The position numbers and the translations under genes were made by a program. The notes beneath the pieces were generated by a model. That model was not told the DNA's origin, did no database searches, and saw nothing but the letters and a program-made list of their open reading frames with translations. Of a DNA stretch of 64,000 nt, positions 1-64,000 are shown piece by piece. The stretch spans positions 1 through 64,000 of the forward strand of contig JAABSV010000007.1 of assembly GCA_011390165.1 (NCBI GenBank). Direction: 5' to 3'. Each line of letters begins with the position of its first letter. The stretch's first letter is position 1. Source of the stretch: Desulfobulbaceae bacterium (GTDB lineage: Bacteria > Desulfobacterota > Desulfobulbia > Desulfobulbales > Desulfocapsaceae).

Positions 1-2
1 CC

Positions 3-143
3 ATCCGCTCCAACATCGGCCTCACCTATCAGGCCCCCTGCTGGTCGGTGAAGTTCGAGACCTTTTACACCCCGGAGGAGACCACCTATATGGTTTTGTT
101 CAACCTAGCCAATATCGGCCGTCCCTTTGGAATCGAGATCTGA
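3..143 (+). CDS. lptD: LPS-assembly protein LptD, C-terminal end (partial)
   Basis: The window opens inside a reading frame of 46 codons that ends at TGA 141-143. The peptide contains GLTYQAPCWSVKFE followed by alternating hydrophobic residues (MVLFNLANIG) and a short tail. This matches the last strands of the LptD outer-membrane barrel, in which a C-terminal Cys near a Trp takes part in the disulfide linking the barrel to its N-terminal domain. LptD with LptE inserts lipopolysaccharide into the outer leaflet. Only the tail is visible, so the call rests on this short motif and on the envelope genes that follow. Another outer-membrane barrel protein is the alternative. Confidence 0.7.
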   Translation: MRSNIGLTYQAPCWSVKFETFYTPEETTYMVLFNLANIGRPFGIEI

Positions 144-158
144 TGCCGCGGCCCCCGC

Positions 159-1157
159 ATGCACTGTGACCTCTTCAACGGTGATGCCGACGGCATATTC
201 TCCCTGCATCTGTATCGGCGGCACGCCCCTCTTGCCGGGGCCCGGCTGATCAGCGGCGTCAAACGGGACAACGCCCTCCTCCGTCTACTCGTTGACCAGC
301 CGGCCACCTCGCTGGCCGTCTTCGACCTCCCCCTGGCCGCCAACCGCGATGCCCTCGACAGGCTCCTTGCCGCCGGCTGCCAGGTGGAGTACTTCGACCA
401 CCACGCCGGCGGCGAACTCCCCAGTTCCCCCCTCTTTCACCCCCATATCGACACCGCCGCCGAGACCTGTACCGCCCTGATCGTCGACGCCTTCATTCAC
501 CGCCATGGCGGCATGGCTGCCGACGGCCGGAACAAATGGCAGCCATCCCTGTCGCTCTGGGCAGTCTGCGCCGCCTTTGCCGACAACCTGCACCGGCCGG
601 CCCGGGAGCTGGCCGGCCGACTCCGTCTTCGGTCGGAGCAGACCGCACAGTTGCAGGAACTGGGGGAACTGTTCAACTATAACGGCTATGGCGAGACGGA
701 GGCCGACCTCCACTTCCCGCCGGTGCAGCTGTACAACACGCTCCAGGGATATACCGACCCCTTTGCCTACCTTGCCGAGGCCAGCGAACCGGCCGCCCTC
801 CGTGACGGCTACCGCGAGGACATTGACAAGGCGGGAAACCTGCGGCCGGAACCGGGACCAGGCCGTGGCCGTCTCTACCTGCTCCCGGCCGAGGCCTGGG
901 CCCGCCGGGTCTCCGGGGTCTTTGCCAACCAGCGGGCCCGGGAACTGCCGGAGGCGGCCCATGCCATCATCAGCGAGAACCGTGACGGCAGCCTGCGGGT
1001 CAGTGTCCGCGCGCCGCTGACCGCCCGTCGGGATGCCGACCACCTCTGCCGAGGCTTTGCTGGCGGTGGTGGTCGGGCAGCGGCGGCTGGAATCACCGCC
1101 CTGCCCAGAGAAGAGCTGCCCCTCTTCATCGACCGTTTCCACAGCCTCTATCCCTGA
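159..1157 (+). CDS. DHH-family phosphoesterase-like protein
   Basis: The protein is 332 aa. The N-terminus carries FNGDADGI (residues 6-13), the metal-binding Asp motif I of DHH phosphoesterases, and DHH itself lies at residues 80-82 in YFDHHAGGE. A glycine- and alanine-rich GGGGRAAAAG segment near residue 307 corresponds to the DHHA1 substrate-binding motif (GGHxxAAG in most members); the His position reads Arg here. DHH/DHHA1 proteins hydrolyse phosphodiester or cyclic dinucleotide substrates with Mn. The exact substrate cannot be told. It lies 15 bp after lptD and 2 bp before the mltB-like gene, so the three are probably cotranscribed. A weak ribosome site leaves the start slightly uncertain. 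Confidence 0.8.
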   Translation: MHCDLFNGDADGIFSLHLYRRHAPLAGARLISGVKRDNALLRLLVDQPATSLAVFDLPLAANRDALDRLLAAGCQVEYFDHHAGGELPSSPLFHPHIDTAAETCTALIVDAFIHRHGGMAADGRNKWQPSLSLWAVCAAFADNLHRPARELAGRLRLRSEQTAQLQELGELFNYNGYGETEADLHFPPVQLYNTLQGYTDPFAYLAEASEPAALRDGYREDIDKAGNLRPEPGPGRGRLYLLPAEAWARRVSGVFANQRARELPEAAHAIISENRDGSLRVSVRAPLTARRDADHLCRGFAGGGGRAAAAGITALPREELPLFIDRFHSLYP

Positions 1158-1159
1158 TC

Positions 1160-2239
1160 ATGCCAGCCAACGTCGCCCTTCGACCATCTAAGCCACCCCG
1201 CCTGCGGCGCTGTTCGCCATTGCCATCTCGGGCCGGAGTTTTTTCCCTTCTTCTCCTCCTGCTCTTTGCCGCCCTGGCAGCGGTCGGCAATGCGGCACCG
1301 CCGCCAACACGGATCGATCTGAACAGCCCCCGCTACCAGGGGCTGCTGGCCGAGTTGATCGACCGACACGGCTTTAGCATAGAGGAGTTGCTGCCCCTCT
1401 TTACCGGCCTCGAGCATGACCCAAAAGTCCTCCGCCTGATCACCACTCCCGGCGAGGCAAAACCCTACCCCGACTACCGGCGGCTGTTTCTGAACGGCAA
1501 AACCATTGCCGCCGGCCGCAACAGCCTGGCCATCCAGCGGCCGCTCTTCGACCGTATTGAAGAGCACTACGGGGTGGATCGGGAGGTGATTGTCGCCATC
1601 TGGGCCATCGAGTCGCGCTTTGGCACCAACACCGGCGGTTTTGACCTCTTTCGAACCCTGAACACCCTCTTTGACGGCTACCCCAGACGGTCCGACTTCT
1701 TCCGCGGCGAGCTGATCGAGTTCCTCCTCCTCTGCCGGGCCAACGGCATCGACCCCCTGCAGGTCAAGGGTTCCTACGCCGGCGCCTTCGGCCAGGCCCA
1801 GTTCATGCCCTCCAGTTTCAACCGCTTCGCGGTCGACTTCGATCATGATGGCCATACAGATCTCATCCGCTCCCTGCCCGATATCTTCGCCTCCATCGCC
1901 AACTATCTGGCCGCTGCCGGCTGGCATCGCAACGGCCCGCTCTACGCCGAACTGGGCGAACGTCTGTACCACCCGGAACTGGTCACGGCCTACCAGCAGG
2001 GGCGCAGCAGCAAGGTCGACTGGCAGCTCGTGCAGCGGAGCCAGAAGGTCAAACTGCCCCGCCCACCTGAAAATCTCCCCCTCACCATTATCGGCCTCGA
2101 ACAGCCCCGCCGCTACGCCGGCAAACTGCGTTACCTCGCCGGCTACCCCAACTTCCAGGCGATCACCGAATACAACCACAGCAACAAATACGCCATGGTG
2201 GTCAGCGAACTGGCCGAGGCCTTGGCCGAGGACCGATGA
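1160..2239 (+). CDS. mltB: Lytic murein transglycosylase B family (GH103)
   Basis: The protein is 359 aa with an Arg-rich N-terminus and a hydrophobic signal segment (about residues 26-45) ending in an Ala-rich cleavage region. The catalytic Glu is Glu151 in AIWAIESRFG, and GSYAGAFGQAQFMPSSF (204-220) is the conserved substrate-groove motif of the MltB/SltB family. No lipobox Cys is evident, so it is probably soluble in the periplasm or anchored by an uncleaved signal. It cleaves the glycan strand of peptidoglycan to give 1,6-anhydro-muramyl products. The stop overlaps the next gene start (ATGA), which is another lytic transglycosylase, so the two are translationally coupled. Confidence 0.92.
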   Translation: MPANVALRPSKPPRLRRCSPLPSRAGVFSLLLLLLFAALAAVGNAAPPPTRIDLNSPRYQGLLAELIDRHGFSIEELLPLFTGLEHDPKVLRLITTPGEAKPYPDYRRLFLNGKTIAAGRNSLAIQRPLFDRIEEHYGVDREVIVAIWAIESRFGTNTGGFDLFRTLNTLFDGYPRRSDFFRGELIEFLLLCRANGIDPLQVKGSYAGAFGQAQFMPSSFNRFAVDFDHDGHTDLIRSLPDIFASIANYLAAAGWHRNGPLYAELGERLYHPELVTAYQQGRSSKVDWQLVQRSQKVKLPRPPENLPLTIIGLEQPRRYAGKLRYLAGYPNFQAITEYNHSNKYAMVVSELAEALAEDR

Positions 2240-3459
2240 CCAGCCGGAATCGATTTCTTGCCGCCAGCCTGGCCCTTCTTCTTTTGGCATTCGGCGCCTT
2301 CCTCTTCTACCGTTTCCTCTTCCCCCCCCATCGGCCCCTCCACCTGCTTGCCCTGCCGCCGGCCCTGATCGATGATGGCGATACCGCCTCGCTGATCGCC
2401 GCTGCCGAGCGTCAGGATGCCATACTGGCCAGAAAGGATCCCGATGCCCTGCTCGTTTTCGGCGACAAGCAGTACAGCATCGCCTGGTTGCGGCTGTCGG
2501 TGCAGGAACTGATCGCCGAACTGCGCCGGCAGCCCGACCCTGTCGCCCTGCAGAGATTTCTCGCCGAGAACTACCTGGTCTATCAGGCCGGCGGGCGGCA
2601 GGGGCGGCGAGGCCGGCAGATGCTGGTTACCGGCTATTACGAACCGCTCTTTGCCGGCAGCCTCAGCCGCACCCCCCCCTTCATCCATCCGCTCCACCGG
2701 CTGCCGGAAGGCCTGGTCAGCCTGCCCGGAGAGAAGGGGGGGCTGCCGCGAATCGGTCGTTACGACCGGGAAGGCCGCTTCCTCCCCTTCTGGAGTCGGC
2801 GGGAGATTGAGGAACAGGGCCTGCTTGCCGAGGCGGAAATCGCCTATCTGGCCGACCCCTTCGATGCCTTTCTTCTCCATGTTCAGGGTTCCGGCCGTCT
2901 CCGCCTGCCGGATGGGTCTGTTCGTTCCCTGGGCTTTGCCGGCCACAACGGCCATCCCTACCGGAGTATCGGCAAGCAGTTGGTGGAGAGGGGGGCGATG
3001 CCGCTGGCCAAAGTTACCATTCCGGCCATCCGGGCCTACCTGCAAGAGCATCCCCAGGAACTCAGCGAACTTCTGTACCACAACCCCCGCTTCATCTTCT
3101 TTGCCTGGCGGGACAACCTCGGCCCCCGGGGGAGCAGCGGCGAGGTTCTCACCCCCGGCCGTTCCGTGGCCATCGACCACCTCACCCTGCCCGGCGGCGC
3201 CATCGCCTATCTCTCCAGCCGGCGGCCCCTCTTTGCCGCCGATGGCCGACTGAGCGGCTGGACCGACCTGGGCCGGCTGGTCTTCCCCCAGGATTCCGGG
3301 GCGGCCATCGAGGGGGCCGGACGGGTTGACCTCTTCTGGGGCAACGGTGCCTACGCCGAGGCCGCAGCCAGCCACATGAAAGAGGAGGGGCACCTCTATT
3401 TTCTGGTCAAGAAGGGTTATCCGGGCGAGGAACCGGCCGGCGAAAAAAGAAAAATTTGA
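2236..3459 (+). CDS. mltA: Membrane-bound lytic murein transglycosylase A
   Basis: The protein is 407 aa. It has an N-terminal membrane segment (about residues 7-28) rather than a clear lipobox. The 3D/MltA region shows VTGYYEPLFAG, AFLLHVQGSGRL, GFAGHNGHPYRSIG, TPGRSVAIDH and VDLFWGNG. Asp365 in VDLFWG fits the catalytic Asp of the family. The enzyme degrades peptidoglycan exolytically at the outer membrane or periplasm. Its start ATG overlaps the mltB stop by 4 nt. The stop is followed by a repeat-bearing spacer before the next operon. Confidence 0.93.
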   Translation: MTSRNRFLAASLALLLLAFGAFLFYRFLFPPHRPLHLLALPPALIDDGDTASLIAAAERQDAILARKDPDALLVFGDKQYSIAWLRLSVQELIAELRRQPDPVALQRFLAENYLVYQAGGRQGRRGRQMLVTGYYEPLFAGSLSRTPPFIHPLHRLPEGLVSLPGEKGGLPRIGRYDREGRFLPFWSRREIEEQGLLAEAEIAYLADPFDAFLLHVQGSGRLRLPDGSVRSLGFAGHNGHPYRSIGKQLVERGAMPLAKVTIPAIRAYLQEHPQELSELLYHNPRFIFFAWRDNLGPRGSSGEVLTPGRSVAIDHLTLPGGAIAYLSSRRPLFAADGRLSGWTDLGRLVFPQDSGAAIEGAGRVDLFWGNGAYAEAAASHMKEEGHLYFLVKKGYPGEEPAGEKRKI

Positions 3460-3487
3460 TATTTTTGTTGGACTGACTACACTAGTT

Positions 3488-3542
3488 GCAACGGTTCAGC
3501 AACGGTTCAGTAACGGTACAGTGACGGTACAGCAACAGTACA
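3488..3542. repeat. 11-bp degenerate tandem repeat, five units
   Basis: Five abutting 11-mers read GCAACGGTTCA, GCAACGGTTCA, GTAACGGTACA, GTGACGGTACA and GCAACAGTACA. The first two are identical and later units differ by one to three bases. They lie between the mltA stop and the first gene of the CsgG-like operon. The following 130 bp stays rich in AACAG and CGG words, as if older units had decayed. An 11-bp spacing puts each unit on about the same face of the helix, so a protein-binding array is possible, but slippage alone would also explain it. Confidence 0.85.
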
Positions 3543-3676
3543 TGCTTGTTGCCGTTTAACAGATGAACGGGCAGAAGAACAGGCCGATGAATATGCCGAT
3601 AACAGGTTGCGAGCCGGTAATGAGGACGATACTGAGAACAGCAATGAAGGCGGCAATGACAGGAAGGGGGGTGACA

Positions 3677-4390
3677 ATGCGGCTCTTGCTCCAGCTGTTG
3701 GCTGTGCTTGTTTTCGGGCTGACCGGCCCGTTGGTTCCCGGCGCTCAGGCAGCCGGCTTTTCCTTTTCCACCTATGCCGAAAAGGAGGCCGGCGGCGGCG
3801 AGGTGGAAGACCCTCTGGCCGGGTTGCGCTGCCCGGCGGAGATGCGCAGCAAGCGGATCGCCACCATGATCGGCGAGATCCACCGTGACGACCGCCGGGC
3901 CGGCCAGGGCGCCCTCAGCCTCTTTGCTGCCCCTGTTGACCCCGGCTGGGATCCCCGCTTCGGCACCCGTGCCGCAGTCTACGGCAGTATCGTCGACAAC
4001 CTCAACGACGGCTTCCGGCAACTCGGCCTCACCACCTACTCCGCCGAGGAGATCAACGCCCAGATCGCCGAAGAGGAGCAGCAGGCCTTCCTCAACAACA
4101 ACCTGGAGGCGGCACTCTCCGCCGCCGACCGACTGCGGGCCGACTTCATGATCAAGGGGCTTATCTCCACCCATACCCAGACCAACAAGGTGGTCAAGGT
4201 GGAGGAGGTCTTTGTCACCATCAACCTCAGCCTGGTGGACCACCGGGGGGCGCAACTGGCCACCGTTCAAGTGAGCGAAACCGCCTTCTCCACCGCCGAC
4301 GTCCCAGGCACCATCGGCCAACTTATCCAGAAACAGAGTAAACGAATCGTCGCGCAACTCTTTGCGCACCACTGCCGGGAGGGGAACTGA
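3677..4390 (+). CDS. Predicted secreted protein of unknown function (CsgG-like operon, gene 1)
   Basis: I do not recognise a family. The start at 3677 is chosen because an AGGAAGGGG ribosome site precedes it by about 8 nt and the product begins with a good signal peptide (MRLLLQLLAVLVFG, cleavage near AQA-AG). An upstream in-frame ATG at 3563 would add 38 residues with no signal character. The mature part (about 210 aa) contains AVYGSIVDNLNDGFRQLGL, an acidic Gln-rich helix (IAEEEQQAFLNNNLEAAL) and a DFMIKGLIS strand, reminiscent of periplasmic CsgG/FlgT-type alpha-beta domains. The stop shares one base with the next start (TGATG), so translation is coupled. Confidence 0.75.
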   Translation: MRLLLQLLAVLVFGLTGPLVPGAQAAGFSFSTYAEKEAGGGEVEDPLAGLRCPAEMRSKRIATMIGEIHRDDRRAGQGALSLFAAPVDPGWDPRFGTRAAVYGSIVDNLNDGFRQLGLTTYSAEEINAQIAEEEQQAFLNNNLEAALSAADRLRADFMIKGLISTHTQTNKVVKVEEVFVTINLSLVDHRGAQLATVQVSETAFSTADVPGTIGQLIQKQSKRIVAQLFAHHCREGN

Positions 4391-5778
4391 TGTCCAGCCA
4401 ACCCACTTCAGCCAAATCAACGCCATGGCGGCGAGCAGTGCCCCTGCTCCTGCTCGCCCTCTGCCTTCTTCTTTCTCCCCGGCCAGCAGCGGCTGCCGAG
4501 ACCATCGTGGTCACCGCAGTCGGCCTCGCCGACCCTCAGGCCGAGATCTACCAGCGGGACAAGGGGATGATGATCGACGACCTGCGCCGCGATGCGCAGC
4601 GACAGGCGATTGAAAAGGCGGTGGGGGTCTACGTCGAGAGCAGCACCCTGGTCGAGAACTACCTGCTGATCGAAGACCGGGTCCTCTCCAAATCGAGCGG
4701 CCTGATCAAGCAGATCCTCAACCAGACCACCCCGCAGCTCCGCGATGACGGCCTGATGCACATGGAAATCACCGCCGAGGTGTTCATCTCCGATGTGCGG
4801 GAGGCCCTGGAAAGCCTCGGCCGCGAGAGCCGCCTGAGCCTCTTGAAGGAGCGGGGCAACCCGACCATCTCGGTGGCCATCGTCGTTCGTGATGCCCAGC
4901 GGGGTGGCGATGCGGCCATGGAAAACTCCTCCATCGCCGAGAACATCCTGAAAGAGCACTTCGTCGAGTTCGGCTACCGGGTCTGGTCGGAAGACTACAC
5001 CAAGCTCCTCCAGCGCGAGGCCGGTGCCGCCGCCAGCGGCCGCCGGGTTGCCGACTTCTCGGTTATCGGCGAGGCGAGATTCCGCCAGACCTCGGTGACC
5101 CTGAAGGCCTCCGGGTTAACCCTGAACAAGCACGCCCTCACCTCATGGACGGTGAAGGGGATAGACAACCACACCGGCGAAGAGATTTATTTCAACAACA
5201 AGGTGCCGAAAAACACCTCTTGGGCCGACGAGGAGCAGGCCCTTGAGGATATCGGCCGGCTGATCGGCAAGGAGTTCAGCAAGGATTTCTTCGAGTCGCA
5301 GCTGATGAAACCCTCCCGCCTCTACCAGATCCAGCTTACCGGCCTGCCCGATTACGACACCGCCCAGCTCTTTCAGGAGGAGTTCATCGGCCTGCGCAAT
5401 ATTCTCAACGCCGAGCTGATCAACTTCGAAAGCGGCGGGCTGACCCAGATGGAGGTGGAGGTGAGCGGCAGTGGTGGCTCCGGCTTTCTGCAGATCGTCA
5501 ACAACACCATACTGAAACCGCTTAACGCCAAGCTGGATGGCAACAAGCTGAAGCTGGCCTCAGCCCACGGCAACGTCATACGAATTGCCGTGGAAGGCGG
5601 CCAGGAACCGGGTGGCCTGCAACAGGCCCTGCTCTCGTCGCCGCCTGCCGGCTTGGCCACCGCCAGCCCGGCCAGAATAGCCGCCTTGGTACAGGATCCG
5701 CAGATATTGGCGCAGCTGGTCCGGATGAATCCGGCCCTGGCCGCGATCGTCTCGGCAGCTGCCGGTAAAACACCTTAA
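4390..5778 (+). CDS. FlgT-N/LPP20-like exported protein (CsgG-like operon, gene 2)
   Basis: The protein is 462 aa with a signal peptide (hydrophobic run about residues 16-34, cleavage near AAA-AE). Residues about 55-115 (RRDAQRQAIEKAVGVYVESS, then VENYLLIEDRVLSKSSG) match the pattern of the FlgT N-terminal or LPP20-like domain: repeated Ala/Arg helices followed by a strand-rich segment (HMEITAEVFISD). Two similar alpha-beta modules follow, one around TISVAIVVRDAQRGG and one around YQIQLTGLPDYDTAQLF. Such proteins act in the periplasm or at the outer membrane next to flagella or CsgG-type export pores. No flagellar gene lies nearby. It sits between a secreted unknown protein and a CsgG-like lipoprotein, so a shared surface complex is the best inference. 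Confidence 0.65.
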   Translation: MSSQPTSAKSTPWRRAVPLLLLALCLLLSPRPAAAAETIVVTAVGLADPQAEIYQRDKGMMIDDLRRDAQRQAIEKAVGVYVESSTLVENYLLIEDRVLSKSSGLIKQILNQTTPQLRDDGLMHMEITAEVFISDVREALESLGRESRLSLLKERGNPTISVAIVVRDAQRGGDAAMENSSIAENILKEHFVEFGYRVWSEDYTKLLQREAGAAASGRRVADFSVIGEARFRQTSVTLKASGLTLNKHALTSWTVKGIDNHTGEEIYFNNKVPKNTSWADEEQALEDIGRLIGKEFSKDFFESQLMKPSRLYQIQLTGLPDYDTAQLFQEEFIGLRNILNAELINFESGGLTQMEVEVSGSGGSGFLQIVNNTILKPLNAKLDGNKLKLASAHGNVIRIAVEGGQEPGGLQQALLSSPPAGLATASPARIAALVQDPQILAQLVRMNPALAAIVSAAAGKTP

Positions 5779-5794
5779 CTCTAGTGGAGGCCCT

Positions 5795-6580
5795 ATGAAA
5801 AAACTGTCCAGTCTACTTGTCCTCTGTTCTCTTGCCTGGCTGGCCCTGCTGACCACCGGTTGCGTCCCTTCCAGTACCGGCGCCGGTGGCGCCGCCTCCC
5901 TGCGGGCCAACGAAGAGGCCGACAAGAGCATGTACCAGCCGGTCAACTACGCCAATTCCGGTAAACGGGGGCCAACCCTTATTGTTCTGCCCGGCGAGAT
6001 CAAGAGCAGCAGCGCCACCTTTACCCAGAAGGTGACCGCCAACAACATTGCCGATTTCGCCGAAATCGAGCTGAGCAACGCCAATTTTGGTGTCCTTGAG
6101 CGGAGCGATCTCGGACCGATGCTCAGCGAGGTGCAACTAGCTGTAAACATGGGCGACCCCAGCGCCCTGCAAAAGTTCAAGAAAGGAAAGTTCAAGTCCA
6201 CCCAGTGGTTTGTCAAACTGGATGTCCTGAAGGCCCAGGAGACGGCGGCCGCCGGTTCGGGCTTCGACGGCGGTGCCATCGGCTCGATCTTCGGCACCGT
6301 GGTTGGCGGCGTGACCGGGGCGGTGGGTGGTACTGCCCTGTCCTCCACCCGCACCAGTGAAACGGCGGCGGTATGGATCGTCGGCATGCGTTACAAGATC
6401 ATCGACGCCTCCACCTCCGAGCAGGTGAGCACCGGCTATGTCGAAACCAAGATGGAAACCGGTAAGAAGGCTCAAGGGATTCTTGGCATGTCCGGCTTTG
6501 CCGAGCAGATGGTCACCCTGGATACCGTGGTCCAGCGCCTCGTCCAGGAAGTGGTGGCGAAGATCGACCAGCAGAAATAG
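5795..6580 (+). CDS. CsgG/HfaB-like outer-membrane lipoprotein
   Basis: The protein is 261 aa. A lipobox, LLTTGC with Cys23, follows a hydrophobic N-terminus. The mature part has LIVLPGEIKSS, FAEIELSNANFGVLERSDLGPML and a membrane-prone Gly-rich segment (GSIFGTVVGGVTGAVGG). The order of a short strand, a phrase like VLERSD, a Gly-rich insertion and a final VVQRLVQEVV helix is that of CsgG-family secretion lipoproteins. CsgG forms an outer-membrane pore for curli; other members bind polysaccharide or holdfast partners. A GGAGG ribosome site lies 7 nt before the ATG. It is the last gene of a three-gene operon ending at a GC-rich hairpin. Confidence 0.65.
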   Translation: MKKLSSLLVLCSLAWLALLTTGCVPSSTGAGGAASLRANEEADKSMYQPVNYANSGKRGPTLIVLPGEIKSSSATFTQKVTANNIADFAEIELSNANFGVLERSDLGPMLSEVQLAVNMGDPSALQKFKKGKFKSTQWFVKLDVLKAQETAAAGSGFDGGAIGSIFGTVVGGVTGAVGGTALSSTRTSETAAVWIVGMRYKIIDASTSEQVSTGYVETKMETGKKAQGILGMSGFAEQMVTLDTVVQRLVQEVVAKIDQQK

Positions 6581-6592
6581 GGGGCGCTGGCA

Positions 6593-6614
6593 GGGGGGGC
6601 AGATCAGCCCCCCC
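6593..6614. terminator. Hairpin between convergent genes
   Basis: An 8-bp perfect stem, GGGGGGGC pairing with GCCCCCCC around loop AGATCA, lies between the CsgG-like gene (plus strand) and aroA (minus strand). It has no T run on either side. It could serve as a bidirectional stop or RNA-stabilising end. Confidence 0.5.
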
Positions 6615-6626
6615 CAATTCACGCTC

Positions 6627-7901
6627 TCAGCGACGCACCGCCAGGGTGGCAAACCGCTCCCAGAAGTCGGGAAAGGACTTGGCGACGCACCCCTCGTTTT
6701 CAATTCGTACTCCGGGAAGACGCAGACCGGCCACTGCCAGGCTCATTGCCATGCGGTGGTCGTTGTAGGTGTGCAGGTCGGCACCATGGAGGTTTCTCCC
6801 CCCCTCTCCGTGGATGGTCATTGCCCCCTCCTCCTCCTCCACCTCGGCCCCCAGCCGGCGCAGTTCGCAGACCACCGCCGCCAACCGGTCACACTCCTTG
6901 ATCCGCAGGTGGGCGATGTTCTCCAGCACCGTGGTCCCTTCGGCAAAGGCGGCCACCACCGCCAGGGTGGGAACCACATCCGGCATATCCCCCATGTCCA
7001 CCCGGATCCCTTCCAGCCGTCCCCCTTGCAGGGTAACCGCCCCACCGCCGCTGCCGCTCAGGTCGCAACCCATCCGCCCGAGCAGGGGGAGGAGCATGGC
7101 GTCACCCTGCAGGGAGGGGACCGGCACGTTGGCCACCGTCACCCGGCCACCGGTCACCGCCGCCGCCGCCCAGAAATAGGAGGCATTGGAAGCATCTCCC
7201 TCGATGGCGTAGCACCGTGCCCGGTAGCACCCCTGGGGGATGCGGAAAAAGCTGAAATCGGGCCGGCATTCGACGGCAATGCCAAAGGCATCCATCACCG
7301 ACAGGGTCATTGCCACATAGGGGCGGGAGAGTATCCCCCCCGCCACCCGCAGGGTTGCCGGTTGCCGGGCGTAGGGCGCCACGAGGAGCAGCGAAGAGAG
7401 GTACTGGCTGCTTTTGCCCTCCGGAAGAAGGGTCTCGCCGCCGGCAATACCGGCGGCCTTGAGGCGAAGCGGCGGACAGCCATTCCCCTCGACACTGTCG
7501 AGATCGACCCCCCAGCCGCGCAGGGCAGCGATGAGCGGGGCGATGGGTCGCTGGCGCATCCGTTCGTCGCCGTCGATGGTGCAACTCCCCTCGCCGAGGG
7601 CGGCCACCGAGGTGAGGAAGCGGGTGGCGGTGCCGTTGTTGCCAAGATAGATGTCCTTGCCGTCGGCCTCAATCACCCCACCCCGGCCATGCACCTGCCA
7701 CTCCTCACCTCGTTCGATGCTGACCCCCAACTGGCCAAGGGCCCGGCTGGAGTGGTCGGTATCCTCGCTGGCCAGCGGTCCGACCAGTCGGCTGGTCCCC
7801 TCTGCCAGGGAAGCGGCGATCAGGGCCCGCTGGGTCAGGCTCTTCGAGCCGGGCACCGTCACCACCGCGTCGATCTCTCGTATCGGCTCAATTTCGCGCA
7901 T
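6627..7901 (-). CDS. aroA: 3-phosphoshikimate 1-carboxyvinyltransferase (EPSP synthase)
   Basis: The protein is 424 aa, the usual length. PGSKSLTQRA (residues 17-26) holds the phosphoenolpyruvate- and shikimate-phosphate-binding Lys20. NNGTATRFL, DERMRQRPI, GKSSQYLSSLLL and KECDRLAAVVCELRRLG are the other family signatures, and DHRMAMSLAVAG marks the C-terminal active-site Arg region. It makes 5-enolpyruvylshikimate-3-phosphate, step six of the shikimate pathway to aromatic amino acids, in the cytoplasm. It lies downstream of pyrK-pyrD on the same strand but is separated by 149 bp of repeats. It converges on the CsgG-like gene. Confidence 0.96.
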   Translation of the reverse strand: MREIEPIREIDAVVTVPGSKSLTQRALIAASLAEGTSRLVGPLASEDTDHSSRALGQLGVSIERGEEWQVHGRGGVIEADGKDIYLGNNGTATRFLTSVAALGEGSCTIDGDERMRQRPIAPLIAALRGWGVDLDSVEGNGCPPLRLKAAGIAGGETLLPEGKSSQYLSSLLLVAPYARQPATLRVAGGILSRPYVAMTLSVMDAFGIAVECRPDFSFFRIPQGCYRARCYAIEGDASNASYFWAAAAVTGGRVTVANVPVPSLQGDAMLLPLLGRMGCDLSGSGGGAVTLQGGRLEGIRVDMGDMPDVVPTLAVVAAFAEGTTVLENIAHLRIKECDRLAAVVCELRRLGAEVEEEEGAMTIHGEGGRNLHGADLHTYNDHRMAMSLAVAGLRLPGVRIENEGCVAKSFPDFWERFATLAVRR

Positions 7902-7913
7902 CGTTTTTCACCA

Positions 7914-8022
7914 GTCTGCCGTCTACCTGTCTGCTTGTTTGTCTGCTTTGTCTGCTTTGCCTGCCTGTTGGTCTGCCTGTTGGTCTGCCTATTGAACCGG
8001 TCTGCCTCTTGCTTAGCGTCTG
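7914..8022. repeat. GTCTGC-headed degenerate tandem repeats
   Basis: Nearly all of the aroA-pyrD gap consists of units starting with GTCTGC or a close variant: GTCTGCC, GTCTACCT, GTCTGCTTGTTT, GTCTGCTTT twice, GCCTGCCTGTTG, GTCTGCCTGTTG, GTCTGCCTATTG, GTCTGCCTCTTG and GTCTGTG. Unit lengths cluster at 9 and 12 bp with some 7-8 bp and 17-18 bp forms. The array is pyrimidine-rich on the plus strand and would be purine-rich in the minus-strand transcript. Confidence 0.8.
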
Positions 8023-8050
8023 TGTCTCTCACCACACTGCCGGCCCCGGC

Positions 8051-8992
8051 TCAGCCAAGGCGCACAGCGCCGATCAACTCCCGCACCGAGGAGAGATTTT
8101 CTTCCTGAACATAGCGGGCAATTCCAGCCACCACCTCTTCGCTCACCCGCGGGTTGATGAAATTGGCGGTGCCGATCTGCACGGCGGTGGCCCCGGCCAG
8201 GAGAAACTCCAGGGCGTCCTCGGCCGAATCGATGCCGCCAATCCCCACCACCGGAATCTTTACCGCCCGGGCCACCTGGAAAACCATGCGCAGCGCCACC
8301 GGTTTGATCGCCGGGCCGGAGAGGCCGCCGATCACATTGGCCAGAGCCGGCCGCCGGCTCTTCAGGTCGATGGCCATACCGATCAGGGTGTTGATGAGGG
8401 ACAGGGAGTCGGCACCTGCCTCCTCCACTGCCCGGGCAATGGTGGTGATATCGGTGACATTTGGCGACAGCTTGACCATCACCGGCACCGCCGCCCGCCC
8501 CTTGACCGCTTTGGTGACTGCCGCCGCCATCGCCGGGTCGGTGCCGAAGGCCACTCCACCACTCTTCACGTTCGGGCAGGAGATGTTCACCTCGATGGCG
8601 GCAACGCCGGGAACCCCAGCCAGCCTGGCGGTGATCTCGGCATATTCGTCCAGGGTATCGCCCAGGATATTGACCACCACCGGCACCCGCAACCCCTCGA
8701 GATAGGGCATCTTTTCGGTAATGAAGCGATCTACCCCGACGTTCTGCAACCCTATGGCGTTCAGCATGCCGCAGGCGGTTTCAACGATCCGGGGCGGCGG
8801 GTTGCCGGCCCGGGGATGGAGGGAAATGCCCTTGACGATCACCCCCCCCAGGCAGTGCAGATCCATCAGTTGGGCAAACTCCCGGGCGTAGCCAAAGGTA
8901 CCGGAGGCGGTCAGCACCGGGTTGGCCAGAACCAGTGAGCCGATATCAACCCGCAGGTCGGGGCCATTCTGGCCGCTGCTCAGACCATCCAT
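8051..8992 (-). CDS. pyrD: Dihydroorotate dehydrogenase B, catalytic subunit
   Basis: The start is ATG 8992 (MDGLSSGQNGPDLRVDIG), giving 313 aa, the usual class 1B length; a longer frame reads back into pyrK and has no support. Family features include NPVLTASGTFGYARE, NPPPRIVETACGMLNAIGLQN, the active-site Cys segment VNISCPNVKSGG, PVMVKLSPNVTDI, VIGGLSGPAIKP and GIGGIDSAEDALEFLLAGA for FMN phosphate binding. It oxidises dihydroorotate to orotate in pyrimidine synthesis, passing electrons through PyrK to NAD. It overlaps the end of pyrK by 13 bp. Confidence 0.96.
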   Translation of the reverse strand: MDGLSSGQNGPDLRVDIGSLVLANPVLTASGTFGYAREFAQLMDLHCLGGVIVKGISLHPRAGNPPPRIVETACGMLNAIGLQNVGVDRFITEKMPYLEGLRVPVVVNILGDTLDEYAEITARLAGVPGVAAIEVNISCPNVKSGGVAFGTDPAMAAAVTKAVKGRAAVPVMVKLSPNVTDITTIARAVEEAGADSLSLINTLIGMAIDLKSRRPALANVIGGLSGPAIKPVALRMVFQVARAVKIPVVGIGGIDSAEDALEFLLAGATAVQIGTANFINPRVSEEVVAGIARYVQEENLSSVRELIGAVRLG

Positions 8993-9768
8993 AGGAGTTC
9001 CTCCGCATCGTACACCGGTCCATCCAGACAGACATGGGTGTAGCCGCCGGCACTGGCCGGCCGGTTGCAGCCGAGGCAGGCCCCCATGCCGCAGGCCATC
9101 ACGCTCTCCACCGACACCTGGCAGGGGAACCCGTGTCGGCGACAATGGCCGGCCACTGCCGCCAGCATCCCCTCCGGACCACAGGCGTAGACCGTGGCGG
9201 CTGCCGGCAGCGGCAGGGAGAAGAGCACCTCGGTAATCAGACCATGGTGGCCCAGAGAGCCATCATCGGTGGCCGGGTGGACACTTCCATACTGGGCGAA
9301 ATCCTCCATGACGACAGCCAGTTCCCCCTTTTGTCGGGCGCCGAGCAGCACCTGGCAGCCGCTTGCTGGGCTGGAGTTTTGCCGGCTGATCTCCCGGGCG
9401 AGAAAGAGCATCGGGGCAATACCCAGCCCGCCGCCGATCAGGACGGCCGGTTGCTCCGGCCGGTAGCGAAACCCCCGTCCCAGTGGGCCGAAGAGGGAGA
9501 GTCTTTCCCCCACCAGACTGCGGGAGAGGATCTCCGTTCCCCGACCCACCACCTTGAAATAGAGTTGCACGCCGCCATCACTGAAGGTCTGGTGGAGGGA
9601 GAAGGGGCGGCGCAGCAGGGGGTCTTTACCCTGGCCGGTTCGGACCATGACAAACTGCCCGGGCTGCGCGTCGCCGGCGATCTGCGGCGCCTGCAGGGTG
9701 AGCCGAAAGGTCTCGGCGGAAAACTGCTCCACTCGAGTAACAGTTGCATTTTCCTGGTATTGTGCCAT
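8980..9768 (-). CDS. pyrK: Dihydroorotate dehydrogenase B, electron-transfer subunit
   Basis: ATG 9768 (MAQYQENATV) is chosen; AAGGA lies about 8 nt upstream, and the upstream in-frame extension has no homology to the family. The product is 262 aa. It has an N-terminal FAD barrel (RPFSLHQTF for flavin binding), a nucleotide-binding fold (VLIGGGLGIAPMLFLA, then VYACGPEGML) and a C-terminal [2Fe-2S] cluster in ACGMGACLGC with a fourth Cys in THVCLDGPV. It transfers electrons from PyrD to NAD. It is the first gene of the pyrK-pyrD unit and is divergent from the prepilin peptidase gene, with 128 bp between starts. Confidence 0.95.
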   Translation of the reverse strand: MAQYQENATVTRVEQFSAETFRLTLQAPQIAGDAQPGQFVMVRTGQGKDPLLRRPFSLHQTFSDGGVQLYFKVVGRGTEILSRSLVGERLSLFGPLGRGFRYRPEQPAVLIGGGLGIAPMLFLAREISRQNSSPASGCQVLLGARQKGELAVVMEDFAQYGSVHPATDDGSLGHHGLITEVLFSLPLPAAATVYACGPEGMLAAVAGHCRRHGFPCQVSVESVMACGMGACLGCNRPASAGGYTHVCLDGPVYDAEELLWMV

Positions 9769-9896
9769 ACTCAGATCCTTGCTTTTTACGGCCTCCCAGT
9801 TCACCGGGTGGTCGCCGGGCGATTTTTTACGCCACCAATACAGAAGCCGGCTGAGAGACACCGCCGGCCGGAAAACCAGCGAACGGGAACCGACCG

Positions 9897-10685
9897 ATGG
9901 CACCCCCTCCCCTTATTCTCTTTACCGTCGGCCTTTTCGGGGCCATAGTCGGCAGCTTCCTCAATGTCGTCATATTCCGCCTGCCGGAGCGGCAGTCGCT
10001 GCTCTTGCCGGCCTCCCACTGCCCGCAATGTCAGACGCCGCTCAGCTGGTTCGAAAATATCCCGCTGCTCAGCTATCTCGTTCTCCGTGGCCGATGCCGC
10101 CACTGTCAGGCGACCATTTCCTGGCAGTACCCTCTGGTCGAACTGCTCACCGCCCTGCTGGCGGTGGCGATCGTCCTCCGTTTCCAGTTCACCTTCGCCG
10201 CTGCCGCCTATTTTCTCTTTGCCGCCGCCCTGCTGGTGATCATCTTCATCGACAGCCGCCTCCAGATCATCCCCGACCCGATCAGCCTGCCAGGGATACT
10301 CCTCGGTTTTCTCTTTGCCCTGGTCAGCGACAGTCTCAGTTGGCAGAGTTCCCTGATTGGTCTTCTTGCCGGTGGCGGGGTCCTCTACGCCGTCGCCCTG
10401 GTCTACCTGCTTTGGCGTAAGATTGACGGGATGGGGGGAGGTGACATCAAGCTGCTGGCAATGATCGGCGCCTGGCTGGGCTGGCAGTCGCTCCCCTTTG
10501 TCATTCTGGTCAGCTCGGCCAGCGGTTCTCTGGTGGGGGTGATCGCCATGCTCCGGCAGAAAAAGGGGGGCCAAAGCCGCATACCCTTCGGGCCCTTCCT
10601 CTCCTTTGCCGCCCTGCTCTACACCTTTTACGGCGAAGAGATCCTCACCTTCTACCACCTCTATCTCACCGGTCAGTGGCCCTGA
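9897..10685 (+). CDS. pilD: Prepilin leader peptidase / N-methyltransferase
   Basis: The protein is 262 aa with about eight membrane segments. The N-terminal cytoplasmic loop has the zinc-type Cys pairs HCPQC and RCRHC. The two aspartates of the aspartic peptidase lie in FIDSRLQIIPDPI and in GMGGGDIKLLAMIGAWLG. The enzyme cleaves type IV pilin and type II secretion pseudopilin leaders and methylates the new N-terminus at the inner membrane. No pilin genes are in the window, so it works on proteins encoded elsewhere. It ends 4 bp from the convergent flavodoxin-like gene. Confidence 0.95.
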   Translation: MAPPPLILFTVGLFGAIVGSFLNVVIFRLPERQSLLLPASHCPQCQTPLSWFENIPLLSYLVLRGRCRHCQATISWQYPLVELLTALLAVAIVLRFQFTFAAAAYFLFAAALLVIIFIDSRLQIIPDPISLPGILLGFLFALVSDSLSWQSSLIGLLAGGGVLYAVALVYLLWRKIDGMGGGDIKLLAMIGAWLGWQSLPFVILVSSASGSLVGVIAMLRQKKGGQSRIPFGPFLSFAALLYTFYGEEILTFYHLYLTGQWP

Positions 10686-10689
10686 GGGC

Positions 10690-11328
10690 TCAGTCCGTCC
10701 CCTGCAGGCTGTCGGCCAGCGCCCGCCCGTGCCGATAGGCCTCGTCCAACTGGGCCCGGGAGTGGCCGTAGGCCGGGTAATAGCGACGGAACCACGATTT
10801 TTCCCGCCGCACCATCTTCCCCCGCAGTTGGAGAAGGAGGCCGATGAAACGCCACGGTTCGGCTATCGGGTGACAAAAGACCAGCGGCGGCGCCACCTCG
10901 GCCGCCCCGCAACCTTGCAGGAGACGGCGGAGGCTCCAGGAATGGAACCGCCAGTAGGAGCGGCAGGAGATCAGCGGCTGGACCCGCTGCCCGCGAAAAA
11001 CCCGTCGGTCATCGCTGTCGAACAGGGCCAGGATCGGCCCGCTTGGCTGGTAGGACCAGGTCGGCCCGGCCAGAATAACCCACTGCCAGTCGCCAAAGCA
11101 GTGGTCCGCCAACGGCTGGACCGGGTCCCTGTGCCGGAAAAAGGTCTGCACCATCGCCAGCAGCAGCCGAAAGGTACTGCGGAAGGGGATCTCATAGGGG
11201 TCAATCGGCTCCAGCCGCTCCACCGAGACGGCAACTCCCCCCTCTTCGAGCCCGTCGATGTATCGTTTCAGCAGCAGTCGGGTCTGCTGGGTGTACGAAT
11301 AATAGACTATCAGTATCCGTTTATTCAC
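10690..11328 (-). CDS. Flavodoxin-like / NAD(P)H oxidoreductase-like protein
   Basis: The protein is 212 aa. The N-terminus, ILIVYYSYTQQTRLLL, is a flavodoxin phosphate-binding loop, and WVILAGPTWSYQPSGPI resembles the second FMN loop with an aromatic stacking residue. The middle and C-terminus are Arg- and Trp-rich (SYWRFHSWSLRRLL) and not typical of small electron-carrier flavodoxins. It is therefore probably a flavodoxin-fold enzyme or a membrane-associated variant. It lies downstream of the dsr operon on the same strand but is cut off from it by a strong terminator. Its substrate is unknown. Confidence 0.75.
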   Translation of the reverse strand: MNKRILIVYYSYTQQTRLLLKRYIDGLEEGGVAVSVERLEPIDPYEIPFRSTFRLLLAMVQTFFRHRDPVQPLADHCFGDWQWVILAGPTWSYQPSGPILALFDSDDRRVFRGQRVQPLISCRSYWRFHSWSLRRLLQGCGAAEVAPPLVFCHPIAEPWRFIGLLLQLRGKMVRREKSWFRRYYPAYGHSRAQLDEAYRHGRALADSLQGTD

Positions 11329-11408
11329 CGTATACCGCTCTCGCCAGACGAACCGCCGATAGTGGCCACACTGTCGCGCTTTTCCCCTAACCCCCCTCTA
11401 TGTACCAG

Positions 11409-11438
11409 AAAAAAAGGCCCCCGACAAGGTCGGGGGCC
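11409..11438 (-). terminator. Rho-independent terminator of the dsr operon
   Basis: A perfect 10-bp stem, GGCCCCCGAC with GTCGGGGGCC and a 3-nt loop, is followed in the minus-strand transcript by seven U residues (A run 11409-11415). It lies about 40 bp after the dsrP stop and is the strongest terminator in the window. Confidence 0.93.
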
Positions 11439-11477
11439 TGACTGCAGTGACGATTGGCAAAGAGAGAAGCGGTGGCG

Positions 11478-12653
11478 CTATGCCTCTACCTCGTGTTCTA
11501 CCCCGACGGCGATCTTGTAGAGCACCGAGACGAGCAGTAAACCGGTGGCCCAGATGCCGAGGGTGATGCCGATCTCGTTGGCGGTGGGATAGTACTCGAC
11601 AACTTCATCGAGCGGGGTGATGGCCAGACCACCCATGACAAAGCCAAGCCCCTTGTCGAGCCAGAGGGCGATGAAGATCATCGCGCAGCCAATCCCGATC
11701 ATCAGGTCGGTACCGCTCTTGGTTATCTTCATATAGGCGAAGAGGGCCAGGGCGCCAAAACAGAGCAACGCCGAACTCCACATGAAGGGGACCAGGTTGT
11801 TGTAGACATGGCCATTGTGCTCAAGCCCGAAGAAGAGATACTCCAGGGAGTGCTTGTGACCGGGGATGTTGGAGTAGAAGCCGACAAAGAACTCCAGGGC
11901 GACAAAGAAGGCATTGATGATCGCCGCATACATGATGATGGTGATCAACTTGTTGATCGCCTCGCGGCCGGCGTCAAAATGGGCCACCCGCTTCATCACC
12001 AGACAGGCGATGACGATCAGCGCCGGTCCGGCGGCGAAGGCCGAGGCGAGAAAGCGGGGGGCGGTGATGGCGGTCAGCCAGAAATGGCGGTCGGGCAAAC
12101 CGCAGTAGAGCATGGCGGTGACGGTATGGATGGAAACGGCAAAGGGGATCGAGATGTAGACGAAGAGATAGACCCACTTCGGCGGCTTCACCTGCTTCCG
12201 TTCGGCGGTGAGAATCACCCAGGCGCAGATGACGTTCAGGCCGAGGTAGCCGAGCAGCACCACCATATCCCAGAAGAGCATCGAGTTGGGGGTGGGGTGG
12301 AGGATCATGTTCAGACCACGCAGCGGCTGGCCGATATCGGCCATGATGAACATCAGACACATGATGATCGCCGAGATGGCAAGAAACTCGCCGAGGATGG
12401 TAATTCGTCCGAACACCTTGTAGTCGTGGACATAAAAGGGGAGAACCAGCATCAGGCCCCCGGCGGCAACCCCGACCAGGAAGGTGAACTGGGAGATGTA
12501 GAGCCCCCAGGCAAGATCACGCCCCATGCCGGTGAGCCCCATGCCGAACAGATACTGTCTGATATAACAGATCGCTCCGACACCGATGAAGGCACTCAGG
12601 AAGGCGAGCCACATCCAGTATCGAGAGTTGCCTTGTAACGCTTTTTCAATCAT
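11478..12653 (-). CDS. dsrP: DsrP, NrfD-family integral membrane subunit
   Basis: The protein is 391 aa with about ten hydrophobic helices, the layout of NrfD/PsrC-type quinone-interacting subunits. Recognisable parts include FLVGVAAGGLMLVLPFYVHDYKV (split across helix 2 and its loop), DIGQPLRG near residue 106 and a Trp/Tyr-rich middle. In the DsrMKJOP complex, DsrP with DsrO forms the module that exchanges electrons with menaquinone. A GAGGG ribosome site lies just before the ATG and the start is 7 nt from the dsrO stop. It is the last gene before the terminator. Confidence 0.96.
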   Translation of the reverse strand: MIEKALQGNSRYWMWLAFLSAFIGVGAICYIRQYLFGMGLTGMGRDLAWGLYISQFTFLVGVAAGGLMLVLPFYVHDYKVFGRITILGEFLAISAIIMCLMFIMADIGQPLRGLNMILHPTPNSMLFWDMVVLLGYLGLNVICAWVILTAERKQVKPPKWVYLFVYISIPFAVSIHTVTAMLYCGLPDRHFWLTAITAPRFLASAFAAGPALIVIACLVMKRVAHFDAGREAINKLITIIMYAAIINAFFVALEFFVGFYSNIPGHKHSLEYLFFGLEHNGHVYNNLVPFMWSSALLCFGALALFAYMKITKSGTDLMIGIGCAMIFIALWLDKGLGFVMGGLAITPLDEVVEYYPTANEIGITLGIWATGLLLVSVLYKIAVGVEHEVEA

Positions 12654-12660
12654 GACACCC

Positions 12661-13464
12661 TCACACTATGTAAAAGACTGATGGTTTCGTCCCCAGGGAC
12701 GGCTTTCTTTGGATGGTATGCTCCCGATCGAGGATCTGGCGGATTTCCGAATGCGGATCGTTCAAGTCGCCAAAGACGATCGCCCCGACCTCCTTGACCG
12801 CCTCGACACAGGCCGGCTCGAGGCCGAGTGCCAGTCGTTCGCTACAGAAATTGCACTTTTCCACCACTCCGCGCATGCGGCTGGCGAATTCGGGGTTGAA
12901 CTCCTTGATATAGGGGCGGGGATCCATCCAGTTGAAGCTCCGGGCACCATAGGGGCAGCCCATCATACAGAAGCGGCAGCCGATGCAGCGGTGGTAGTCC
13001 ATGGCCACGATGCCGTTCTTCTCGAGGACAAAGGTGGCCTTGGTGGGGCAGACCCGCACACAGGGTGGCTCGTCACAGTGGTTGCAGAGCACCAGGTAGT
13101 CGCTCTCCCGGGTGTTTTTGGCTGCGTGGTAGGAGGAGTTCTCCGGGAAGACATTTTCATAGGGCATCTTCCACAACCACTTGATCTCTTCTTTCGGATT
13201 GTCGATCTGCGGGACATTGTGGACCCGGTGGCAGGCATTGATCGCCTTGTTCATCAACTCCGGCTGTCCGTACAGTTTACGCATATCGACCAGCAGACCA
13301 AGGCGGATGCCCTGCGCCGCCTGCTCGGCGGCCGGGGCAGCGGCGCCATGGCCGGCGGCGGCCCGGGTTACACCGGGGGTCAACGAAACCACCGCCGGGG
13401 CGGAGATCCCGGCCAGGGCGGCAACCCCAGCCATCTTGAGGAATTTTCTTCTCTGGGTATCCAT
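12661..13464 (-). CDS. dsrO: DsrO, periplasmic ferredoxin-like iron-sulfur subunit
   Basis: The start at ATG 13464 overlaps the dsrJ stop (TGATG) and gives 267 aa. It begins with a twin-arginine signal (RRKFLKMAG, then a hydrophobic Ala-rich run), so it is exported folded. Cys clusters follow for several [4Fe-4S] centres: CNHCDEPPCVRVCP, CIGCRFCMMGCPYG and CNFCSERL with a later PACVEA. This is the pattern of NrfC/DmsB-type four-cluster subunits. It passes electrons between the DsrJ cytochrome and the DsrP membrane subunit. Confidence 0.96.
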   Translation of the reverse strand: MDTQRRKFLKMAGVAALAGISAPAVVSLTPGVTRAAAGHGAAAPAAEQAAQGIRLGLLVDMRKLYGQPELMNKAINACHRVHNVPQIDNPKEEIKWLWKMPYENVFPENSSYHAAKNTRESDYLVLCNHCDEPPCVRVCPTKATFVLEKNGIVAMDYHRCIGCRFCMMGCPYGARSFNWMDPRPYIKEFNPEFASRMRGVVEKCNFCSERLALGLEPACVEAVKEVGAIVFGDLNDPHSEIRQILDREHTIQRKPSLGTKPSVFYIV

Positions 13465-13865
13465 CAGTGTGTCTCCTTCTTGGTCGCCGCGAGGGTCGGG
13501 GTCAGGTGGCAGTCCCAGCAATAGGGATCGACGGCGGTGTATTCGTGGCAGGGGTCGCAGAACTTCTCCTTATTGCTGTGGCAGGCCATACAGGCCATCT
13601 GCAGCCCCTTGCGGTACTCTTTGCCGGCAACGGTGACCGCAACCCGGTCGCCGTTGCGGAGGACATCGTCGCGCCACTCGTTGAGCAGCACCATGTGGCT
13701 GGACCGCATCTCCTCGGCAGAGGCGACGCACTCTTTTTCCCCGCCAGGTGGCAGTTCCGGTTTGGGCACCGTGCTGGCGGTGGAGAAGGCATTGAACCAG
13801 AGCGGGAAGGTGACCAACAGGACGAAGATTATCAGCCCCGGCACTATTGTTGCTTTGTTGTACAT
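13464..13865 (-). CDS. dsrJ: DsrJ, triheme cytochrome c
   Basis: The protein is 133 aa. An uncleaved-type N-terminal membrane helix (about residues 6-24) precedes a periplasmic domain with three c-type haem motifs: CMACH (92-96), CDPCH (103-107) and CWDCH (116-120). Cys46 in GGEKECVASA is the conserved extra cysteine that in characterised DsrJ proteins can ligate one haem, giving unusual His/Cys coordination. It belongs to the periplasmic side of DsrMKJOP. Maturation needs the cytochrome c assembly system, of which a CcsA-like gene is present at 21.8 kb. Confidence 0.97.
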   Translation of the reverse strand: MYNKATIVPGLIIFVLLVTFPLWFNAFSTASTVPKPELPPGGEKECVASAEEMRSSHMVLLNEWRDDVLRNGDRVAVTVAGKEYRKGLQMACMACHSNKEKFCDPCHEYTAVDPYCWDCHLTPTLAATKKETH

Positions 13866-13895
13866 GTGGTTGGCTCCTCTTAGAGTCAGGACGTT

Positions 13896-15524
13896 CTAGA
13901 GCAGGGTACGTAAACCGTCATCCAGTTCGGCGCGGTTTTCCCCGGGGATGATCAGGGCATTGGCCACCAATTCGGTGAGTCCGCAAACACGTACGTCAGG
14001 GTTCCAGTAGTTCATCAGCGAGGTCAGGGTCGCCCGGTCGATGGCGCAGACACAGGCCAGCATGTTCACGCCGTGCTTGTCGTGGACATACTTCACGGCG
14101 TTGGCGCGGGGGAGACCGGAGCGCATGCGCAGCTCCATGATCTCGTCGGTGTTCAGACCGGTGCCGGAGCCGCAGCAAAAGGTCTGCTCGCGGATGGTGT
14201 TTTCCGGCATCTCCACCCAGTCGACCACATGGTCAAGGATGTAGCGGGGCTCATCGAGCAGCCCCATGGCGCGGGCGGTATTACAGGAGTCGTGCCAGGT
14301 GGCCTTGACATGGCTGTTGCGGCTCTTGTCGAACTTGAGCTTGCCGTGGCGGATCAGGTCGGCGGTGAATTCGCTGATATGGACCATTTTGGTTGAGGCG
14401 GCATTGTCGAAGACCGTGCCGGTGATCGGCGATACCGGCACCTCGAGGAAGTCGGCAGGGCCGTTCATGGTATCCATGTACTGGTGGATAACCCGCCACA
14501 TATGACCGCACTCGCCGCCGATGATGTACTTGACACCCAGGCGCTTGGCCTCGGCGTACATCTTGGCGTTGAGTTTTTTCATCGCCTCGTTGTTGGTGAA
14601 GAGGCCGAAGTTGCCGCCCTCGGAGGCATAGGTCGACCAGGTGTAATCAAGTCCCAGAGACTCGAAGAGGGCCATGTAGCCCATGGCGGTGTAGAGACCG
14701 GGTTCGGCAAAGACGTCGGCGGAGGGAGTGATGAAGAGGATCTCCGCCCCCTTGCGATTGAAACTGATATTGGGGCGGACGCCGGTGAGATTCTCGACAT
14801 CGTCGACCAGAAACTCGACATTGTCCTTAAAGGTGTGGGGCTGCAGCCCCATGTGGTTGCCGGTACGGTTGGAGTTAGAGACCGGCTCGAGGATCCAGTT
14901 GATCCCCACCCCCACCAGATGGAGGAGTTCGCGGAGCATCATGGTCACTTCGGCAGTGTCGATACCGTAGGGACAGAAGACCGAACAGCGCCGACATTCG
15001 GTGCACTGGTAGGAGTACATGAACCACTCCTTGAGCACGGCCACGGTCATCTCCCGGCAACCTGCCATCTTGCCGAGAATCTTGCCGGCCAGGGTGAAGT
15101 CGTTGCGGTAGACCGAGCGGAGCAACTCGGCCCGCAGGACCGGCATGTTCTTCGGGTCACCGGTGCCGAGGAAGAAGTGGCACTTGTCGGCGCAGGCACC
15201 GCAGCGAACACAGCAATCCATGAAAATCTTCAGCGAGCGGAACTTGTCCAGCCGCTCGGCAAGCCCCTTGATAATGATCTCCTTCCAGTTTTCCGGCAGT
15301 TTCCAGTCCTCGTCCTCCGGGGACCACTCCCGGGAGTTGGGGAAATGGAGACCGGACTGGCTGTCGAGATAGGCAACCTTCTCGGCCTTGGCCGGATAGG
15401 CATAATTCCCCGATTTGAAGACCACAGGCAGCTCCGTCCACTCCCTGGTGGGAATCGCCCCGGTCGCCAGGGTTGGCCCCTGCACCACGCTTTCCGCTAG
15501 TTGTTGTAATTTGGGAACTGACAT
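13896..15524 (-). CDS. dsrK: DsrK, HdrD-like iron-sulfur subunit
   Basis: The protein is 542 aa. Two ferredoxin-type [4Fe-4S] motifs lie at about residues 106-117 (CVRCGACADKCH) and 177-188 (CTECRRCSVFCP). The C-terminal half has CCG-type cysteines (GGECGHMW, WHDSCNTARAMG, EQTFCCGSGTG) for the unusual noncubane cluster of the heterodisulfide-reductase family. It is the cytoplasmic catalytic subunit of DsrMKJOP and acts on the DsrC trisulfide or disulfide formed during sulfite reduction. A GAG-rich ribosome site precedes ATG 15524, and a 71-bp repeat-filled gap separates it from dsrM. Confidence 0.97.
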   Translation of the reverse strand: MSVPKLQQLAESVVQGPTLATGAIPTREWTELPVVFKSGNYAYPAKAEKVAYLDSQSGLHFPNSREWSPEDEDWKLPENWKEIIIKGLAERLDKFRSLKIFMDCCVRCGACADKCHFFLGTGDPKNMPVLRAELLRSVYRNDFTLAGKILGKMAGCREMTVAVLKEWFMYSYQCTECRRCSVFCPYGIDTAEVTMMLRELLHLVGVGINWILEPVSNSNRTGNHMGLQPHTFKDNVEFLVDDVENLTGVRPNISFNRKGAEILFITPSADVFAEPGLYTAMGYMALFESLGLDYTWSTYASEGGNFGLFTNNEAMKKLNAKMYAEAKRLGVKYIIGGECGHMWRVIHQYMDTMNGPADFLEVPVSPITGTVFDNAASTKMVHISEFTADLIRHGKLKFDKSRNSHVKATWHDSCNTARAMGLLDEPRYILDHVVDWVEMPENTIREQTFCCGSGTGLNTDEIMELRMRSGLPRANAVKYVHDKHGVNMLACVCAIDRATLTSLMNYWNPDVRVCGLTELVANALIIPGENRAELDDGLRTLL

Positions 15525-15541
15525 CGTTATCTCATCCTCTT

Positions 15542-15589
15542 AAACTGGTTCGTAAGCTTGTTCGCAAGCTGGTTGGCAAACAGGTTTCG
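15542..15589. repeat. 12-bp degenerate tandem repeat between dsrM and dsrK
   Basis: Four consecutive 12-mers read AAACTGGTTCGT, AAGCTTGTTCGC, AAGCTGGTTGGC and AAACAGGTTTCG. They fill most of the 71-bp gap between the dsrM stop and the dsrK start. The other dsr junctions overlap or are spaced by at most about 30 bp. Confidence 0.8.
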
Positions 15590-15595
15590 GGACCC

Positions 15596-16618
15596 TTATG
15601 CGGCATCTTTATCCGGAGCAAGCTCCTTTTCCACCGGAATACCGGCATCCACCATGAACGTCCGGAACTCATCTTCGTAGCCGGCGTAGGAGTGCGGGGT
15701 AATGGGCGGATTCCAGGGGTTGATGTGGCGAACGGCGCGGCTGTTGTTCCTCAGGTTCCTGGTCGGGCTGAGGAAGACCCCGCCCAGATGCATCAGCTTG
15801 CTGAAGGGGAAATAGGCAAGCAGAACGCAGACCAGAAAGAGATGGATGTAGAAGATCGCCCCGATCTCGGCGCCGATGGTCGGGGAGAAGGTGACCAGGC
15901 CGACGGTCAGCTGTTTGATGTTGACGATATCGATGTCGCTGCGGAAAAGATAGCGCATCAGCACCCCGCTGAAGGCTATGGCAAAGATCAGCACCAGCGG
16001 AAAGTAGTCGGTCATCAGCGAGATGACCCGGGTATGGCGGTTGACCAGGCGGCGGGAAAAGAGGAGAACACAGCCAAGGATGAGGGTGACATCCGTGATG
16101 TACCAACCCGGGGCGCCAACCTGAAAGATGCCGTCAAGAAACTCCAGCCAGGTCAGCCACACCGGTACCGGGTCGAGGAAGAGGCGGAGATGGCGCACCA
16201 CCACAGCGAGAAACGAGTAATGGAAAATCAGCGCAAAGAGCCAGAGCCACTTGGAGGACTCGTAGGTGATGTGCGGGCCGCTGTAGATCTCTGATTTGGT
16301 GTTGCGGAAAAGAGAGCGGAAGGTGACAACCTCCAGGAACATCCGGGCCACCACCTCGGCGGTGGTGTTCGGTGCCTCGAGCCGGTTGTGTTTGATGAAA
16401 TCAAGCGATTTTCCTTGTCCGCAGGTGGTCTGGATGGGAAAGGGCACCGGTGATTTGGCCCACTGCACCACCCGGTAGATAAAGCCACCGAGGAAGATCA
16501 GCAGGGCCAGATACGGCAGGGCCACCCCGAACAGATAGGGCATCCCCGGGATCTGGGATCCGAGCCAAGCAATCAGAACCATCGCGATGACTGCCAGGAA
16601 TGAGAAGGCGTACTTCAT
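15596..16618 (-). CDS. dsrM: DsrM, NarI-like cytochrome b membrane subunit
   Basis: The protein is 340 aa with about six membrane helices. The family is diheme cytochrome b of the NarI type. His residues for haem are visible in membrane segments near ALIFHYSFLAVVVRHLRLF and in AIFYIHLFLVCVLLAYFPFSKLMHLGG (two segments of one helix and loop). It oxidises menaquinol and feeds electrons to DsrK. A GAGGT ribosome site lies before ATG 16618. It is the first complex subunit gene of the operon, after the RsbRD_N gene. Confidence 0.95.
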   Translation of the reverse strand: MKYAFSFLAVIAMVLIAWLGSQIPGMPYLFGVALPYLALLIFLGGFIYRVVQWAKSPVPFPIQTTCGQGKSLDFIKHNRLEAPNTTAEVVARMFLEVVTFRSLFRNTKSEIYSGPHITYESSKWLWLFALIFHYSFLAVVVRHLRLFLDPVPVWLTWLEFLDGIFQVGAPGWYITDVTLILGCVLLFSRRLVNRHTRVISLMTDYFPLVLIFAIAFSGVLMRYLFRSDIDIVNIKQLTVGLVTFSPTIGAEIGAIFYIHLFLVCVLLAYFPFSKLMHLGGVFLSPTRNLRNNSRAVRHINPWNPPITPHSYAGYEDEFRTFMVDAGIPVEKELAPDKDAA

Positions 16619-16701
16619 TTCTTACCTCGCTTCAGTTGAACTGTTTGTGGTACCCGAGGCAAAGGGAAGACCGCACTCCCCCCTTCCGCCATCGAGACCA
16701 G

Positions 16702-17244
16702 TTAGACACCACTATCCTTCTGCGGTACGGCAATATTTTGGGCGGGCAGCAGCCGTGACGGGCAGCCGCTGTCCGTAATGGTATCCCGGCCAGACTTGAT
16801 TTCGGCGATGCGCACGTCGTGCAGCCGTTCCCGGCAACCCATGTAGATATCAAAGGCGGCCAGCACCGCCAGATCGACGGCAAAGTCGAAATCATAGAGT
16901 TCGGTGACGAAACGGCTCCGCTCACGGTCGGCGGTGAAGACTTCGCGGGTGATGTGCTTGACTGCGTTCAGCGGGGCCAGGGCCTGAGAGGGGGTGAAAT
17001 CCTGCACCGCCCGAATGGCGAGGATCTGCTCCAGCGGCCCGTGCATCTCGGTAGCGGCTGCCCCCCGGACCAGCAGGGGGAAGAGCCGCCCCAGGGCATC
17101 ACGGATATTGCCCCCCACCGGATTGGCAAAGTTGTCCCGTTCGCGAAGAAAAAAACTGGAGGAGGCGTAGGTCGACAGGGTGAAGGCAACCCACTTGTTG
17201 ACTATGGTATCGCGATGGTTTCGAAACGCTTCGGCAAGATCCAT
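16702..17244 (-). CDS. RsbRD_N-domain protein at the head of the dsr operon
   Basis: The start at ATG 17244 gives 180 aa; an AGG lies 9 nt upstream, and the frame upstream of it is repeat-derived. Residues about 5-110 match the RsbRD N-terminal sensor domain pattern: HRDTIVNKWVAFTLSTY, FANPVGGNIRDALGRLF and IRAVQDFTPSQAL. That domain occurs in stressosome-type regulators and in proteins encoded upstream of dsrMKJOP in sulfate reducers. There is no STAS domain. A role in regulating or assembling the Dsr complex is inferred from position only. It precedes dsrM by 83 bp on the same strand. Confidence 0.8.
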   Translation of the reverse strand: MDLAEAFRNHRDTIVNKWVAFTLSTYASSSFFLRERDNFANPVGGNIRDALGRLFPLLVRGAAATEMHGPLEQILAIRAVQDFTPSQALAPLNAVKHITREVFTADRERSRFVTELYDFDFAVDLAVLAAFDIYMGCRERLHDVRIAEIKSGRDTITDSGCPSRLLPAQNIAVPQKDSGV

Positions 17245-17327
17245 GGGCATTGACCTGGCAGCTGGGGGGTGGCGGCGGCATCCGGTCGGCCTAGAACGGG
17301 CATCTCCCCTGTTCGGGCTACTCGGGC

Positions 17328-17363
17328 AATTCAGGTAATCCTGGTAATTCCAGTAATTCAGGT
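17328..17363. repeat. 9-bp degenerate tandem repeat in the dsr leader
   Basis: Four 9-mers read AATTCAGGT, AATCCTGGT, AATTCCAGT and AATTCAGGT, with a decayed fifth (ACTTCAAAC). They lie in the presumed 5' untranslated region of the dsr transcript, between the promoter near 17470 and the first start at 17244. If translated on the minus strand they give a Tyr/Asn-rich run (YLNYWNYQDYLN). Confidence 0.8.
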
Positions 17364-17408
17364 ACTTCAAACACTGCCCAGCCGGTATGTGTCACCGGTC
17401 ACAGATTC

Positions 17409-17444
17409 CATTCAGCGGCCCAAACAAGACTGAATGACCATTCA
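17409..17444. promoter_or_regulatory. Inverted CATTCA repeats, possible dsr operator
   Basis: CATTCAG at 17409-17415 is inverted as CTGAATG at 17430-17436. The latter overlaps a tight inverted repeat, TGAATGACCATTCA (17431-17444). Three copies of the same half-site therefore lie within 36 bp, just downstream of the proposed minus-strand promoter. This is where a repressor or attenuator would act. No regulator is identified. Confidence 0.45.
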
Positions 17445-17458
17445 CAAATAAATGGATA

Positions 17459-17487
17459 TCTCTAGCATCTTTACCCGGCTTTTTCAA
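17459..17487 (-). promoter_or_regulatory. Candidate sigma70 promoter of the dsr operon
   Basis: On the minus strand, TTGAAA (-35) is separated by 17 bp from TAGAGA (-10). A TGC directly before the -10 gives an extended -10 element. Transcription would start near 17450 and leave a leader of about 200 nt before the RsbRD_N gene. Confidence 0.5.
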
Positions 17488-17525
17488 GGATATTTTTCTG
17501 CCGAAAAGTAGCGATCTTAGGCTGT

Positions 17526-19733
17526 TCAGAGAGCGGAAGTGGCCATGATATCGGCGACTATCCGGGCCGCCTCACGAATATAGGGATCCTCCTGGACGTT
17601 TTTCAGCCACACCTCATGCGGATCTTCGTCGGTGTTTTCGGAGTCATATTCGCCATCCTCGTTGGGCTCTTCCCGGTACCTGCGATAATATGCACCCACC
17701 TTTTCCCGCATCAGGCGGGCCTCCTGCCGCTTCTCGCGCATCTCCTCGAGGGCGATGGAAACCACGGTTTCCCGGCTGCGCACCTCCGCCCGCTTCGCCT
17801 CCTCATTGATGATGACCAACCCTTCGTCACTCTCCGCCCGGGCCAGGCTCTGCTGGCGCAAGCGGGGGATGTCGAGGGGAGGGCCGGCCCAAGGGGTGTA
17901 GGAGACGGGCTCGATGGCGTCCCAGGGCAGGCTGTAGTCGAGATGACGCTCCCCTGTCTTGAGATGCTCGAAGAGATCGGGCAGGACGATATCCGGCTCC
18001 ACCCCCCTGTACTGGGTCGAACTGCCGGTAACCCGGTAGAATTTCTGGATCATCACCTTGAGGGCGCCGAGATCCTCGTACCTGCGGAGGTGGAGCAGGG
18101 GAATATTCTCGTTGAGATCAATGATCGTCTGTACCGTTCCCTTGCCGTGGGTGTGTCTGCTGCCGACAACTACTGCCCGGCCGTAGTCCTGCAGGGCCGC
18201 GGCGACAATCTCCGATGCAGAGGCGGAAAACTTGTTAACCAGAATCACCAGCGGCCCGTCATAGTCAACTGTGTCGTTGCGGTCGACCAGGATACGCCGT
18301 TCGCCAAAGCTGTCAAGCACCTGCACCACCGGCCCGGAACGGATAAAGAGACCGGTGATATCGACGGCGTCCACCAGGGCACCACCTCCATCGTCGCGCA
18401 GGTCGAGAATGATACCGTCCACCTTCTCCCCCTTCAATCGCGCCAGTTCGCGCCGGGTGTCATCGGTGGAATTACGCCCTTCAGCTCCGCCTCTGGTCCC
18501 CTCGAAATCCCGGTAGAAACTGGGAATATGGATATATCCGGTACGCTGGCCACCCTCCGACCGGTAGACGGTGCCCTTGACGAAGGTTTCTTCAATCTGT
18601 ACCACATCGCGGACGATGTTGATCCGCTCGGTGCCGCCATCGGGTTTTTTCACGGTAAGGGTGACCATCTCCCCCTTCGGCCCGCGAATCAGCCGAACCG
18701 CATCGCGCAGGCGCATATCGGTGACATCCACCGGTTCCTCCCCCTCCTGGGCCACCTGCAGGATGATATCCTCCGACTTCAACCGCCCCTGCCGGGCGGA
18801 GGCGCTGCCGGGAATGATCCGGATCACCTTGATCAGCCCGTCATCCTCGCGGAGCAGGGCGCCGATCCCCTCCAGACTGCCGCGCATGTTAATGTCGAAC
18901 TGTTCCTTGCTGGCCGGCGGGACATAGTTGGTGTGGGGGTCGAAGGCCCGGGCCACCGAGTTGAAGAAACGGTCGTAGTGGTCCTGCAGGGTCTCCTGAT
19001 GGAGGCGTTGAAAGAAGGTGCGGTTCCGCTTGCGCACCTTGACCAGCGCCTCTTGCCAGAGTTCCTCATCACTTTTCACCTGCTCGATTCCCTCCTTCTG
19101 CACCGGCGGGCGGACTGCACCCTTGATTACCTTCTTGGCCAGTTCTTTCTCCTGGTTTTCCAGCAGATCGAGATATTGGGAAATCACCTGTGATTTGAGA
19201 AACTTCCGCCAGCGATCACGGAGTTCATCGAGTGTTTCGACAAACTCCAGCTTGTCCGGATCAGTCTCTTGGTACTCCTCCACCGAGACGGCGAAGGAAC
19301 CCACCCGGAGCCCCTCCCCGGCCGCCGGCGGCTGGATCCGGTCTTCGGCCAGGAAGTCGTCGACCATACCTTGAACCTGCTCGATCCTTTCGTTGAGCAG
19401 CTCGTAGCCGGTACCGGGCAGGGTTATTTGCCCGTCGGCAATGCTCTCGCCGATCTCCGGGGCCAGGCGCTGCAGCCGGGCGACGTCGGTACGGAGGAGG
19501 AAACGTTTCTGGTGGTCAAGTTGTTTGATGTAGAGATGGAAGGCCGCCCCAGCCAGTTCAGCATCGAAGACCTTGTCGCTGAAGTGGAGTGCCGGCAGCT
19601 GCCGGCTGAGAATATAGCCGATCAGTCGGTTTCTTTTCTGGTCGACCTGACTGCTTTCGCTGCCATATCCCTGGGGAATGAAGGTGACCAGAAGGAAGAA
19701 GAGGGAAAAGAGGCAGAACCGGAATTTTTTCAT
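17526..19733 (-). CDS. prc: Carboxy-terminal processing (tail-specific) protease
   Basis: The protein is 735 aa, the size of the Tsp/Prc class, with a signal peptide (about residues 4-24). An N-terminal region with DRFFNSVARAFDPHTNYVPP leads to a PDZ domain (about 285-365). The S41 peptidase core follows, with DLRDDGGG and LVNKFSASASE; Ser505 and Lys531 (HGKGTVQ) are the likely Ser-Lys dyad. A charged C-terminal domain is rich in Arg and Glu. The enzyme degrades or trims periplasmic proteins from the C-terminus and modulates peptidoglycan hydrolases, which fits MltA/MltB nearby in the genome. It is divergently unlinked to dsr: both are on the minus strand, with a 281-bp gap holding the dsr control region. 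Confidence 0.95.
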   Translation of the reverse strand: MKKFRFCLFSLFFLLVTFIPQGYGSESSQVDQKRNRLIGYILSRQLPALHFSDKVFDAELAGAAFHLYIKQLDHQKRFLLRTDVARLQRLAPEIGESIADGQITLPGTGYELLNERIEQVQGMVDDFLAEDRIQPPAAGEGLRVGSFAVSVEEYQETDPDKLEFVETLDELRDRWRKFLKSQVISQYLDLLENQEKELAKKVIKGAVRPPVQKEGIEQVKSDEELWQEALVKVRKRNRTFFQRLHQETLQDHYDRFFNSVARAFDPHTNYVPPASKEQFDINMRGSLEGIGALLREDDGLIKVIRIIPGSASARQGRLKSEDIILQVAQEGEEPVDVTDMRLRDAVRLIRGPKGEMVTLTVKKPDGGTERINIVRDVVQIEETFVKGTVYRSEGGQRTGYIHIPSFYRDFEGTRGGAEGRNSTDDTRRELARLKGEKVDGIILDLRDDGGGALVDAVDITGLFIRSGPVVQVLDSFGERRILVDRNDTVDYDGPLVILVNKFSASASEIVAAALQDYGRAVVVGSRHTHGKGTVQTIIDLNENIPLLHLRRYEDLGALKVMIQKFYRVTGSSTQYRGVEPDIVLPDLFEHLKTGERHLDYSLPWDAIEPVSYTPWAGPPLDIPRLRQQSLARAESDEGLVIINEEAKRAEVRSRETVVSIALEEMREKRQEARLMREKVGAYYRRYREEPNEDGEYDSENTDEDPHEVWLKNVQEDPYIREAARIVADIMATSAL

Positions 19734-19784
19734 GGTACCCGTGGCAGCAGTTGTTGGCGAAGATGGTGGCGGACGGTGCAGCGG

Positions 19785-20039
19785 TTAGAAATACCAGATG
19801 GCCGAAACAAATACCATGACAAAGATGCCGGCACCACCCCGGCGGAGCAATCGCCGGAGAAACCAAGAAAAGTTCCCGGCGAAACCGCCACGGATATCGC
19901 CGCTGGAAATCGCCGGCGGATAGTCGAAAAGATTGCCGAAAAGATTGCTCGGAAATCGCTTAAGAGGGGGGCAGCTACGGCCTCGGGCAGAGCAGGGCAA
20001 AAGGGGCAAGATCATCAGACAGCCCCAGTTCAGCGGCAA
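19785..20039 (-). CDS. Doubtful small membrane ORF
   Basis: An 84-codon frame starts inside the 3' end of the preceding gene. Its last 25 residues are a plausible membrane helix after an Arg-rich stretch (RRLLRRGGAGIFVMVFVSAI). It spans an exact 12-bp tandem duplication (19925-19948). I recognise no family and see no clear ribosome site, so it may be non-coding. Confidence 0.25.
   Translation of the reverse strand: MPLNWGCLMILPLLPCSARGRSCPPLKRFPSNLFGNLFDYPPAISSGDIRGGFAGNFSWFLRRLLRRGGAGIFVMVFVSAIWYF
19925..19948. repeat. 12-bp direct tandem duplication
   Basis: CGAAAAGATTGC occurs twice in tandem, followed by the decayed unit TCGGAAATCGCT. It lies in the gap after the minus-strand gene ending at 19975. 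Confidence 0.8.
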
Positions 20040-20511
20040 AGGCCACCAGCTCCCGATGGCTGCAGCTGATCAGGCTCGGCCGACCGGTGGCCACGGTTTC
20101 GGCTACCTCCCGGCGGAGAAAGGTGCGCAGGGCGGCCGCCGCCTCGGCCCGGACGTCGGTATAGGCGCCGGCCTCGATCCCCTGGCGGCCAGAAAAGGTC
20201 TGGAAGCGGCGAAAGTTGACAATGGAACGGCAGATTCCTCGGTATTCGGCGGTGCCGGCGTTGGCATGACAAAGATCACGAAGAACGATTTCGGCAAAGC
20301 GCTCGGTCGCCGCCCGGCGCAGGGCCTGCAGCTGCTCCGGGGTAAGGCACAGTTTCGGGCCATCTTTGGCCCGGCTGAGGTGGTAGATGGCGGCATGGAG
20401 GGCAATCTCCGGGGTCTCGCCGGAGTGGCGGACAAGCAGCCATTCGTCATGAAAAATTTCTGCCGGGTCATCGGCATCGGCCATGCCGGCGTCGGCCGGT
20501 TCAGTCGCCAT
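19975..20511 (-). CDS. Conserved-looking protein of unknown function after hemA
   Basis: The protein is 178 aa from ATG 20511, which lies inside the last codons of hemA with GGTGAG just upstream; a longer frame starting at 20568 is less likely. It is soluble, with an acidic N-terminus and several Arg/Ala helices (TPEQLQALRRAATERFAEIV, AEYRGICRSIVNFRRFQTF). No catalytic motif is recognisable. It ends a minus-strand operon of uppP, a methyltransferase, precorrin-2 dehydrogenase, ccsA-like and hemA, so it may share their regulation. The function is not assigned. Confidence 0.7.
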   Translation of the reverse strand: MATEPADAGMADADDPAEIFHDEWLLVRHSGETPEIALHAAIYHLSRAKDGPKLCLTPEQLQALRRAATERFAEIVLRDLCHANAGTAEYRGICRSIVNFRRFQTFSGRQGIEAGAYTDVRAEAAAALRTFLRREVAETVATGRPSLISCSHRELVAFAAELGLSDDLAPFALLCPRP

Positions 20512-21838
20512 GGCGGCACTCACCATCGCCGGCAGCCGGGGCAGCCGGGGCAGCCGGTTCCTGCCCATCGGTCAGGCCGAAGAGCTCGCGGACCGTGGTC
20601 ACCTTCAGGTCGCTGTTGTCACGGCCGGCGCAGGAGGCACTCTTTAGAAACATCAGCGGGTCGTGGAGAACCTTGGCACCAATGGCCGCCACCATCTTTT
20701 CCAGGGCCTGCAGCTCAGCCTCCGTCAACTCCGGCAGACGGGGCAGGGTGCGCTCCAATTCCGCCCGGCCGATGGCATCAATCTTCGTCTTTAGCTCTTG
20801 AATGGTGGGGGTCACCGCCAGACCCTCATACCAACGCTGGAATTTCAGGGTCTCCTCGTCGACGATCCTGGCCGCCTTGGTCGCCTCCCGGTCCCGTTCC
20901 GCCCGGTTGCTCTCCACCACATTGCTCAGATCGTCTATGTCGTAGAGGTAGACGTTGTCGATCTCCAGCAGTTGCGGGTCGAGATCGCGGGGAACGGCGA
21001 TATCGATGAAGAAGAGCGGCCGGTTCATCCGCGCCCGCATCACCGGTTTCACCTGGTCGCGAAAGAGGATGATCTCGCTGGCCCCGGTGGAACTGATGAT
21101 GATATCCACCTCGGCCAGCTGCGTGACCAGTTCCTCGAAGGAGACCGCCCGGCCGTTGAACCGCCGGGCCAGGTCTACCGCTCGGGAAAGGGTCCGGTTG
21201 GCCACCACCACCCCTCCCACCCCCTGGCCGACCAGATGTTCCGCCGCCAGTTCGGCCATCTCACCGGCCCCGATGAGAAGCACCTTCTTGTCGGCAAGGC
21301 TGCCGAAGATCTTTTTCGCCAGCTGCACCGCAGCGTAGCTGATCGATACCGCTGACGAGCCGATTGCGGTTTCGGTGCGGACCCGCTTGGCCACCGAAAA
21401 GGCCTTGTGCAGTAGCTTGTTCAATAGCGGCCCGGTACAGCCGAAACGGCTGGCGAAGCGGTAGGCCTCTTTCAGCTGGCCAAGGATCTGCGCCTCGCCC
21501 ACCACCATGGAATCGAGGCTGGTCGCCACCATGAAGAGGTGGTGGACGGCATCCCTGCCACTGTGCAGAAAGAGGTAGCGACGGTAGTCCTCGGCAGGGA
21601 AACGGTCGCCGAAGAGGAAGGCAATCAGCCGCCCCTCCACCTCCTCGCCCGGTTCCACCACCAGGAGCAGTTCGACCCGGTTACAGGTGGAGAGCAGGTA
21701 CGACTCACGGACGCCGGCAATCCCCTTCAGGGTGGTGAGCGGCTCGGGGTAGCCGGCCGACAGGGCCAGTTTTTCCCGCACCGCCACCGGCGTGGTCTTG
21801 TGGTTGACCCCCAGCAGAAGTATCCGTTCAGGTGGCAT
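20501..21838 (-). CDS. hemA: Glutamyl-tRNA reductase
   Basis: The start is ATG 21838 (MPPERILLLGVNHKTTPV), giving 445 aa. The N-terminal catalytic domain holds GVNHKTTPVAVREKL and the active-site Cys in LLSTCNRVEL. The NADPH domain shows VLLIGAGEMAELAAEHL and the dimerisation helix has RWYEGLAVTPTIQELK. The extreme C-terminus carries an Ala-Pro repeat tail (PAAPAAPAAG) from a 9-bp coding repeat. It makes glutamate-1-semialdehyde, the entry to tetrapyrrole synthesis. Its start overlaps the ccsA-like stop by 11 bp, and the operon also holds a sirohaem-branch enzyme, linking haem and sirohaem supply. Confidence 0.96.
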   Translation of the reverse strand: MPPERILLLGVNHKTTPVAVREKLALSAGYPEPLTTLKGIAGVRESYLLSTCNRVELLLVVEPGEEVEGRLIAFLFGDRFPAEDYRRYLFLHSGRDAVHHLFMVATSLDSMVVGEAQILGQLKEAYRFASRFGCTGPLLNKLLHKAFSVAKRVRTETAIGSSAVSISYAAVQLAKKIFGSLADKKVLLIGAGEMAELAAEHLVGQGVGGVVVANRTLSRAVDLARRFNGRAVSFEELVTQLAEVDIIISSTGASEIILFRDQVKPVMRARMNRPLFFIDIAVPRDLDPQLLEIDNVYLYDIDDLSNVVESNRAERDREATKAARIVDEETLKFQRWYEGLAVTPTIQELKTKIDAIGRAELERTLPRLPELTEAELQALEKMVAAIGAKVLHDPLMFLKSASCAGRDNSDLKVTTVRELFGLTDGQEPAAPAAPAAGDGECRHGD

Positions 21839-22655
21839 AACCGTGCAGGCCTCCCAACAGATAACCAACCCCCCACAGGGTGAAGAGAATGGAGGCAAAA
21901 CCGATGATCGCCATCACCGCTGCCCGTTTTCCCCGCCAGCCGACGGTGAACCGCTGGTGGATCTGGACCAGATAGAGGGCCCAGGTGATCAGGGACCAGG
22001 TCTCCTTGGGGTCCCACTGCCAGTAGGCCCCCCATGCCTGGCTGGCCCAGACCGACCCGGTGACGATGCCCAGGGTGAGGAAAACAAAGCCGGCGGAGAG
22101 ACAGTGGCTGTTGAGCTGATCCAGGGCCTCGAGAGAGGGGAGCCGTGAGAAGAAAAAGCCGAGCCGGCGGCTCTTCAGCTCCCGCTCGAGGAGCAGGTAC
22201 ATCAGCCCGCCGCAGAAGGCCAGCGACAGGAAACCATAGGCGATGATCGATACCCCGGCATGGATCGGCAGCCAGTAGCTCTGCAGGGCCGGTAGCAGGG
22301 GAACGATGTGGCGTTCGGAAAGGAGGGAGACGAGGAGCAGCAAAACGATCAAAACGGCGACGAACGTCCCAAAATTCTTGACGGTATAACGCCAGCGGAA
22401 GGAGAGGTAGGCCCAGCTGGTAGACCAGGCGAAGAAGACCACCGCCTCATGCTGGGAGGTGATCGGGGTATGGCCCGCCTCCACATAGCGGCAAAGGATA
22501 TAGAGGGTCTGGAGGATGCCGGAGAGGAGGAGGAGAAAGCGGCCAAGGTTGCGGGCCCGGTTGTTCTGGCGGACAAAATAGACCAGATAGGCGACCATGG
22601 CGGCAAAGCTGGCGGCCAGAACCAGTTGATAGAGGAGGCTGGTGAGTTGCGGCAT
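21828..22655 (-). CDS. Cytochrome c assembly / HemX-CcsA family membrane protein
   Basis: The protein is about 275 aa with eight hydrophobic helices. The segment WGAYWQWDPKETWSLITW is the WWD-type haem-handling motif of the CcsA/CcmC/HemX superfamily, and conserved His residues flank it (TSQHEAVVF and the His of VQIHQRF). Proteins of this size between precorrin-2 dehydrogenase and hemA are either system II cytochrome c synthase parts or HemX-like regulators of HemA. DsrJ maturation would need the former. The start is ATG 22655; a GTG at 22658 overlapping the previous stop is possible. Confidence 0.85.
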   Translation of the reverse strand: MPQLTSLLYQLVLAASFAAMVAYLVYFVRQNNRARNLGRFLLLLSGILQTLYILCRYVEAGHTPITSQHEAVVFFAWSTSWAYLSFRWRYTVKNFGTFVAVLIVLLLLVSLLSERHIVPLLPALQSYWLPIHAGVSIIAYGFLSLAFCGGLMYLLLERELKSRRLGFFFSRLPSLEALDQLNSHCLSAGFVFLTLGIVTGSVWASQAWGAYWQWDPKETWSLITWALYLVQIHQRFTVGWRGKRAAVMAIIGFASILFTLWGVGYLLGGLHGYAT

Positions 22656-22657
22656 CA

Positions 22658-23362
22658 CTATCTTGATCTCCCCTCGCCTTCACATTTTTCCAGAAATCGC
22701 CTGATCAAGGCCACCGCGTCGATGCCGGGCGGCAGTTCCTGAAGGAGAAGCATCTGCAGTTCGAACCAGTTACCGGCGAGCACCAGTTCCACCAGGTTCC
22801 TGGCAAAGAGGGTCTGAAAGAGCTCGCCCTGGCCGCCGGCCGGTGTTTCATCGGCCAGCAGTTCAGCGCGCAGCATCGCCAGCAGTTCGACCACCGCCGC
22901 GTAGCCGGGCACCAGTTCCTTCTCCAGCCGTTTCCGGACCATCTTCGCCAGAGCTGGTGAGGCACCGCCGGTGGAGACCGTCACCAGCATCCGGCCGCGG
23001 CGAAAATGGGCCGGTACGTGGAAATGGCAGGCCAGCGGGTCATCGGCACTGTTAAGCAGAACCCCATAGCGGTCGGCCTCGACGGCAATGCGGGCTTGGA
23101 CATGGCGGTCACCGGTGGTGGCAAAGACCAGAAAGGCGCCGAGCAGATCACCTTCGACAAAGACCCGGGCTATCCACTCCAGCCGCTCGGTCGCCGCCAT
23201 CGCCGCCAGTTGGGGGACCACCTCCGGGCTGACCAGTCGCACCCGCGCCCCGGCGGCCAGCAGGCTGTCGGTCTTGCGCAGGGCCACGGCACCGCCGCCG
23301 ACCACCAGGCAGAGACGGCCGGTGAGGAGGAGGTTTACTGGATAGAGAGGCCTTCCCCCCAT
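22658..23362 (-). CDS. Precorrin-2 dehydrogenase / sirohydrochlorin ferrochelatase-type protein
   Basis: The protein is 234 aa. The NAD-binding fold starts with CLVVGGGAVALRKTDSLLAAG, and YPVNLLLTGR before it is typical of Met8/SirC/CysG N-terminal domains. NSADDPLACHFHVPAHFRRG and VSTGGASPALAKMVRKRLE are further family signatures. The family oxidises precorrin-2 to sirohydrochlorin and some members insert iron to give sirohaem. Sirohaem is the cofactor of dissimilatory sulfite reductase. A long C-terminal helical region (about residues 150-234) has no methyltransferase domain, so it is not full CysG. One base separates it from the upstream methyltransferase gene stop. Confidence 0.9.
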   Translation of the reverse strand: MGGRPLYPVNLLLTGRLCLVVGGGAVALRKTDSLLAAGARVRLVSPEVVPQLAAMAATERLEWIARVFVEGDLLGAFLVFATTGDRHVQARIAVEADRYGVLLNSADDPLACHFHVPAHFRRGRMLVTVSTGGASPALAKMVRKRLEKELVPGYAAVVELLAMLRAELLADETPAGGQGELFQTLFARNLVELVLAGNWFELQMLLLQELPPGIDAVALIRRFLEKCEGEGRSR

Positions 23363-23363
23363 G

Positions 23364-24062
23364 CTACCCCCTCGTCTTCTGCCGTAGGCGATTGATCACG
23401 ATGGTAACCTTTTTGTCCTTACGGGTGATCACCTGCTCCTTCCAGGCGATGGCAAAATCGGCCTGCGCCAGTTGCAGAAACTTCCCGAGGCTCTGCCGCC
23501 GGGCATCGTGGGCGAGGATGATCTCACCACCCGGTTCGAGCAGGCTGCCGAAGAGCTGCAGCAGAGGTTCAAAAAAGCTCTCGCGAAAGAGAATCTCGGC
23601 ACCCGCCAAAAGATCATAGCGGGCCAGAGGGGGCGGGGCCAGCCAATCAAGGAGAAGAAACTCGATGCCGTGCAGGCCGGAGGCGGCGGCGCTGACCCGC
23701 TGAAAATCGAGGATCTGCTCCTCGTAATCACTGATGGTGACGGTATAACCGGCGGCGGCGGCGGCCAGCCCCGGGGCACCGAGGCCAGCACCGAGCTCGA
23801 GCAGACGGCGCCCGGCGGTCTCTTTTTGCGCCCCGAGAACATAGGCGAGGAGCATCGCCGCATCCCAGAGTCGAATCCAAAAGGGGAAGTTGGTGACATC
23901 GGCAAAGGGGTCCCGGCCGGCCAGAAACTCTTCGAGGTTGGCCACCTTCAGCAGCCTGATTTCACGCTCCCCCACCCGCAGGCGGTCGAAGGTGAGCTGA
24001 TACTGGCGGCTGATACGGCGGTAGATCTGCTGTTCCGGTTCGGGCAGGTTGCGGATATCCAT
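23364..24062 (-). CDS. SAM-dependent methyltransferase (METTL21-like fold)
   Basis: ATG 24062 (MDIRNLPEPEQQ) gives 232 aa. The glycine motif I is LLELGAGLGAPGLAAAAAG, motif II is VTISDYEEQILDF and the post-motif is FLLLDWLAPP. The ordering, with TNFPFWIRLWDAAMLLAYVL before motif I, resembles lysine protein methyltransferases of the METTL21/EEF1A-KMT type. The substrate is unknown. The gene lies between uppP and precorrin-2 dehydrogenase in a tightly packed minus-strand operon. Confidence 0.82.
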   Translation of the reverse strand: MDIRNLPEPEQQIYRRISRQYQLTFDRLRVGEREIRLLKVANLEEFLAGRDPFADVTNFPFWIRLWDAAMLLAYVLGAQKETAGRRLLELGAGLGAPGLAAAAAGYTVTISDYEEQILDFQRVSAAASGLHGIEFLLLDWLAPPPLARYDLLAGAEILFRESFFEPLLQLFGSLLEPGGEIILAHDARRQSLGKFLQLAQADFAIAWKEQVITRKDKKVTIVINRLRQKTRG

Positions 24063-24089
24063 AGTGGTGGCGGTGGCCCGTTCGGGCAA

Positions 24090-24893
24090 TTACCAGAAGT
24101 GGTGCAGCAGGCCCCCTCCGGCCAGCAGCAGACAGTAGTAGCCGAACCAGTGCAGCTGGTTGCGGCGGATGACAGCGAGCAACAGTTTGATTGCCAGATA
24201 GCCGGAGAAGACGGCCGCCAGGGTGCCGGCGGCCAGGTTGAACATGGTCCCGTCGGCCGGCGGACTGGCGAGCAGATCGCCCATGTGAAGCACCGCCGCC
24301 CCGAGGATCGCCGGGATCGACATGATAAAGGAAAAGCGGGCAGCTGTCTCTCTGGGGATGCCCAGTGCCATGCCGGTAAAGATGGTTGAACCGGAACGGG
24401 AGAGGCCGGGCATGATGGCACAGGCCTGGGCGCAACCGATCAGCAGACTGCGGGGGACGTCGAGGGATTTCTCCCCTTGAGGAAGGTAGCGGCTGGCCAG
24501 CATCAGGAGGCCGGTGACCACCAGCATCAAATAGGCAACCAGGGTGCTGTTGAAGAAGAGTTCGATATCCTCCTTAAAAAGCAGGCCGACCACCACCGCC
24601 GGCAGGGTGGCAAGAACCACATAGCCGTCCCAACGGAAAAAGAGGCAGACCGACTCTTGCCGGTTGCCACCCAGGTATTGGAAGGGGGCGCGGGCCATCG
24701 CCACGATTTCGGCCCAAAACACCACGAACACCGCCACTAGGGTGCCGAGATGGAGGCAGATCTCGAAGAAGATCCCCTGATCCTGAAAGCCGAGCAACTC
24801 CGCCCCGATCACCAGATGTCCGGAACTTGATACCGGCAGGAATTCAGTCAGCCCCTGGAGAGTACCCAGCAGCACCGCTTTCAGCAACTCCAC
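24090..24893 (-). CDS. uppP: Undecaprenyl-diphosphatase
   Basis: The protein is 267 aa, the family length, starting at GTG 24893 after a GAGGTGG ribosome site. The two BacA/UppP motifs are visible: LQGLTEFLPVSSSGH (residues about 14-28) and GLSRSGSTI in the middle. Eight membrane helices are predicted by eye. It recycles undecaprenyl pyrophosphate to the monophosphate for peptidoglycan and LPS precursor transport. It is the first gene of the operon running down to 19975. Confidence 0.96.
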   Translation of the reverse strand: MELLKAVLLGTLQGLTEFLPVSSSGHLVIGAELLGFQDQGIFFEICLHLGTLVAVFVVFWAEIVAMARAPFQYLGGNRQESVCLFFRWDGYVVLATLPAVVVGLLFKEDIELFFNSTLVAYLMLVVTGLLMLASRYLPQGEKSLDVPRSLLIGCAQACAIMPGLSRSGSTIFTGMALGIPRETAARFSFIMSIPAILGAAVLHMGDLLASPPADGTMFNLAAGTLAAVFSGYLAIKLLLAVIRRNQLHWFGYYCLLLAGGGLLHHFW

Positions 24894-24954
24894 CCACCAC
24901 CTCGTCGCTTTTCAGGGAACGTCGGGGAAGACGGCCGCCGCCGCCCCGGAGACG

Positions 24955-24986
24955 AAAAAAAATCGGCTGACCAGAAGGCCAGCCGA
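24955..24986 (-). terminator. Rho-independent terminator of the small secreted protein gene
   Basis: On the minus strand TCGGCTGGCC pairs with GGTCAGCCGA (10 bp, one G-U) around a TTCT loop and is followed by eight T residues. It lies about 30 bp after the stop at 25018. Confidence 0.9.
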
Positions 24987-25017
24987 GTTCCAGGCACGAT
25001 ACCAGGACAACCGGTAA

Positions 25018-25221
25018 CTAGCAGCCCTCTACGGCACCTTTCTTGGATGTGCTCACCTTCGCCTTATCGCCGACGTTGATTTTGTCGGCTTCCTTGCAGG
25101 TCATGGTAACCTTGTCACCTTCAACCGCGTCGACGGTACAGTTGACCCGGGCGGCGAAAACGGAACCGGCGGTACCAATGGTAAAGGCCAAAACCAACAC
25201 TGCAGCTGCAATTCTCATCAT
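25018..25221 (-). CDS. Small secreted protein with three cysteines
   Basis: The protein is 67 aa, with a signal peptide of about 23 residues (cleavage near VFA-AR). The mature 44 residues are VNCTVDAVEGDKVTMTCKEA, then a Lys-rich DKAKVSTSKKG and a final Cys. The alternation of hydrophobic and charged residues suggests a small beta barrel (SH3- or OB-like) in the periplasm. Similar small proteins are known in delta-type proteobacteria, some in metalloid-reduction operons, but I cannot name this one. It is a stand-alone transcription unit with a good sigma70 promoter and its own terminator, suggesting substantial expression. Confidence 0.85.
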   Translation of the reverse strand: MMRIAAAVLVLAFTIGTAGSVFAARVNCTVDAVEGDKVTMTCKEADKINVGDKAKVSTSKKGAVEGC

Positions 25222-25313
25222 TTTTCTCCTTCGCTGTTTTCGTTATTCATGGAGGCCCGGAAAAGATCTCCCGGGGACACTCGCGTCACCAACCGCCACA
25301 TCAGACATGCTTA

Positions 25314-25342
25314 GTTATATTTCACTTTACGATGAATTGCAA
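25314..25342 (-). promoter_or_regulatory. Strong candidate sigma70 promoter for the small secreted protein
   Basis: On the minus strand TTGCAA (-35) and TATAAC (-10) are separated by exactly 17 bp. The expected start near 25307 leaves an 86-nt leader before ATG 25221. Confidence 0.6.
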
Positions 25343-25396
25343 GGCCGATGCTCGCCAGGCGGCGCGAATATGGCCACTGGTAGCCTGCTCGGGCGG

Positions 25397-25897
25397 TCAT
25401 TTGAGCAGGCTGACGATATCTTTTTCCAGCACCGTGTGCTGGACATAGCCAGTGTACTTCTTCACCACCTGGCCCGATTTGTTGACCAGAAAGGCCACCG
25501 GTATTCCATAGACCCCACCGAAGTCTTCAATAGTCTTCGCTTCGGCCATCAACACCGGGTAGTTGATCTGATTTTTTTCCACGAAGGTGGCAACAACCGG
25601 CGGCCCCTGCTGGTCCACCGACAGACCGATCACCGAAAAACCGGCATCACCATATTCGGCCTGCAACTGCTTCAACACCGGCACCTCCTGCACACAGGGG
25701 GGGCACCAGGTGGCAAAAAAGGTGAGCAGCAGCACCTTGCCGGAGAACGAGTCGGAGGCTATTGTCTTCCCATCGCGGATGCTCTGCAGGGCAAAAGGGG
25801 GCATAGTCGAATCGGCGCGCACCCCGCCGGCGCCCAGAGCACCGGCCAGAAGGGCACCACAGATGGCCCAAAAAAAGAACTTGCGATGTTTCTTCAT
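25397..25897 (-). CDS. TlpA/ResA-like thioredoxin-fold protein
   Basis: ATG 25897 (MKKHRKFFFW) gives 166 aa; it is selected because a Lys-rich, hydrophobic export signal starts there, while the longer upstream frame lacks any. The mature domain has FFATWCPPCVQEVPVLKQL with the redox pair Cys65-Cys68, then VIGLSVDQQG and GIPVAFLVNKSG with the cis-Pro region. It is an exported thiol-disulfide oxidoreductase, probably reducing apocytochrome or other periplasmic disulfides. Divergent from surA, with about 250 bp between starts. Confidence 0.92.
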   Translation of the reverse strand: MKKHRKFFFWAICGALLAGALGAGGVRADSTMPPFALQSIRDGKTIASDSFSGKVLLLTFFATWCPPCVQEVPVLKQLQAEYGDAGFSVIGLSVDQQGPPVVATFVEKNQINYPVLMAEAKTIEDFGGVYGIPVAFLVNKSGQVVKKYTGYVQHTVLEKDIVSLLK

Positions 25898-26145
25898 CAA
25901 TCTGCTCCCGAGGTGATTTCTTTCTTCGTGCCAGTGTGCTATGGTGCTACCCATAATTGTAAAGCGTTTGCCGAACTCTGCCGACAAGATACCCAGTACA
26001 CTTTGAAAGTCAACTGTATGGCGATTATTCCAGCGGCCTCCTCCAGCAAGTCGCCCCGTATTGGGCCGGCAGAGACTCCGGTTAAAGACGGCCTCAGCCA
26101 CAACCTTCAAATCCCAGGCACTGCCTGCCACCACGACACCAGATC

Positions 26146-27162
26146 ATGCCCCAGTTCCAGCCCCCCACCCGAACCGGCGCCCTGACGGCCGGAATTTGTG
26201 CCACCCTGCTGAGCCTCTTTCTCCTCATGCCGACAGCCATGGCCACGGTGGTCGACCGGGTGGTGGCTGTGGTCAACGACGAGGTGATCACCCTGAGCGA
26301 ACTCGAAGAGGAAGCGGCCAGCCTGTACAGTTCCATCGCCAGGAGCGACAGTGACACCCCCCTGCTCTCCGCCCTGGCCGAGGCCAGGGAGAGGGCGTTG
26401 GAAAATATGATCGAACAGCGCCTGGTCAGCCAGCGGGCTAAGGAGATGAACGTTTCGGTGGGTGACGAGGAGATTGACGCCGCCTACGAACGGATGCGGG
26501 CCAACACCGGCCTGGCAGCGGCCGAGTTCCGGGACCGGCTGATCCTCTCCGGGCTGAGTGAGAAAACCTACCGCCAGCGACTCAGGCTGCAGATCCTCCA
26601 AAGCAAGCTGGTCAACCAGGATGTCCGCTCGCGCATCGCCATCAGTGAGAAGATGCTGCAAGAGTACTACAACAGCAACTACCTCGCCAATACCGCTCCG
26701 GAGCAGCTCTACCTTCTCCAGATGGGTTTTTCCTGGCCGGCTTCGAGCGATCCGGAGGTGCTCGCCCAAGAGAAGCAAGAGGCCCGGCAACGGGCGGAAC
26801 GAATCCACCAGATGGTAAGGGATGGGGGCGATTTCAAGGCCCTGGCCAAAGAGTACTCGGAGCTGCCGTCGGCCGACGACGGTGGCGATATCGGCCTGTT
26901 TCGCCTTGATGAAATGGCGACGGCGATGCGGACGGCGCTCAGCCCTCTTCAATCCGGTGAACTGAGCGCAATCGTTGAAACCCCGTCCGGCTACCAGTTT
27001 TTCCTGGTCCTGGCCGGCGAAGAGGGGGAACAGGTGGCGACCGTCCCCTTCGAAGCAGTGAAGGAAGAGATCAGAAATCGCTTGCACGAGCAAAAACTGA
27101 ACGAAGCCTATACCGAATGGGTTGAGAAACTTAAAGAAAACGCTTACATACAGAAACTGTAA
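26146..27162 (+). CDS. surA: SurA-like periplasmic peptidyl-prolyl isomerase
   Basis: The protein is 338 aa. A signal peptide ends near TAMA-TV, followed by the SurA N-terminal signature DRVVAVVNDEVITLSELEEE. A helical chaperone domain (about 60-185) is followed by one parvulin domain (about 185-290) with FKALAKEYSELPSADDGGDIGLF. E. coli SurA has two parvulin domains; this shorter form has one. It chaperones outer-membrane proteins through the periplasm. It is followed 84 bp later by a RodZ-like gene and recO on the same strand. Confidence 0.92.
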   Translation: MPQFQPPTRTGALTAGICATLLSLFLLMPTAMATVVDRVVAVVNDEVITLSELEEEAASLYSSIARSDSDTPLLSALAEARERALENMIEQRLVSQRAKEMNVSVGDEEIDAAYERMRANTGLAAAEFRDRLILSGLSEKTYRQRLRLQILQSKLVNQDVRSRIAISEKMLQEYYNSNYLANTAPEQLYLLQMGFSWPASSDPEVLAQEKQEARQRAERIHQMVRDGGDFKALAKEYSELPSADDGGDIGLFRLDEMATAMRTALSPLQSGELSAIVETPSGYQFFLVLAGEEGEQVATVPFEAVKEEIRNRLHEQKLNEAYTEWVEKLKENAYIQKL

Positions 27163-27246
27163 CTCTACTCGCCTGGCCCGAAGGCAACCTCTGCCGGCAC
27201 ACGCCAGGACAGGATAAGCGAATTGACCACCCCCAGGAACCAGATC

Positions 27247-28056
27247 ATGTCTGAAGAAATCCCCCAACCGGAACATACCAGCCTTGGCCTTGTGCTCCGC
27301 GAAGCCCGCCTCACGCTGGAATACGACCTCGCCGCCGCTGCCGACCACACCAAAATTTCGCCGAAAAACCTCCAGGCAATGGAAGACGACCGCTACGACA
27401 TACTTCCAGCCAAGGCCTTCACCCGTGGTCTCTACACCATTTACGCCAACTTTTTGCAGCTGGACAGCCAAAGGGTCCTCGAACTTTACGAACGTGAGCG
27501 AAAGAGTTCCGCGCATAAGCCGGCCTCCCCGCTGGCGCCCCATCTCCTCGCCAAAGAGGTGGGGAATATGGCCGAACGGCCGAGTTCCCTCCCCCTTTCC
27601 CTGTTTGGTCTGGTGGTCCTTCTCCTCCTTCTTATCGGGGCCTTTCTCAGCTGGTATTTCTCCTGGAACCCGGCCACCTTTCTCAGCCAGAAACTACGCG
27701 GCGTCGAACAGCCACCGGAGACGGTGCTGCTCTTTCCGACCCCGCTCAGTTCGGCCTTTGCCGACGGGCCGACCCTGAAGCCCCGGCAACCGCTGCCGGC
27801 CCCACCGGGACGGTACTCGCTCAGTGCCCAGTTTGCCAAAGAGACCGATATGCAACTGCAGATCGACAACCATCCCGACCAGCAACTCTCGTTCAAGGGA
27901 GGCGAGACAACCTCCTGGCGGGCAGAAGAAAAAATGCTCCTGACCCTCCCGGCCGACAGCCAGATAAGCCTGACGCTGAATGACATCCCGATCAACATTC
28001 CCCCCTCGGAACAGAAATTCGTGACCATAGCCATTCCGGAAGCGATCCTCCAGTAA
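27247..28056 (+). CDS. RodZ-like helix-turn-helix membrane protein (DUF4115)
   Basis: ATG 27247 is chosen, with AGGA 8 nt upstream; a TTG at 27223 is the alternative. The product is 269 aa. Residues about 12-75 form an HTH_25 domain (LGLVLREARLTLEYDLAAAA, KISPKNLQAMEDDRYDILP). A membrane helix follows near residues 118-142 (LFGLVVLLLLLIGAFLSWYF). The periplasmic C-terminus has the beta-rich DUF4115 pattern (LSAQFAKETDMQLQIDN, SQISLTLNDIPINIP). Such proteins link MreB to the envelope in rod-shape control, or act as related regulators. Confidence 0.82.
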   Translation: MSEEIPQPEHTSLGLVLREARLTLEYDLAAAADHTKISPKNLQAMEDDRYDILPAKAFTRGLYTIYANFLQLDSQRVLELYERERKSSAHKPASPLAPHLLAKEVGNMAERPSSLPLSLFGLVVLLLLLIGAFLSWYFSWNPATFLSQKLRGVEQPPETVLLFPTPLSSAFADGPTLKPRQPLPAPPGRYSLSAQFAKETDMQLQIDNHPDQQLSFKGGETTSWRAEEKMLLTLPADSQISLTLNDIPINIPPSEQKFVTIAIPEAILQ

Positions 28057-28075
28057 GCGACCGGAAGCGCCTGCA

Positions 28076-28876
28076 GTGGAAACGGAAGCGATCGTTCTCG
28101 ATTGCCACGACTATGGCGAGTCAGACCTCATTCTGACCCTCTTCGGCAGAGAGCCCGGTCGCCTCAAGGCCATCGCCAAGGGGGCCAGAAAAAGCCGGAA
28201 AAGATTCGTCAACAAACTGGAAATATTCAGTTTTCTCCACATCATCTACGAGCAGAAGGCAAACCGGGCCTTTGCCTTTCTTGCCGAGGCCGAACTGCAC
28301 AACGGCTTCATCAACATCCGCAGCAATCTGGAACGGTTCGGCACCGCCTCGGTCATCCAGGAATTTCTCCTCGGCACGGTGCGGGAGGGGGCGGCGGACG
28401 AGAAGACCTTTCGCCTCAGCCTCTGGGCAATGCACAGTCTGGACCGGAAGATGGCCCCGGGCAGTGTGCTCGCCCTCTTTCTCATCCGTTTTTACGACTA
28501 CCTCGGCTACCGCCCGGAGCTGAACCACTGCCTCGGCTGCGGCGCGGCTGCCGGCGGCACCATCCGCTGCAGCTTCGACCCCGGCCGCGGCGGGCTGCTC
28601 TGTACTCGCTGCCGGCCGAGGGGTGGCAAGGGGCTTGCCCTCTCGCCGGGGAGTATCAAAATTCTCCAGTCGGCCCAGGATCTTCCCCTGGAACGGCTGC
28701 ACCGGCTGCAGGTCACCGCGCCGCTTTTGCCGGAAGTGCTGGCCTTCCTCCACCATTACGGCCGGCAGCTGCTCCAGCGCGACATCATCTCCTGGCCGAT
28801 CATGCGGCAATGCAGCACCGCCACCACCGCCAACCTGCCAGGGCAGGCAACTAACCCCAACCAGAAGAGAAAATAG
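28076..28876 (+). CDS. recO: DNA repair protein RecO
   Basis: The protein is 266 aa, starting at GTG 28076, 20 bp after the RodZ-like stop. The N-terminal OB fold shows ETEAIVLDCHDYGESDLILTLF and LKAIAKGARKSRKRF. The C-terminal zinc site has LNHCLGCGAA and GLLCTRCRP, four Cys. RecO loads RecA at gapped DNA with RecR. The last 25 residues are low-complexity and polar. The following OMP gene begins 2 bp after the stop. Confidence 0.95.
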   Translation: METEAIVLDCHDYGESDLILTLFGREPGRLKAIAKGARKSRKRFVNKLEIFSFLHIIYEQKANRAFAFLAEAELHNGFINIRSNLERFGTASVIQEFLLGTVREGAADEKTFRLSLWAMHSLDRKMAPGSVLALFLIRFYDYLGYRPELNHCLGCGAAAGGTIRCSFDPGRGGLLCTRCRPRGGKGLALSPGSIKILQSAQDLPLERLHRLQVTAPLLPEVLAFLHHYGRQLLQRDIISWPIMRQCSTATTANLPGQATNPNQKRK

Positions 28877-28878
28877 CC

Positions 28879-29397
28879 ATGCACACCCGGATCATCGACA
28901 ACTGTACGATCTGCCTGACCGCACTCCTGCTAGCCGGCGCCATCCTGAGTGGGCCAGTTTTGGCGGCGGAACACCGCCTCGGTGGCGGCGCCAACTACTG
29001 GACGACCATCGACGATATCGATGGTGACTTCGACGAAAGCGGCCTCGGCTTCCTGGTCTCCTACCAGTACCTGACCGGTCTGCTCGGCCTGGAGGGGACG
29101 ATTGAGTTTCTCCCCGACCGTTTCGGCGAGGAGGCGATCTCTCCCCAGGCCTATTTCCTGGTGGGGCGGGGGATCTACGCCGGGCTGGGGATCGGGACGA
29201 CCTACACCGACGGCAGTTTTGCCGACGAGCCGTTCTTTGCCCTGCGGGCCGGCTTCAATCTGGAACTGCTGCCCGGGGTCTACGCCGACCTCAATGCCAA
29301 CTACCGCTTCAACGACAGCACCGATTTCGATGACAACGAGCGCGACATCGATACCGATACCCTCTTTTTCGGCGCCGCGGTCCGGCTCAGTTTCTAG
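28879..29397 (+). CDS. Small outer-membrane beta-barrel protein
   Basis: The protein is 172 aa with a signal peptide (cleavage near VLA-AE). The mature part alternates hydrophobic and polar residues in about eight strands (FLVSYQYLTGLLGLEGTIEF, AYFLVGRGIYAGLGIGTTY, FALRAGFNLELLPGVYADL) with acidic loops (DDIDGDFDESG, DNERDIDTDT) and ends in Phe, as outer-membrane barrels do. The size fits an OmpA/OmpW-like eight-strand barrel. Acidic loops could bind cations. No specific function is assigned. Confidence 0.82.
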   Translation: MHTRIIDNCTICLTALLLAGAILSGPVLAAEHRLGGGANYWTTIDDIDGDFDESGLGFLVSYQYLTGLLGLEGTIEFLPDRFGEEAISPQAYFLVGRGIYAGLGIGTTYTDGSFADEPFFALRAGFNLELLPGVYADLNANYRFNDSTDFDDNERDIDTDTLFFGAAVRLSF

Positions 29398-29401
29398 CCT
29401 T

Positions 29402-29513
29402 CAGCCTGGGTGCGCATTCCTGGCGGCCTCGCCGGCCAATCAAGGCGGAAAAGATCTAGCCATCAGCCTGGTTGAACGTCCCCACCGGCCTCGCCGGCCT
29501 GTCAAGGCTGAAA
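29402..29513. repeat. Imperfect 50-bp direct repeat with 62-bp spacing
   Basis: The copy at 29402-29451 and the copy at 29464-29513 both start CAGCCTGG, share GGCCTCGCCGGCC and end with TCAAGGC and GAAA. They differ mostly in bases 9-22. A shorter third echo (CGCCAGCCTGGG) occurs near 29600. The repeats fill the gap between the barrel gene and the convergent birA gene. Confidence 0.7.
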
Positions 29514-29612
29514 TGAGCAGCCGAAGGTGCGGACGGCCGGAATTTGAAGATGGCCAGAGAAATGCGGTGGGGGGTGGGGCCTCGGGTGGGATGATGGCCG
29601 CCAGCCTGGGAG

Positions 29613-30569
29613 TTACCGGTGTTGGTCGGGGAGATAGCGGAGTTCGCCGCAATATTGACTGGTAACAGCACCATCGGCGAGGCGCAAAAGCAGACCGCCA
29701 TCGACCTCGAGGCCAACCACCGTCGCCTCATACTGCGGGGCCTGGAGAACATCCAGCCCGTACACCACCCGACGACCGATGGTGTCGGAAAGCTCACGCC
29801 AGCGGGCCAAGAGGGCGTGCCCTCCGACCGGGCCGGCGAAGCCTTCACCGCTCAGTTGCCAGGCCTCCCGCGCCTCCCGCGCCTCCTCGTGGTAGAGTAG
29901 GCCGACATTCCAGGCCAGGCAGGCGAGAAAGGTCTCGGCAAAATCGGCCAGACAGAGATCCCCCCCCACCGCTTGCGCCAGGGCTACAGCGCTCCCGGCC
30001 AGTTCCCCCGGAAAGTGCCGGTTGTTGACGTTGATCCCAAAACCGACCAGATCGAACTCCTCACCATGGTGCGGCTCCCGGTACCCCTCCACTAGAAAGC
30101 CGGCCAGCTTACCGCCGGCCCAGAGCAGATCGTTGACCCAGCGCAGTTGCGTCCGTGCCGCCCCTGCTTGCCGCACCGCCTCACAGCCGGCTACTCCGAC
30201 GGCATAGGGGATCAGGGCGCGGGAGGGGGGGAGGAGGGTGGCGGCAAGAATCAGGCAACCCCACAGGCCGCCTGAGGGGGCGTGCCATTGGCGCCGGAAA
30301 CGGCCTCTGGCCCCGGCCAGCTGTCCGGCGAGGAGCACCGTCCCGCTGGCGACGGCACCTCCGGCCTCGGCCTCGCTGTCGATCAACTGCCGGGCCTGCT
30401 CCATTGCCCTGGTCAAACGGGAATAACAACGGATATCCCGGCCGACCATGGCGCCGTAACGGGCCACCGCCAGAGAGTCGACGGTGGTTTTTGGCCCTTG
30501 CCGGTTCTTTTGATCGGCGAGGGCAAAAAGCCGCTGCCGCACCGCCGCCGGTGCCGGAGTTCTGTCCAT
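29613..30569 (-). CDS. birA: Biotin-[acetyl-CoA-carboxylase] ligase
   Basis: The protein is 318 aa from ATG 30569 (GTG 30572 is equally possible). The catalytic core shows VLLAGQLAGARGRFRRQWHAP, which replaces the usual TQxxGRGR signature, then SGGLWGCLIL, LRWVNDLLWAGGKLAGFLVE and VGFGINVNNRHFP. A C-terminal SH3-like domain follows (YEATVVGLEVDGGLLLRL). The N-terminal 45 residues are too short and lack a typical winged-helix domain, so a repressor role is doubtful. It attaches biotin to carboxylase carrier proteins. The upstream neighbour, 10 bp away, is itself a biotinyl-type protein. Confidence 0.9.
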   Translation of the reverse strand: MDRTPAPAAVRQRLFALADQKNRQGPKTTVDSLAVARYGAMVGRDIRCYSRLTRAMEQARQLIDSEAEAGGAVASGTVLLAGQLAGARGRFRRQWHAPSGGLWGCLILAATLLPPSRALIPYAVGVAGCEAVRQAGAARTQLRWVNDLLWAGGKLAGFLVEGYREPHHGEEFDLVGFGINVNNRHFPGELAGSAVALAQAVGGDLCLADFAETFLACLAWNVGLLYHEEAREAREAWQLSGEGFAGPVGGHALLARWRELSDTIGRRVVYGLDVLQAPQYEATVVGLEVDGGLLLRLADGAVTSQYCGELRYLPDQHR

Positions 30570-30579
30570 CACCAGCGGA

Positions 30580-31236
30580 TCAATGGTCGCTGTCCCAGTC
30601 CGCCTTTACCCGGGTGATGATCTTCTGGATCAGCGGTAGCTTGTCCGGGGCACAGATCCCCAGCAAAGGCTCTCCCTGCGCCACCGATATCCCCGGTCGG
30701 AAATAGACCGAGTGGATCACCCCCCGTTCTCCGCTGTAATAGACCGGAGTGTCCCGCTTCATCAGCGACATGGTGAGGATCTCGTCCCCCGGTTCAACAG
30801 TTACCGCCCGGGCCCCCTTCTTGTCGATCCGCGACTGAATATCCATGGAGAAAAAGTACTTTGCCGACTCCGGGGCGGAAAAAAGGGAGAGCACCTCCTT
30901 GAGGATGTTTTCGATGATCTCCTTCTTCTTCAGCGGGTGGCGGATGGTGAGCAGTTTCTCCCCCGCCTCGACAAATCGCCCGTCCAGTTCGCTGTGCACC
31001 GAGGCAACGGTACCGTTGGTCTGGGCGGCGACGGTCTTCGGGTTCCGTTCCCGGTTGATCTCGTAGAGGACCGTCCCGGGAATCTGCAGCCATTCGCCGG
31101 AGATCGCCTGCACCTCGCTCCCCTCGACCACCCGGAAACTCACCCGGCCGGTGTGGATGGCATGGACATCGACATAGTCGAAGGGGTCCGCCTTATATTT
31201 TCTCAACAACTCGTCAAAATCGATATCCTGCGCCAT
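30580..31236 (-). CDS. Double biotinyl/lipoyl-domain protein
   Basis: The protein is 218 aa with a good AGGGGAG ribosome site. Two barrel-sandwich segments are visible. One lies around residues 55-100 (NPKTVAAQTNGTVASVHSEL, then GRFVEAGEKLLTI) and one around 145-195 (VTVEPGDEILTMSLMKRDTP, then YYSGERGVIHSVYF and PGISVAQGEPLLGI). The second lines up with biotin carboxyl carrier domains, with Lys160 in SLMKRD at the place of the AMKM lysine. Being next to birA it may be a biotin acceptor, but no carboxylase gene is in the window. It could instead be a lipoyl-like scaffold. Confidence 0.7.
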   Translation of the reverse strand: MAQDIDFDELLRKYKADPFDYVDVHAIHTGRVSFRVVEGSEVQAISGEWLQIPGTVLYEINRERNPKTVAAQTNGTVASVHSELDGRFVEAGEKLLTIRHPLKKKEIIENILKEVLSLFSAPESAKYFFSMDIQSRIDKKGARAVTVEPGDEILTMSLMKRDTPVYYSGERGVIHSVYFRPGISVAQGEPLLGICAPDKLPLIQKIITRVKADWDSDH

Positions 31237-31577
31237 ACTCTCTCCCCTGCCCTCGCGAAGGTCGGCTTACGGCTGCCTTGAAAAATTCGGGTTTCCGTTC
31301 AAGGTCGCCTTATTGTGGTTCCCCTCTTTGACGGGGAGGGCGGCAGAGCCTCCCGTACCCCGTTGCCTTCGTTGTCCCTGGCAACCGCCAGTCATGGCCG
31401 TTATACCTTCTTTTGCCGGCAATTTCCATGCAACTCTGGCGCAAGAGGTTTATACTGGCACTTCCGGTGCAAGACAAGGGCAATATCGACGCCACCTGCC
31501 AGTTCCACTCACTAAAAACCCGAGGGGCACTGGCCTTCTACCCGGCGACAACCCCGCAACGCGAGGATGCGTGACAG
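31237..31577. other. Gap between the biotinyl gene and ydbH
   Basis: No convincing gene is seen in these 341 bp between divergent genes. The frames are short and have no family signal. A hairpin-forming segment at 31331-31356 pairs ACGGGGAGG with CCTCCCGT, with one bulge. Promoters for both flanking genes must lie here, but I could not pick clear -35/-10 pairs. Confidence 0.6.
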
Positions 31578-34079
31578 ATGAACCGACCCCGCCGCCTGCT
31601 TCCCGCCCTTCTCCTCTTGCTGGCGACTGCCGCAGCTCTCCTCTTTCTCCTCCTGCCGACACTGGCCAACCGCTTTCTCCTCCCCCGACTGCTCGTCGGA
31701 CTGCCCCTGGCCGGGACCACGGCCGAGATCAGCTGGTTTTCCCCCTTTCGGCTCAGCGGCCGGCTGCACCTGGACGGCCAGATGAATGCATCCAACCCCG
31801 GGTCGACCCTCAGTCTCCCCGCCTTCACCCTCCTTTACCACCCGGCCGGTCTCCTTAAAGGCCGTATCGACGAACTGCGCCTCGACGCCGCCACCCTCCA
31901 CCTGGAACTGGTCGACGGGCAGCCGGTCTTCCCTCTACCCGCCACCAGCCGGGCGGCAGGCGGCCAGGCAACAGATGATCAGGCGACAGACGACCCGGCA
32001 GCAATACCCCCCGGTCTGTTCTTCCCGCTGGCCATCGAGACGATCCGGCTGGAGAACAGCACCCTCCTCCTGCACCGGGAACCGGCCCCTCCCCTCCTTC
32101 TCCGCCTGCAGGGGAGAATCGACCTCGATTTCCTCGACCGCACCGATGGGGGAAACCGGTTCACCAGCCTGCAGGGCGAAATGGCCCTCAGCGGTGCGGT
32201 GCGGGGGAATGCCTCCTGCCAGGTGGAGAGCGGCGCAGCCGGCCATCATCTGGCCCTGCTCCTCGATCTCCCCGACATCGCGGAAGTGGCCGAACTGGTC
32301 GGCGAACTGACCGCCGGTAGCGACCTCGACAGCACCACTGGCTGGCAAGGGCCCCTCCCCCTTGGAGCGGCCTCGCTGCAGGGAGAGCTTGTCCTCGACG
32401 AGCAGTTCCGGCTCGGCGATTTCCGCCTGGGCATGGCAGTGGCCGACTTCAACTGGCAGAACACCCCCCTTGCCCCCCTCCTCCATCTGCAGAGCGAGGT
32501 GGGAACCCCTCTTCGCCTGGAACTGAGCGGCCGGAGTAGCGGGAGTACCTGGCAGCTGACCGGCCTCCACCTGCAGCGACCGGAGCGAGCGGCGATCAGC
32601 CTGAACGGCGAGGTCGATTTTGCCGGCGGCCGGTTCACCGCCACCGGTCGGGTCGAGCCGGCGACCGGCGCCGCCGCCATCGACCTGACCCTGGCCGGCC
32701 ACCGCCAGGGCGAGGGGGGCGAGCTGACCGGCAGCCTTCACCAGGGCAGTTATGCCCTGACCGGGGTCGGAGGACGGCCTGGCCATCCAGGTCAGCTGGA
32801 AGTGGGCACACTGCACGGCAAGGCCAGTTTGACAATTGCCGAAGGTGGCGGACAGGGCCGCCTCCACCTGACCCTCGACAATCTTGCCGCCCGGCAATGG
32901 AATACCAGCCTGCACGGCCTGGAACTGACCCTCCCCCTGCGCTTCCCCCTCCCCCCGCCGGCTGAGGCGGCGGCCGGCGAGTTGCGGGTGGCGGAGATCC
33001 ACCATCAGGGAGTGGCCAGTGGCAGCCTGCGGGCGGCGATCCGTCCCTCCCGGGAGGGTGTTGCCTTCACCACCCATCTCAGCACCTTCCAGCCGCAGTG
33101 GAAACTGGGCTGCAGCGGCACGGCGAGTCTTACCGGCGACCTGGAGCTTACCTGCACCCTGCCGGAAAGCGCGCTCACCGACAGCGACCTCCCCCCCTTC
33201 CTCCCTCTTCCCGAGGGACTCATTTTTACCGCCCGAGTGGCCGGGGAGGGCTCCTTTCGTCGGCAGCTCGGCATCCCGGCCGGCCAACTGCGCCTGCAGG
33301 TTCGGGCCGACACCCTCAATTTTGAGGGCAATGCCGCCACCGATCTTGCCTGCGAGGTAACCTTCCCCCGCCTGCCGCTTCTGGAAAGCGCCCCCAGCCA
33401 GCTCTGCAGCAGCGCTACCCTCAGCCTGGGCAGACTCCAATTTGCTCAGGCGAGGCTCCGCTTCCGCCTCGAGGAACCCACCGCCCTCTTCGTCGAATCG
33501 GCCCGCCTCGGCTGGTGCCAGGGGAGCGTCGAGACGGGCGGCTTCCGCCTCCTGCCGGACCAGCCGGAACTGGCCACCACCCTCTACTGCGACCGGCTCA
33601 ACTTCGCCGAACTGCTCAACCAGTTTGGCGTGGCCGACGCTGAAGGTGAGGGCTCGGTGAACGGACGGCTACCTCTCATTTTCGGCGACCGGGGCCCCAG
33701 CTTCACCGATGGTTTTCTGTTTTCGACACCAGGCAATGGTGGTATAGTCCGCTTTACTGATACCAGCCAGTTGCAGGCCGGCATGCCACCCATGGCAGAA
33801 ACGGCCACCCTGGCCTACACCCTCCGGGCGCTGGAGGATTTTTCCTACAACTGGGCCAAGGTGTCGCTGAACAGCCGGGGGGACGAGTTGCAGGTCGGCC
33901 TGCAGCTGGACGGCAAACCGTCGGCGCCCCTCCCCTTCCGGGCGGTGGGCGGCCAGATTGTCGCCGGTGGCGAGGGCGCCCGACTCCAGCACCCGATCCG
34001 CCTGGACGTTAATTTTCGTCTCCCCATGCAGGAGATGTGGCGCCATGGCAAGAACATCCAATCCTTTATGGAGCAATGA
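31578..34079 (+). CDS. ydbH: YdbH-family intermembrane lipid transport protein
   Basis: The protein is 833 aa, close to E. coli YdbH (about 880). It has one N-terminal membrane helix (about residues 5-26), then a very long region of short beta strands rich in Leu, Gly and Asp (AsmA-like repeating beta-groove fold). The C-terminal part contains DAEGEGSVNGRLPLIF and DFSYNWAKVSLNSRGDELQV, typical of the YdbH/TamB-like superfamily, and it ends near an IQSFMEQ tail. It bridges the inner and outer membrane and moves phospholipid. The call is strongly backed by the next two genes, which match ynbE and ydbL. Confidence 0.85.
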   Translation: MNRPRRLLPALLLLLATAAALLFLLLPTLANRFLLPRLLVGLPLAGTTAEISWFSPFRLSGRLHLDGQMNASNPGSTLSLPAFTLLYHPAGLLKGRIDELRLDAATLHLELVDGQPVFPLPATSRAAGGQATDDQATDDPAAIPPGLFFPLAIETIRLENSTLLLHREPAPPLLLRLQGRIDLDFLDRTDGGNRFTSLQGEMALSGAVRGNASCQVESGAAGHHLALLLDLPDIAEVAELVGELTAGSDLDSTTGWQGPLPLGAASLQGELVLDEQFRLGDFRLGMAVADFNWQNTPLAPLLHLQSEVGTPLRLELSGRSSGSTWQLTGLHLQRPERAAISLNGEVDFAGGRFTATGRVEPATGAAAIDLTLAGHRQGEGGELTGSLHQGSYALTGVGGRPGHPGQLEVGTLHGKASLTIAEGGGQGRLHLTLDNLAARQWNTSLHGLELTLPLRFPLPPPAEAAAGELRVAEIHHQGVASGSLRAAIRPSREGVAFTTHLSTFQPQWKLGCSGTASLTGDLELTCTLPESALTDSDLPPFLPLPEGLIFTARVAGEGSFRRQLGIPAGQLRLQVRADTLNFEGNAATDLACEVTFPRLPLLESAPSQLCSSATLSLGRLQFAQARLRFRLEEPTALFVESARLGWCQGSVETGGFRLLPDQPELATTLYCDRLNFAELLNQFGVADAEGEGSVNGRLPLIFGDRGPSFTDGFLFSTPGNGGIVRFTDTSQLQAGMPPMAETATLAYTLRALEDFSYNWAKVSLNSRGDELQVGLQLDGKPSAPLPFRAVGGQIVAGGEGARLQHPIRLDVNFRLPMQEMWRHGKNIQSFMEQ

Positions 34080-34083
34080 CCCG

Positions 34084-34299
34084 ATGACGACACTGCCCCG
34101 CTGCCTCCTCCCCGCCTGCGCCCTGGCCCTTCTCCTGCCGCTGGCCGGCTGCAGCCGCCACGAGGTGGAGCTGAAACCGGTGGAGATCAAGCCGATCCAT
34201 ATTACCATCGATATCAACCTCAAGGTCGACCGGGCCCTGGACGATTTCTTCTCTGAGATCGACCAGGCCCAGAGCGACCCTTCCGCCCTGAAACCCTGA
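34084..34299 (+). CDS. ynbE: YnbE-family outer-membrane lipoprotein
   Basis: The protein is 71 aa, starting at ATG 34084, 4 bp after ydbH. The signal peptide ends in a lipobox, PLAGC. The mature part (ELKPVEIKPIHITIDINLKV, then DRALDDFFSEID) is a short strand-helix unit characteristic of YnbE. YnbE stacks onto the C-terminus of YdbH to complete the lipid bridge at the outer membrane. At this size it is easily missed in annotation. Confidence 0.9.
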   Translation: MTTLPRCLLPACALALLLPLAGCSRHEVELKPVEIKPIHITIDINLKVDRALDDFFSEIDQAQSDPSALKP

Positions 34300-34307
34300 G
34301 GACAACC

Positions 34308-34682
34308 ATGCACAAGCAACTCACCCTTTTTTCGCTTTTAATGGTCTCCATCGCCTGCTGCCTGTTCATCTCCACTTTTGCCCACTCGGCCGGGATCAAG
34401 GAGAGGATGGCTGAACGTATCCCCGCCATCAACACCCTCAAGGAACAGGGGTTGGTGGGAGAGAACAGTGGCGGTTACCTTGAATTCCGCACGGCGGCCA
34501 AACCCGAAGAGCAACTCATCGCCGCCGAGAACAGCGACCGGGCCGAGGTATACCGGGCCATCGGCAAGAGCCAGGGGGCGGCCCCGGAGCTGGTCGGCCA
34601 GCGGCGGGCGAAAACCATTGCCGATATCGGCGGGGCCGGCCACTGGTTCCAGCGGCCGGACGGCAGCTGGTACCAGAAATAA
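34308..34682 (+). CDS. ydbL: YdbL-family periplasmic protein (DUF1318)
   Basis: The protein is 124 aa with a signal peptide (cleavage near HSA-GI). The conserved family phrases are KERMAERIPAINTLKEQGLV, GENSGGYLEF, AENSDRAEVYRAIGKSQG and IADIGGAGHWFQRPDGSWYQ. YdbL is thought to chaperone or regulate YdbH-YnbE assembly. The order ydbH-ynbE-ydbL matches the enterobacterial operon. The ATG follows GAGGACAACC after the ynbE stop. Confidence 0.92.
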   Translation: MHKQLTLFSLLMVSIACCLFISTFAHSAGIKERMAERIPAINTLKEQGLVGENSGGYLEFRTAAKPEEQLIAAENSDRAEVYRAIGKSQGAAPELVGQRRAKTIADIGGAGHWFQRPDGSWYQK

Positions 34683-34696
34683 CCCTGTCGCTGGCA

Positions 34697-35434
34697 ATGT
34701 CTGGAAAAGATACCCTCTTCGCAGTTGAGGCGGTGGCGGAGGACTTTGTCTTCAATGAACGGGTGGCGGAGGTGTTCGATGACATGCTCGACCGCTCGAT
34801 CCCCTTCTACCGCCAGGTGATCGAGGCCTCGGCGCAGCTCCTCGACCGCTTCCTCCTCCCCGGCGACGTGGTCTACGATCTCGGCTGCGCCACCGGCACC
34901 ACCCTGCTGGCCTTCTCCCGCCTGCTGGCCGACCGCGAACTGCGCTACGTGGGTGTCGACAACTCACCGGCCATGCTTGACAAGGCAAGGCTGAAGGCGG
35001 CACTCCAGGCCAACAACGAAAATCTCACCTTTCTGCTGGAGGACATCACCACCTTCAGCGCCAGCGGTGCCGGCGCGGTGCTCCTCAACTACACCCTGCA
35101 GTTCATCCGCCCCCTGCAGCGGCAGGAGTTCCTAGACCGGGTAGCTGCGGCCCTGCGGCCCGGCGGCGTCCTGCTGATCTCGGAGAAGGTCATCTGTCTC
35201 GACCGCCGGCTGAACCGGGAGTTTATCGAGATTTACCACCGTTTCAAAAAGAGGCGTGGCTACTCCGAACTGGAGATCGCCAAAAAACGTGAGGCCCTGG
35301 AAAATGTGCTCATTCCCTTCTCCATTGCCGAAAACCAGGCGATGCTGAAGAGGGCCGGCTTTATCACGGTGGAGAGCTACTTCCAGTGGTTCAACTTCAC
35401 CTCACTTATCGCCGTCAAACCGGCGGCCGGCTGA
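34697..35434 (+). CDS. cmoA: Carboxy-S-adenosyl-L-methionine synthase
   Basis: The protein is 245 aa, the usual length. Motif I is VYDLGCATGTTLLAFSRLL, preceded by the family phrase DFVFNERVAEVFDDMLDRSIPFY. LNYTLQFIRPLQRQEFL and RRGYSELEIAKKREALENVLIP are further CmoA signatures. It uses SAM and prephenate to make carboxy-SAM. CmoB, encoded 5 bp downstream, then uses that for carboxymethylation of tRNA wobble uridine. Prephenate comes from the shikimate pathway that includes aroA at 6.6 kb. Confidence 0.96.
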   Translation: MSGKDTLFAVEAVAEDFVFNERVAEVFDDMLDRSIPFYRQVIEASAQLLDRFLLPGDVVYDLGCATGTTLLAFSRLLADRELRYVGVDNSPAMLDKARLKAALQANNENLTFLLEDITTFSASGAGAVLLNYTLQFIRPLQRQEFLDRVAAALRPGGVLLISEKVICLDRRLNREFIEIYHRFKKRRGYSELEIAKKREALENVLIPFSIAENQAMLKRAGFITVESYFQWFNFTSLIAVKPAAG

Positions 35435-35438
35435 ACCG

Positions 35439-36416
35439 GTGCCCCCCGCCTACCTCGCCCATCTCGCCGAGACCGCCGATCGGGAGAAGATCCTTGCCCT
35501 GCACCAGCAGCGCCGACAGTGGGTGGAACAGGACAAGAAGGGTTTCCGCCGCTACCGCGACCCCTGCCGGCATCTCAGCCGCTACCGGGCCGATCATCTC
35601 GACTGCAGCGGCGATAGCGTAATCATCGGCCGGGCGGAAGAGGTGCCGGCTGCCGAACGCCCGGCTCTGCGCGAGGCCCTGCGCGCCTTCATGCCCTGGC
35701 GCAAGGGCCCTTTTTCCGTGTTCGGCGTCGAGATCGACGCCGAGTGGCGCAGCGAGCGGAAGTGGCAGCGGCTACTCCCCGCCCTTCCCGCCCTCGGCGA
35801 CCTTGCCGGCAAGGTGGTGGCCGACATCGGCTGCAACAACGGCTACTACATGTTCCGAATGCTCCCGGCCGGGCCGCGGCTGGTCCTCGGCTTTGAACCC
35901 ACCGTGCAACACTACTTCTGCTGCACCGCCCTGCAGGCCATGGCCGGCCAAGACAACCTGGCCGTCGACCTGCTCGGGGTGGAACATCTCCCCCTCTTCG
36001 CCGGCTGTTTCGATGTGGTCTTCCTGATGGGAATCCTCTATCACCGCCCCTCCCCCATCGATACCCTGCGCGACACCCTCACCGCCCTCCGCCCGGGGGG
36101 GCGGCTGATCGTCGAAACGCAGGCAATCCCCGGCGAGGAACCGCTGGCCCTCTGCCCGGCCGACACCTACGCCAAGGCCCCGGGCACCTACTTCGTCCCC
36201 ACCGGCAGCTGCCTGCTCAGCTGGCTCAACAAGGCCGGATTTGTCGACTGCAAACTCTTTTCAGCGGTTCCGATGTCGGCCGCCGAACAGCGCCCCACCG
36301 AGTGGATGACCTTTGAGTCGTACGAAAATTTTATTTCAACAGAGAACCCGCAGTTGACGGTGGAGGGCTATCCCGCCCCCTGGCGGCTACTGGCCAGCGC
36401 CCGGAAAAACGCGTAG
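35439..36416 (+). CDS. cmoB: tRNA U34 carboxymethyltransferase
   Basis: The protein is 325 aa and starts at GTG 35439. CmoB signatures are MPWRKGPFSVFGVEIDAEWRS (family loop), VVADIGCNNGYYMFRML for SAM binding, VFLMGILYHRPSPIDTL, LIVETQAIPGE and the C-terminal PTEWMTFESYENF. It transfers the carboxymethyl group from carboxy-SAM to 5-hydroxyuridine at tRNA position 34, giving cmo5U for broadened wobble decoding. It is coupled with cmoA, with 4 bp between them. Confidence 0.96.
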   Translation: MPPAYLAHLAETADREKILALHQQRRQWVEQDKKGFRRYRDPCRHLSRYRADHLDCSGDSVIIGRAEEVPAAERPALREALRAFMPWRKGPFSVFGVEIDAEWRSERKWQRLLPALPALGDLAGKVVADIGCNNGYYMFRMLPAGPRLVLGFEPTVQHYFCCTALQAMAGQDNLAVDLLGVEHLPLFAGCFDVVFLMGILYHRPSPIDTLRDTLTALRPGGRLIVETQAIPGEEPLALCPADTYAKAPGTYFVPTGSCLLSWLNKAGFVDCKLFSAVPMSAAEQRPTEWMTFESYENFISTENPQLTVEGYPAPWRLLASARKNA

Positions 36417-36520
36417 CCGCCGGGCACATTTCACTTGCCGCTGTTGCCTTTCCCGACAAGCGTGGTTACACTGGCGCGGTTACCTTTCCCGTTACTTCCC
36501 GATGAGCAAGGAGTTTTACC

Positions 36521-37072
36521 ATGGATCTAGCACAGTACACCCTCTTCAGCAGCGGCCTCAAGGGGGCCGAGGCCACCTTTGGCGAAACCGCGGAAAAATT
36601 CGGGATCGGCGAGGTGATCTACTCGTTCGACGGCCACAAACTGGCCCGCGAGAAAAACGTCACGATACTCAGCCGCGAGCAACTGGAGCGGGGTGATATC
36701 AGTATGGAGCTGGCCTCGCGGATGCTCAACCGCACCTATTACGAGACCGAAAAGATCCGCAAGGTGCTGCAGACCATCTTCCACATGGTCAACAGCGGCC
36801 ACCAGGTCTTTGTCATCGGTGCCATCCAGGAGGATGGCTCGGTGAAGGGTGGAACCGGCTGGGCGGTGGAACTGGCCAAGATGTTCAACCGCCCCCTGCA
36901 TGTCTTCGACCAGCCGAGCAAGAAGTGGTTTACCTGGAAACATGGCTGGCAGGAAGACAGCCCGCGCATCGAATACGACACCTTTGTCGGCAGCGGCACC
37001 CGTTACCTGAGCGATGCCGGCCGCGAGGCGATTGAAAATCTTTTTGCCGACTCCTTTACCGTCGGCAATTAG
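36521..37072 (+). CDS. Unknown protein with a SLOG/Rossmann-like core
   Basis: The protein is 183 aa with a good AAGGAG ribosome site 7 nt from the ATG. It has no signal or membrane segment. The centre reads VFVIGAIQEDGSVKGGTGWAVELA followed by MFNRPLHVFDQPSKKWFTW. The glycine-rich turn followed by a helix and a strand carrying the bound-ligand Asp resembles SLOG or nucleotide-binding Rossmann folds such as DprA/LOG relatives. No enzyme activity is proposed. It is monocistronic, between cmoB and a hairpin. Confidence 0.7.
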   Translation: MDLAQYTLFSSGLKGAEATFGETAEKFGIGEVIYSFDGHKLAREKNVTILSREQLERGDISMELASRMLNRTYYETEKIRKVLQTIFHMVNSGHQVFVIGAIQEDGSVKGGTGWAVELAKMFNRPLHVFDQPSKKWFTWKHGWQEDSPRIEYDTFVGSGTRYLSDAGREAIENLFADSFTVGN

Positions 37073-37091
37073 CAGCCACACCTCTAAAGGT

Positions 37092-37124
37092 CGCCGCCGG
37101 TGGTGGGACACCCCCCCGGCGGCG
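37092..37124. terminator. GC-rich hairpin after the SLOG-like gene
   Basis: CGCCGCCGG (37092-37100) pairs with CCGGCGGCG (37116-37124), and an inner GGTG/CACC can extend the structure. No T run follows, so it may act as a stabilising hairpin rather than an intrinsic terminator. Confidence 0.45.
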
Positions 37125-37154
37125 GCGTGGCTGGGCCGCTTCCGCTTCAGTCAC

Positions 37155-37186
37155 TACAACTCCATATCCTCACCATAGGCCATCAC
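37155..37186 (-). pseudogene. Duplicated 3' end of the UPF0173 hydrolase gene
   Basis: This 32-bp stretch matches 37226-37257, the 3' end of the neighbouring hydrolase gene, at 29 of 32 positions. Read on the minus strand it encodes VMAYGEDMEL and a stop, against VMAYGEEMEL and a stop in the intact gene. Two differences are silent and one is Asp/Glu. The sequence therefore seems to have been under coding selection before the rest was lost. Confidence 0.65.
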
Positions 37187-37224
37187 CCACCCCCAGTGGG
37201 ACGAAAGAAACTTCCTTAACCTCT

Positions 37225-37902
37225 CTACAACTCCATCTCTTCACCATAGGCCATTACTTTGGCCACTCTCCCCACCGCCTGCAGGCGGGCACGAAACTCT
37301 TCCGGGTCGGCAGCGATCACCGGAAAGGTGTTGTAGTGCATCGGTATGGCCACCTTCGGTGCCGCCAGTTCCACCGCCTTCACCGCCTCTCTGATCCCCA
37401 TGGTGAAGTTGTCGCCGATGGGCAGCAGCATGTAGTCGAGGGGGGTCATCTCACCGATCAGTTTCATATCGTAGAAGAGGCCGGTATCGCCGGTGTGGTA
37501 CAGGGTGGTGCCGTCAATCTGCAGCACCACCCCGGCCGGTTCGCCGGCATAGCTCCCCTCCGGGGTCATCGAACCATGATGGGCGATGGTGAACTGGAGA
37601 CGCCCGAAGGGGAAGTCGTGGCCGCCGCCGATATGCATGTTGTGGGCCTGAAACCCTTTGTCGCTGACATAGTTGGCCAGTTCGTTGACACAGATGAACA
37701 GCGACTTGGTCCGTTTGGCGATCTTGAAGCCGTCGCCAAGATGGTCGCCATGGCCGTGGGTGAGAATGATGAAGTCGGCATGCAGTTGGTCGGAGCGAAC
37801 CGGCGAGGTGGGGTTGTCGTCGAGAAAGGGGTCGATGAGCAGCACCTGGCCGGCATTGGTGGTGATCTGAAAGGATGAGTGGGAAAAGTAGCGCAGTTTC
37901 AT
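37225..37902 (-). CDS. UPF0173 metal-dependent hydrolase (metallo-beta-lactamase fold)
   Basis: ATG 37902 (MKLRYFSHSSFQI) gives 225 aa, the family length. The metallo-beta-lactamase core is visible: LLIDPFLDDNP, FIILTHGHGDHLGDG (HxHxDH), FTIAHHGSMTP, TLYHTGDTGLFYDMKLIG and AIPMHYNTFPVI. The substrate is unknown; proteins of this type hydrolyse phosphodiesters, lactones or other small molecules. A CBS-domain gene lies 43 bp upstream on the same strand. The 3' end is duplicated at 37155. Confidence 0.92.
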   Translation of the reverse strand: MKLRYFSHSSFQITTNAGQVLLIDPFLDDNPTSPVRSDQLHADFIILTHGHGDHLGDGFKIAKRTKSLFICVNELANYVSDKGFQAHNMHIGGGHDFPFGRLQFTIAHHGSMTPEGSYAGEPAGVVLQIDGTTLYHTGDTGLFYDMKLIGEMTPLDYMLLPIGDNFTMGIREAVKAVELAAPKVAIPMHYNTFPVIAADPEEFRARLQAVGRVAKVMAYGEEMEL

Positions 37903-37945
37903 CTCTCTGTCTCCGTGAAGGTGTTGGTTTTTTGCCCGTTGCGGC

Positions 37946-38497
37946 TTATACAAAACATTTTTTCATACCTTCTGAGACCTTGCGGTAGACATCGGCGAAG
38001 AGGAGCAGGCCGACAATCTCCTCACCGTTGACGACGAATAGCGTGTCGTGCCGGTTCATCACAAAGCGGTGAAAACATGTCGACAAGGGGTCGCCGACCT
38101 TGACCACCTGCCCCTCTTTCGGGGCATTGACAAAGCTGCCTATCTTCACCGCTCCGGCCTTGCGGCAGAGGTCGTGGAAGGGGTTTTTCCACAGGTGCAT
38201 ATCCTCGGACATGGAGTGGGCGATATAGCTGTCCCCGTACTGTTTCAGCAACTCCTCGATATTTACCCGGCGGTAGCCGGTCTCAAGACCAGCGAAGAGA
38301 TTGATGGGGGATATCTTCCCCCAGACCTTGCCGGCAGCGTCCTGAACCAGAAGAATCCGCTGTTCCGCCAGGCCGCTCTTGTACTCCTCCTCGGCGCTCT
38401 CCAGGGCCAGCACCGCCTCGTAGAAGGTGGCCTCGGCAGAAATTTTCGGGAACTTCTCCACCCCGACCATCAACTCGCCCACCTGCATATTTTCCAT
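37946..38497 (-). CDS. CBS-domain pair protein
   Basis: The protein is 183 aa with an AAGGAGG ribosome site. Two CBS motifs are visible. One is degenerate and N-terminal (about residues 8-65, LVQDAAGKVWGKISPINLF); the second is C-terminal (about 112-178, VGDPLSTCFHRFVMNRHDTLFVV, split by a turn, then EEIVGLLLFADVYRKV). Such stand-alone pairs bind adenylates and sense energy charge. It lies upstream of the UPF0173 hydrolase and may be cotranscribed with it. Confidence 0.85.
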   Translation of the reverse strand: MENMQVGELMVGVEKFPKISAEATFYEAVLALESAEEEYKSGLAEQRILLVQDAAGKVWGKISPINLFAGLETGYRRVNIEELLKQYGDSYIAHSMSEDMHLWKNPFHDLCRKAGAVKIGSFVNAPKEGQVVKVGDPLSTCFHRFVMNRHDTLFVVNGEEIVGLLLFADVYRKVSEGMKKCFV

Positions 38498-39074
38498 AGT
38501 CGACCTCCTTCAGTTGTCATTTTCCAGCGACGGTGCCTTTTGCTTTATTGCCACTGCGTCCTGGCAGTGTATGCATTCAAAAGAAAAAATTCCAGTGACA
38601 ACTCTTGGCGACCGAACTGTTGGAAAACAGTTTGCAGCAGGCATACAGCTGATATTCCATGGACCGATTGTTTCCTTCAACGCAGAGATTGGGCGGAAAA
38701 ACCATTTTTCAAGGTGGCCATCAGTCGAGTCAGTTACGGGAACGGCAGCACCTCTACCGATCAAGGTTGCCACCGGCCTGTGGCTCTGTGGTGACGTAGT
38801 GTTCCAATGATGATAAATTTTTACATAATTGTATAATTGATAACAAAGAATATGAAGGGTTAAGCAAAAATGAGCAAAAAACCACTTACCTTGTCGGCGG
38901 GAATCGGTATACTATAACTGTGGAGCACAAGCAGCTGCGGCGCTGCCACCGGCCAGGTGGTTGGCACAGCATATTTTGCCCTGTCGGTGGCTCTGATGGC
39001 CGGCCTTGCTGCCGCCCCTGATGGAACTGACTGATACGGAAAACAACACGGACAACGAAAGGAGGAAAGGTGGT
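38498..39074. other. Intergenic region between the CBS gene and the chemoreceptor gene
   Basis: The 577 bp separate two divergent genes. The short frames in 38510-38810 show no family signal. An AT-rich stretch (38810-38885) with TTTACATAATTGTATAATT is out of keeping with the GC-rich neighbourhood and may be a promoter-enhancing element or a foreign remnant. Confidence 0.6.
38891..38918 (+). promoter_or_regulatory. Candidate promoter of the chemoreceptor gene
   Basis: TTGTCG and TATAAC are spaced by 16 bp, with an AT-rich tract just upstream. A second -10-like TATACT overlaps. Transcription would begin about 150 nt before the ATG. Confidence 0.4.
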
Positions 39075-41372
39075 ATGGGAGCACGGATCAGCCTGAGGAT
39101 AAAATTGCTTGGAGCCTTTCTGACGGTGGGGCTTCTCCCCTTCGCCTGTATCGCCCTGCTCTCCCTTTTTCAGGCGCAGCAGGCCATCGAAAGCCAGGCC
39201 TTCGCCCAGATGGAGAGTGTCCGCGACGGCAAAAAAGGGGAGGTGGAGCGCTACCTGCAAACAATCAGTGACCAGATCGAGACCTTCTCCCAGGACCATA
39301 TGGTCGTCTCGGCGATGGCCGAATTTACCGCAGCTTTTGCCCAGTTCGCCAGCGAAAACGGCATCGAGGCGGGGGAACTCGACCGGCAGAAGAAGGAACT
39401 GGCCCACTACTACCAACAGGACTTCAACCGCGCTTACCAGGCCCAGAACGACGGGGCGAAGCCGGACACCGACAGCATCCTCGGCCGTCTCCCCCCCGAC
39501 ACGGTCACTCTACAGTACCACTTCATCCGGGCCAACCAGCACCCTCTGGGCAGCAAGGATGCCCTCGACCACCCCGGCGATACCTCCCGCTACAGCCGGC
39601 TGCACGCCCATTACCACCCGGTGATCAGAAACTATCTGAAAAAGTTCGGGTACTACGATATCTTTCTGGTCGAGCCGGAAGGGGGAAAGATCGTCTACTC
39701 GGTATTCAAGGAACTGGACTATGCCACCTCTCTCCTGGATGGCCCCTATGCCGACACCAACTTCGCCGAGGTATTTCGCCTGGCCAACCGGGCAACCTCG
39801 GCCGAGTCGGTCTTTTTGACTGATTTCCGGCAATACTTCCCTTCCTACGAGGCCCCGGCCGGCTTTGTTGCCTCACCGATCTTTGCCGACGGAAAGAAGA
39901 TCGGTGTCCTCATCTTCCAGTTTCCCCTCGATACCCTCAACGTGATCATGGCCAACCGGGCCGGCATGGGGCAAAGCGGTGAGACCTACATTGTCGGCGA
40001 CGATCTGTTGATGCGTTCCGACTCCTTTCTTGACCCGGAAAACCACTCGGTGGCCACCTCCTTTCGCCGCCCGGAACGGGGGCAGGTCGACACCGAAGCT
40101 GCCCGGGCCGCCCTCCGCGGCGAGACCGGCAGGATGCTGACGACCAACTACCTCTCCTCCCCGGTGCTGACTGCCTACGCCCCATTGGAGTTGGCCGGCC
40201 TTCGCTGGTCGCTGCTGGCCGAGATCGACCAGAGCGAGGCCTTTGCCGCCATCGCCAGGCTGCGCTGGCTGGCCCTCTTCATCGGCACCCTTGGCGGGGC
40301 CGGAATCGTCGCCATTGCCCTGCTGGTAACCCGGGCCATCGTCAAACCGATCCGCGGGGTGGTCGCCGGCCTCCTCGACCTCTCGCAAGGGGAAGGCGAC
40401 CTGACCACCAGACTGCCGGTGACCAGCACCGACGAAATTGGCCGCCTGGCCGACTGCTTCAACCAGTTCATGGAAAAATTGCATGCAATGATCACCGACA
40501 TCACCGGCGGGGTGGCCACCCTTACCACCTCCTCCGCTGACATTGTACAGATTGCCGGCCAGATGTCTGACCATTCGAGCCATACGGCCGACAAATCGAA
40601 CACCGTAGCCGGGGCGGTGACCGAACTGGACGGCAACATCGCCACCGTGTCGGCGGCAATGGCCCAATCGAGCAACAACACCAACATGGTTGCCTCGGCG
40701 GCGGAAGAGATGTCCGGGACCATTAATGAAATTGCCCACAATGCCGAACAGGCCAGCAGCATCTCTTCCGAGGCGGTCCGCCAGAGTCGGGAGGCAGGGG
40801 CGAAAATGGCCGAACTGACCGAGGCGGCCCAGGCGATCGGCAAAATCACCGAAACGATTACCGACATCTCCGACCAGACCAACCTGCTCGCCTTAAACGC
40901 CACCATCGAGGCGGCCCGGGCCGGCGAAGCCGGCAAGGGCTTTGCCGTAGTCGCCAACGAGATCAAGGAACTGTCGCGACAGACTGCGGCGGCAACCGCT
41001 GACATCAAACGACAGATCGAGGGGGTCCAAGCCGGTTCCACCGGAACCATGCAGACCATCGAGCAGATCGAACAGGTCATTGAGCAGGTCAACGAGATCA
41101 TCACCGGCATTGCCTCGGCGGTGGAGGAGCAGTCGGTGGCCACCCGGGAGATAGCTGAAAACATCACCCAGGCCTCAGAGGGCATATCGGCAGTCACCAG
41201 CAATATCACCGACAGTTCGGCAGTGCTGACGACAGTCAGCGGGGATATCGCCGACTTAAGCCATTCCGCCGAACTGATGAGTGGCACCAGTGGTCAGGTG
41301 CGGGAGAAGGCCGAACAACTCTCCGCCCTGGCCGGGGATCTCAAGGGGATGGTGGCCAGATTCAAACTGTAA
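39075..41372 (+). CDS. Methyl-accepting chemotaxis protein (dCache-HAMP-MCP)
   Basis: ATG 39075 follows AGGAGG by 9 nt and starts a 765-aa protein with a membrane helix at about residues 10-32. The periplasmic part (about 35-325) has the double-Cache pattern ([36 protein letters not shown]). A second helix lies near 332-355, followed by a HAMP domain and the signalling domain. The hairpin tip shows [20 protein letters not shown] and [19 protein letters not shown], the highly conserved CheA/CheW contact region. It senses small molecules and controls motility or other two-component output. The ligand is unknown. Confidence 0.95.
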
Positions 41373-41460
41373 ACGGCAAAGAATCGGCAGGAGAATCTGG
41401 TGAAAATCTGCTATCATCAGCAGGCGCGGACAAAAAATCACCCCCTTTGGAGAAAATGCG

Positions 41461-42027
41461 ATGGAAAAAATCAGGATAGACAACAATACTGCGTTTTTGA
41501 GCCCGATGCCGATGGTGCTGGTGGGGGCGGTGGTCGACGGCAAGGCCAATTTTCTTGCCATCGCCTGGGCCGCCCGGGTGAACATGCGGCCACCGATGTT
41601 TGCCGTGGCCCTCGGACCGCACCACACCAACAGGGGCATCGATGAGCACCGGGAATTCAGCATCAATATTCCGGATACTTCCCTGCTGGAAAAAACCGAT
41701 TACTGCGGTCTGGTCTCCGGCAGCAGAACCGACAAATCTGAGCTGTTCGAGCTCTTTTACGGATCTGTCGCCCATGCCCCCCTGATCACGGAATGTCCGG
41801 TCTCCATCTCCCTCACCCTCTATGATGCCCTGAAACTGCCCAGCAACACCCTCTACATCGGCGAAGTTCAGGAGGCCTACTCGGCCGAACCGTTCCTGAC
41901 CGATGGCAAACCGGATATCGGCAAGATCAGACCCTTCACGCTCTCGATGCCGGACAACCACTACTGGTCGGTGGGCGAAAAGGTCGGCAGAGCCTGGCGT
42001 GCCGGCAAGGCACCCCAGACCACATAG
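41461..42027 (+). CDS. Flavin reductase / flavoredoxin-like FMN-binding protein
   Basis: The protein is 188 aa with a GGAG ribosome site about 8 nt before the ATG. The flavin-reductase-like fold is visible in FLSPMPMVLVGAVVDGKANF, ARVNMRPPMFAVALGP, REFSINIPDTSLLEKTDYCG and LYIGEVQEAYSAEPFLTDG. Flavoredoxins of this type bind FMN and are common in sulfate reducers. It lies 58 bp before the radical SAM gene, so it could supply electrons to it, but this is only positional. Confidence 0.9.
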   Translation: MEKIRIDNNTAFLSPMPMVLVGAVVDGKANFLAIAWAARVNMRPPMFAVALGPHHTNRGIDEHREFSINIPDTSLLEKTDYCGLVSGSRTDKSELFELFYGSVAHAPLITECPVSISLTLYDALKLPSNTLYIGEVQEAYSAEPFLTDGKPDIGKIRPFTLSMPDNHYWSVGEKVGRAWRAGKAPQTT

Positions 42028-42084
42028 GAGGCAGAATCCGGTTACCGGCAAGGGGGCAAGGATTTTTCCAGTTACGGGGAAGCG

Positions 42085-43914
42085 ATGGCCGACCAATCAC
42101 CATACCGGCAAACGGACCAGAATGACCCCGACCCCTTTGGTGTCGCGCTCGTCGCTGCCCCCTGGCCGCTCTTTCATCGCCCTTCCATCCAGTTGGCAGC
42201 TCTGCGCAGCTATCTGCTCAAGAAGGGTGAAGGGCGCTTCCAGGTTGACTGCCACCATCTCTATGTTGCAATCGCCGGAGTGATCGGCATCGATTTGTAT
42301 GGGCGCATCGCCCGATCCGGCTGGGCCGGTGAGGCACTGTTCGCTGCGCTGCTCTTTCCTGAAAAAAAAGCCGAGGCCGCCCGTCTGTTTCGCTCTGAAC
42401 TGCGCGGCCACGGCCGGGGTGGGGTACCGGATTTTTCTGCCCTCATGGCCGATATCCGCTCCTGCTGTGATGCCTGGGTAGCCGGGATTGATTGGCAACA
42501 CGTGGCACTGGCCGGATTTTCGCTCTGCTTCAACCAGTTGCTCGCCTCCCTCTATCTCGCTGGCTCGCTGAAAGAAAAGACAGCCAACCTGCCAATCGTT
42601 TTCGGTGGGACATCGTGCGCCGGCGCGGTGGGTCGGTCTTTAGTGGAGAGATTCGAGCAGATTGACTACCTGGTCGACGGCGAAGGCGAAGGCCCGTTGC
42701 TGGCCTTGTGTCAGCATCTCAAGGGGGGGCAGGGAGCGGTGCCCGGCCGGATCATCACCTCAACAGGCCGGGATGAGAACGGCAAAAGTCCTTACGCCAC
42801 ATCCCTGGACGATCTGCCGATTCCAGATTATCAGCCCTATTTCAAAGAGATAAAAAAAACGTTTGCCGATTTGCCATTCCAGCCGACCCTGCCGATAGAG
42901 TTTTCTCGGGGATGCAGTTGGCAACGCTGCACCTTTTGCAACCTCAATCTCCAGTGGCGCGGGTATCGCTGCAAACAGTCGGCGAGAATGCTCGCCGAGG
43001 TGCGGGAGTTGTCCGCCACAAACGACGCACTTCATTTCGCCTTTACCGACAACGTCCTGCCGGCGCCGGCAATGGATGAATTTTTTCGGGCCATGGCGGC
43101 AGCGCCAACCGATATGACATTTTTTGGCGAACTGCGGGCGACGACCTCTCTTGAGCGACTGACCGGATATCGGAACGGCGGGCTGCGCACGGTCCAGGTT
43201 GGCGTCGAATCGCTGTCAACATCGCTGCTCAGTCGCATGGGCAAGGGCACCACCGCCATGGACAACCTGGCAATGATGAAAAACTGCCTCGCTGCCGGCG
43301 TGGTGCTGATGGGCAATCTCATTACCGAATTCCCGGGAACGACTCCGGCGGAAATCTCTGAAACCATGGATGCTCTTGACTACGCACTGCCCTTTGCACC
43401 ACTCGATGCGGCATCTTTTTTTCTCGGCTACGGTGCGCCCATCTATCTCCACCCCCGGCAGTATGGGATTACCGCCATCCTCGCCCGCCCACAGTACAGG
43501 GCACTCTTTCCCCAGCACTGCCTTGGTACGATGCTTATCTCCGCATACCGTGGCGACCGGCAACGGCAGAAAAAACTCTGGCAACCGGTGCGGCGAAAGA
43601 TCACTGCCTGGCAAAAGTTTCATCGCCAACGGCGCGGCCGGAAAGCGCTGCCGCTCAACTACCGGGACGGCGGCTCCTTTCTTGTCATCAACCAGGAACT
43701 GCCCGGGCAGCCCTCGCTTCTCCACCGTTTACGCGGTGTATCGCGACAACTCTATCTCTATTGTGATCAGCCACAATCATTGGCGTCGATCGGCACAGCT
43801 TTCCCTCGGCTCAGTCCGCAAGCCATTGGGCAATTTGTCGAACAGCTCTGCCGCAAACGGCTGATGTTTCGCGAAGCGAACCGGGTTCTGGCGCTTGCCG
43901 TGCGAGCATCCTGA
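42085..43914 (+). CDS. B12-binding-type radical SAM protein resembling RiPP maturation protein 1
   Basis: The protein is 609 aa. The N-terminal 200 residues have the B12-binding or Rossmann-like pattern (LAGFSLCFNQLLASLYLAG, LPIVFGGTSCAG, IDYLVDGEGEGPLLAL). The radical SAM core starts at EFSRGCSWQRCTFCNLNLQWRGYRCK, listed here as Cys277, Cys282 and Cys285 (CX4CX2C). The phrase CTFCNLN followed by YRCK is like that of the bacteriocin-type RiPP radical SAM family, which normally has a longer first spacer. Downstream LHFAFTDNVLPAP and VQVGVESLSTSLLSRMGKG fit the same family. Codon use is less GC-biased than in the neighbours. No precursor peptide gene is seen nearby. Confidence 0.75.
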   Translation: MADQSPYRQTDQNDPDPFGVALVAAPWPLFHRPSIQLAALRSYLLKKGEGRFQVDCHHLYVAIAGVIGIDLYGRIARSGWAGEALFAALLFPEKKAEAARLFRSELRGHGRGGVPDFSALMADIRSCCDAWVAGIDWQHVALAGFSLCFNQLLASLYLAGSLKEKTANLPIVFGGTSCAGAVGRSLVERFEQIDYLVDGEGEGPLLALCQHLKGGQGAVPGRIITSTGRDENGKSPYATSLDDLPIPDYQPYFKEIKKTFADLPFQPTLPIEFSRGCSWQRCTFCNLNLQWRGYRCKQSARMLAEVRELSATNDALHFAFTDNVLPAPAMDEFFRAMAAAPTDMTFFGELRATTSLERLTGYRNGGLRTVQVGVESLSTSLLSRMGKGTTAMDNLAMMKNCLAAGVVLMGNLITEFPGTTPAEISETMDALDYALPFAPLDAASFFLGYGAPIYLHPRQYGITAILARPQYRALFPQHCLGTMLISAYRGDRQRQKKLWQPVRRKITAWQKFHRQRRGRKALPLNYRDGGSFLVINQELPGQPSLLHRLRGVSRQLYLYCDQPQSLASIGTAFPRLSPQAIGQFVEQLCRKRLMFREANRVLALAVRAS

Positions 43915-44011
43915 ATGCTGTCGTGACAGTTGCCGAAGGCCTGTGCCTATCGCCCGGCTATTGATCTCACTGTGCTGATACTGCCGTTCAATTGCGACAG
44001 GGATCCAATAT

Positions 44012-44040
44012 TTGACAACCCGTTCGCAATAGCGTACGCT
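44012..44040 (+). promoter_or_regulatory. Promoter and palindromic operator of the toxin-antitoxin operon
   Basis: TTGACA (44012-44017) and TACGCT (44035-44040) are 17 bp apart. The perfect palindrome AGCGTACGCT (44031-44040) covers the -10, which is where a YefM-type antitoxin would autorepress. Confidence 0.6.
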
Positions 44041-44060
44041 TTCTTCGTGGAGGCACATAT

Positions 44061-44303
44061 ATGAATATTCTTACCGTGACAGAAGCCAGAGCAAGACTGT
44101 ATACCCTTATAGACGAAACGGCAGCTTCTCATCAGCCCGTCATAATCACCGGCAAAAGAGGAAATGCCGTACTCGTCTCCGAGGAAGACTGGAATGCGAT
44201 ATCCGAAACACTCTACCTGCTTTCCGTACCGGGAATGCGGGAGTCAATCACTGAGGGAATGAAACAGGATGTATCGGAATGTTCACAGGAGCTCGATTGG
44301 TGA
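44061..44303 (+). CDS. yefM: YefM/Phd-family antitoxin
   Basis: The protein is 80 aa with a GGAGG ribosome site 7 nt before the ATG. MNILTVTEARARLYTLIDET is the Phd/YefM DNA-binding N-terminus, and VIITGKRGNAVLVSEEDWNAI is the conserved central strand. The C-terminal half (about residues 50-80, acidic) should wrap the toxin. It neutralises the YoeB-like toxin encoded downstream with a 4-nt overlap and should repress its own promoter. The lower GC and codon style compared with the housekeeping genes suggest transfer. Confidence 0.93.
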   Translation: MNILTVTEARARLYTLIDETAASHQPVIITGKRGNAVLVSEEDWNAISETLYLLSVPGMRESITEGMKQDVSECSQELDW

Positions 44304-44563
44304 ATTGGCACATCGTTTTCACAATACGAGCTCAGAAAGATGCAAAAAAGCTGGCAAACGCCGGATTGCAACCCAAAGGACAAAAGCTTCTTGAAATAAT
44401 CCGAGAAAACCCTCTCCAAAAGCCGCCACCCTACGAAAAATTGATTGGTGATCTTATCGGAACATATTCCCGCAGAATAAATATACGGCACCGGCTCATT
44501 TACCAGGTTTTTCTACAAGAACGCATCATTAAAATACTTCGATTGTGGACACACTACGACTAG
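44300..44563 (+). CDS. yoeB: YoeB/Txe-family mRNA-interferase toxin
   Basis: The GTG at 44300 overlaps the antitoxin stop (GTGA) and has AGGAG 8 nt upstream, so it is preferred over an ATG at 44279. The product is 87 aa, close to YoeB (84). The fold signature is WHIVFTIRAQKDAKKLANAG at the N-terminus, PPYEKLIGDLIGTYSRRINI in the middle and RHRLIYQVF then ILRLWTHYD at the end; the C-terminal His-Tyr pair (THYD) is the catalytic region. It cleaves ribosome-bound mRNA when free of YefM. Confidence 0.93.
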   Translation: MNWHIVFTIRAQKDAKKLANAGLQPKGQKLLEIIRENPLQKPPPYEKLIGDLIGTYSRRINIRHRLIYQVFLQERIIKILRLWTHYD

Positions 44564-44654
44564 CCGGTATTGCACCTGTTTTTTAGAGGGATCTTCGTCT
44601 GTGAAGTATTTCCGCCTTCTCAGGAAACTATCTTAATCTCAGCAGGAGTCAAAA

Positions 44655-45653
44655 TTGAATGATGAAGTGAACATTGCTGCGCCGGCGAAGATTGTGAATA
44701 GCGTTGCCTATCGAAACGGCAAACGCATCGGTGAGGTGACGATCGAATCGATCAGCGAGGTGGTGAAGGAGCCGCATAGTTTTGTATGGGTCGGGCTGCA
44801 CGATGCCGATCCATCGCTGCTGTTGAAGATTCAAAAGGAATTCGATCTGCACGAATTGTCGATCGAAGATGCGCGGAATGCACATCAACGGCCCAAGCTT
44901 GAAACCTACGGCCCATCGCTATTCATCGTCGTGAAAACGGCGGAAATATTTGAGGGGCGTGCAGAGTACGGCGAGACCCACTTCTTTGTCGGCAGTAATT
45001 TTCTGGTATCGGTACGACACGGGTGCACGCAGGGCTATGCGAAGGTGCGCGCACGCAGCGAGCAAATGCCGCAGATGCTGGCGAAGGGACCGGCGTATGG
45101 CCTGTATACGCTGTTCGATTTCATCGTCGATAATTATCAGCCCGTGACAACACATTTCGAGCAGGAGTTCGAGCGTTTCGAAGCCGATATTTTCAAAAGC
45201 CAGTTCCACAGCGAGGCGCTCGAGGGTCTTTACCTGTTGAAAACGCAATTGCATGAGCTGCGCAATGCGGTGACACCGATCGGAGATATCGCGCTGCAAC
45301 TGACGCGTTTGCATGCTGATCTGATACCCAAAGAAATGAATCCGTATTTTCGCGATGTGCACGACCACGTCGCGCGTATTATCGCGACGCTCGACGGCCT
45401 ACAAGAAATGCTGACCACTGCGATGCAAGTGAATCTTGCACTGGTTGCGGTGAAACAAAATGAAGTGGTGAAAGCTCTCGCCGGGTGGGGGGCGGTGCTC
45501 GTCGTACCCACTGTCGTGTTCAGCCTCTACGGGATGAATTTTCAGGTGATGCCCGAACTGCAATGGTCCTTTGGTTACCCACTGGTGGTGGCGGGCACGG
45601 CGATTGGTTGTTTGCTGCTGTATACGAAGCTTAAACGCTCGGGCTGGCTCTGA
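44655..45653 (+). CDS. corA: CorA-family divalent metal ion transporter
   Basis: The protein is 332 aa, starting at TTG 44655 with AGGAG upstream. The long cytoplasmic N-terminal domain has HELSIEDARNAHQRPKLETY, and the helical stalk runs through about residues 150-270. Two C-terminal helices carry the signature YGMNF (about residues 292-296), with the basic tail KLKRSGWL. It conducts magnesium or cobalt/nickel as a homopentamer. Codon usage is clearly more AT-containing and mixed than in the flanking core genes, suggesting horizontal acquisition. Confidence 0.95.
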   Translation: MNDEVNIAAPAKIVNSVAYRNGKRIGEVTIESISEVVKEPHSFVWVGLHDADPSLLLKIQKEFDLHELSIEDARNAHQRPKLETYGPSLFIVVKTAEIFEGRAEYGETHFFVGSNFLVSVRHGCTQGYAKVRARSEQMPQMLAKGPAYGLYTLFDFIVDNYQPVTTHFEQEFERFEADIFKSQFHSEALEGLYLLKTQLHELRNAVTPIGDIALQLTRLHADLIPKEMNPYFRDVHDHVARIIATLDGLQEMLTTAMQVNLALVAVKQNEVVKALAGWGAVLVVPTVVFSLYGMNFQVMPELQWSFGYPLVVAGTAIGCLLLYTKLKRSGWL

Positions 45654-46000
45654 GTTCATCTGACCCTGTGGGTTAAGCCGGGACTCCTTGCGTATTTCAC
45701 GGACAACACGGGTTCGACAGACCTTTGTTTCTTCCACTGTCTCTGACCTTCATGAGGTTGAGGTGCCGGTTACCCAAAAAATGAGGGCGAGGGGCCGGCC
45801 TCGCCCGTCGTGATGGGGCTATCCATGCACGACCTCGATTCCCCACCATAACCCAGACAGCAATTTGCAATAGCCATGGGTATGGGATAGCATTAGCGTT
45901 ACGGACCAGATTTTTTCCCTGGAGAGGTCTCTATTACTAGAATTTTCGAATAAGGCTATTGCATCCCACCTCGAACCGATGAGAACCAAGGGAGTGTCTG
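45654..46000. other. Gap after corA with a GC-rich hairpin
   Basis: The 347 bp carry no supported gene. A hairpin at 45785-45806 pairs GGGCGAGG with CCTCGCCC around GGCCGG, without a T run. The last 130 bp are AT-richer and probably hold the promoter of the sensor gene, but no clear -35/-10 pair stands out. Confidence 0.6.
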
Positions 46001-47665
46001 GTGAAGCGACTTCCTGCAGCATATTCGCTTTTCTTTCTCCTCCTCTCCGTGTTGCTTGCTCCATGCAATGCCGCAGCGGCCGGTCAATCTCCCAGGAAGG
46101 TCCTCCTGCTCACCTCCTACCACCAGGGCGACCGATGGAACGACAGTGTCGTCCAGGGCGTCCGCGAGGCTCTGGAAGCCCTTGACTCCGTCAGCCTGTC
46201 CATCGAGAACCTGGACATGCGCCGGTACACAAATCAAGACCACAGCCGGATGACCAAGGAATACATCCGGGCCAAGTACCAGGACAGACCTCAGGATCTG
46301 GTCCTGGTCTCTGACGATCCAGCCCTGAACTTCCTGCTTACTGTCCGGGAAGACCTTTTCCCCAATACTCCTGTGGTATTCTGCGGTATCAACAATTTCA
46401 CCCCGAAGCGCATTCAGGGACAGCACAGCATCACCGGGATCAACGAGGCTCTGAGCCTGGAGGCCACTCTGGAACTGGCCCTGAAACTGTTCCCCAAAAC
46501 CACCCGGATCATGGCCGTGGTCAGTGACACGGAGGCCAGCGGCCGCGCCAATTTGCAGGAGTACCGGGCCGCGGCCGCCCGGATGAAGGGCAGGGTTCAG
46601 TTCGACGAACTCCTGAACATTACTTATAAGGAAGCCCCGGACATACTGAACCGCCTGCCCAAAGACAGCCTGGTTCTGCGCCTGATCAATCTCCTCAAGC
46701 CGGAAGGCGGGTATGTGTCCATTCAGGACAGCATCCGGACACTTTCTGCCCATGCCCCGGTCCCGGTCTTCACTCTATGGTCTTTCGACCTGGGTGATGG
46801 TGCCCTGGGTGGGTACGTCTCCTCCGGCCAGGACCAGGGACGCACGGCGGGAAATCTGGCGATCCGCATCCTGGATGGTCAGGAAGCGGAGCAGATTCCC
46901 GTGATCATGGACAGTCCGAACGTGCCCATGTTCGACTACAGGGTTATGGAGCGCTTCGGGCTCAAGGATTCCGCCCTCCCCAAGGGGAGTGTCGTCCTCA
47001 ACCAGCAGATATCGCTGTGGAAGGAGTACCGGCTTTGGCTCCTTGGCATCGCGCTGTTCTGTGGTTTGCAGACCTTCTTGATACTGACCCTGCTGACTCG
47101 GGGCAAAAGGCTGCATGCAGCCAATGCTGCTCTGGAGGAAAGCGAACATTTTACAAGATCCCTTTTAGAAACCATCCCCATTCCCGTCTTCTACAAGGGG
47201 AGAGACGGACTCTATCAAGGCTTCAACAAGGCCTTTCTCAACTTTTATGGGAAGAGCAGGGATGGGTTGATCGGCAAGTCCGTCTTTGACATCACCGCAC
47301 CCGACATGGCGGATGCCCATCATGTTCACGACATGGAATTGATCGAAAACCCAGGAACCAAAATCTACCCTTACAAGGTCAAAACTTCTCAGGGCGACTT
47401 GCGAGACGTCATTTTCCATAAAGCCTCACTCACCGATGAGCACGGTTCTGTGACCGGTCTCATCGGCGCAATTCTGGATGTAACGGAACTGAAGCTTATG
47501 GAGAGGCGAAACCAGGTCCTGGCGGATATTATCAAGCGCAGCAAGGACTTCATTGGCGTCGCCGATATCAGGAAGAAGGCGTTCTTCGTCAATCCGGCCG
47601 GACAGGCTTTGCTGGGACTGGATGACGATGACGCGGTTGCCAAGACCAAGATCATGTGGCCGTAG
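46001..47665 (+). pseudogene. Truncated sensor kinase: ABC-type substrate-binding sensor plus PAS, no kinase domain
   Basis: The frame starts at GTG 46001 and has 554 codons. After a signal peptide, residues about 30-320 form an ABC_sub_bind-like periplasmic domain (KVLLLTSYHQGDRWNDSVVQG, PVVFCGINNFTP, LEATLELALKLFPKTTRIMAV). A membrane helix (about 345-367) and a PAS domain (about 385-495) follow. A second PAS begins (FFVNPAGQALLGLDDDDAVA) but the frame stops at 47665 after about 40 residues. No HisKA or ATPase domain follows. It could be expressed as a sensor without output, but the stop inside a domain points to truncation. Confidence 0.75.
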
Positions 47666-48176
47666 CCCAATATCAACCATTTTTCCTGCTATTCTCACCA
47701 TAGACCAGGCGGCGACAGAGGAAACAGGGAGAATGCGCTCCTTCTCATCGATATCTAGGGCTCTTGCATAGCCGTTCAGCCTTACCAATATTTTCCGTGG
47801 AACATAAACCGTCTCCCCAGTTCATCCGCTTTTCGGGTTCTTGGATGGCCAAGCTTCTCTCTTGGATATCCCCGGTTAGACATGACCACTTTGAGGAACA
47901 AGGGACCAGCTTCTTGATCTCGTTAACATTTGGCTCAATATCGCACGGGACAATCAGGACAGAGCCGACCGCTTCCAACAGGCCGCTGAAAAAACCCTTA
48001 AGTCCCTTCTCGCCGCGCCGCGAATTGGTACCTTGTGCCAAGCCGGACCGCCACAACTTGAAGGAATGCGTTTCTTCCCTGTCAGCAAGTTTCAAAACAA
48101 CATTTTATGAGGAAATCCTGTCATCGATGGTTGCCAGGAAAAATTTTACTTTGACCTTTCCCTTCAGAAGATAGTC
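47666..48176. other. Decayed junction after the truncated sensor
   Basis: This 511-bp stretch has no intact gene. The first 230 bp show frames with stops and no family signal. The ParE-like remnant lies at 47904-48110. The next kinase gene starts at 48177. Confidence 0.6.
47904..48110 (+). pseudogene. ParE/RelE-like toxin remnant
   Basis: The frame reads DQLLDLVNIWLNIARDNQD, then RFQQAAEKTLKSLLAAPRIG, then GPPQLEGMRFFPVSKFQNN with a stop. This is the order of ParE-family toxins: helix pair, TLKSLLAAPRIG, then the strand pair. The expected N-terminal strand is missing because of a stop about 10 bp upstream, and the final strands (usually FYR...VLHGARD) are lost after ATT TTA TGA. No antitoxin is visible upstream. 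The remnant occupies the junction between a truncated and an intact sensor kinase. Confidence 0.7.
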
Positions 48177-51100
48177 ATGACGGATGAAATGATAAAAATT
48201 GCCGGATCACTTTCCAACGCGCTTCCAAATCCGCATTCTGCTCAAATCAGGGCGCGAGCAGAGCAAAAGATCAAAGACATTCCTTTGCCTGATCTGGACA
48301 CCATGACGCATGAGGAAATCCACCAACAGTTCCATGAATTGCGAGTAAAGCAGGCTGAGGCAGAAATACGAAACGAGCAGATGCGCATCCAACTTGAAGA
48401 TATTGATGCGCAGGCAGCTTTATTCCGGATCGTTACCGAAAACATGCTGGACTTGGTCGCATTAACCGATATGGAAGGCTACTACCTTTTTGCAGGGCAA
48501 TCACATGCAATTCTGGGATACGAGCCCGCCTTTCTGACCGGAAAAAATGTGATGGATTTTGTGCACCCTGAAGACCTCCCGGGCATACAGAATGAATTTG
48601 CCGAATTCGTTGCTTCGGGTCTTCCTCGTAGAGTTGAATATCGATACAGGTGCATAGATGGTTCTTACATATGGCTTGAAACCCTTGGAAAATTTATTAC
48701 AGACGAAAACTGTCTCCCGAAAAAAATCGTATTCAGTTCAAGAAATACCAGCGAGCGTAAGCAGGCGGAGGAGGAGCTGCGGAAGAGCTTGACACGTTAC
48801 GATGAATTGGTCGCAAATGTACCGGTTGGCGTCTATGTTTTCTGGATCCGAGCGAACGGGCATGTAGAATTTGAGTACGTCAGTAACCGGTGGTGCGAAA
48901 TCCACCAGATCAAGCGCGAAGATGTTCTAGCCGATGCCGCGAAGGTGAACAATCTGGTACACCCGGATGATCGAGATACTTTTTTGCTGCGCAACCAAGA
49001 ATCGTATCGCAAACGTATCCCTTTTTCCTGGGAAGGGAGGTTTTTACTCGGTGACGGCAAGTGTCGTTGGCTGCATATTAAGTCCACTCCCTTTGTATTT
49101 GACAACGGCGACATCCGCTGGTTCGGGGTGACGTCTGACATTACCGAGCGGAAACTGGCGGAAGAGGCCCTGCGGGAGAATACTACCCGGGCCCGGAGAC
49201 AGCGGGACGCGATTGCCAGAATCTTCCTTGACCCACTCTTTGTTTCCGGCCATCTGCTCAAGGCCTTCGACGCCCTCACAGAAGGGGCGGCTGGTGCGCT
49301 GCAGCTTAGCCAAGCGAGCATCTGGCTTTTTTCCGAAGATGGTCTGTGTCTGGAGTGTCTCGCACAGTTTGTCTGCCAAAAAGAAGAGCACCGCCGCAGT
49401 ACGGTCGGCAACATTGTCGATGTAGCAGGCTACATCGAGGCGCTTCGAAGGAAAGGCCGCATTGTCGCTGAGGTGAAGGGAAATGACTGGCGGATCGCCA
49501 GTATTGTCGAGAGCAACGGCCCACCTCTGCAACCGTTTTACACCCTGATCGACACCGCCATCTTGTTAAAGGGACAGGTGATTGGTGCAGTGTCTCTTGT
49601 CCATGTCGGCGAGAAAAGGCTCTGGCATCCCGATGAGGAGGCGTTTGCCGCCACCATCGCCGCCATGGCGGCCCAGGCGATTGCCAACAGTGAGCGGAAA
49701 CAGCTTCTCATCACTTTGAAAGACCGCGAAAAACAGTATCGCGAACTGTTTGACAATGCCCCAGTCGGAATTTTTCAGATTACCGAAGCGGGGAGATTTC
49801 TCACTGCCAATCCCGAATACGCCCGACTGGCGGGATATGCCGACCCCGCCCATCTCATGAGCAGGGTTACCGACATCGCGGCTCAGCTGTACGTCGACCC
49901 CAAAGAGCGCGAACGTTATCAGGCCTATCTGCGCCGTCATGGCCAGGCAAAGAACTACCAGGTCGAATTGAAACGCTCAAATGGAGAACGATTCTGGGCG
50001 TCGATGAACACCCGGGTCAGGCACGATCCGCTCCACGGCGTAGTCTACGATGGTTTTCTCATAGACATCAACGAGTTCAAACGTTCCGAGGCTGAACGGG
50101 AAAAACTCCATGAACAGCTGAATCAAGCCCAGAAGTTGGAATCGGTCGGCCGCCTCGCGGGTGGTGTTGCCCACGATTTCAACAACATGCTCGGGGTAAT
50201 TCTCGGCCATACCGAGATGGCCCTTACCCAGACAGATCCCGCGAAGCCGCTGTATGCCAGTCTGGAGGCCGTTCACCAGGCCGGTCAACGCTCTGCCGCC
50301 CTGACCCAGCAGCTGCTCGCCTTTGCCCGCAAACAAACAGTAGCCCCCAAGGTCATTGATCTGAATGAGGCTTTGGAGGGGATGCTCAAGATGCTCCGCC
50401 GGTTGATCGGTGAGGATATCGACCTGCTCTGGAAACCCGGCAGAAATCTTCCGCCAGTCAATATCGACCCCTCACAGATCGACCAGATCCTCGTCAACCT
50501 CTGTGTCAATGCCCGGGACGCCATTGCCGGGCAAGGCAAAATCACCATAGCAACATATTCCAAAACCTTGGATGAGGCCCATTGCCCCGATGCGACCGGG
50601 GCTCTCCCCGGAGAATACATCCTGCTCCAGGTAAGCGACGATGGCTGCGGCATGGACCAGAAAACACTGAGCCATATCTTCGAACCCTTTTTTACCACCA
50701 AGGAACAGGGTAAAGGTACCGGGCTTGGACTGGCATCGGTTTTTGGCATGGTCAAGCAGAACAACGGTTTCATCAACGTCAATAGTGAACCGGGCCAGGG
50801 AGCCGCATTTACGATCTATCTACCTGCATATGCGGTAAAATCAGCCGCAACAGTGGAAAATACGCTGGAACAGCCGGCCGAACACGGCAACGAGACCATC
50901 CTCCTGGTGGAAGACGAGCCGGCAATCCTGAAGATGGCCACGATGATGCTGGAAATGCTTGGCTATACAGTGGTGGCCGCCACCTCCCCGGGCGAGGCCA
51001 TCCGCCTGGCTCATGCATATCGAGGAAGATTAGACTTGGTGATGACCGACGTTGTGATGCCGGAAATGAATGGTCGGGAGTTGGCCGGACACCTCTTCTC

Positions 51101-51254
51101 CCACTGCCCGGACCTCAAGTGTCTGTTTATGTCCGGCCACACGGCTAATGTCATTGTTCACGATGGTGTGCTGGACGATGGCGTACACTTTATCCAGAAA
51201 CCGTTTTCGATGAAAGACGTGGGGACTAAGCTGCGCGAGGTACTGGAGGGCTGA
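48177..51254 (+). CDS. Hybrid histidine kinase (PAS-PAS-GAF-PAS-HisKA-HATPase-REC)
   Basis: The protein is 1025 aa with no signal or membrane segment, so it is cytoplasmic. After a coiled N-terminus (about 30-75), a PAS (about 80-195), a second PAS/PAC (about 200-325), a GAF-like domain (about 340-510) and a third PAS (about 520-635) are visible. The kinase has the phosphoacceptor His near residue 666 (GGVAHDFNNMLGVILGH), N box NLCVNARDAI, and G boxes DDGCGMD and GKGTGLGLASVFGM. A receiver domain follows (ILLVEDEPAIL, phosphoacceptor Asp near 958 in MTDVVMPEMNG). It is an NtrB-like kinase with a C-terminal receiver. No response regulator gene is adjacent. Confidence 0.93.
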   Translation: MTDEMIKIAGSLSNALPNPHSAQIRARAEQKIKDIPLPDLDTMTHEEIHQQFHELRVKQAEAEIRNEQMRIQLEDIDAQAALFRIVTENMLDLVALTDMEGYYLFAGQSHAILGYEPAFLTGKNVMDFVHPEDLPGIQNEFAEFVASGLPRRVEYRYRCIDGSYIWLETLGKFITDENCLPKKIVFSSRNTSERKQAEEELRKSLTRYDELVANVPVGVYVFWIRANGHVEFEYVSNRWCEIHQIKREDVLADAAKVNNLVHPDDRDTFLLRNQESYRKRIPFSWEGRFLLGDGKCRWLHIKSTPFVFDNGDIRWFGVTSDITERKLAEEALRENTTRARRQRDAIARIFLDPLFVSGHLLKAFDALTEGAAGALQLSQASIWLFSEDGLCLECLAQFVCQKEEHRRSTVGNIVDVAGYIEALRRKGRIVAEVKGNDWRIASIVESNGPPLQPFYTLIDTAILLKGQVIGAVSLVHVGEKRLWHPDEEAFAATIAAMAAQAIANSERKQLLITLKDREKQYRELFDNAPVGIFQITEAGRFLTANPEYARLAGYADPAHLMSRVTDIAAQLYVDPKERERYQAYLRRHGQAKNYQVELKRSNGERFWASMNTRVRHDPLHGVVYDGFLIDINEFKRSEAEREKLHEQLNQAQKLESVGRLAGGVAHDFNNMLGVILGHTEMALTQTDPAKPLYASLEAVHQAGQRSAALTQQLLAFARKQTVAPKVIDLNEALEGMLKMLRRLIGEDIDLLWKPGRNLPPVNIDPSQIDQILVNLCVNARDAIAGQGKITIATYSKTLDEAHCPDATGALPGEYILLQVSDDGCGMDQKTLSHIFEPFFTTKEQGKGTGLGLASVFGMVKQNNGFINVNSEPGQGAAFTIYLPAYAVKSAATVENTLEQPAEHGNETILLVEDEPAILKMATMMLEMLGYTVVAATSPGEAIRLAHAYRGRLDLVMTDVVMPEMNGRELAGHLFSHCPDLKCLFMSGHTANVIVHDGVLDDGVHFIQKPFSMKDVGTKLREVLEG

Positions 51255-51267
51255 TTGTAGATATTTA

Positions 51268-51293
51268 CCGGAAACCACGGTTCCGGCAATTTT
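51268..51293 (+). terminator. Weak hairpin terminator after the hybrid kinase
   Basis: CCGGAA pairs with TTCCGG around a 7-nt loop 14 bp after the stop, followed by CAATTTTG. The short T run makes it a weak terminator. Confidence 0.4.
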
Positions 51294-51389
51294 GCCGAGA
51301 TGCCTTATCTCACGCGATACAAATGGGGAGCGAATTACACCCCTCTGGCCGCCTATGGCGGACAGATTTTCTCCGCACAGCGAAGAAAA

Positions 51390-51418
51390 TTGACACCGGA
51401 GTTCGGCTGAGTTTGAAT
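51390..51418 (+). promoter_or_regulatory. Possible promoter of the SLC13-type gene
   Basis: TTGACA (51390) is followed after 17 bp by TTGAAT. The -35 is consensus, the -10 is weak. It lies about 115-130 nt before the gene. Confidence 0.35.
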
Positions 51419-51545
51419 TGCCACCGCCCAGATCCGCAAATCGACTTTGCCAGCTGGACGGAATCGACGACTTCGATCTGCAAAGGAAGAGAGATTGCTC
51501 GTAAGGGCCATCTGCTGGTAATTCACCTTGTCCATGGGACATGCC

Positions 51546-53387
51546 ATGATGCTGCCACCCCCGCCAAATGTTCATGCTCTTGCAGTTCTGATGCTCACCG
51601 TGGCTGCACTGATCCTTTTTACCCGTGATAAAATACCCTTGGAGACATCCAGTCTGGTGGTGCTGGCTCTGTTGACGGTCGGGTTTGAGATTTTTCCCTT
51701 CCATACCGAAAGCGGCACTTTCCACGCCGTTGAATTCTTTCATGGCTTTGGCCATGAAGCGCTGATTGCGGTGTGTGCCTTGATGATCGCAGGCCAGGGA
51801 ATCGTCCGGACAGGGGCGCTCGAACCGGTGGGCAGAGCCATGGCCAAGCTGTGGAAGGTCAGCCCAGGGGCGACATTTCTCATAACACTTGTTTTAAGTG
51901 GTCTGCTCAGTGCCTTTATCAACAATGTTCCGGTGGTGGTCCTTTTTTTGCCGATCTTGATCACTGTTTCGGTACGTACCGGCATATCGGCTTCGTCACT
52001 ACTCATGCCCATGGGATTTGCCACTCTGCTCGGGGGGTCTTCCACCACCATCGGTACCTCCACCAACCTGCTGGTCATCGCTGTGGCTGCGGAGATGGGG
52101 CTGGAAAGAATGGACATGTTCGACTTCGCGCTCCCCGCCGCCATTGCCGGCGGAATAGGTATAGCATATCTCTGGTTGATCGCTCCCTGGATCATCCCGG
52201 CTCGGGATCAGCCTTTGGTTGATCTTTCGCCAAGGGTGTTTTCGGCTCATCTGGCAATTCTGCCGGAGAGCCCGGTGGTCGGCAAAACCCTGGCCAAGGC
52301 GAGAGAACTCACCGATGGGGTGATGAAAGTTAGCGGCATTGAACGGGACAACGGCAAATTTATGATGCCCTTTCCCGAACTGCTGCTGCATGAGGGGGAT
52401 CACCTGGTGATTCGGGACACTCCCGCACGCCTTAAGGAGTTTGAAAAAACCCTGAAGGGCACCTTGTATTCCGAAGATTCCGAGGATAGCCCGGTGGATG
52501 ACGAGCACCCACTGAAGGCCGAAGACCAGCAGGTCGCGGAAATCGTGGTGGTTGAGGGATCTCGTTTTCACGGCCGAACCCTGGCCGGCCTGCGCTTTGC
52601 CGAACGCTATGGCCTGATAAGCCTGGCTCTGCATCGATCGGGGAAGGAACTGGAAAGACACCATACCGAAATCGGTGATATCTCGCTGATGTCCGGCGAC
52701 GTGCTCCTTGTCCAGGGGCCGCGTGAAGAAATCGCCAAAATGAAAAAGACGGAGGAGTTCCTCGTGCTCGATGCCACCACCGATGTGCCCTTCACCAGCC
52801 GGGCACCTCTGGCCATGGGGCTGATGATGGCCATTGTCGGCTTTTCAGCCTTCGGGATTCTTCCCATCGCCATCAGCGCGCTTTGCGGAGCGCTGCTGAT
52901 GATTCTGAGCGGCTGCATGGGCTGGCGCGATGCCACAAGCGCCCTCAGCGCTCCTGTCATCCTCATTGTCGTAGCGAGCCTTGCCCTCGGGACCGCTCTT
53001 CTAAAGACCGGAGGCGCCGAATACCTCGCTACGCTTTTTGTGGCAGTGGCCGGTGATGCTTCCCCGGTGATGGTCATCAGCGGCCTTATGCTGCTGATGG
53101 GTATTCTCACCAATATCGTTTCCAATAATGCCGCAGCGGTCATAGGTACGCCGGTCGCCATTTCTATTGCCGCCCAAATAGGACAGCCTCCGGAACCTTA
53201 TGTGCTGGCAGTGCTGTTCGGTGCCAATATGAGCTATGCGACCCCCATGGCCTATAAGACCAACCTGCTCATTATGAACGCTGGTCACTACACCTTTAGC
53301 GATTTTCTTCGGGTGGGGGTGCCGCTGCTGTTGATCATGTGGCTCTCGCTCTCCTTCATTCTGCCGATGATTTACGGGATCACTTGA
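51546..53387 (+). CDS. SLC13/DASS-type anion permease with two TrkA-C domains
   Basis: The start among several in-frame codons (TTG 51528, ATG 51534, ATG 51546) is uncertain; 51546 gives 613 aa. Hydrophobic helices flank a cytoplasmic middle. The first half has SAFINNVPVVVLFLPIL and SSTTIGTSTNLLVIAVA, the SNT signature of the DASS/SLC13 family. Two RCK_C/TrkA-C domains follow (about residues 210-300, 320-405; SRFHGRTLAGLRFAERYGLI). The second half repeats the scaffold, with TNIVSNNAAAVIGTPVA. Such proteins carry sulfate, dicarboxylates or related anions with Na. A sulfate role is plausible for a sulfur bacterium but is not shown. Confidence 0.88.
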   Translation: MMLPPPPNVHALAVLMLTVAALILFTRDKIPLETSSLVVLALLTVGFEIFPFHTESGTFHAVEFFHGFGHEALIAVCALMIAGQGIVRTGALEPVGRAMAKLWKVSPGATFLITLVLSGLLSAFINNVPVVVLFLPILITVSVRTGISASSLLMPMGFATLLGGSSTTIGTSTNLLVIAVAAEMGLERMDMFDFALPAAIAGGIGIAYLWLIAPWIIPARDQPLVDLSPRVFSAHLAILPESPVVGKTLAKARELTDGVMKVSGIERDNGKFMMPFPELLLHEGDHLVIRDTPARLKEFEKTLKGTLYSEDSEDSPVDDEHPLKAEDQQVAEIVVVEGSRFHGRTLAGLRFAERYGLISLALHRSGKELERHHTEIGDISLMSGDVLLVQGPREEIAKMKKTEEFLVLDATTDVPFTSRAPLAMGLMMAIVGFSAFGILPIAISALCGALLMILSGCMGWRDATSALSAPVILIVVASLALGTALLKTGGAEYLATLFVAVAGDASPVMVISGLMLLMGILTNIVSNNAAAVIGTPVAISIAAQIGQPPEPYVLAVLFGANMSYATPMAYKTNLLIMNAGHYTFSDFLRVGVPLLLIMWLSLSFILPMIYGIT

Positions 53388-53418
53388 ATTATCAAGCGAT
53401 CGGCTTCCTCCGGCCTGC

Positions 53419-53649
53419 CTAACAAAGCCACTCCAACCGATAAACGATATCTTCCAGATATGGCCGCCGACAGCGGGTGCCGTCGGTATCATCCCTGCGC
53501 AGCCGCAAAACGCCACCAGCTTGCCGAACCAGCACCCAGGCGATGATGACGTTCACCGCATTGCCAAGAAGCAGAGAGCCGCTCGGCGTCGGGGCGATCC
53601 GGGAACGCTGGGGCATCTGCTCAAAGCGGATCCGCTCAGCTGCTGTCAT
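53419..53649 (-). pseudogene. Truncated GluQRS-like (glutamyl-tRNA synthetase family) fragment
   Basis: The 76-codon frame starts at ATG 53649, inside the last codons of the GNAT-nitrilase gene (ATGACAGCAGCTGA). The protein has RSRIAPTPSGSLLLGNAVNV, then WVLVRQAGGVLRLRRDDTDG and YLEDIVYRLEWLC. This is the class I signature of glutamyl-tRNA synthetase relatives (RIAPTPSGxLHxGN, LRIDDxD, DIxxLxWLG), with the second residue of the HIGH-like motif changed (LLL). It stops where the family would continue for over 200 residues, so KMSKS is absent. Either an old truncation or a short remnant is likely. Confidence 0.7.
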
Positions 53650-55180
53650 TATTGTCCCGCCAGTTGAGATCATAAAGATCGACACGCCGGCTTTGAATAT
53701 TACGAACACTGCCCTGGGAGCGCAATTCTTTGAGCAAATCAAAGTCCAGATCGGTAATCAGCGTGGTTTCAATCCCGGGTGTCGCCTCTGAAGCGATGGA
53801 GTCATGGGGAAAGGAGAAATCGGCCGGGGTAAAGATGGCGGCCTGGGAGTATTGAATGCCCATGGTTTCAACCTTGGGAATGTTACCGACACTTCCGGAA
53901 ATGGCGACAAAACATTCATTTTCGATCGCCCTCGCCTGGGCGCAGTGACGAACCCGCAGGTAACCGGTTTTGGTATCGGTCCAGAAAGGCACGAGCAGCA
54001 GTTTCATTCCCTTCAAAGTCTGCAGCCTGGCCAATTCTGGAAATTCGACGTCATAGCAGACCAGTATCCCGACCTTGCCAATGTCGGTGTCAAAGACTTT
54101 CAAGTTGTTGCCACCGGTAAATTTCCAGGAGACCTCTTCATCCGGAGTGATGTGCAGTTTAGACTGACTGTCCCAGGTGCCATCCCGTCGACAAAGGAAA
54201 CTGACATTGTACAACTTGCCGTTTTCACGCAGTTGCGGGACACTTCCGGTAACAATATTGATATTGTAGCTGAGGGCCATCTCCAAAATTGCCTGCCGCA
54301 TGTCGTCGGTGTAGTCGGCAAGCATCCGCATTGCATCAGCCGGATTGTTTCCCGAGTAGGTATGGATCAGCGGGGCATTGAACAGCTCTGGAAAAAGAAC
54401 AATATCAGCCTTATAGTCACTCACCGTATCAACGAAAAACTCCACCTGCTGCATGAAATCATCAAAGGAGTCAAACCGGCGCATCTGCCACTGGACCACA
54501 CCGAGCCGGGCAATCGACTTGGTTCTGCCGATCAATTTTGTCTTTTTGCGGTAATAGATATTCACCCATTCCGACAGGACCGCATTACCTCGGGACTGAT
54601 GGTCTCCCGGCCAGTAGTCATCAAGCAGATTACGGACATGGAAATCATTGGAAAGTTGAAAGGTGAGGACAGGGTCGTACAGTTCTTTGTTTTTTACCTT
54701 GCGGATATACTGTTGCGGGCTTATCTCCTTCGAATATTTATGGTACCCGGAGATACGCCCACCAATGAGAATACCCTTGAGATTGAGATTTTCCGTCAAC
54801 TCCTTGCGGGCGTCATAGAGGCGACGCCCGAGACGCATTCCCTGGTAGTCAGGGTCAACGGAAACATCGATGCCGTAAAGATAGTCACCATCGGGGTCAT
54901 GGGATGTAAAAGTTCCGTTGCTGACAATCTGGTCATAAGAGTGCTGATCGCCAATCAGGCTGAAGTCGATGATTACCGAGAGGGCAATGGCTACCGCCCT
55001 GCCCTTATCCTCGATACAGATCTGCCCTTCGGGAAAGAGTTGAATGAGCCGGGCGAGTTGCTGTTCCGTCCAGGGCACCGCCACATCCTTGTAGGCCTTC
55101 AAGGAAATATCCCGAAGGGCCGGGTAGTCACTGACCCGAAGGTACCTGACTGAGAGTTTATGTTCATTTTGTTCAATCAT
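53636..55180 (-). CDS. GNAT acetyltransferase-nitrilase fusion protein
   Basis: The protein is 514 aa with GAGGAG 9 nt before the ATG. Residues about 10-200 form a GNAT domain (LRVSDYPALRDISLKAYKDV, VSVDPDYQGMRLGRRLYDAR for acetyl-CoA binding). Residues about 220-495 form a carbon-nitrogen hydrolase with the Glu-Lys-Cys triad in VLFPELFNAP, SKLHITPDEE and ILVCYDVEFPE. Such fusions are known but their substrates are mostly undefined. It shares its 3' end with the truncated GluQRS-like gene (14-bp overlap). It is separated from the IS remnant by 62 bp with a hairpin. Confidence 0.9.
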   Translation of the reverse strand: MIEQNEHKLSVRYLRVSDYPALRDISLKAYKDVAVPWTEQQLARLIQLFPEGQICIEDKGRAVAIALSVIIDFSLIGDQHSYDQIVSNGTFTSHDPDGDYLYGIDVSVDPDYQGMRLGRRLYDARKELTENLNLKGILIGGRISGYHKYSKEISPQQYIRKVKNKELYDPVLTFQLSNDFHVRNLLDDYWPGDHQSRGNAVLSEWVNIYYRKKTKLIGRTKSIARLGVVQWQMRRFDSFDDFMQQVEFFVDTVSDYKADIVLFPELFNAPLIHTYSGNNPADAMRMLADYTDDMRQAILEMALSYNINIVTGSVPQLRENGKLYNVSFLCRRDGTWDSQSKLHITPDEEVSWKFTGGNNLKVFDTDIGKVGILVCYDVEFPELARLQTLKGMKLLLVPFWTDTKTGYLRVRHCAQARAIENECFVAISGSVGNIPKVETMGIQYSQAAIFTPADFSFPHDSIASEATPGIETTLITDLDFDLLKELRSQGSVRNIQSRRVDLYDLNWRDNNDSS

Positions 55181-55210
55181 CTGTCATCTCTCCTCAACAG
55201 GTTTTTTTTG

Positions 55211-55231
55211 GTGTTAACCCAAGTTTAACAC
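55211..55231. other. Inverted repeat flanked by T and A runs
   Basis: GTGTTAA and TTAACAC form a 7-bp inverted repeat around a 7-nt loop, followed on the plus strand by eight T residues (55237-55244), with another T run at 55202-55209. It could be an IS end or an intrinsic terminator. Confidence 0.45.
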
Positions 55232-55242
55232 TAGGATTTTTT

Positions 55243-55572
55243 TTAGAGCTGTTTCAGTTTCGGTTCGGCCGCGCTGGTCTTTCCCACATGCAGAGTCCGG
55301 CCATCCTTTTGTCTGAAAGCGGCAGTGATCCGGCATTGCCCTGCAAAAATGGGGCGTAGCGTCGACCAGCTTTCCTGAAAACCGTGACCCTTTAGTCTGC
55401 GGCGCAAAACCTGTACCGCCTGATAGGCCAGCACAGTGATGAACAGATGCCCTTCGGCCCGATCCTCCCGGTGATGGTAAATCGGCCGCAGGCCCAATCC
55501 CGGCTTGAGGCTGCGGAAGACCGCCTCCAGATCGGTAAGCATGGTATAGGTTCGCCACACACTGAATGAACA
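55243..55572 (-). mobile_element. IS1634-like (IS4 group) transposase, 3' fragment
   Basis: The frame from about 55572 down to the stop at 55243 reads VWRTYTMLTDLEAVFRSLKP, then GLGLRPIYHHREDRAEGHLF and ITVLAYQAVQVLRRRLKG. The C-terminal tail is KDGRTLHVGKTSAAEPKLK. This is the C-terminal catalytic end (with the conserved Glu of YxxLxDLEAVFRSLK) of IS1634-family DDE transposases, normally 500-600 aa. A stop just upstream and the lack of the first two-thirds show a 5'-truncated remnant. It lies beside the foreign-looking membrane gene. Confidence 0.85.
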
Positions 55573-55674
55573 CCCTTAGCGAGTCAAGAATCTTTGCGAG
55601 TGATAGGGCGGCCTGCACCGACAGCAATCATACCAAGAATTTACCACAGGGAAAAGGGGGACGCGACCATCCGC

Positions 55675-57567
55675 TCACCAGCCATCTCGCGCTGGTATGA
55701 AGACGCCATCGACGGTGGTCTCGATCGTTCCGATCAGGTATCCTATCAGTGCTGTCTGGCGCTGGATCAGGGCATTCTTCAACTGCTCCTTGTTCTCGGC
55801 CAGGACGACGAAGATCTCGGCGCGCATGTCATCACGCGAAAGGGTCTCGTCGACTTCGATGGCGATCTTATCGACTGCGAGCCAGGTCACGGCCCCGGCG
55901 GTGAGGCCGCAGGCGATGGCCCATGGGCCGGTCGGCAGGCACACCGCCGTCGCACCCGCCGCAGCGGCCAGCGCGCCACCACCCTTCTTGGCCGCAAGCT
56001 TGGCCGCCATTGCGGCGGCCGCCTGAACGCTCTTCTTGGTGCCGACCTTGGCGACCACGGACGCGACAACCTTCTGCGAAAGGGCGAAAGAGGTAGCCAG
56101 ACCGACTGTCGCGCCGCTGGTCCCGGCCACACTGGCGCGCCAGACATCACGCTCCAGGCTCGCCAGCAGCGGCCAGTTCAGGGTGGCACGCGCGCAGGGA
56201 TCGGCCGCCACTTGGGCCTCGATCTGAACCTTGAAATCCTGGGAGACACCAGACAGGCGCGCAAGGGTGCCATCAAACAGGTTCCGGTCAAGCGTCTCCA
56301 GGCGGGCCGGGAAGTCCGTCGCGGCAAAGAGATGGGCGTCGAGTTGAGCGCCCATCAGTTGCGGAAAATCTCCGACGACCAGTGCGGCGAGGCGCTCGTA
56401 TTCGCCCACCACCGTGAAGTACCAATCCAGGTAGGTGTCCACCGCCGCCTCGACCGGCGCAAACAAGCCCTCGACCTCCATGGCGATGCCTTGACCGGCC
56501 TCGGCAGACAAGCGCTCGCGATCAGCGGCCAGCCGGCTGTCAAGCGCGATCCTGATCTGGGCGTTCTGGTCCAGGGTGTCATGGCAGGGATCGACCCAGG
56601 TCAGGACCTCGCGCACCGGAGCCGCGAGCTGGCTTGGTTCAAAATCGCGCAGGCGGAGCACTGGATAGAGGGAGAACATGGCCAGAACCAGGATGGTGAG
56701 GATAAATGTCTTGGCCAGGGTGCTGTCCTCCTTCAGCGTCTCGGCACGCAGTCGCCGGGTTTCGACCAGGGTGAGTACGCCGAGCAGCAGCCGGGTATAG
56801 AGCAATGCGAGCAAGCCATACTGCAACAGAAACAGCCCCCAGGCCGCGAGGCGCCACTCCGGGGCCGGCAGCCTCGGGATCAGGTGCTGGGCGAGTGCCC
56901 AACTGCCTACCTCATAGGCTTCCAGGCACCCGATCAACCCGCCAAGTCCCGGACAGGCGGCAGCATGGAGCCCAGCCTGGAAGCTCTGCTCGACCGCCGC
57001 GTGCCAACTGCTCTGGCGCAGATCCGGCGCGCCGAGAAGAAAAAAGCTCAGGACGAAGAAGGCCAGAGCCAGCAGGAGCAGATTGGCCCAGCGCAGCGGC
57101 CATCCGCGTACTGCGATCCCGAGCAGATGCGGGTGGATCTGGCGGGCGACAAGACGGCGCATGAGCGGCTGGAGCAGAGCAAGGAGCAAGGCATCGGCGA
57201 ACAGAATCGCCCACTGGTGGCCATTCAGGCGCAGGCCGAAGGCGAGCAGGAGCAGGGCCAGGCCGAGCGCCAGGCCGACCAGCAGGACACTCCCGAACCG
57301 CCCATTCCAGAACCAGCGCCGGGCGGCACAGTGGGCGGGTATCGCCCCGGCTAGCAGGGCGCGACGGCTGAACAGGAAGGATTCGCGCCACGACAGCCAC
57401 AAGGGGAAGGCCAGGCCTGTGGCGAGCAGGGCGACTCCCCAGCAGGGTGCAGCGCGGGCGGCCTCGGTCACGAGCAGCAGGCCGATGCTCGCCAGGGTCA
57501 GCCAGATCAGGGTGCCCCAGAAGGAGGTCGTCGCGCCGGCAGTCGTTGCTGGACATGAAGTAGCCAT
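55675..57567 (-). CDS. Large polytopic membrane protein of unknown function
   Basis: The protein is 630 aa with GAGGA about 10 nt upstream of the ATG. The first 300 residues have about eight to ten hydrophobic helices rich in Leu, Ala and Trp. A soluble part (about 300-470) with DPCHDTLDQNAQIRIALD and ERLSAEAGQGIAMEVEGLF follows. A glycine/alanine-rich hydrophobic stretch (about 475-560; SVQAAAAMAAKLAAKKGGGA, then a glycine-zipper-like ACGLTAGAVTWLAVDKI) precedes the C-terminus. I recognise no family. Codon use is extremely GC-rich and unlike the neighbouring genes, suggesting acquisition from another lineage. Confidence 0.7.
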   Translation of the reverse strand: MATSCPATTAGATTSFWGTLIWLTLASIGLLLVTEAARAAPCWGVALLATGLAFPLWLSWRESFLFSRRALLAGAIPAHCAARRWFWNGRFGSVLLVGLALGLALLLLAFGLRLNGHQWAILFADALLLALLQPLMRRLVARQIHPHLLGIAVRGWPLRWANLLLLALAFFVLSFFLLGAPDLRQSSWHAAVEQSFQAGLHAAACPGLGGLIGCLEAYEVGSWALAQHLIPRLPAPEWRLAAWGLFLLQYGLLALLYTRLLLGVLTLVETRRLRAETLKEDSTLAKTFILTILVLAMFSLYPVLRLRDFEPSQLAAPVREVLTWVDPCHDTLDQNAQIRIALDSRLAADRERLSAEAGQGIAMEVEGLFAPVEAAVDTYLDWYFTVVGEYERLAALVVGDFPQLMGAQLDAHLFAATDFPARLETLDRNLFDGTLARLSGVSQDFKVQIEAQVAADPCARATLNWPLLASLERDVWRASVAGTSGATVGLATSFALSQKVVASVVAKVGTKKSVQAAAAMAAKLAAKKGGGALAAAAGATAVCLPTGPWAIACGLTAGAVTWLAVDKIAIEVDETLSRDDMRAEIFVVLAENKEQLKNALIQRQTALIGYLIGTIETTVDGVFIPARDGW

Positions 57568-58141
57568 GCTTCGGATTTCCTCATTTACTGGTTTCAGCCA
57601 CGGGCCGTGTCACGGAGATTGGTGCCTTGGCCAAAGGCACTGTACCTTCGGATAGTGTGCAAAAATCCTGATAAAAGGAAAAAAATCCGGCGTTTGGCAA
57701 AACAACCTCATCTTCAGAGAGGGATGCCATGGTCAAAGGTAATGCTATCGTATCGTTGCGCGAAGTTGAAGGCCTTTTGGATGACGATAATCTTTGACAG
57801 CCCTGCTGGTGATGCTCAGTTCGAGGACATGACAGAATCCCTGGCCACACACCATCACCCAGTGGCCAGGCACTGAGCCCAACCACGGGCCGAGTGGCAG
57901 CTGGGCGACAACCTCACCCACCCCCGGCAAGCGCTGGATATGTGTTCGCCTTAAAAGGACATGGGATCAATGACTGGGCCAGGGATCGAACCCGCCGTTG
58001 ACAGGTTGCTCTGAACGACCCTGCTTTTCAAGATGCGGAACGACAATACTGATCTTCGCGAATACTCAAGGGGTGTGGAAAAGAGTGCGGGGAAGAAATA
58101 TATCCTGGCAGGTGCAGTTTACATAAAACCCTTGTTATTGT
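57568..58141. other. Non-coding gap between the membrane gene and tRNA-Arg
   Basis: No convincing gene lies in these 574 bp; short frames on both strands lack family features. At 57971-58003 a minus-strand segment reads GGCGGGTTCGATCCCTGG, a T-arm-like sequence of a tRNA (GTTCGA loop) without the rest of a cloverleaf. This could be an old tRNA or attachment-site remnant. Its position next to the 3' end of tRNA-Arg is suggestive. Confidence 0.5.
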
Positions 58142-58218
58142 TGGTAGGCGAGGCGGGATTCGAACCCGCGACCTTTGGCTTCGGAGGCCAACACTCTATC
58201 CAGCTGAGCTACCCGCCC
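58142..58218 (-). tRNA. tRNA-Arg (anticodon CCG), CCA encoded
   Basis: Read on the minus strand this 77-nt sequence folds as a standard cloverleaf. The acceptor stem starts GGGCGGG and pairs with CTCGCCT (two G-U). The D arm is GCTCAGCTGGATAGAGT-like. The anticodon stem TTGGC/GCCAA encloses CTCCGAA with anticodon CCG. The T arm is GCGGGTTCGAATCCCGC. The 3' A and CCA are encoded. It lies at the boundary between the mosaic region and the housekeeping genes. Confidence 0.95.
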
Positions 58219-58500
58219 TTGTTTCTTCTTGTCTATTCGAAACTGACCTCTTCACCGCTTGCTCCGGCCAAATGTACCCGGAAAAGGGGAAACGAAGCGG
58301 GATCCCGGAACGGGAACCGGTGACCCAGGTTCATGCACGACCTTGTACCATACTGTCGACCACCGTGCACGACGGGCGTGAACCGCAAAGCCCGGCTTCT
58401 TGCCCGGCATTCATTGACCACCCGACAGGGTCGCAGTTGGCGAGGTGCCCATCTTTTAAACCAAAAGGGGCAAAGAATCGAGGAGAAAATGCAGCCCCGC

Positions 58501-58833
58501 TCACTTTTCCTCACCCTCCCTCCTGGTGGCAACAAACTCTTCCCACTCCAGGGGCAGCATCGCCTTCTTGCGGCTGTTGCACTCCTTGCAACAGGGGACC
58601 AGGTTGTCGCGGCTGGAACGGCCGCCCCGGGCAATGGGGAGGAGATGGTCCATGGTGAGTCCGCTGTGGGCGAATTTTCTGCCGCAATAGTGGCAGAGGC
58701 CGGCGGCAGTCTTCTGCTGCCACCACCGGCTCTTGCGCAATTCCCTGGCCCGGGACCGCTCGGCGCGGACCAAGGCGTCGTCTGGGGCGTCGAAATCGAG
58801 GAAGTCGCGCTTGCCAGCCTCCCGCCTGCTCAT
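58501..58833 (-). CDS. HNH endonuclease-domain protein
   Basis: The protein is 110 aa. The core reads GLCHYCGRKFAHSGLTMDHL, then PIARGGRSSRDNLVPCCKEC and NSRKKAM. The two Cys pairs (CHYC, CCKEC) chelate zinc, and the DH with the later Asn-rich part forms the HNH catalytic site. It is short, basic and Arg-rich. Its ATG overlaps the folC stop (ATGA). Such lone HNH proteins can be DNA-nicking housekeeping enzymes or mobile-element remnants. The substrate is unknown. Confidence 0.9.
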   Translation of the reverse strand: MSRREAGKRDFLDFDAPDDALVRAERSRARELRKSRWWQQKTAAGLCHYCGRKFAHSGLTMDHLLPIARGGRSSRDNLVPCCKECNSRKKAMLPLEWEEFVATRREGEEK

Positions 58834-60143
58834 GGCAGATCCCCCTTGAGCAGGGCTCGCACCTCGCCGAGGAGGTAGAGAGAACCACCGACCACGATCA
58901 GATCCCCTTCTCCGGCAGTCGCCTCGGCCAGGGCGAGGGCCTCGGCCACCACCGGGCAGAGACGGGCCTTGCCGCGCTCGGCTGCCGGCAGGGCGGCCAG
59001 AACCTCTTCCGGACTTGCCGCCCGCTCCCCATCCGGTCGGGTGAGGACCAGTTGAGAGGCCAAAGGGGCGATCAGGGCCAGGGTTGTGGTCAGGTCCTTG
59101 TCGACCATGCTCCCCCAGAGGACAATAAGCCGCTGGCCGCGAAAATGGGCCCCCAGGCTATCTGCCAAATTCTTGACACCGTCTGGGTTGTGGGCCCCAT
59201 CGAGAAGAAAACGACGTTTGCCCTTCTCAACCTTGAGACGACAGGGGTTTTCGAAATACTCCATCCGCCCCGGCCAGAAGAGATGCGCCAATCCCTCGCG
59301 AATATCGCCAATGCCCAGGGGGAAACCCCGCTCGGCAAGGAGGAGAAGGGTCGCCACCGCCAGGGTGTCGTTTTCCGGCTGGACCAGACTGGGTCGACTG
59401 CAGCGCAACTCGCTGATCTGCCGTCGGTCGAAGGGTTCTCCTCCGAGCCAGTTCCAGCTGCCATCCGGGTTCCAGCTATAGTCAAAATCCTGACCAAGGA
59501 GGTAGAGCGGTGCCCCGACCTCCCGGGCCCGGGCGGCAAGAACCGGCCCCACCTCGGGATGGACGCCGGCAGAGACCACCGGTACTCCCGCCTTGATGAT
59601 CCCCGCCTTCTCGGCGGCGATCCGGGCCAGGGTATCTCCGAGATAGGCCTCATGGTCCATGCTGACGCTGGTAATCACCGCCACCTCCGGGATAACCACA
59701 TTGGTGGCGTCCAGCCGGCCACCCATGCCGGTCTCCAGCACCACCAGATCAACCTCCTCGGCCTCGAACCAGAGGAGGGCCAGGGCGGTGGTGAACTCGA
59801 AGTAGGTGATCCGTTCGTCGCCGAGCACCTGGCAGACACGGTTGCCAAAGCGGGCAAAGGCCTCTTCGCTGATCGCCTCGGCACCAATCCGGAAGCGCTC
59901 CCGGACGCAGTTCAGATGGGGGGAGGTGAACAGCCCCACCCGGTACCCGCCCCGGCTGAGCAGCTGAGTGAGAGCCGCACAGACCGACCCCTTGCCGTTG
60001 GTGCCGGCGACATGGACAAAGCGCAGCCGCTCCTCGGGATTACCGACCCGGCGAAGAAAGGTCCGCATCGCCTCGAGACCGAGTTTGATCTTGTGCATCT
60101 GCAATTCGTCGAGGTAAGCGAGAACCTCGGTAAAGTCCTTCAT
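58830..60143 (-). CDS. folC: Dihydrofolate synthase / folylpolyglutamate synthase
   Basis: ATG 60143 (MKDFTEVLAYLDELQM) gives 437 aa, the normal length; a longer frame from 60197 is possible but has no better ribosome site. FolC signatures: RFVHVAGTNGKGSVCAALTQ for the ATP loop, YRVGLFTSPHLNCVRERFRI, LVVLETGMGGRLDATNVV, SVSMDHEAYLGDTLARIAAE, FLLDGAHNPDGVKNLADSLG and the C-terminal LIVVGGSLYLLGEVR. It glutamylates folates and makes dihydrofolate from dihydropteroate. It overlaps the HNH gene by 4 nt. Confidence 0.95.
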   Translation of the reverse strand: MKDFTEVLAYLDELQMHKIKLGLEAMRTFLRRVGNPEERLRFVHVAGTNGKGSVCAALTQLLSRGGYRVGLFTSPHLNCVRERFRIGAEAISEEAFARFGNRVCQVLGDERITYFEFTTALALLWFEAEEVDLVVLETGMGGRLDATNVVIPEVAVITSVSMDHEAYLGDTLARIAAEKAGIIKAGVPVVSAGVHPEVGPVLAARAREVGAPLYLLGQDFDYSWNPDGSWNWLGGEPFDRRQISELRCSRPSLVQPENDTLAVATLLLLAERGFPLGIGDIREGLAHLFWPGRMEYFENPCRLKVEKGKRRFLLDGAHNPDGVKNLADSLGAHFRGQRLIVLWGSMVDKDLTTTLALIAPLASQLVLTRPDGERAASPEEVLAALPAAERGKARLCPVVAEALALAEATAGEGDLIVVGGSLYLLGEVRALLKGDLP

Positions 60144-60204
60144 GGTGCTGCTGACAATCTTCTCGGTAGTAGCCTGTGTCCTGTTGGTTGTGGGCATATC
60201 GACG

Positions 60205-60228
60205 GTCTGGCGGCCTGGTGGCCTGATC
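60205..60228. repeat. Three 8-bp degenerate tandem units
   Basis: GTCTGGCG, GCCTGGTG and GCCTGATC follow each other in the folC-helicase gap. This is the weakest of the repeat clusters but has the same character as the others. Confidence 0.45.
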
Positions 60229-60360
60229 AGTTTTATCAGAAGATCTCCTCATTCGAGGCTGGTTGCCCTGCAGGGAGACTGTGGCGACGATGTAGACGAT
60301 GCAATCAGCTAATGAGACCAAGAGCCGGCGGCGGCCAGTGCGGCAGTGGTCGGATCTCCA

Positions 60361-62529
60361 TCAGATTCGAGCCAGTCGGGCATAGTCGAGGTGCAGGGTG
60401 CGCAGGCCATGGCGGTCGAAATGGACATCCAGGGAACGCCCCCCGACCAACTTTGTCACCACCCCGTTGCCGAAGAAGGGGTGGCTGACCCGACTGCCGA
60501 CGACAAAATCGCTCAGTTCCTGGCGCTGGTGCCGACCGGGACCGGCGGTGGGCGGTACGGCGAGGGGAGGTGGACGGACTGGCCGGATTTGCTCTTCCCC
60601 ATCCGGACCGTCCACCCGGACAAAAAGTCCGGGCCGCAACTCGGCCAGGTAGGGGGAAAGGCCGACCCAACGGAACTGGCGATCCGGGGTGAGCAGCTGG
60701 CGGGGGTAGGTGAGGTAGAGATTTTTCCTCGCCCGGGTGGCGGCTACGTAGAGAAGCCGCCGCTCCTCCTCCCAGCCCGGACCAAACTCTGCCGCCGGGT
60801 GGGGAAAGCGTCCCTCGGCCAGACCGATCACGAACACCGTCTCGAATTCCAAGCCCTTGGCGGAGTGGATGGTGGAGAGGACCAGGCGGGCCAGACCGGC
60901 GGCGGTATCGCCCGCTTCCTCCGGCGGGTCGAGGGAGGTGTCATCAATGAACTCCTGCAGGTGCCGGTAGCCGGCCATGATACCCGGCAGCTGGTCGAGA
61001 TCCTTCTCCCGTTTCGGGTAATCGTCGTGATAGAGCCGTTCAAAGACCGGCTGGTAATAGTCTCGCACCCGGGCATAGAGTTCCACCGGCCGCTGCTGCT
61101 CCGGGTCCAGATCGGTGAACAGGCGCACCAGGCCGGCAAAGCTCTCCCGCCAGGATTTGCCGGCGGGGTACTCGGCCAGGGCCCGGATCGGCTCGGGGTG
61201 GGCGGCGACGGTGGCGGCTATCTTCTGGGCGGTAGCCGGGCCCACCTTTTCCAACTGGAGGAAGACCCGGTTCCAGGAGAGCCCGTCAAAGGGGTTGCAG
61301 AGGAGGCGGAAGAAGGCGATCATATCCTTCATATGGGCTGATTCGGTCAGCTTCAGGCCGCCACGTTTTTCGTAGACCAGTCCCGCCGCGGCCAGTTCCA
61401 GCTCCAGTTTGTAGGAGTGGAAGCCGGAGCGGAAGAGAACGGCAATCTCCTGCGGTTCCTGCCCCTCGGCGAGCAGTCGCTTCACCGTGGCTACCACGAA
61501 GGCGGCCTCTTCCCGGTCGTCACGGCCGGCAAAGAGCATCGGCCGGAGTTCACCGGCGATGCGGGTAAAGAGGGTCTTGGTGTACTTTTCCTCCGCCTTA
61601 TCGATCAGCTCGTTGGTCAGGGTGAGGATCGGCTGGGTGCTGCGGTAGTTCTCTTCCAGCTTGATCACCCTGGTATCGGCAAAGATCTTGGGGAACCGCA
61701 TGATATTGTAAAAATCGGCACCACGGAAGGAGTAGATGGACTGGGAGTCATCGCCGACCACCATCACATTGTCGTGGCCGAAGGCGGTGAGCCGGACAAT
61801 CTCCGCCTGGATCAGGTTGGTATCCTGGTACTCGTCGACCATGATATGGCTGAACCGCCCGGCGATCGCCCGCCGGGCATCCTCCGATTCGGCGAGCAAC
61901 CGCTTCCAGTTGACCAGCAGGTCGTCGTAGTCCATCAGCCCATGGTCGAACTTGAACTCATGGTAGTGGCGCTCGAGGGAACAAATCTCATCAAGATGGT
62001 CGAGGAGGTGGCTGTACTGTGCCTCCACCAGATCGACCAGGGGGATGCTCCGGTTCACCGAACCGCTGATCATGTTCACCAGCACCCGCCGGGAGGGAAA
62101 GCGCTTCTCCTTTTTACCGAGGCCGAGGGAGGACTTGAGCAGATTGACAATGCCCTCGGCATCGGCTCGGTCAATGATGGTGAACGAGGAGGGGTAGCCG
62201 AGGGTGGCGGCGTAGCGGCGGAGGAGCAGATTGGCGACGCTGTGGAAGGTGCCGCCGACCACGCGGTTGCAGGTTTCGTCAAGGAGACGGCCGGCCCGCC
62301 AGAGCATCTCCTGGCTGGCCTTTCTGGTGAAGGTGAGGAGAAGAATCTTCTCCGGTGGCACCCCCTCGGCAATGAGATGGGCGACCCGGTAGACCAGGGT
62401 GCGGGTTTTACCGCTGCCGGCACCGGCGATAACCAGCACGGGACCGGTGGTGGTGGTCACCGCCTCCAGCTGTGCCGCATTGAGGTGGTCAAGATTGACT
62501 CCGGCGGCCATGCCGCTGCCCGTTTCCAT
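60361..62529 (-). CDS. UvrD/PcrA/Rep-type superfamily 1 DNA helicase
   Basis: ATG 62529 (METGSGMAAGVNLDH) gives 722 aa; an alternative ATG is 62511. Motifs: Q-motif NAAQLEAV, Walker A AGAGSGKTRTLVYRV, Ia LLLTFTRKASQEML, II DEYQDTN, III VGDDSQSIYSFRGA, IV LEENYRST, V TIHSAKGLEFETVFVIGL and VI RRLLYVAATRARKNLYLT. The C-terminal 60 residues include SHPFFGNGVVTKLVGGRSLD, a PcrA-type barrel that contacts RNA polymerase. It unwinds 3'-5' in repair and replication. It is divergent from the gene at 62746. Confidence 0.95.
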   Translation of the reverse strand: METGSGMAAGVNLDHLNAAQLEAVTTTTGPVLVIAGAGSGKTRTLVYRVAHLIAEGVPPEKILLLTFTRKASQEMLWRAGRLLDETCNRVVGGTFHSVANLLLRRYAATLGYPSSFTIIDRADAEGIVNLLKSSLGLGKKEKRFPSRRVLVNMISGSVNRSIPLVDLVEAQYSHLLDHLDEICSLERHYHEFKFDHGLMDYDDLLVNWKRLLAESEDARRAIAGRFSHIMVDEYQDTNLIQAEIVRLTAFGHDNVMVVGDDSQSIYSFRGADFYNIMRFPKIFADTRVIKLEENYRSTQPILTLTNELIDKAEEKYTKTLFTRIAGELRPMLFAGRDDREEAAFVVATVKRLLAEGQEPQEIAVLFRSGFHSYKLELELAAAGLVYEKRGGLKLTESAHMKDMIAFFRLLCNPFDGLSWNRVFLQLEKVGPATAQKIAATVAAHPEPIRALAEYPAGKSWRESFAGLVRLFTDLDPEQQRPVELYARVRDYYQPVFERLYHDDYPKREKDLDQLPGIMAGYRHLQEFIDDTSLDPPEEAGDTAAGLARLVLSTIHSAKGLEFETVFVIGLAEGRFPHPAAEFGPGWEEERRLLYVAATRARKNLYLTYPRQLLTPDRQFRWVGLSPYLAELRPGLFVRVDGPDGEEQIRPVRPPPLAVPPTAGPGRHQRQELSDFVVGSRVSHPFFGNGVVTKLVGGRSLDVHFDRHGLRTLHLDYARLARI

Positions 62530-62582
62530 GGCGGCCACTCTACCACAGGCCACCCTTGGCTGCAACGTCACCGGCTGTCCGG

Positions 62583-62610
62583 TTGACAATTTCGCCGGCC
62601 TTGGTATAGT
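62583..62610 (+). promoter_or_regulatory. Near-consensus sigma70 promoter
   Basis: TTGACA (62583-62588) is followed after 16 bp by TATAGT (62605-62610). It points to the gene at 62746, leaving a leader of about 128 nt in which no riboswitch or peptide is obvious. Confidence 0.6.
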
Positions 62611-62745
62611 TGCCGAACTGGGTGACCGGAAACAAACGGCCTGCCACCCACGGTCCAGGATGCGCCTCCGTATTTACACGGAATCCCGGGAACCGGAAAG
62701 AAACGATTAACCCAGCTCCATGCCGTCAACCGCCAATAAACAGCC

Positions 62746-63162
62746 ATGCCAGCAGCCAGCGACCCCTCTGCCGCAAACTTTGCCGCGATCCTCAGTCCGG
62801 ACAGGCTTGCCGAGATCTTTCCGAAGAGCCGCTCCAATGAGTTCTTCGACGCCCTCTTCGGTGACCCCAAAGAGGGGGCCTACGACATCTCCCTCGCCTA
62901 CCGTGAGAGCCGCGGCAACCAGTTGATCATTGATCTCTTGCTGGAACAGCGGCCGAACCGCTGCCTTGCCTGCAACCTCACCCAGGGGCTGCCGCAGGTC
63001 TTCACCCGCCATCCGGTAATCAACATCAAGGGATTGGTAGAGAGAATCGAAGGGCTCCTCGGCGAGGGCCTTCGTTGCACCGACTGGAAGCTGGGGCGCA
63101 CCGAACAGAGAAGCTCCGCTCTGCACCTCATCCCCCTGCAGATCACCATCGAAGGGGAGTGA
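62746..63162 (+). CDS. Protein of unknown function
   Basis: The protein is 138 aa and soluble, with no signal. It starts with a low-complexity N-terminus and has FPKSRSNEFFDALFGDPKEG, then AYDISLAYRESRGNQLIIDL and CLACNLTQGLPQVF with a CLAC pair. The second half has HPVINIKGLVERIEGLLGEG. No ligand or catalytic motif is recognised; the two Cys could hold a metal if paired with others. It is short, monocistronic, and has a strong promoter. A ribosome site is not evident, so the start might lie elsewhere. Confidence 0.65.
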   Translation: MPAASDPSAANFAAILSPDRLAEIFPKSRSNEFFDALFGDPKEGAYDISLAYRESRGNQLIIDLLLEQRPNRCLACNLTQGLPQVFTRHPVINIKGLVERIEGLLGEGLRCTDWKLGRTEQRSSALHLIPLQITIEGE

Positions 63163-63170
63163 GCAGCCAG

Positions 63171-64000
63171 CTAGGCTACTGCCACCCGCCCCCGCCCTTC
63201 CGCCTTGGCATGGTAGAGGACGTCGTCGGTCCGCTCCAGCCAACTGCGTAGTTCCTCATCTGGCTGCCGTTCGGCAAGACCAATGGAAACCCCAAGCTTG
63301 GTACCGGGATCGGCCCAGATATCGAGGGCGTCAACGGCCAGACAGAGTCTTTCCGCCAAAATTCTGGCACTGGCCAGGTTGGTGTTGTCCAGGACGAGCA
63401 GGAACTCGTCACCGCCCATCCGCACGAGCAGATCGGTTGAGCGCACCGCCTTTTTCAGCACTGCCGCCACCGCCTGCAGCACCTGATCACCAAACTGGTG
63501 GCCACGGAAATCGTTGATCTGCTTGAACCTGTCAAGATCCAGCGAGACCATGGTCAAGGGGGTACGGTAGCGACTGGCGCTGTCCATCATTCCCTGAATC
63601 CGTTCGTCGAACACCCGCCGGTTGGCAAGGCCGGTGAGCGGGTCGCTGCTGGCCCGAAAGAAAAGTTCTTCGTACTCCAGACCCCGCCGGAGGCACTCGG
63701 CGAGAATCTCGAGGGCGTGGTTGATCAGGTCTAGCTCGGCGATGGTGAGAGGCACGCCCTCTTTGAGGATCAACAGGATACCGGCATCTTCACTGGTTTC
63801 GAAGACCCATTTGTAGGCGTAACAACCACCCTGCCTTATTAAGCCCCCATCCCGGGGAACGGTATCGGCGATCAGTTGTTCGGCCAGGGCAACGGCCCGG
63901 CGGCGGTTCGGGCCATGCCCGGAGCAGAAGAGGTGGCGTTTTTGGCGCTGCTCGTTGTGGTAGCCGATCAATTCGTGGTTGACCAGCGGCATCAGCCATA
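63171..64000 (-). CDS. GGDEF-domain diguanylate cyclase (5' end may lie outside the window)
   Basis: The frame stays open to the window edge; the first Met visible is at 63992 (273 aa), but an in-frame reading continues upstream. An N-terminal segment (about residues 20-110) with HLFCSGHGPNRRRAVALAEQ resembles a small GAF-like sensor. The GGDEF domain (about 115-270) has SSDPLTGLANRRVFDERI, the Mg-binding DLDRFKQIND and an intact MGGDEFLL. The inhibitory I-site RSTD lies just before it. It should make cyclic di-GMP. It ends 8 bp from the convergent unknown gene. Confidence 0.92.
   Translation of the reverse strand, partial: WLMPLVNHELIGYHNEQRQKRHLFCSGHGPNRRRAVALAEQLIADTVPRDGGLIRQGGCYAYKWVFETSEDAGILLILKEGVPLTIAELDLINHALEILAECLRRGLEYEELFFRASSDPLTGLANRRVFDERIQGMMDSASRYRTPLTMVSLDLDRFKQINDFRGHQFGDQVLQAVAAVLKKAVRSTDLLVRMGGDEFLLVLDNTNLASARILAERLCLAVDALDIWADPGTKLGVSIGLAERQPDEELRSWLERTDDVLYHAKAEGRGRVAVA

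Follow-up and report, generated by a model that had tools for sequence, protein, structure and literature searches.

A stand-alone NLNLQW branch of the rSAM_ocin_1 radical-SAM family in sulfate-reducing bacteria and its possible role as a portable B12-dependent protein methylase

The 64,000-nucleotide stretch of Desulfobulbaceae DNA analyzed here (the window) carries a member of a stand-alone and uncharacterized branch within a known enzyme family. The gene lies at 42085–43914 on the forward strand, and its 609-residue product likely belongs to the B12-type radical-SAM class, with the three-cysteine motif required of radical-SAM enzymes present inside its radical-SAM domain. We infer cobalamin binding, methylation and peptide docking, as well as the identity and number of the substrates, and we give an even chance to the reading that the gene encodes a portable one-gene B12 methyltransferase whose target is a fixed protein or peptide encoded in trans.

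The product matches the rSAM_ocin_1 profile TIGR03975 (RiPP maturation radical SAM C-methyltransferase) at 347.6 bits against a cut-off of 281.85, over profile positions 1–606 of 606, and it shares the three-part layout of this family, in agreement with the bacteriocin-type RiPP radical-SAM layout proposed by the first-pass annotation. The N-terminal domain of cobalamin-binding type (approximately residues 18–235, 42136–42789) was delineated from the model alignment and from a Pfam B12-binding match of 16.4 bits (E 0.0083), which lies below the cut-off of 32.1. The radical-SAM core (approximately residues 265–450, 42877–43434) was delineated from the models and from a PF04055 match of 41.8 bits at residues 271–430. 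The CX4CX2C motif reported earlier is present in the translation as CSWQRCTFC (residues 277–285, 42913–42939), which provides C277, C282, and C285 and is invariant in a 40-row alignment. The branch signature NLNLQW follows at residues 286–291 (42940–42957), and an RRE-like domain is predicted at the C-terminal side (43645–43896); all of these features are on the forward strand. The genome assembly comprises 3.59 Mb in 108 contigs and is 90.94% complete. The gene is single-copy in its genome at this level of similarity, the next best match having 28% identity and 68.8 bits. Among the best 80 of 400 relatives in the contig scan, which carry Desulfobulbales-type, broader, or generic titles, the closest named one is Desulfofustis glycolicus DSM 9705 (77% identity). 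The names of these matches suggest Desulfobulbales as the order.

The third cysteine is followed by C[NS]LN.QW in 73 of the 98 tree rows, these 73 form one side of a branch with an SH-aLRT value of 99, and a clade of 21 RiPP-type rows stands beside them with a value of 100, both values coming from a quick support method without bootstrap. L282, which a contig end truncates to 455 residues, and L001, a duplicate of the window, were left out of the tree and the counts. In this phylogeny, a check proposed at first pass, the window enzyme lies inside the NLNLQW clade and groups with the copies of G035, G019, and G025. The mark of the stand-alone clade is CxFCNLNLQW, whereas the RiPP-type sequences mostly carry GLN or GLNG at the position of NLNLQW. 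All 42 tree rows of the order have an X4 spacer between cysteines one and two, as do all 80 named loci, every one of which also has NLN[LIVT]QW. Outside the order, the NLNLQW clade shows X4 in 14 rows and X9 to X17 in 16 rows, and the longest spacer seen, X19, belongs to L285 from G010, a genome of the same genus as that of the window. The RiPP-type rows have X7 (15 of 21), X4 (4 of 21), or X9 (2 of 21). The spacer of the window protein is thus shorter than the commonest RiPP-type one, as had been remarked, but it is normal for its own branch, fixed there within the order, and no peculiarity of this protein, an outcome that the first-pass annotation had listed as refuting its reading. Across the wider clade the spacing ranges from X4 to X19, and the loop is therefore free to vary. 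Because of this variation and because X4 also occurs among RiPP-type sequences, CX4C is uninformative on the substrate and was rejected as a functional signal.

The distribution of the family was surveyed in two samples. A match at E ≤ 1e-40 was found in 156 of 257 genomes of the class, at least G020 and G108 being of the other, CX7C type. Phylum-wide, 49 of 297 genomes match, 36 of them at 518 bits or more and 13 at 142–260 bits. Three of the 36 belong to the same order and 33 lie outside it; the loci cover all of the latter but G309 and G372, which share a genus with G272. Within the order, TIGR03975 scores are about 280–392 bits for the NLNLQW branch versus 530–644 for four CX7C genes.

The claim that no precursor lies near the gene holds across the branch. 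Except for the FmdB protein of the neighboring queA region, no conserved small ORF family stands beside the gene in 76 loci, and no NHLP or Nif11 leader was found near it in any of 63 genomes with the NLNLQW type only. The 17 genomes with other-type relatives served as a positive control, and 7 of them encode such a leader no more than about 2 kb from that gene (by NHLP in G108, G125, and G180; by Nif11 in G355, G370, G342, and G270), three of the 17 (G450, G343, and G491) being very distant relatives. G125 and G180 carry both enzyme types, and their leaders adjoin the CX7C gene only. At the genome level, 7 genomes out of 79 have NHLP leaders, every one of them belonging to the 17 that carry an other-type enzyme and none to the 62 with the NLNLQW type only, and TIGR03798 (Nif11) matches at E ≤ 1e-4 occur in 17 of 80 genomes, 8 of them over the cut-off. 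The leader search recommended earlier came out negative in the window genome itself, with no NHLP leader at E ≤ 1, no Pfam Nif11 match over the cut-off (best 13 bits), and no TIGR03798 match at E ≤ 1e-4. Eleven of the 63 NLNLQW-only genomes have a TIGR03798 match at E ≤ 1e-4 somewhere, over the cut-off in two (G434 and G027), and each match is on another contig or more than 1 megabase from the gene. Ten of these 11 genomes have in common a 73-residue Nif11-like family, and Nif11 proteins elsewhere in the genome were rejected as a general substrate, given that two sites of this family read as nitrogenase clusters and that the window genome has no match at E ≤ 1e-4. The 73-residue protein shows an invariant C-terminal tail, GNPxKRxIWW, in 12 of 13 loci (L335–L346) from Desulfobulbales genomes, and the two loci inspected, as read by eye, sit in nitrogenase clusters.

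These searches bear on the classical explanation, a RiPP maturase with an unlinked precursor gene at another place in the genome, from a leader family not yet known. Membership in TIGR03975, the predicted RRE-like nature of the C-terminal domain, and the position of the clade as sister to enzymes with linked precursors are what such a maturase would show. Against it stand the lack of leaders near the gene, the distance of the few Nif11 matches and their largely shared family, and a C-terminal domain too conserved for diversifying leaders, and we consider it unlikely. The first-pass observation is confirmed and its interpretation of the enzyme is partly supported: action on an unlinked peptide or another substrate stays the best reading of an rSAM_ocin_1 layout without a linked precursor. 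For the substrate, a protein or peptide encoded in trans is the best reading, with a probability of roughly one half.

The predicted structure relates the enzyme to solved B12 radical-SAM enzymes. The best structural neighbors of the full-length model (pLDDT 87.5) are OxsB (Z 19.3), TsrM (16.6), TokK (16.6), CysS (16.2), and MgmA (15.8), and the model aligns to all five from about residue 15 on. The cluster loop is weakly predicted, with residues 274–281 and 286–290 at pLDDT below 50. With OxsB, TsrM, TokK, and CysS the enzyme appears to share the fold of the first 500 residues or so, whereas identity is 12–19% and the C-terminal part and the substrates differ.

The C-terminal 94 residues, modeled alone, reach a pLDDT of 93.3, with strands and helices following one another as in an RRE (E9–13, E17–24, E27–35, H36–44, H51–57, and H63–75). 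Its two best neighbors are both the lasso-peptide RRE TbiB1 together with its leader, one at Z 8.7 (rmsd 2.4 over 75 residues) and the other at Z 8.5 (rmsd 2.2 over 73 residues). TigE (Z 7.9) and LynD (Z 7.0) are among the further neighbors, and all three RREs have the β3–α3 order in common with the model but only 12–14% identity. The alignments to these three RREs start at residue 7, those to most generic winged helices at about residue 25; generic winged helices such as YodB score close behind TbiB1, at up to Z 8.1. The match to RREs is weak, as Foldseek gave no match for the domain at E ≤ 0.001, and Pfam gave no family for the C-terminal segment at E ≤ 10. At matched core identity, the ratio of C-terminal-domain to core identity is 0.91/0.84/0.80 in the NLNLQW clade versus 0.55/0.60/0.56 in the RiPP type, in a test that ignores relatedness, pools RiPP-type paralogues, and has only 2–3 pairs in some RiPP-type bins (L002 and L304–L306 were left out). 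The NLNLQW enzymes conserve this domain far more strongly than their RiPP-type relatives do, which is unusual for the family and is as expected for a fixed ligand. The conserved marker residues include H547, R548, and L549 (β3), F584 (α3), and K591, and in the model H547, R548, F584, and K591 are placed near the α3/β3 cleft. One report (PMC12710340) gives a strict definition of the RRE and describes leaders as held in the α3/β3 cleft. In the predicted structure, conserved H547, R548, L549, and F584 would be compatible with leader-type binding in this cleft, though the conserved surface could instead reflect contact with the enzyme's own core.

The gene neighborhood was compared over 41 oriented loci, namely the window, 38 others of the NLNLQW branch, and two controls. 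An S1-domain protein lies near the gene in 29 of them, a LolA-like protein in 28, and MurI in 25, and none of the three is near it in the window locus or in the three nearest relatives, where the enzyme gene alone is conserved among all four. Within the order, the gene often follows lolA, and the two are at most 20 bp apart in 19 of 30 loci with lolA, the start being taken as the first start codon. On the same strand, cobD comes 3' of the gene in 12 of the 42 loci of the order, as does cobU in 7, and these loci span eight families; CobU matches its profile over the cut-off, and the one CobD of the order that was examined scores just below. In genomes that lack the gene, lolA stands beside cobU or cobD and S1 with the block complete in 9 of 12 loci, and the neighborhood is therefore not specific to the gene. 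For the S1 protein, 54 of 57 relatives gave a score of at least 274 bits, whether or not they have the gene. Outside the order, LolA is near the gene in 1 of 31 loci and the sole S1-type match (L266) is on the opposite strand. The neighbors that recur there are HtpX, FBPase, and a TPR-like protein, without a strict link to the gene. The TPR-like protein, directly 3' of the gene in 8 of the 31 loci, has a conserved FHEAMKLKEN-type stretch (L253, L256, L261, L263, L265, L273, L274, and L275). Of 79 genomes sorted, 46 have the enzyme gene and 13 of these encode the TPR-like protein, versus 4 of the 33 that lack the gene, and the protein was rejected as a partner on these counts; MurI–LolA–S1 and CobU/CobD were rejected because both blocks stand without the gene.

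Two further explanations concern the substrate. The first is a small-molecule substrate such as a corrinoid, a lipid, or an envelope precursor, with the C-terminal winged helix merely structural. The recurrent cobD and cobU neighbors had at first suggested a corrinoid role, and the structure titles of OxsB, TokK, CysS, and TsrM name small molecules or tryptophan as the substrates. However, the block is complete without the gene, and the nearest family members sit beside peptide precursors, and we regard a small molecule as quite unlikely. In the second, the substrate would be one of two proteins of the ancestral block, either the LolA-like one or the S1-domain one with its four repeats. The close spacing to lolA and the frequency of S1 near the gene would fit, whereas neither protein is common to the out-of-order loci and both are kept where the gene is gone, which makes this explanation improbable.

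In the window itself, a flavin-reductase-domain gene (41461–42027) lies 57 bases upstream of the enzyme gene, which accounts for the flavoredoxin-like gene reported before. No tblastn match to it was found in windows of about 20 kb around the gene in the three closest relatives, and its presence is therefore probably incidental. The first-pass annotation had remarked that no transporter is nearby. The eight window proteins scanned include no RiPP-type exporter or protease; CorA, encoded downstream of the enzyme gene, is a magnesium transporter. Just downstream, at 44061–44563, are genes for a YefM-like antitoxin and a YoeB/ParE-like toxin.

The ancestral site and the identities of the copies suggest loss and horizontal gain of the gene. 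In the window genome, G035, G019, and G025, lolA adjoins S1 with no gene between them and gaps of about 60–245 bases between the match ends. The window copy has 77% identity to the D. glycolicus copy versus 49–53% to those of six genus mates, the genus labels being assigned by a tool. Seven of nine marker genes (QueA, MurI, LolA, S1, RlmB, Gmk, and YicC) show the reverse pattern, with the genus mates closer, and the other two (MobA-like and FmdB) fail to separate the genus mates from D. glycolicus. The tetranucleotide profile of the window correlates with nine stretches of its own genome at a mean r of 0.81–0.90 and with G035 at 0.69–0.73. The composition thus fits its own genome and not G035, which argues against a mis-binned contig; the enzyme gene alone is too short for this test (r about 0.5 to all four genomes). 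In G010, the native site is empty and the X19 copy is nearest to out-of-order enzymes (46%), with which the tree also groups it, while its composition matches that genome (r 0.89). A mis-binned contig was rejected as the source of the odd identities for both the window and G010. The simplest reading of these sequence comparisons is that the native gene was lost and a foreign one gained at least twice in one genus, and the gene thus appears to move alone between sulfate-reducing bacteria. Since it travels alone, one conserved cell component is a likelier target than a natural product, and the absence of the gene from many relatives means that the modification cannot be essential. A similar picture would arise from a RiPP maturase that was transferred and whose precursor falls in no known leader family.

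The patchy loss could also point to a decaying gene without present function. G141 retains a C-terminal relic before cobU (L330:3391–3732, matching query residues 482–594), which is a case of loss under way. However, comparison of the window copy with the D. glycolicus copy gives a dN of 0.137, a dS of 0.873, and a dN/dS of about 0.16, and the gene is therefore under purifying selection. With the catalytic motif intact and the gene kept after transfer, decay is very improbable.

For the one-gene B12 methyltransferase, the following mechanism is proposed. As a cobalamin-dependent enzyme of the radical-SAM class, and most likely a C-methyltransferase working as a one-gene system, the protein would hold a [4Fe-4S] cluster on C277, C282, and C285 and cleave SAM to a 5'-deoxyadenosyl radical. 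This radical would abstract hydrogen from the substrate at an sp3 carbon, and the methyl group would come from methylcobalamin bound to the N-terminal domain. The C-terminal RRE-like domain would dock a peptide segment of the substrate, which may be a single conserved protein or peptide, chromosomally encoded elsewhere and common to many Desulfobacterota, so that the gene could be lost and regained alone. The transfer pattern therefore directs the search to a target common to donor and recipient.

A possible functional model is offered, by analogy, by dedicated methylases of one protein. MgmA (PMC11796369) and Mmp10 (PMC8828468) are described as B12 radical-SAM methylases of methyl-coenzyme M reductase; MgmA aligns at Z 15.8 and Mmp10 at Z 9.5 over the core only. 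They belong to another family, whereas the window-type enzyme comes from a bacterial phylum. A RiPP-maturase branch may have been recruited to physiology as a counterpart of these methylases, that is, as a portable single-gene B12 protein methylase of sulfate-reducing bacteria whose RRE-like domain recognizes one conserved housekeeping protein and whose gene is lost and then regained by horizontal transfer between lineages, a proposal whose probability we place somewhat below one half. Should the target be a housekeeping protein, bacteria would have a B12-radical methylation of protein that lies outside natural-product pathways. Desulfofustis or Desulforhopalus strains, which can be cultured, make the target question accessible to proteomics.

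The NCBIfam model puts the name of a RiPP maturase on the NLNLQW proteins, and the CxFCNLNLQW mark, the tree, and the leader control separate this stand-alone branch from real maturases. One survey dropped clusters found by the TIGR03975 rule as likely false positives after manual inspection (PMC9426513). No description of the NLNLQW branch was found in the literature searched, which covered mostly titles outside subscription journals. Relatives on mobile elements were also recorded. Six viral loci have 23–28% identity over part of the query and by identity fall outside the NLNLQW branch. The 83 plasmid records are all below 60% identity, and the three examined are CX7C with GLN: the Sinorhizobium meliloti relative has Nif11 precursors and an epimerase annotated alongside, the Streptomyces globosus relative has a pheganomycin-type precursor annotated alongside, and the stretch of the Paracoccus relative carries no annotation. 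The two annotated plasmid loci agree with the positive controls above. In G342 (L297) and G270 (L300), four RiPP-type rSAM_ocin_1 paralogues, some of them CX4C, stand in a row, and a Nif11 leader lies upstream of them at about 2 kb.
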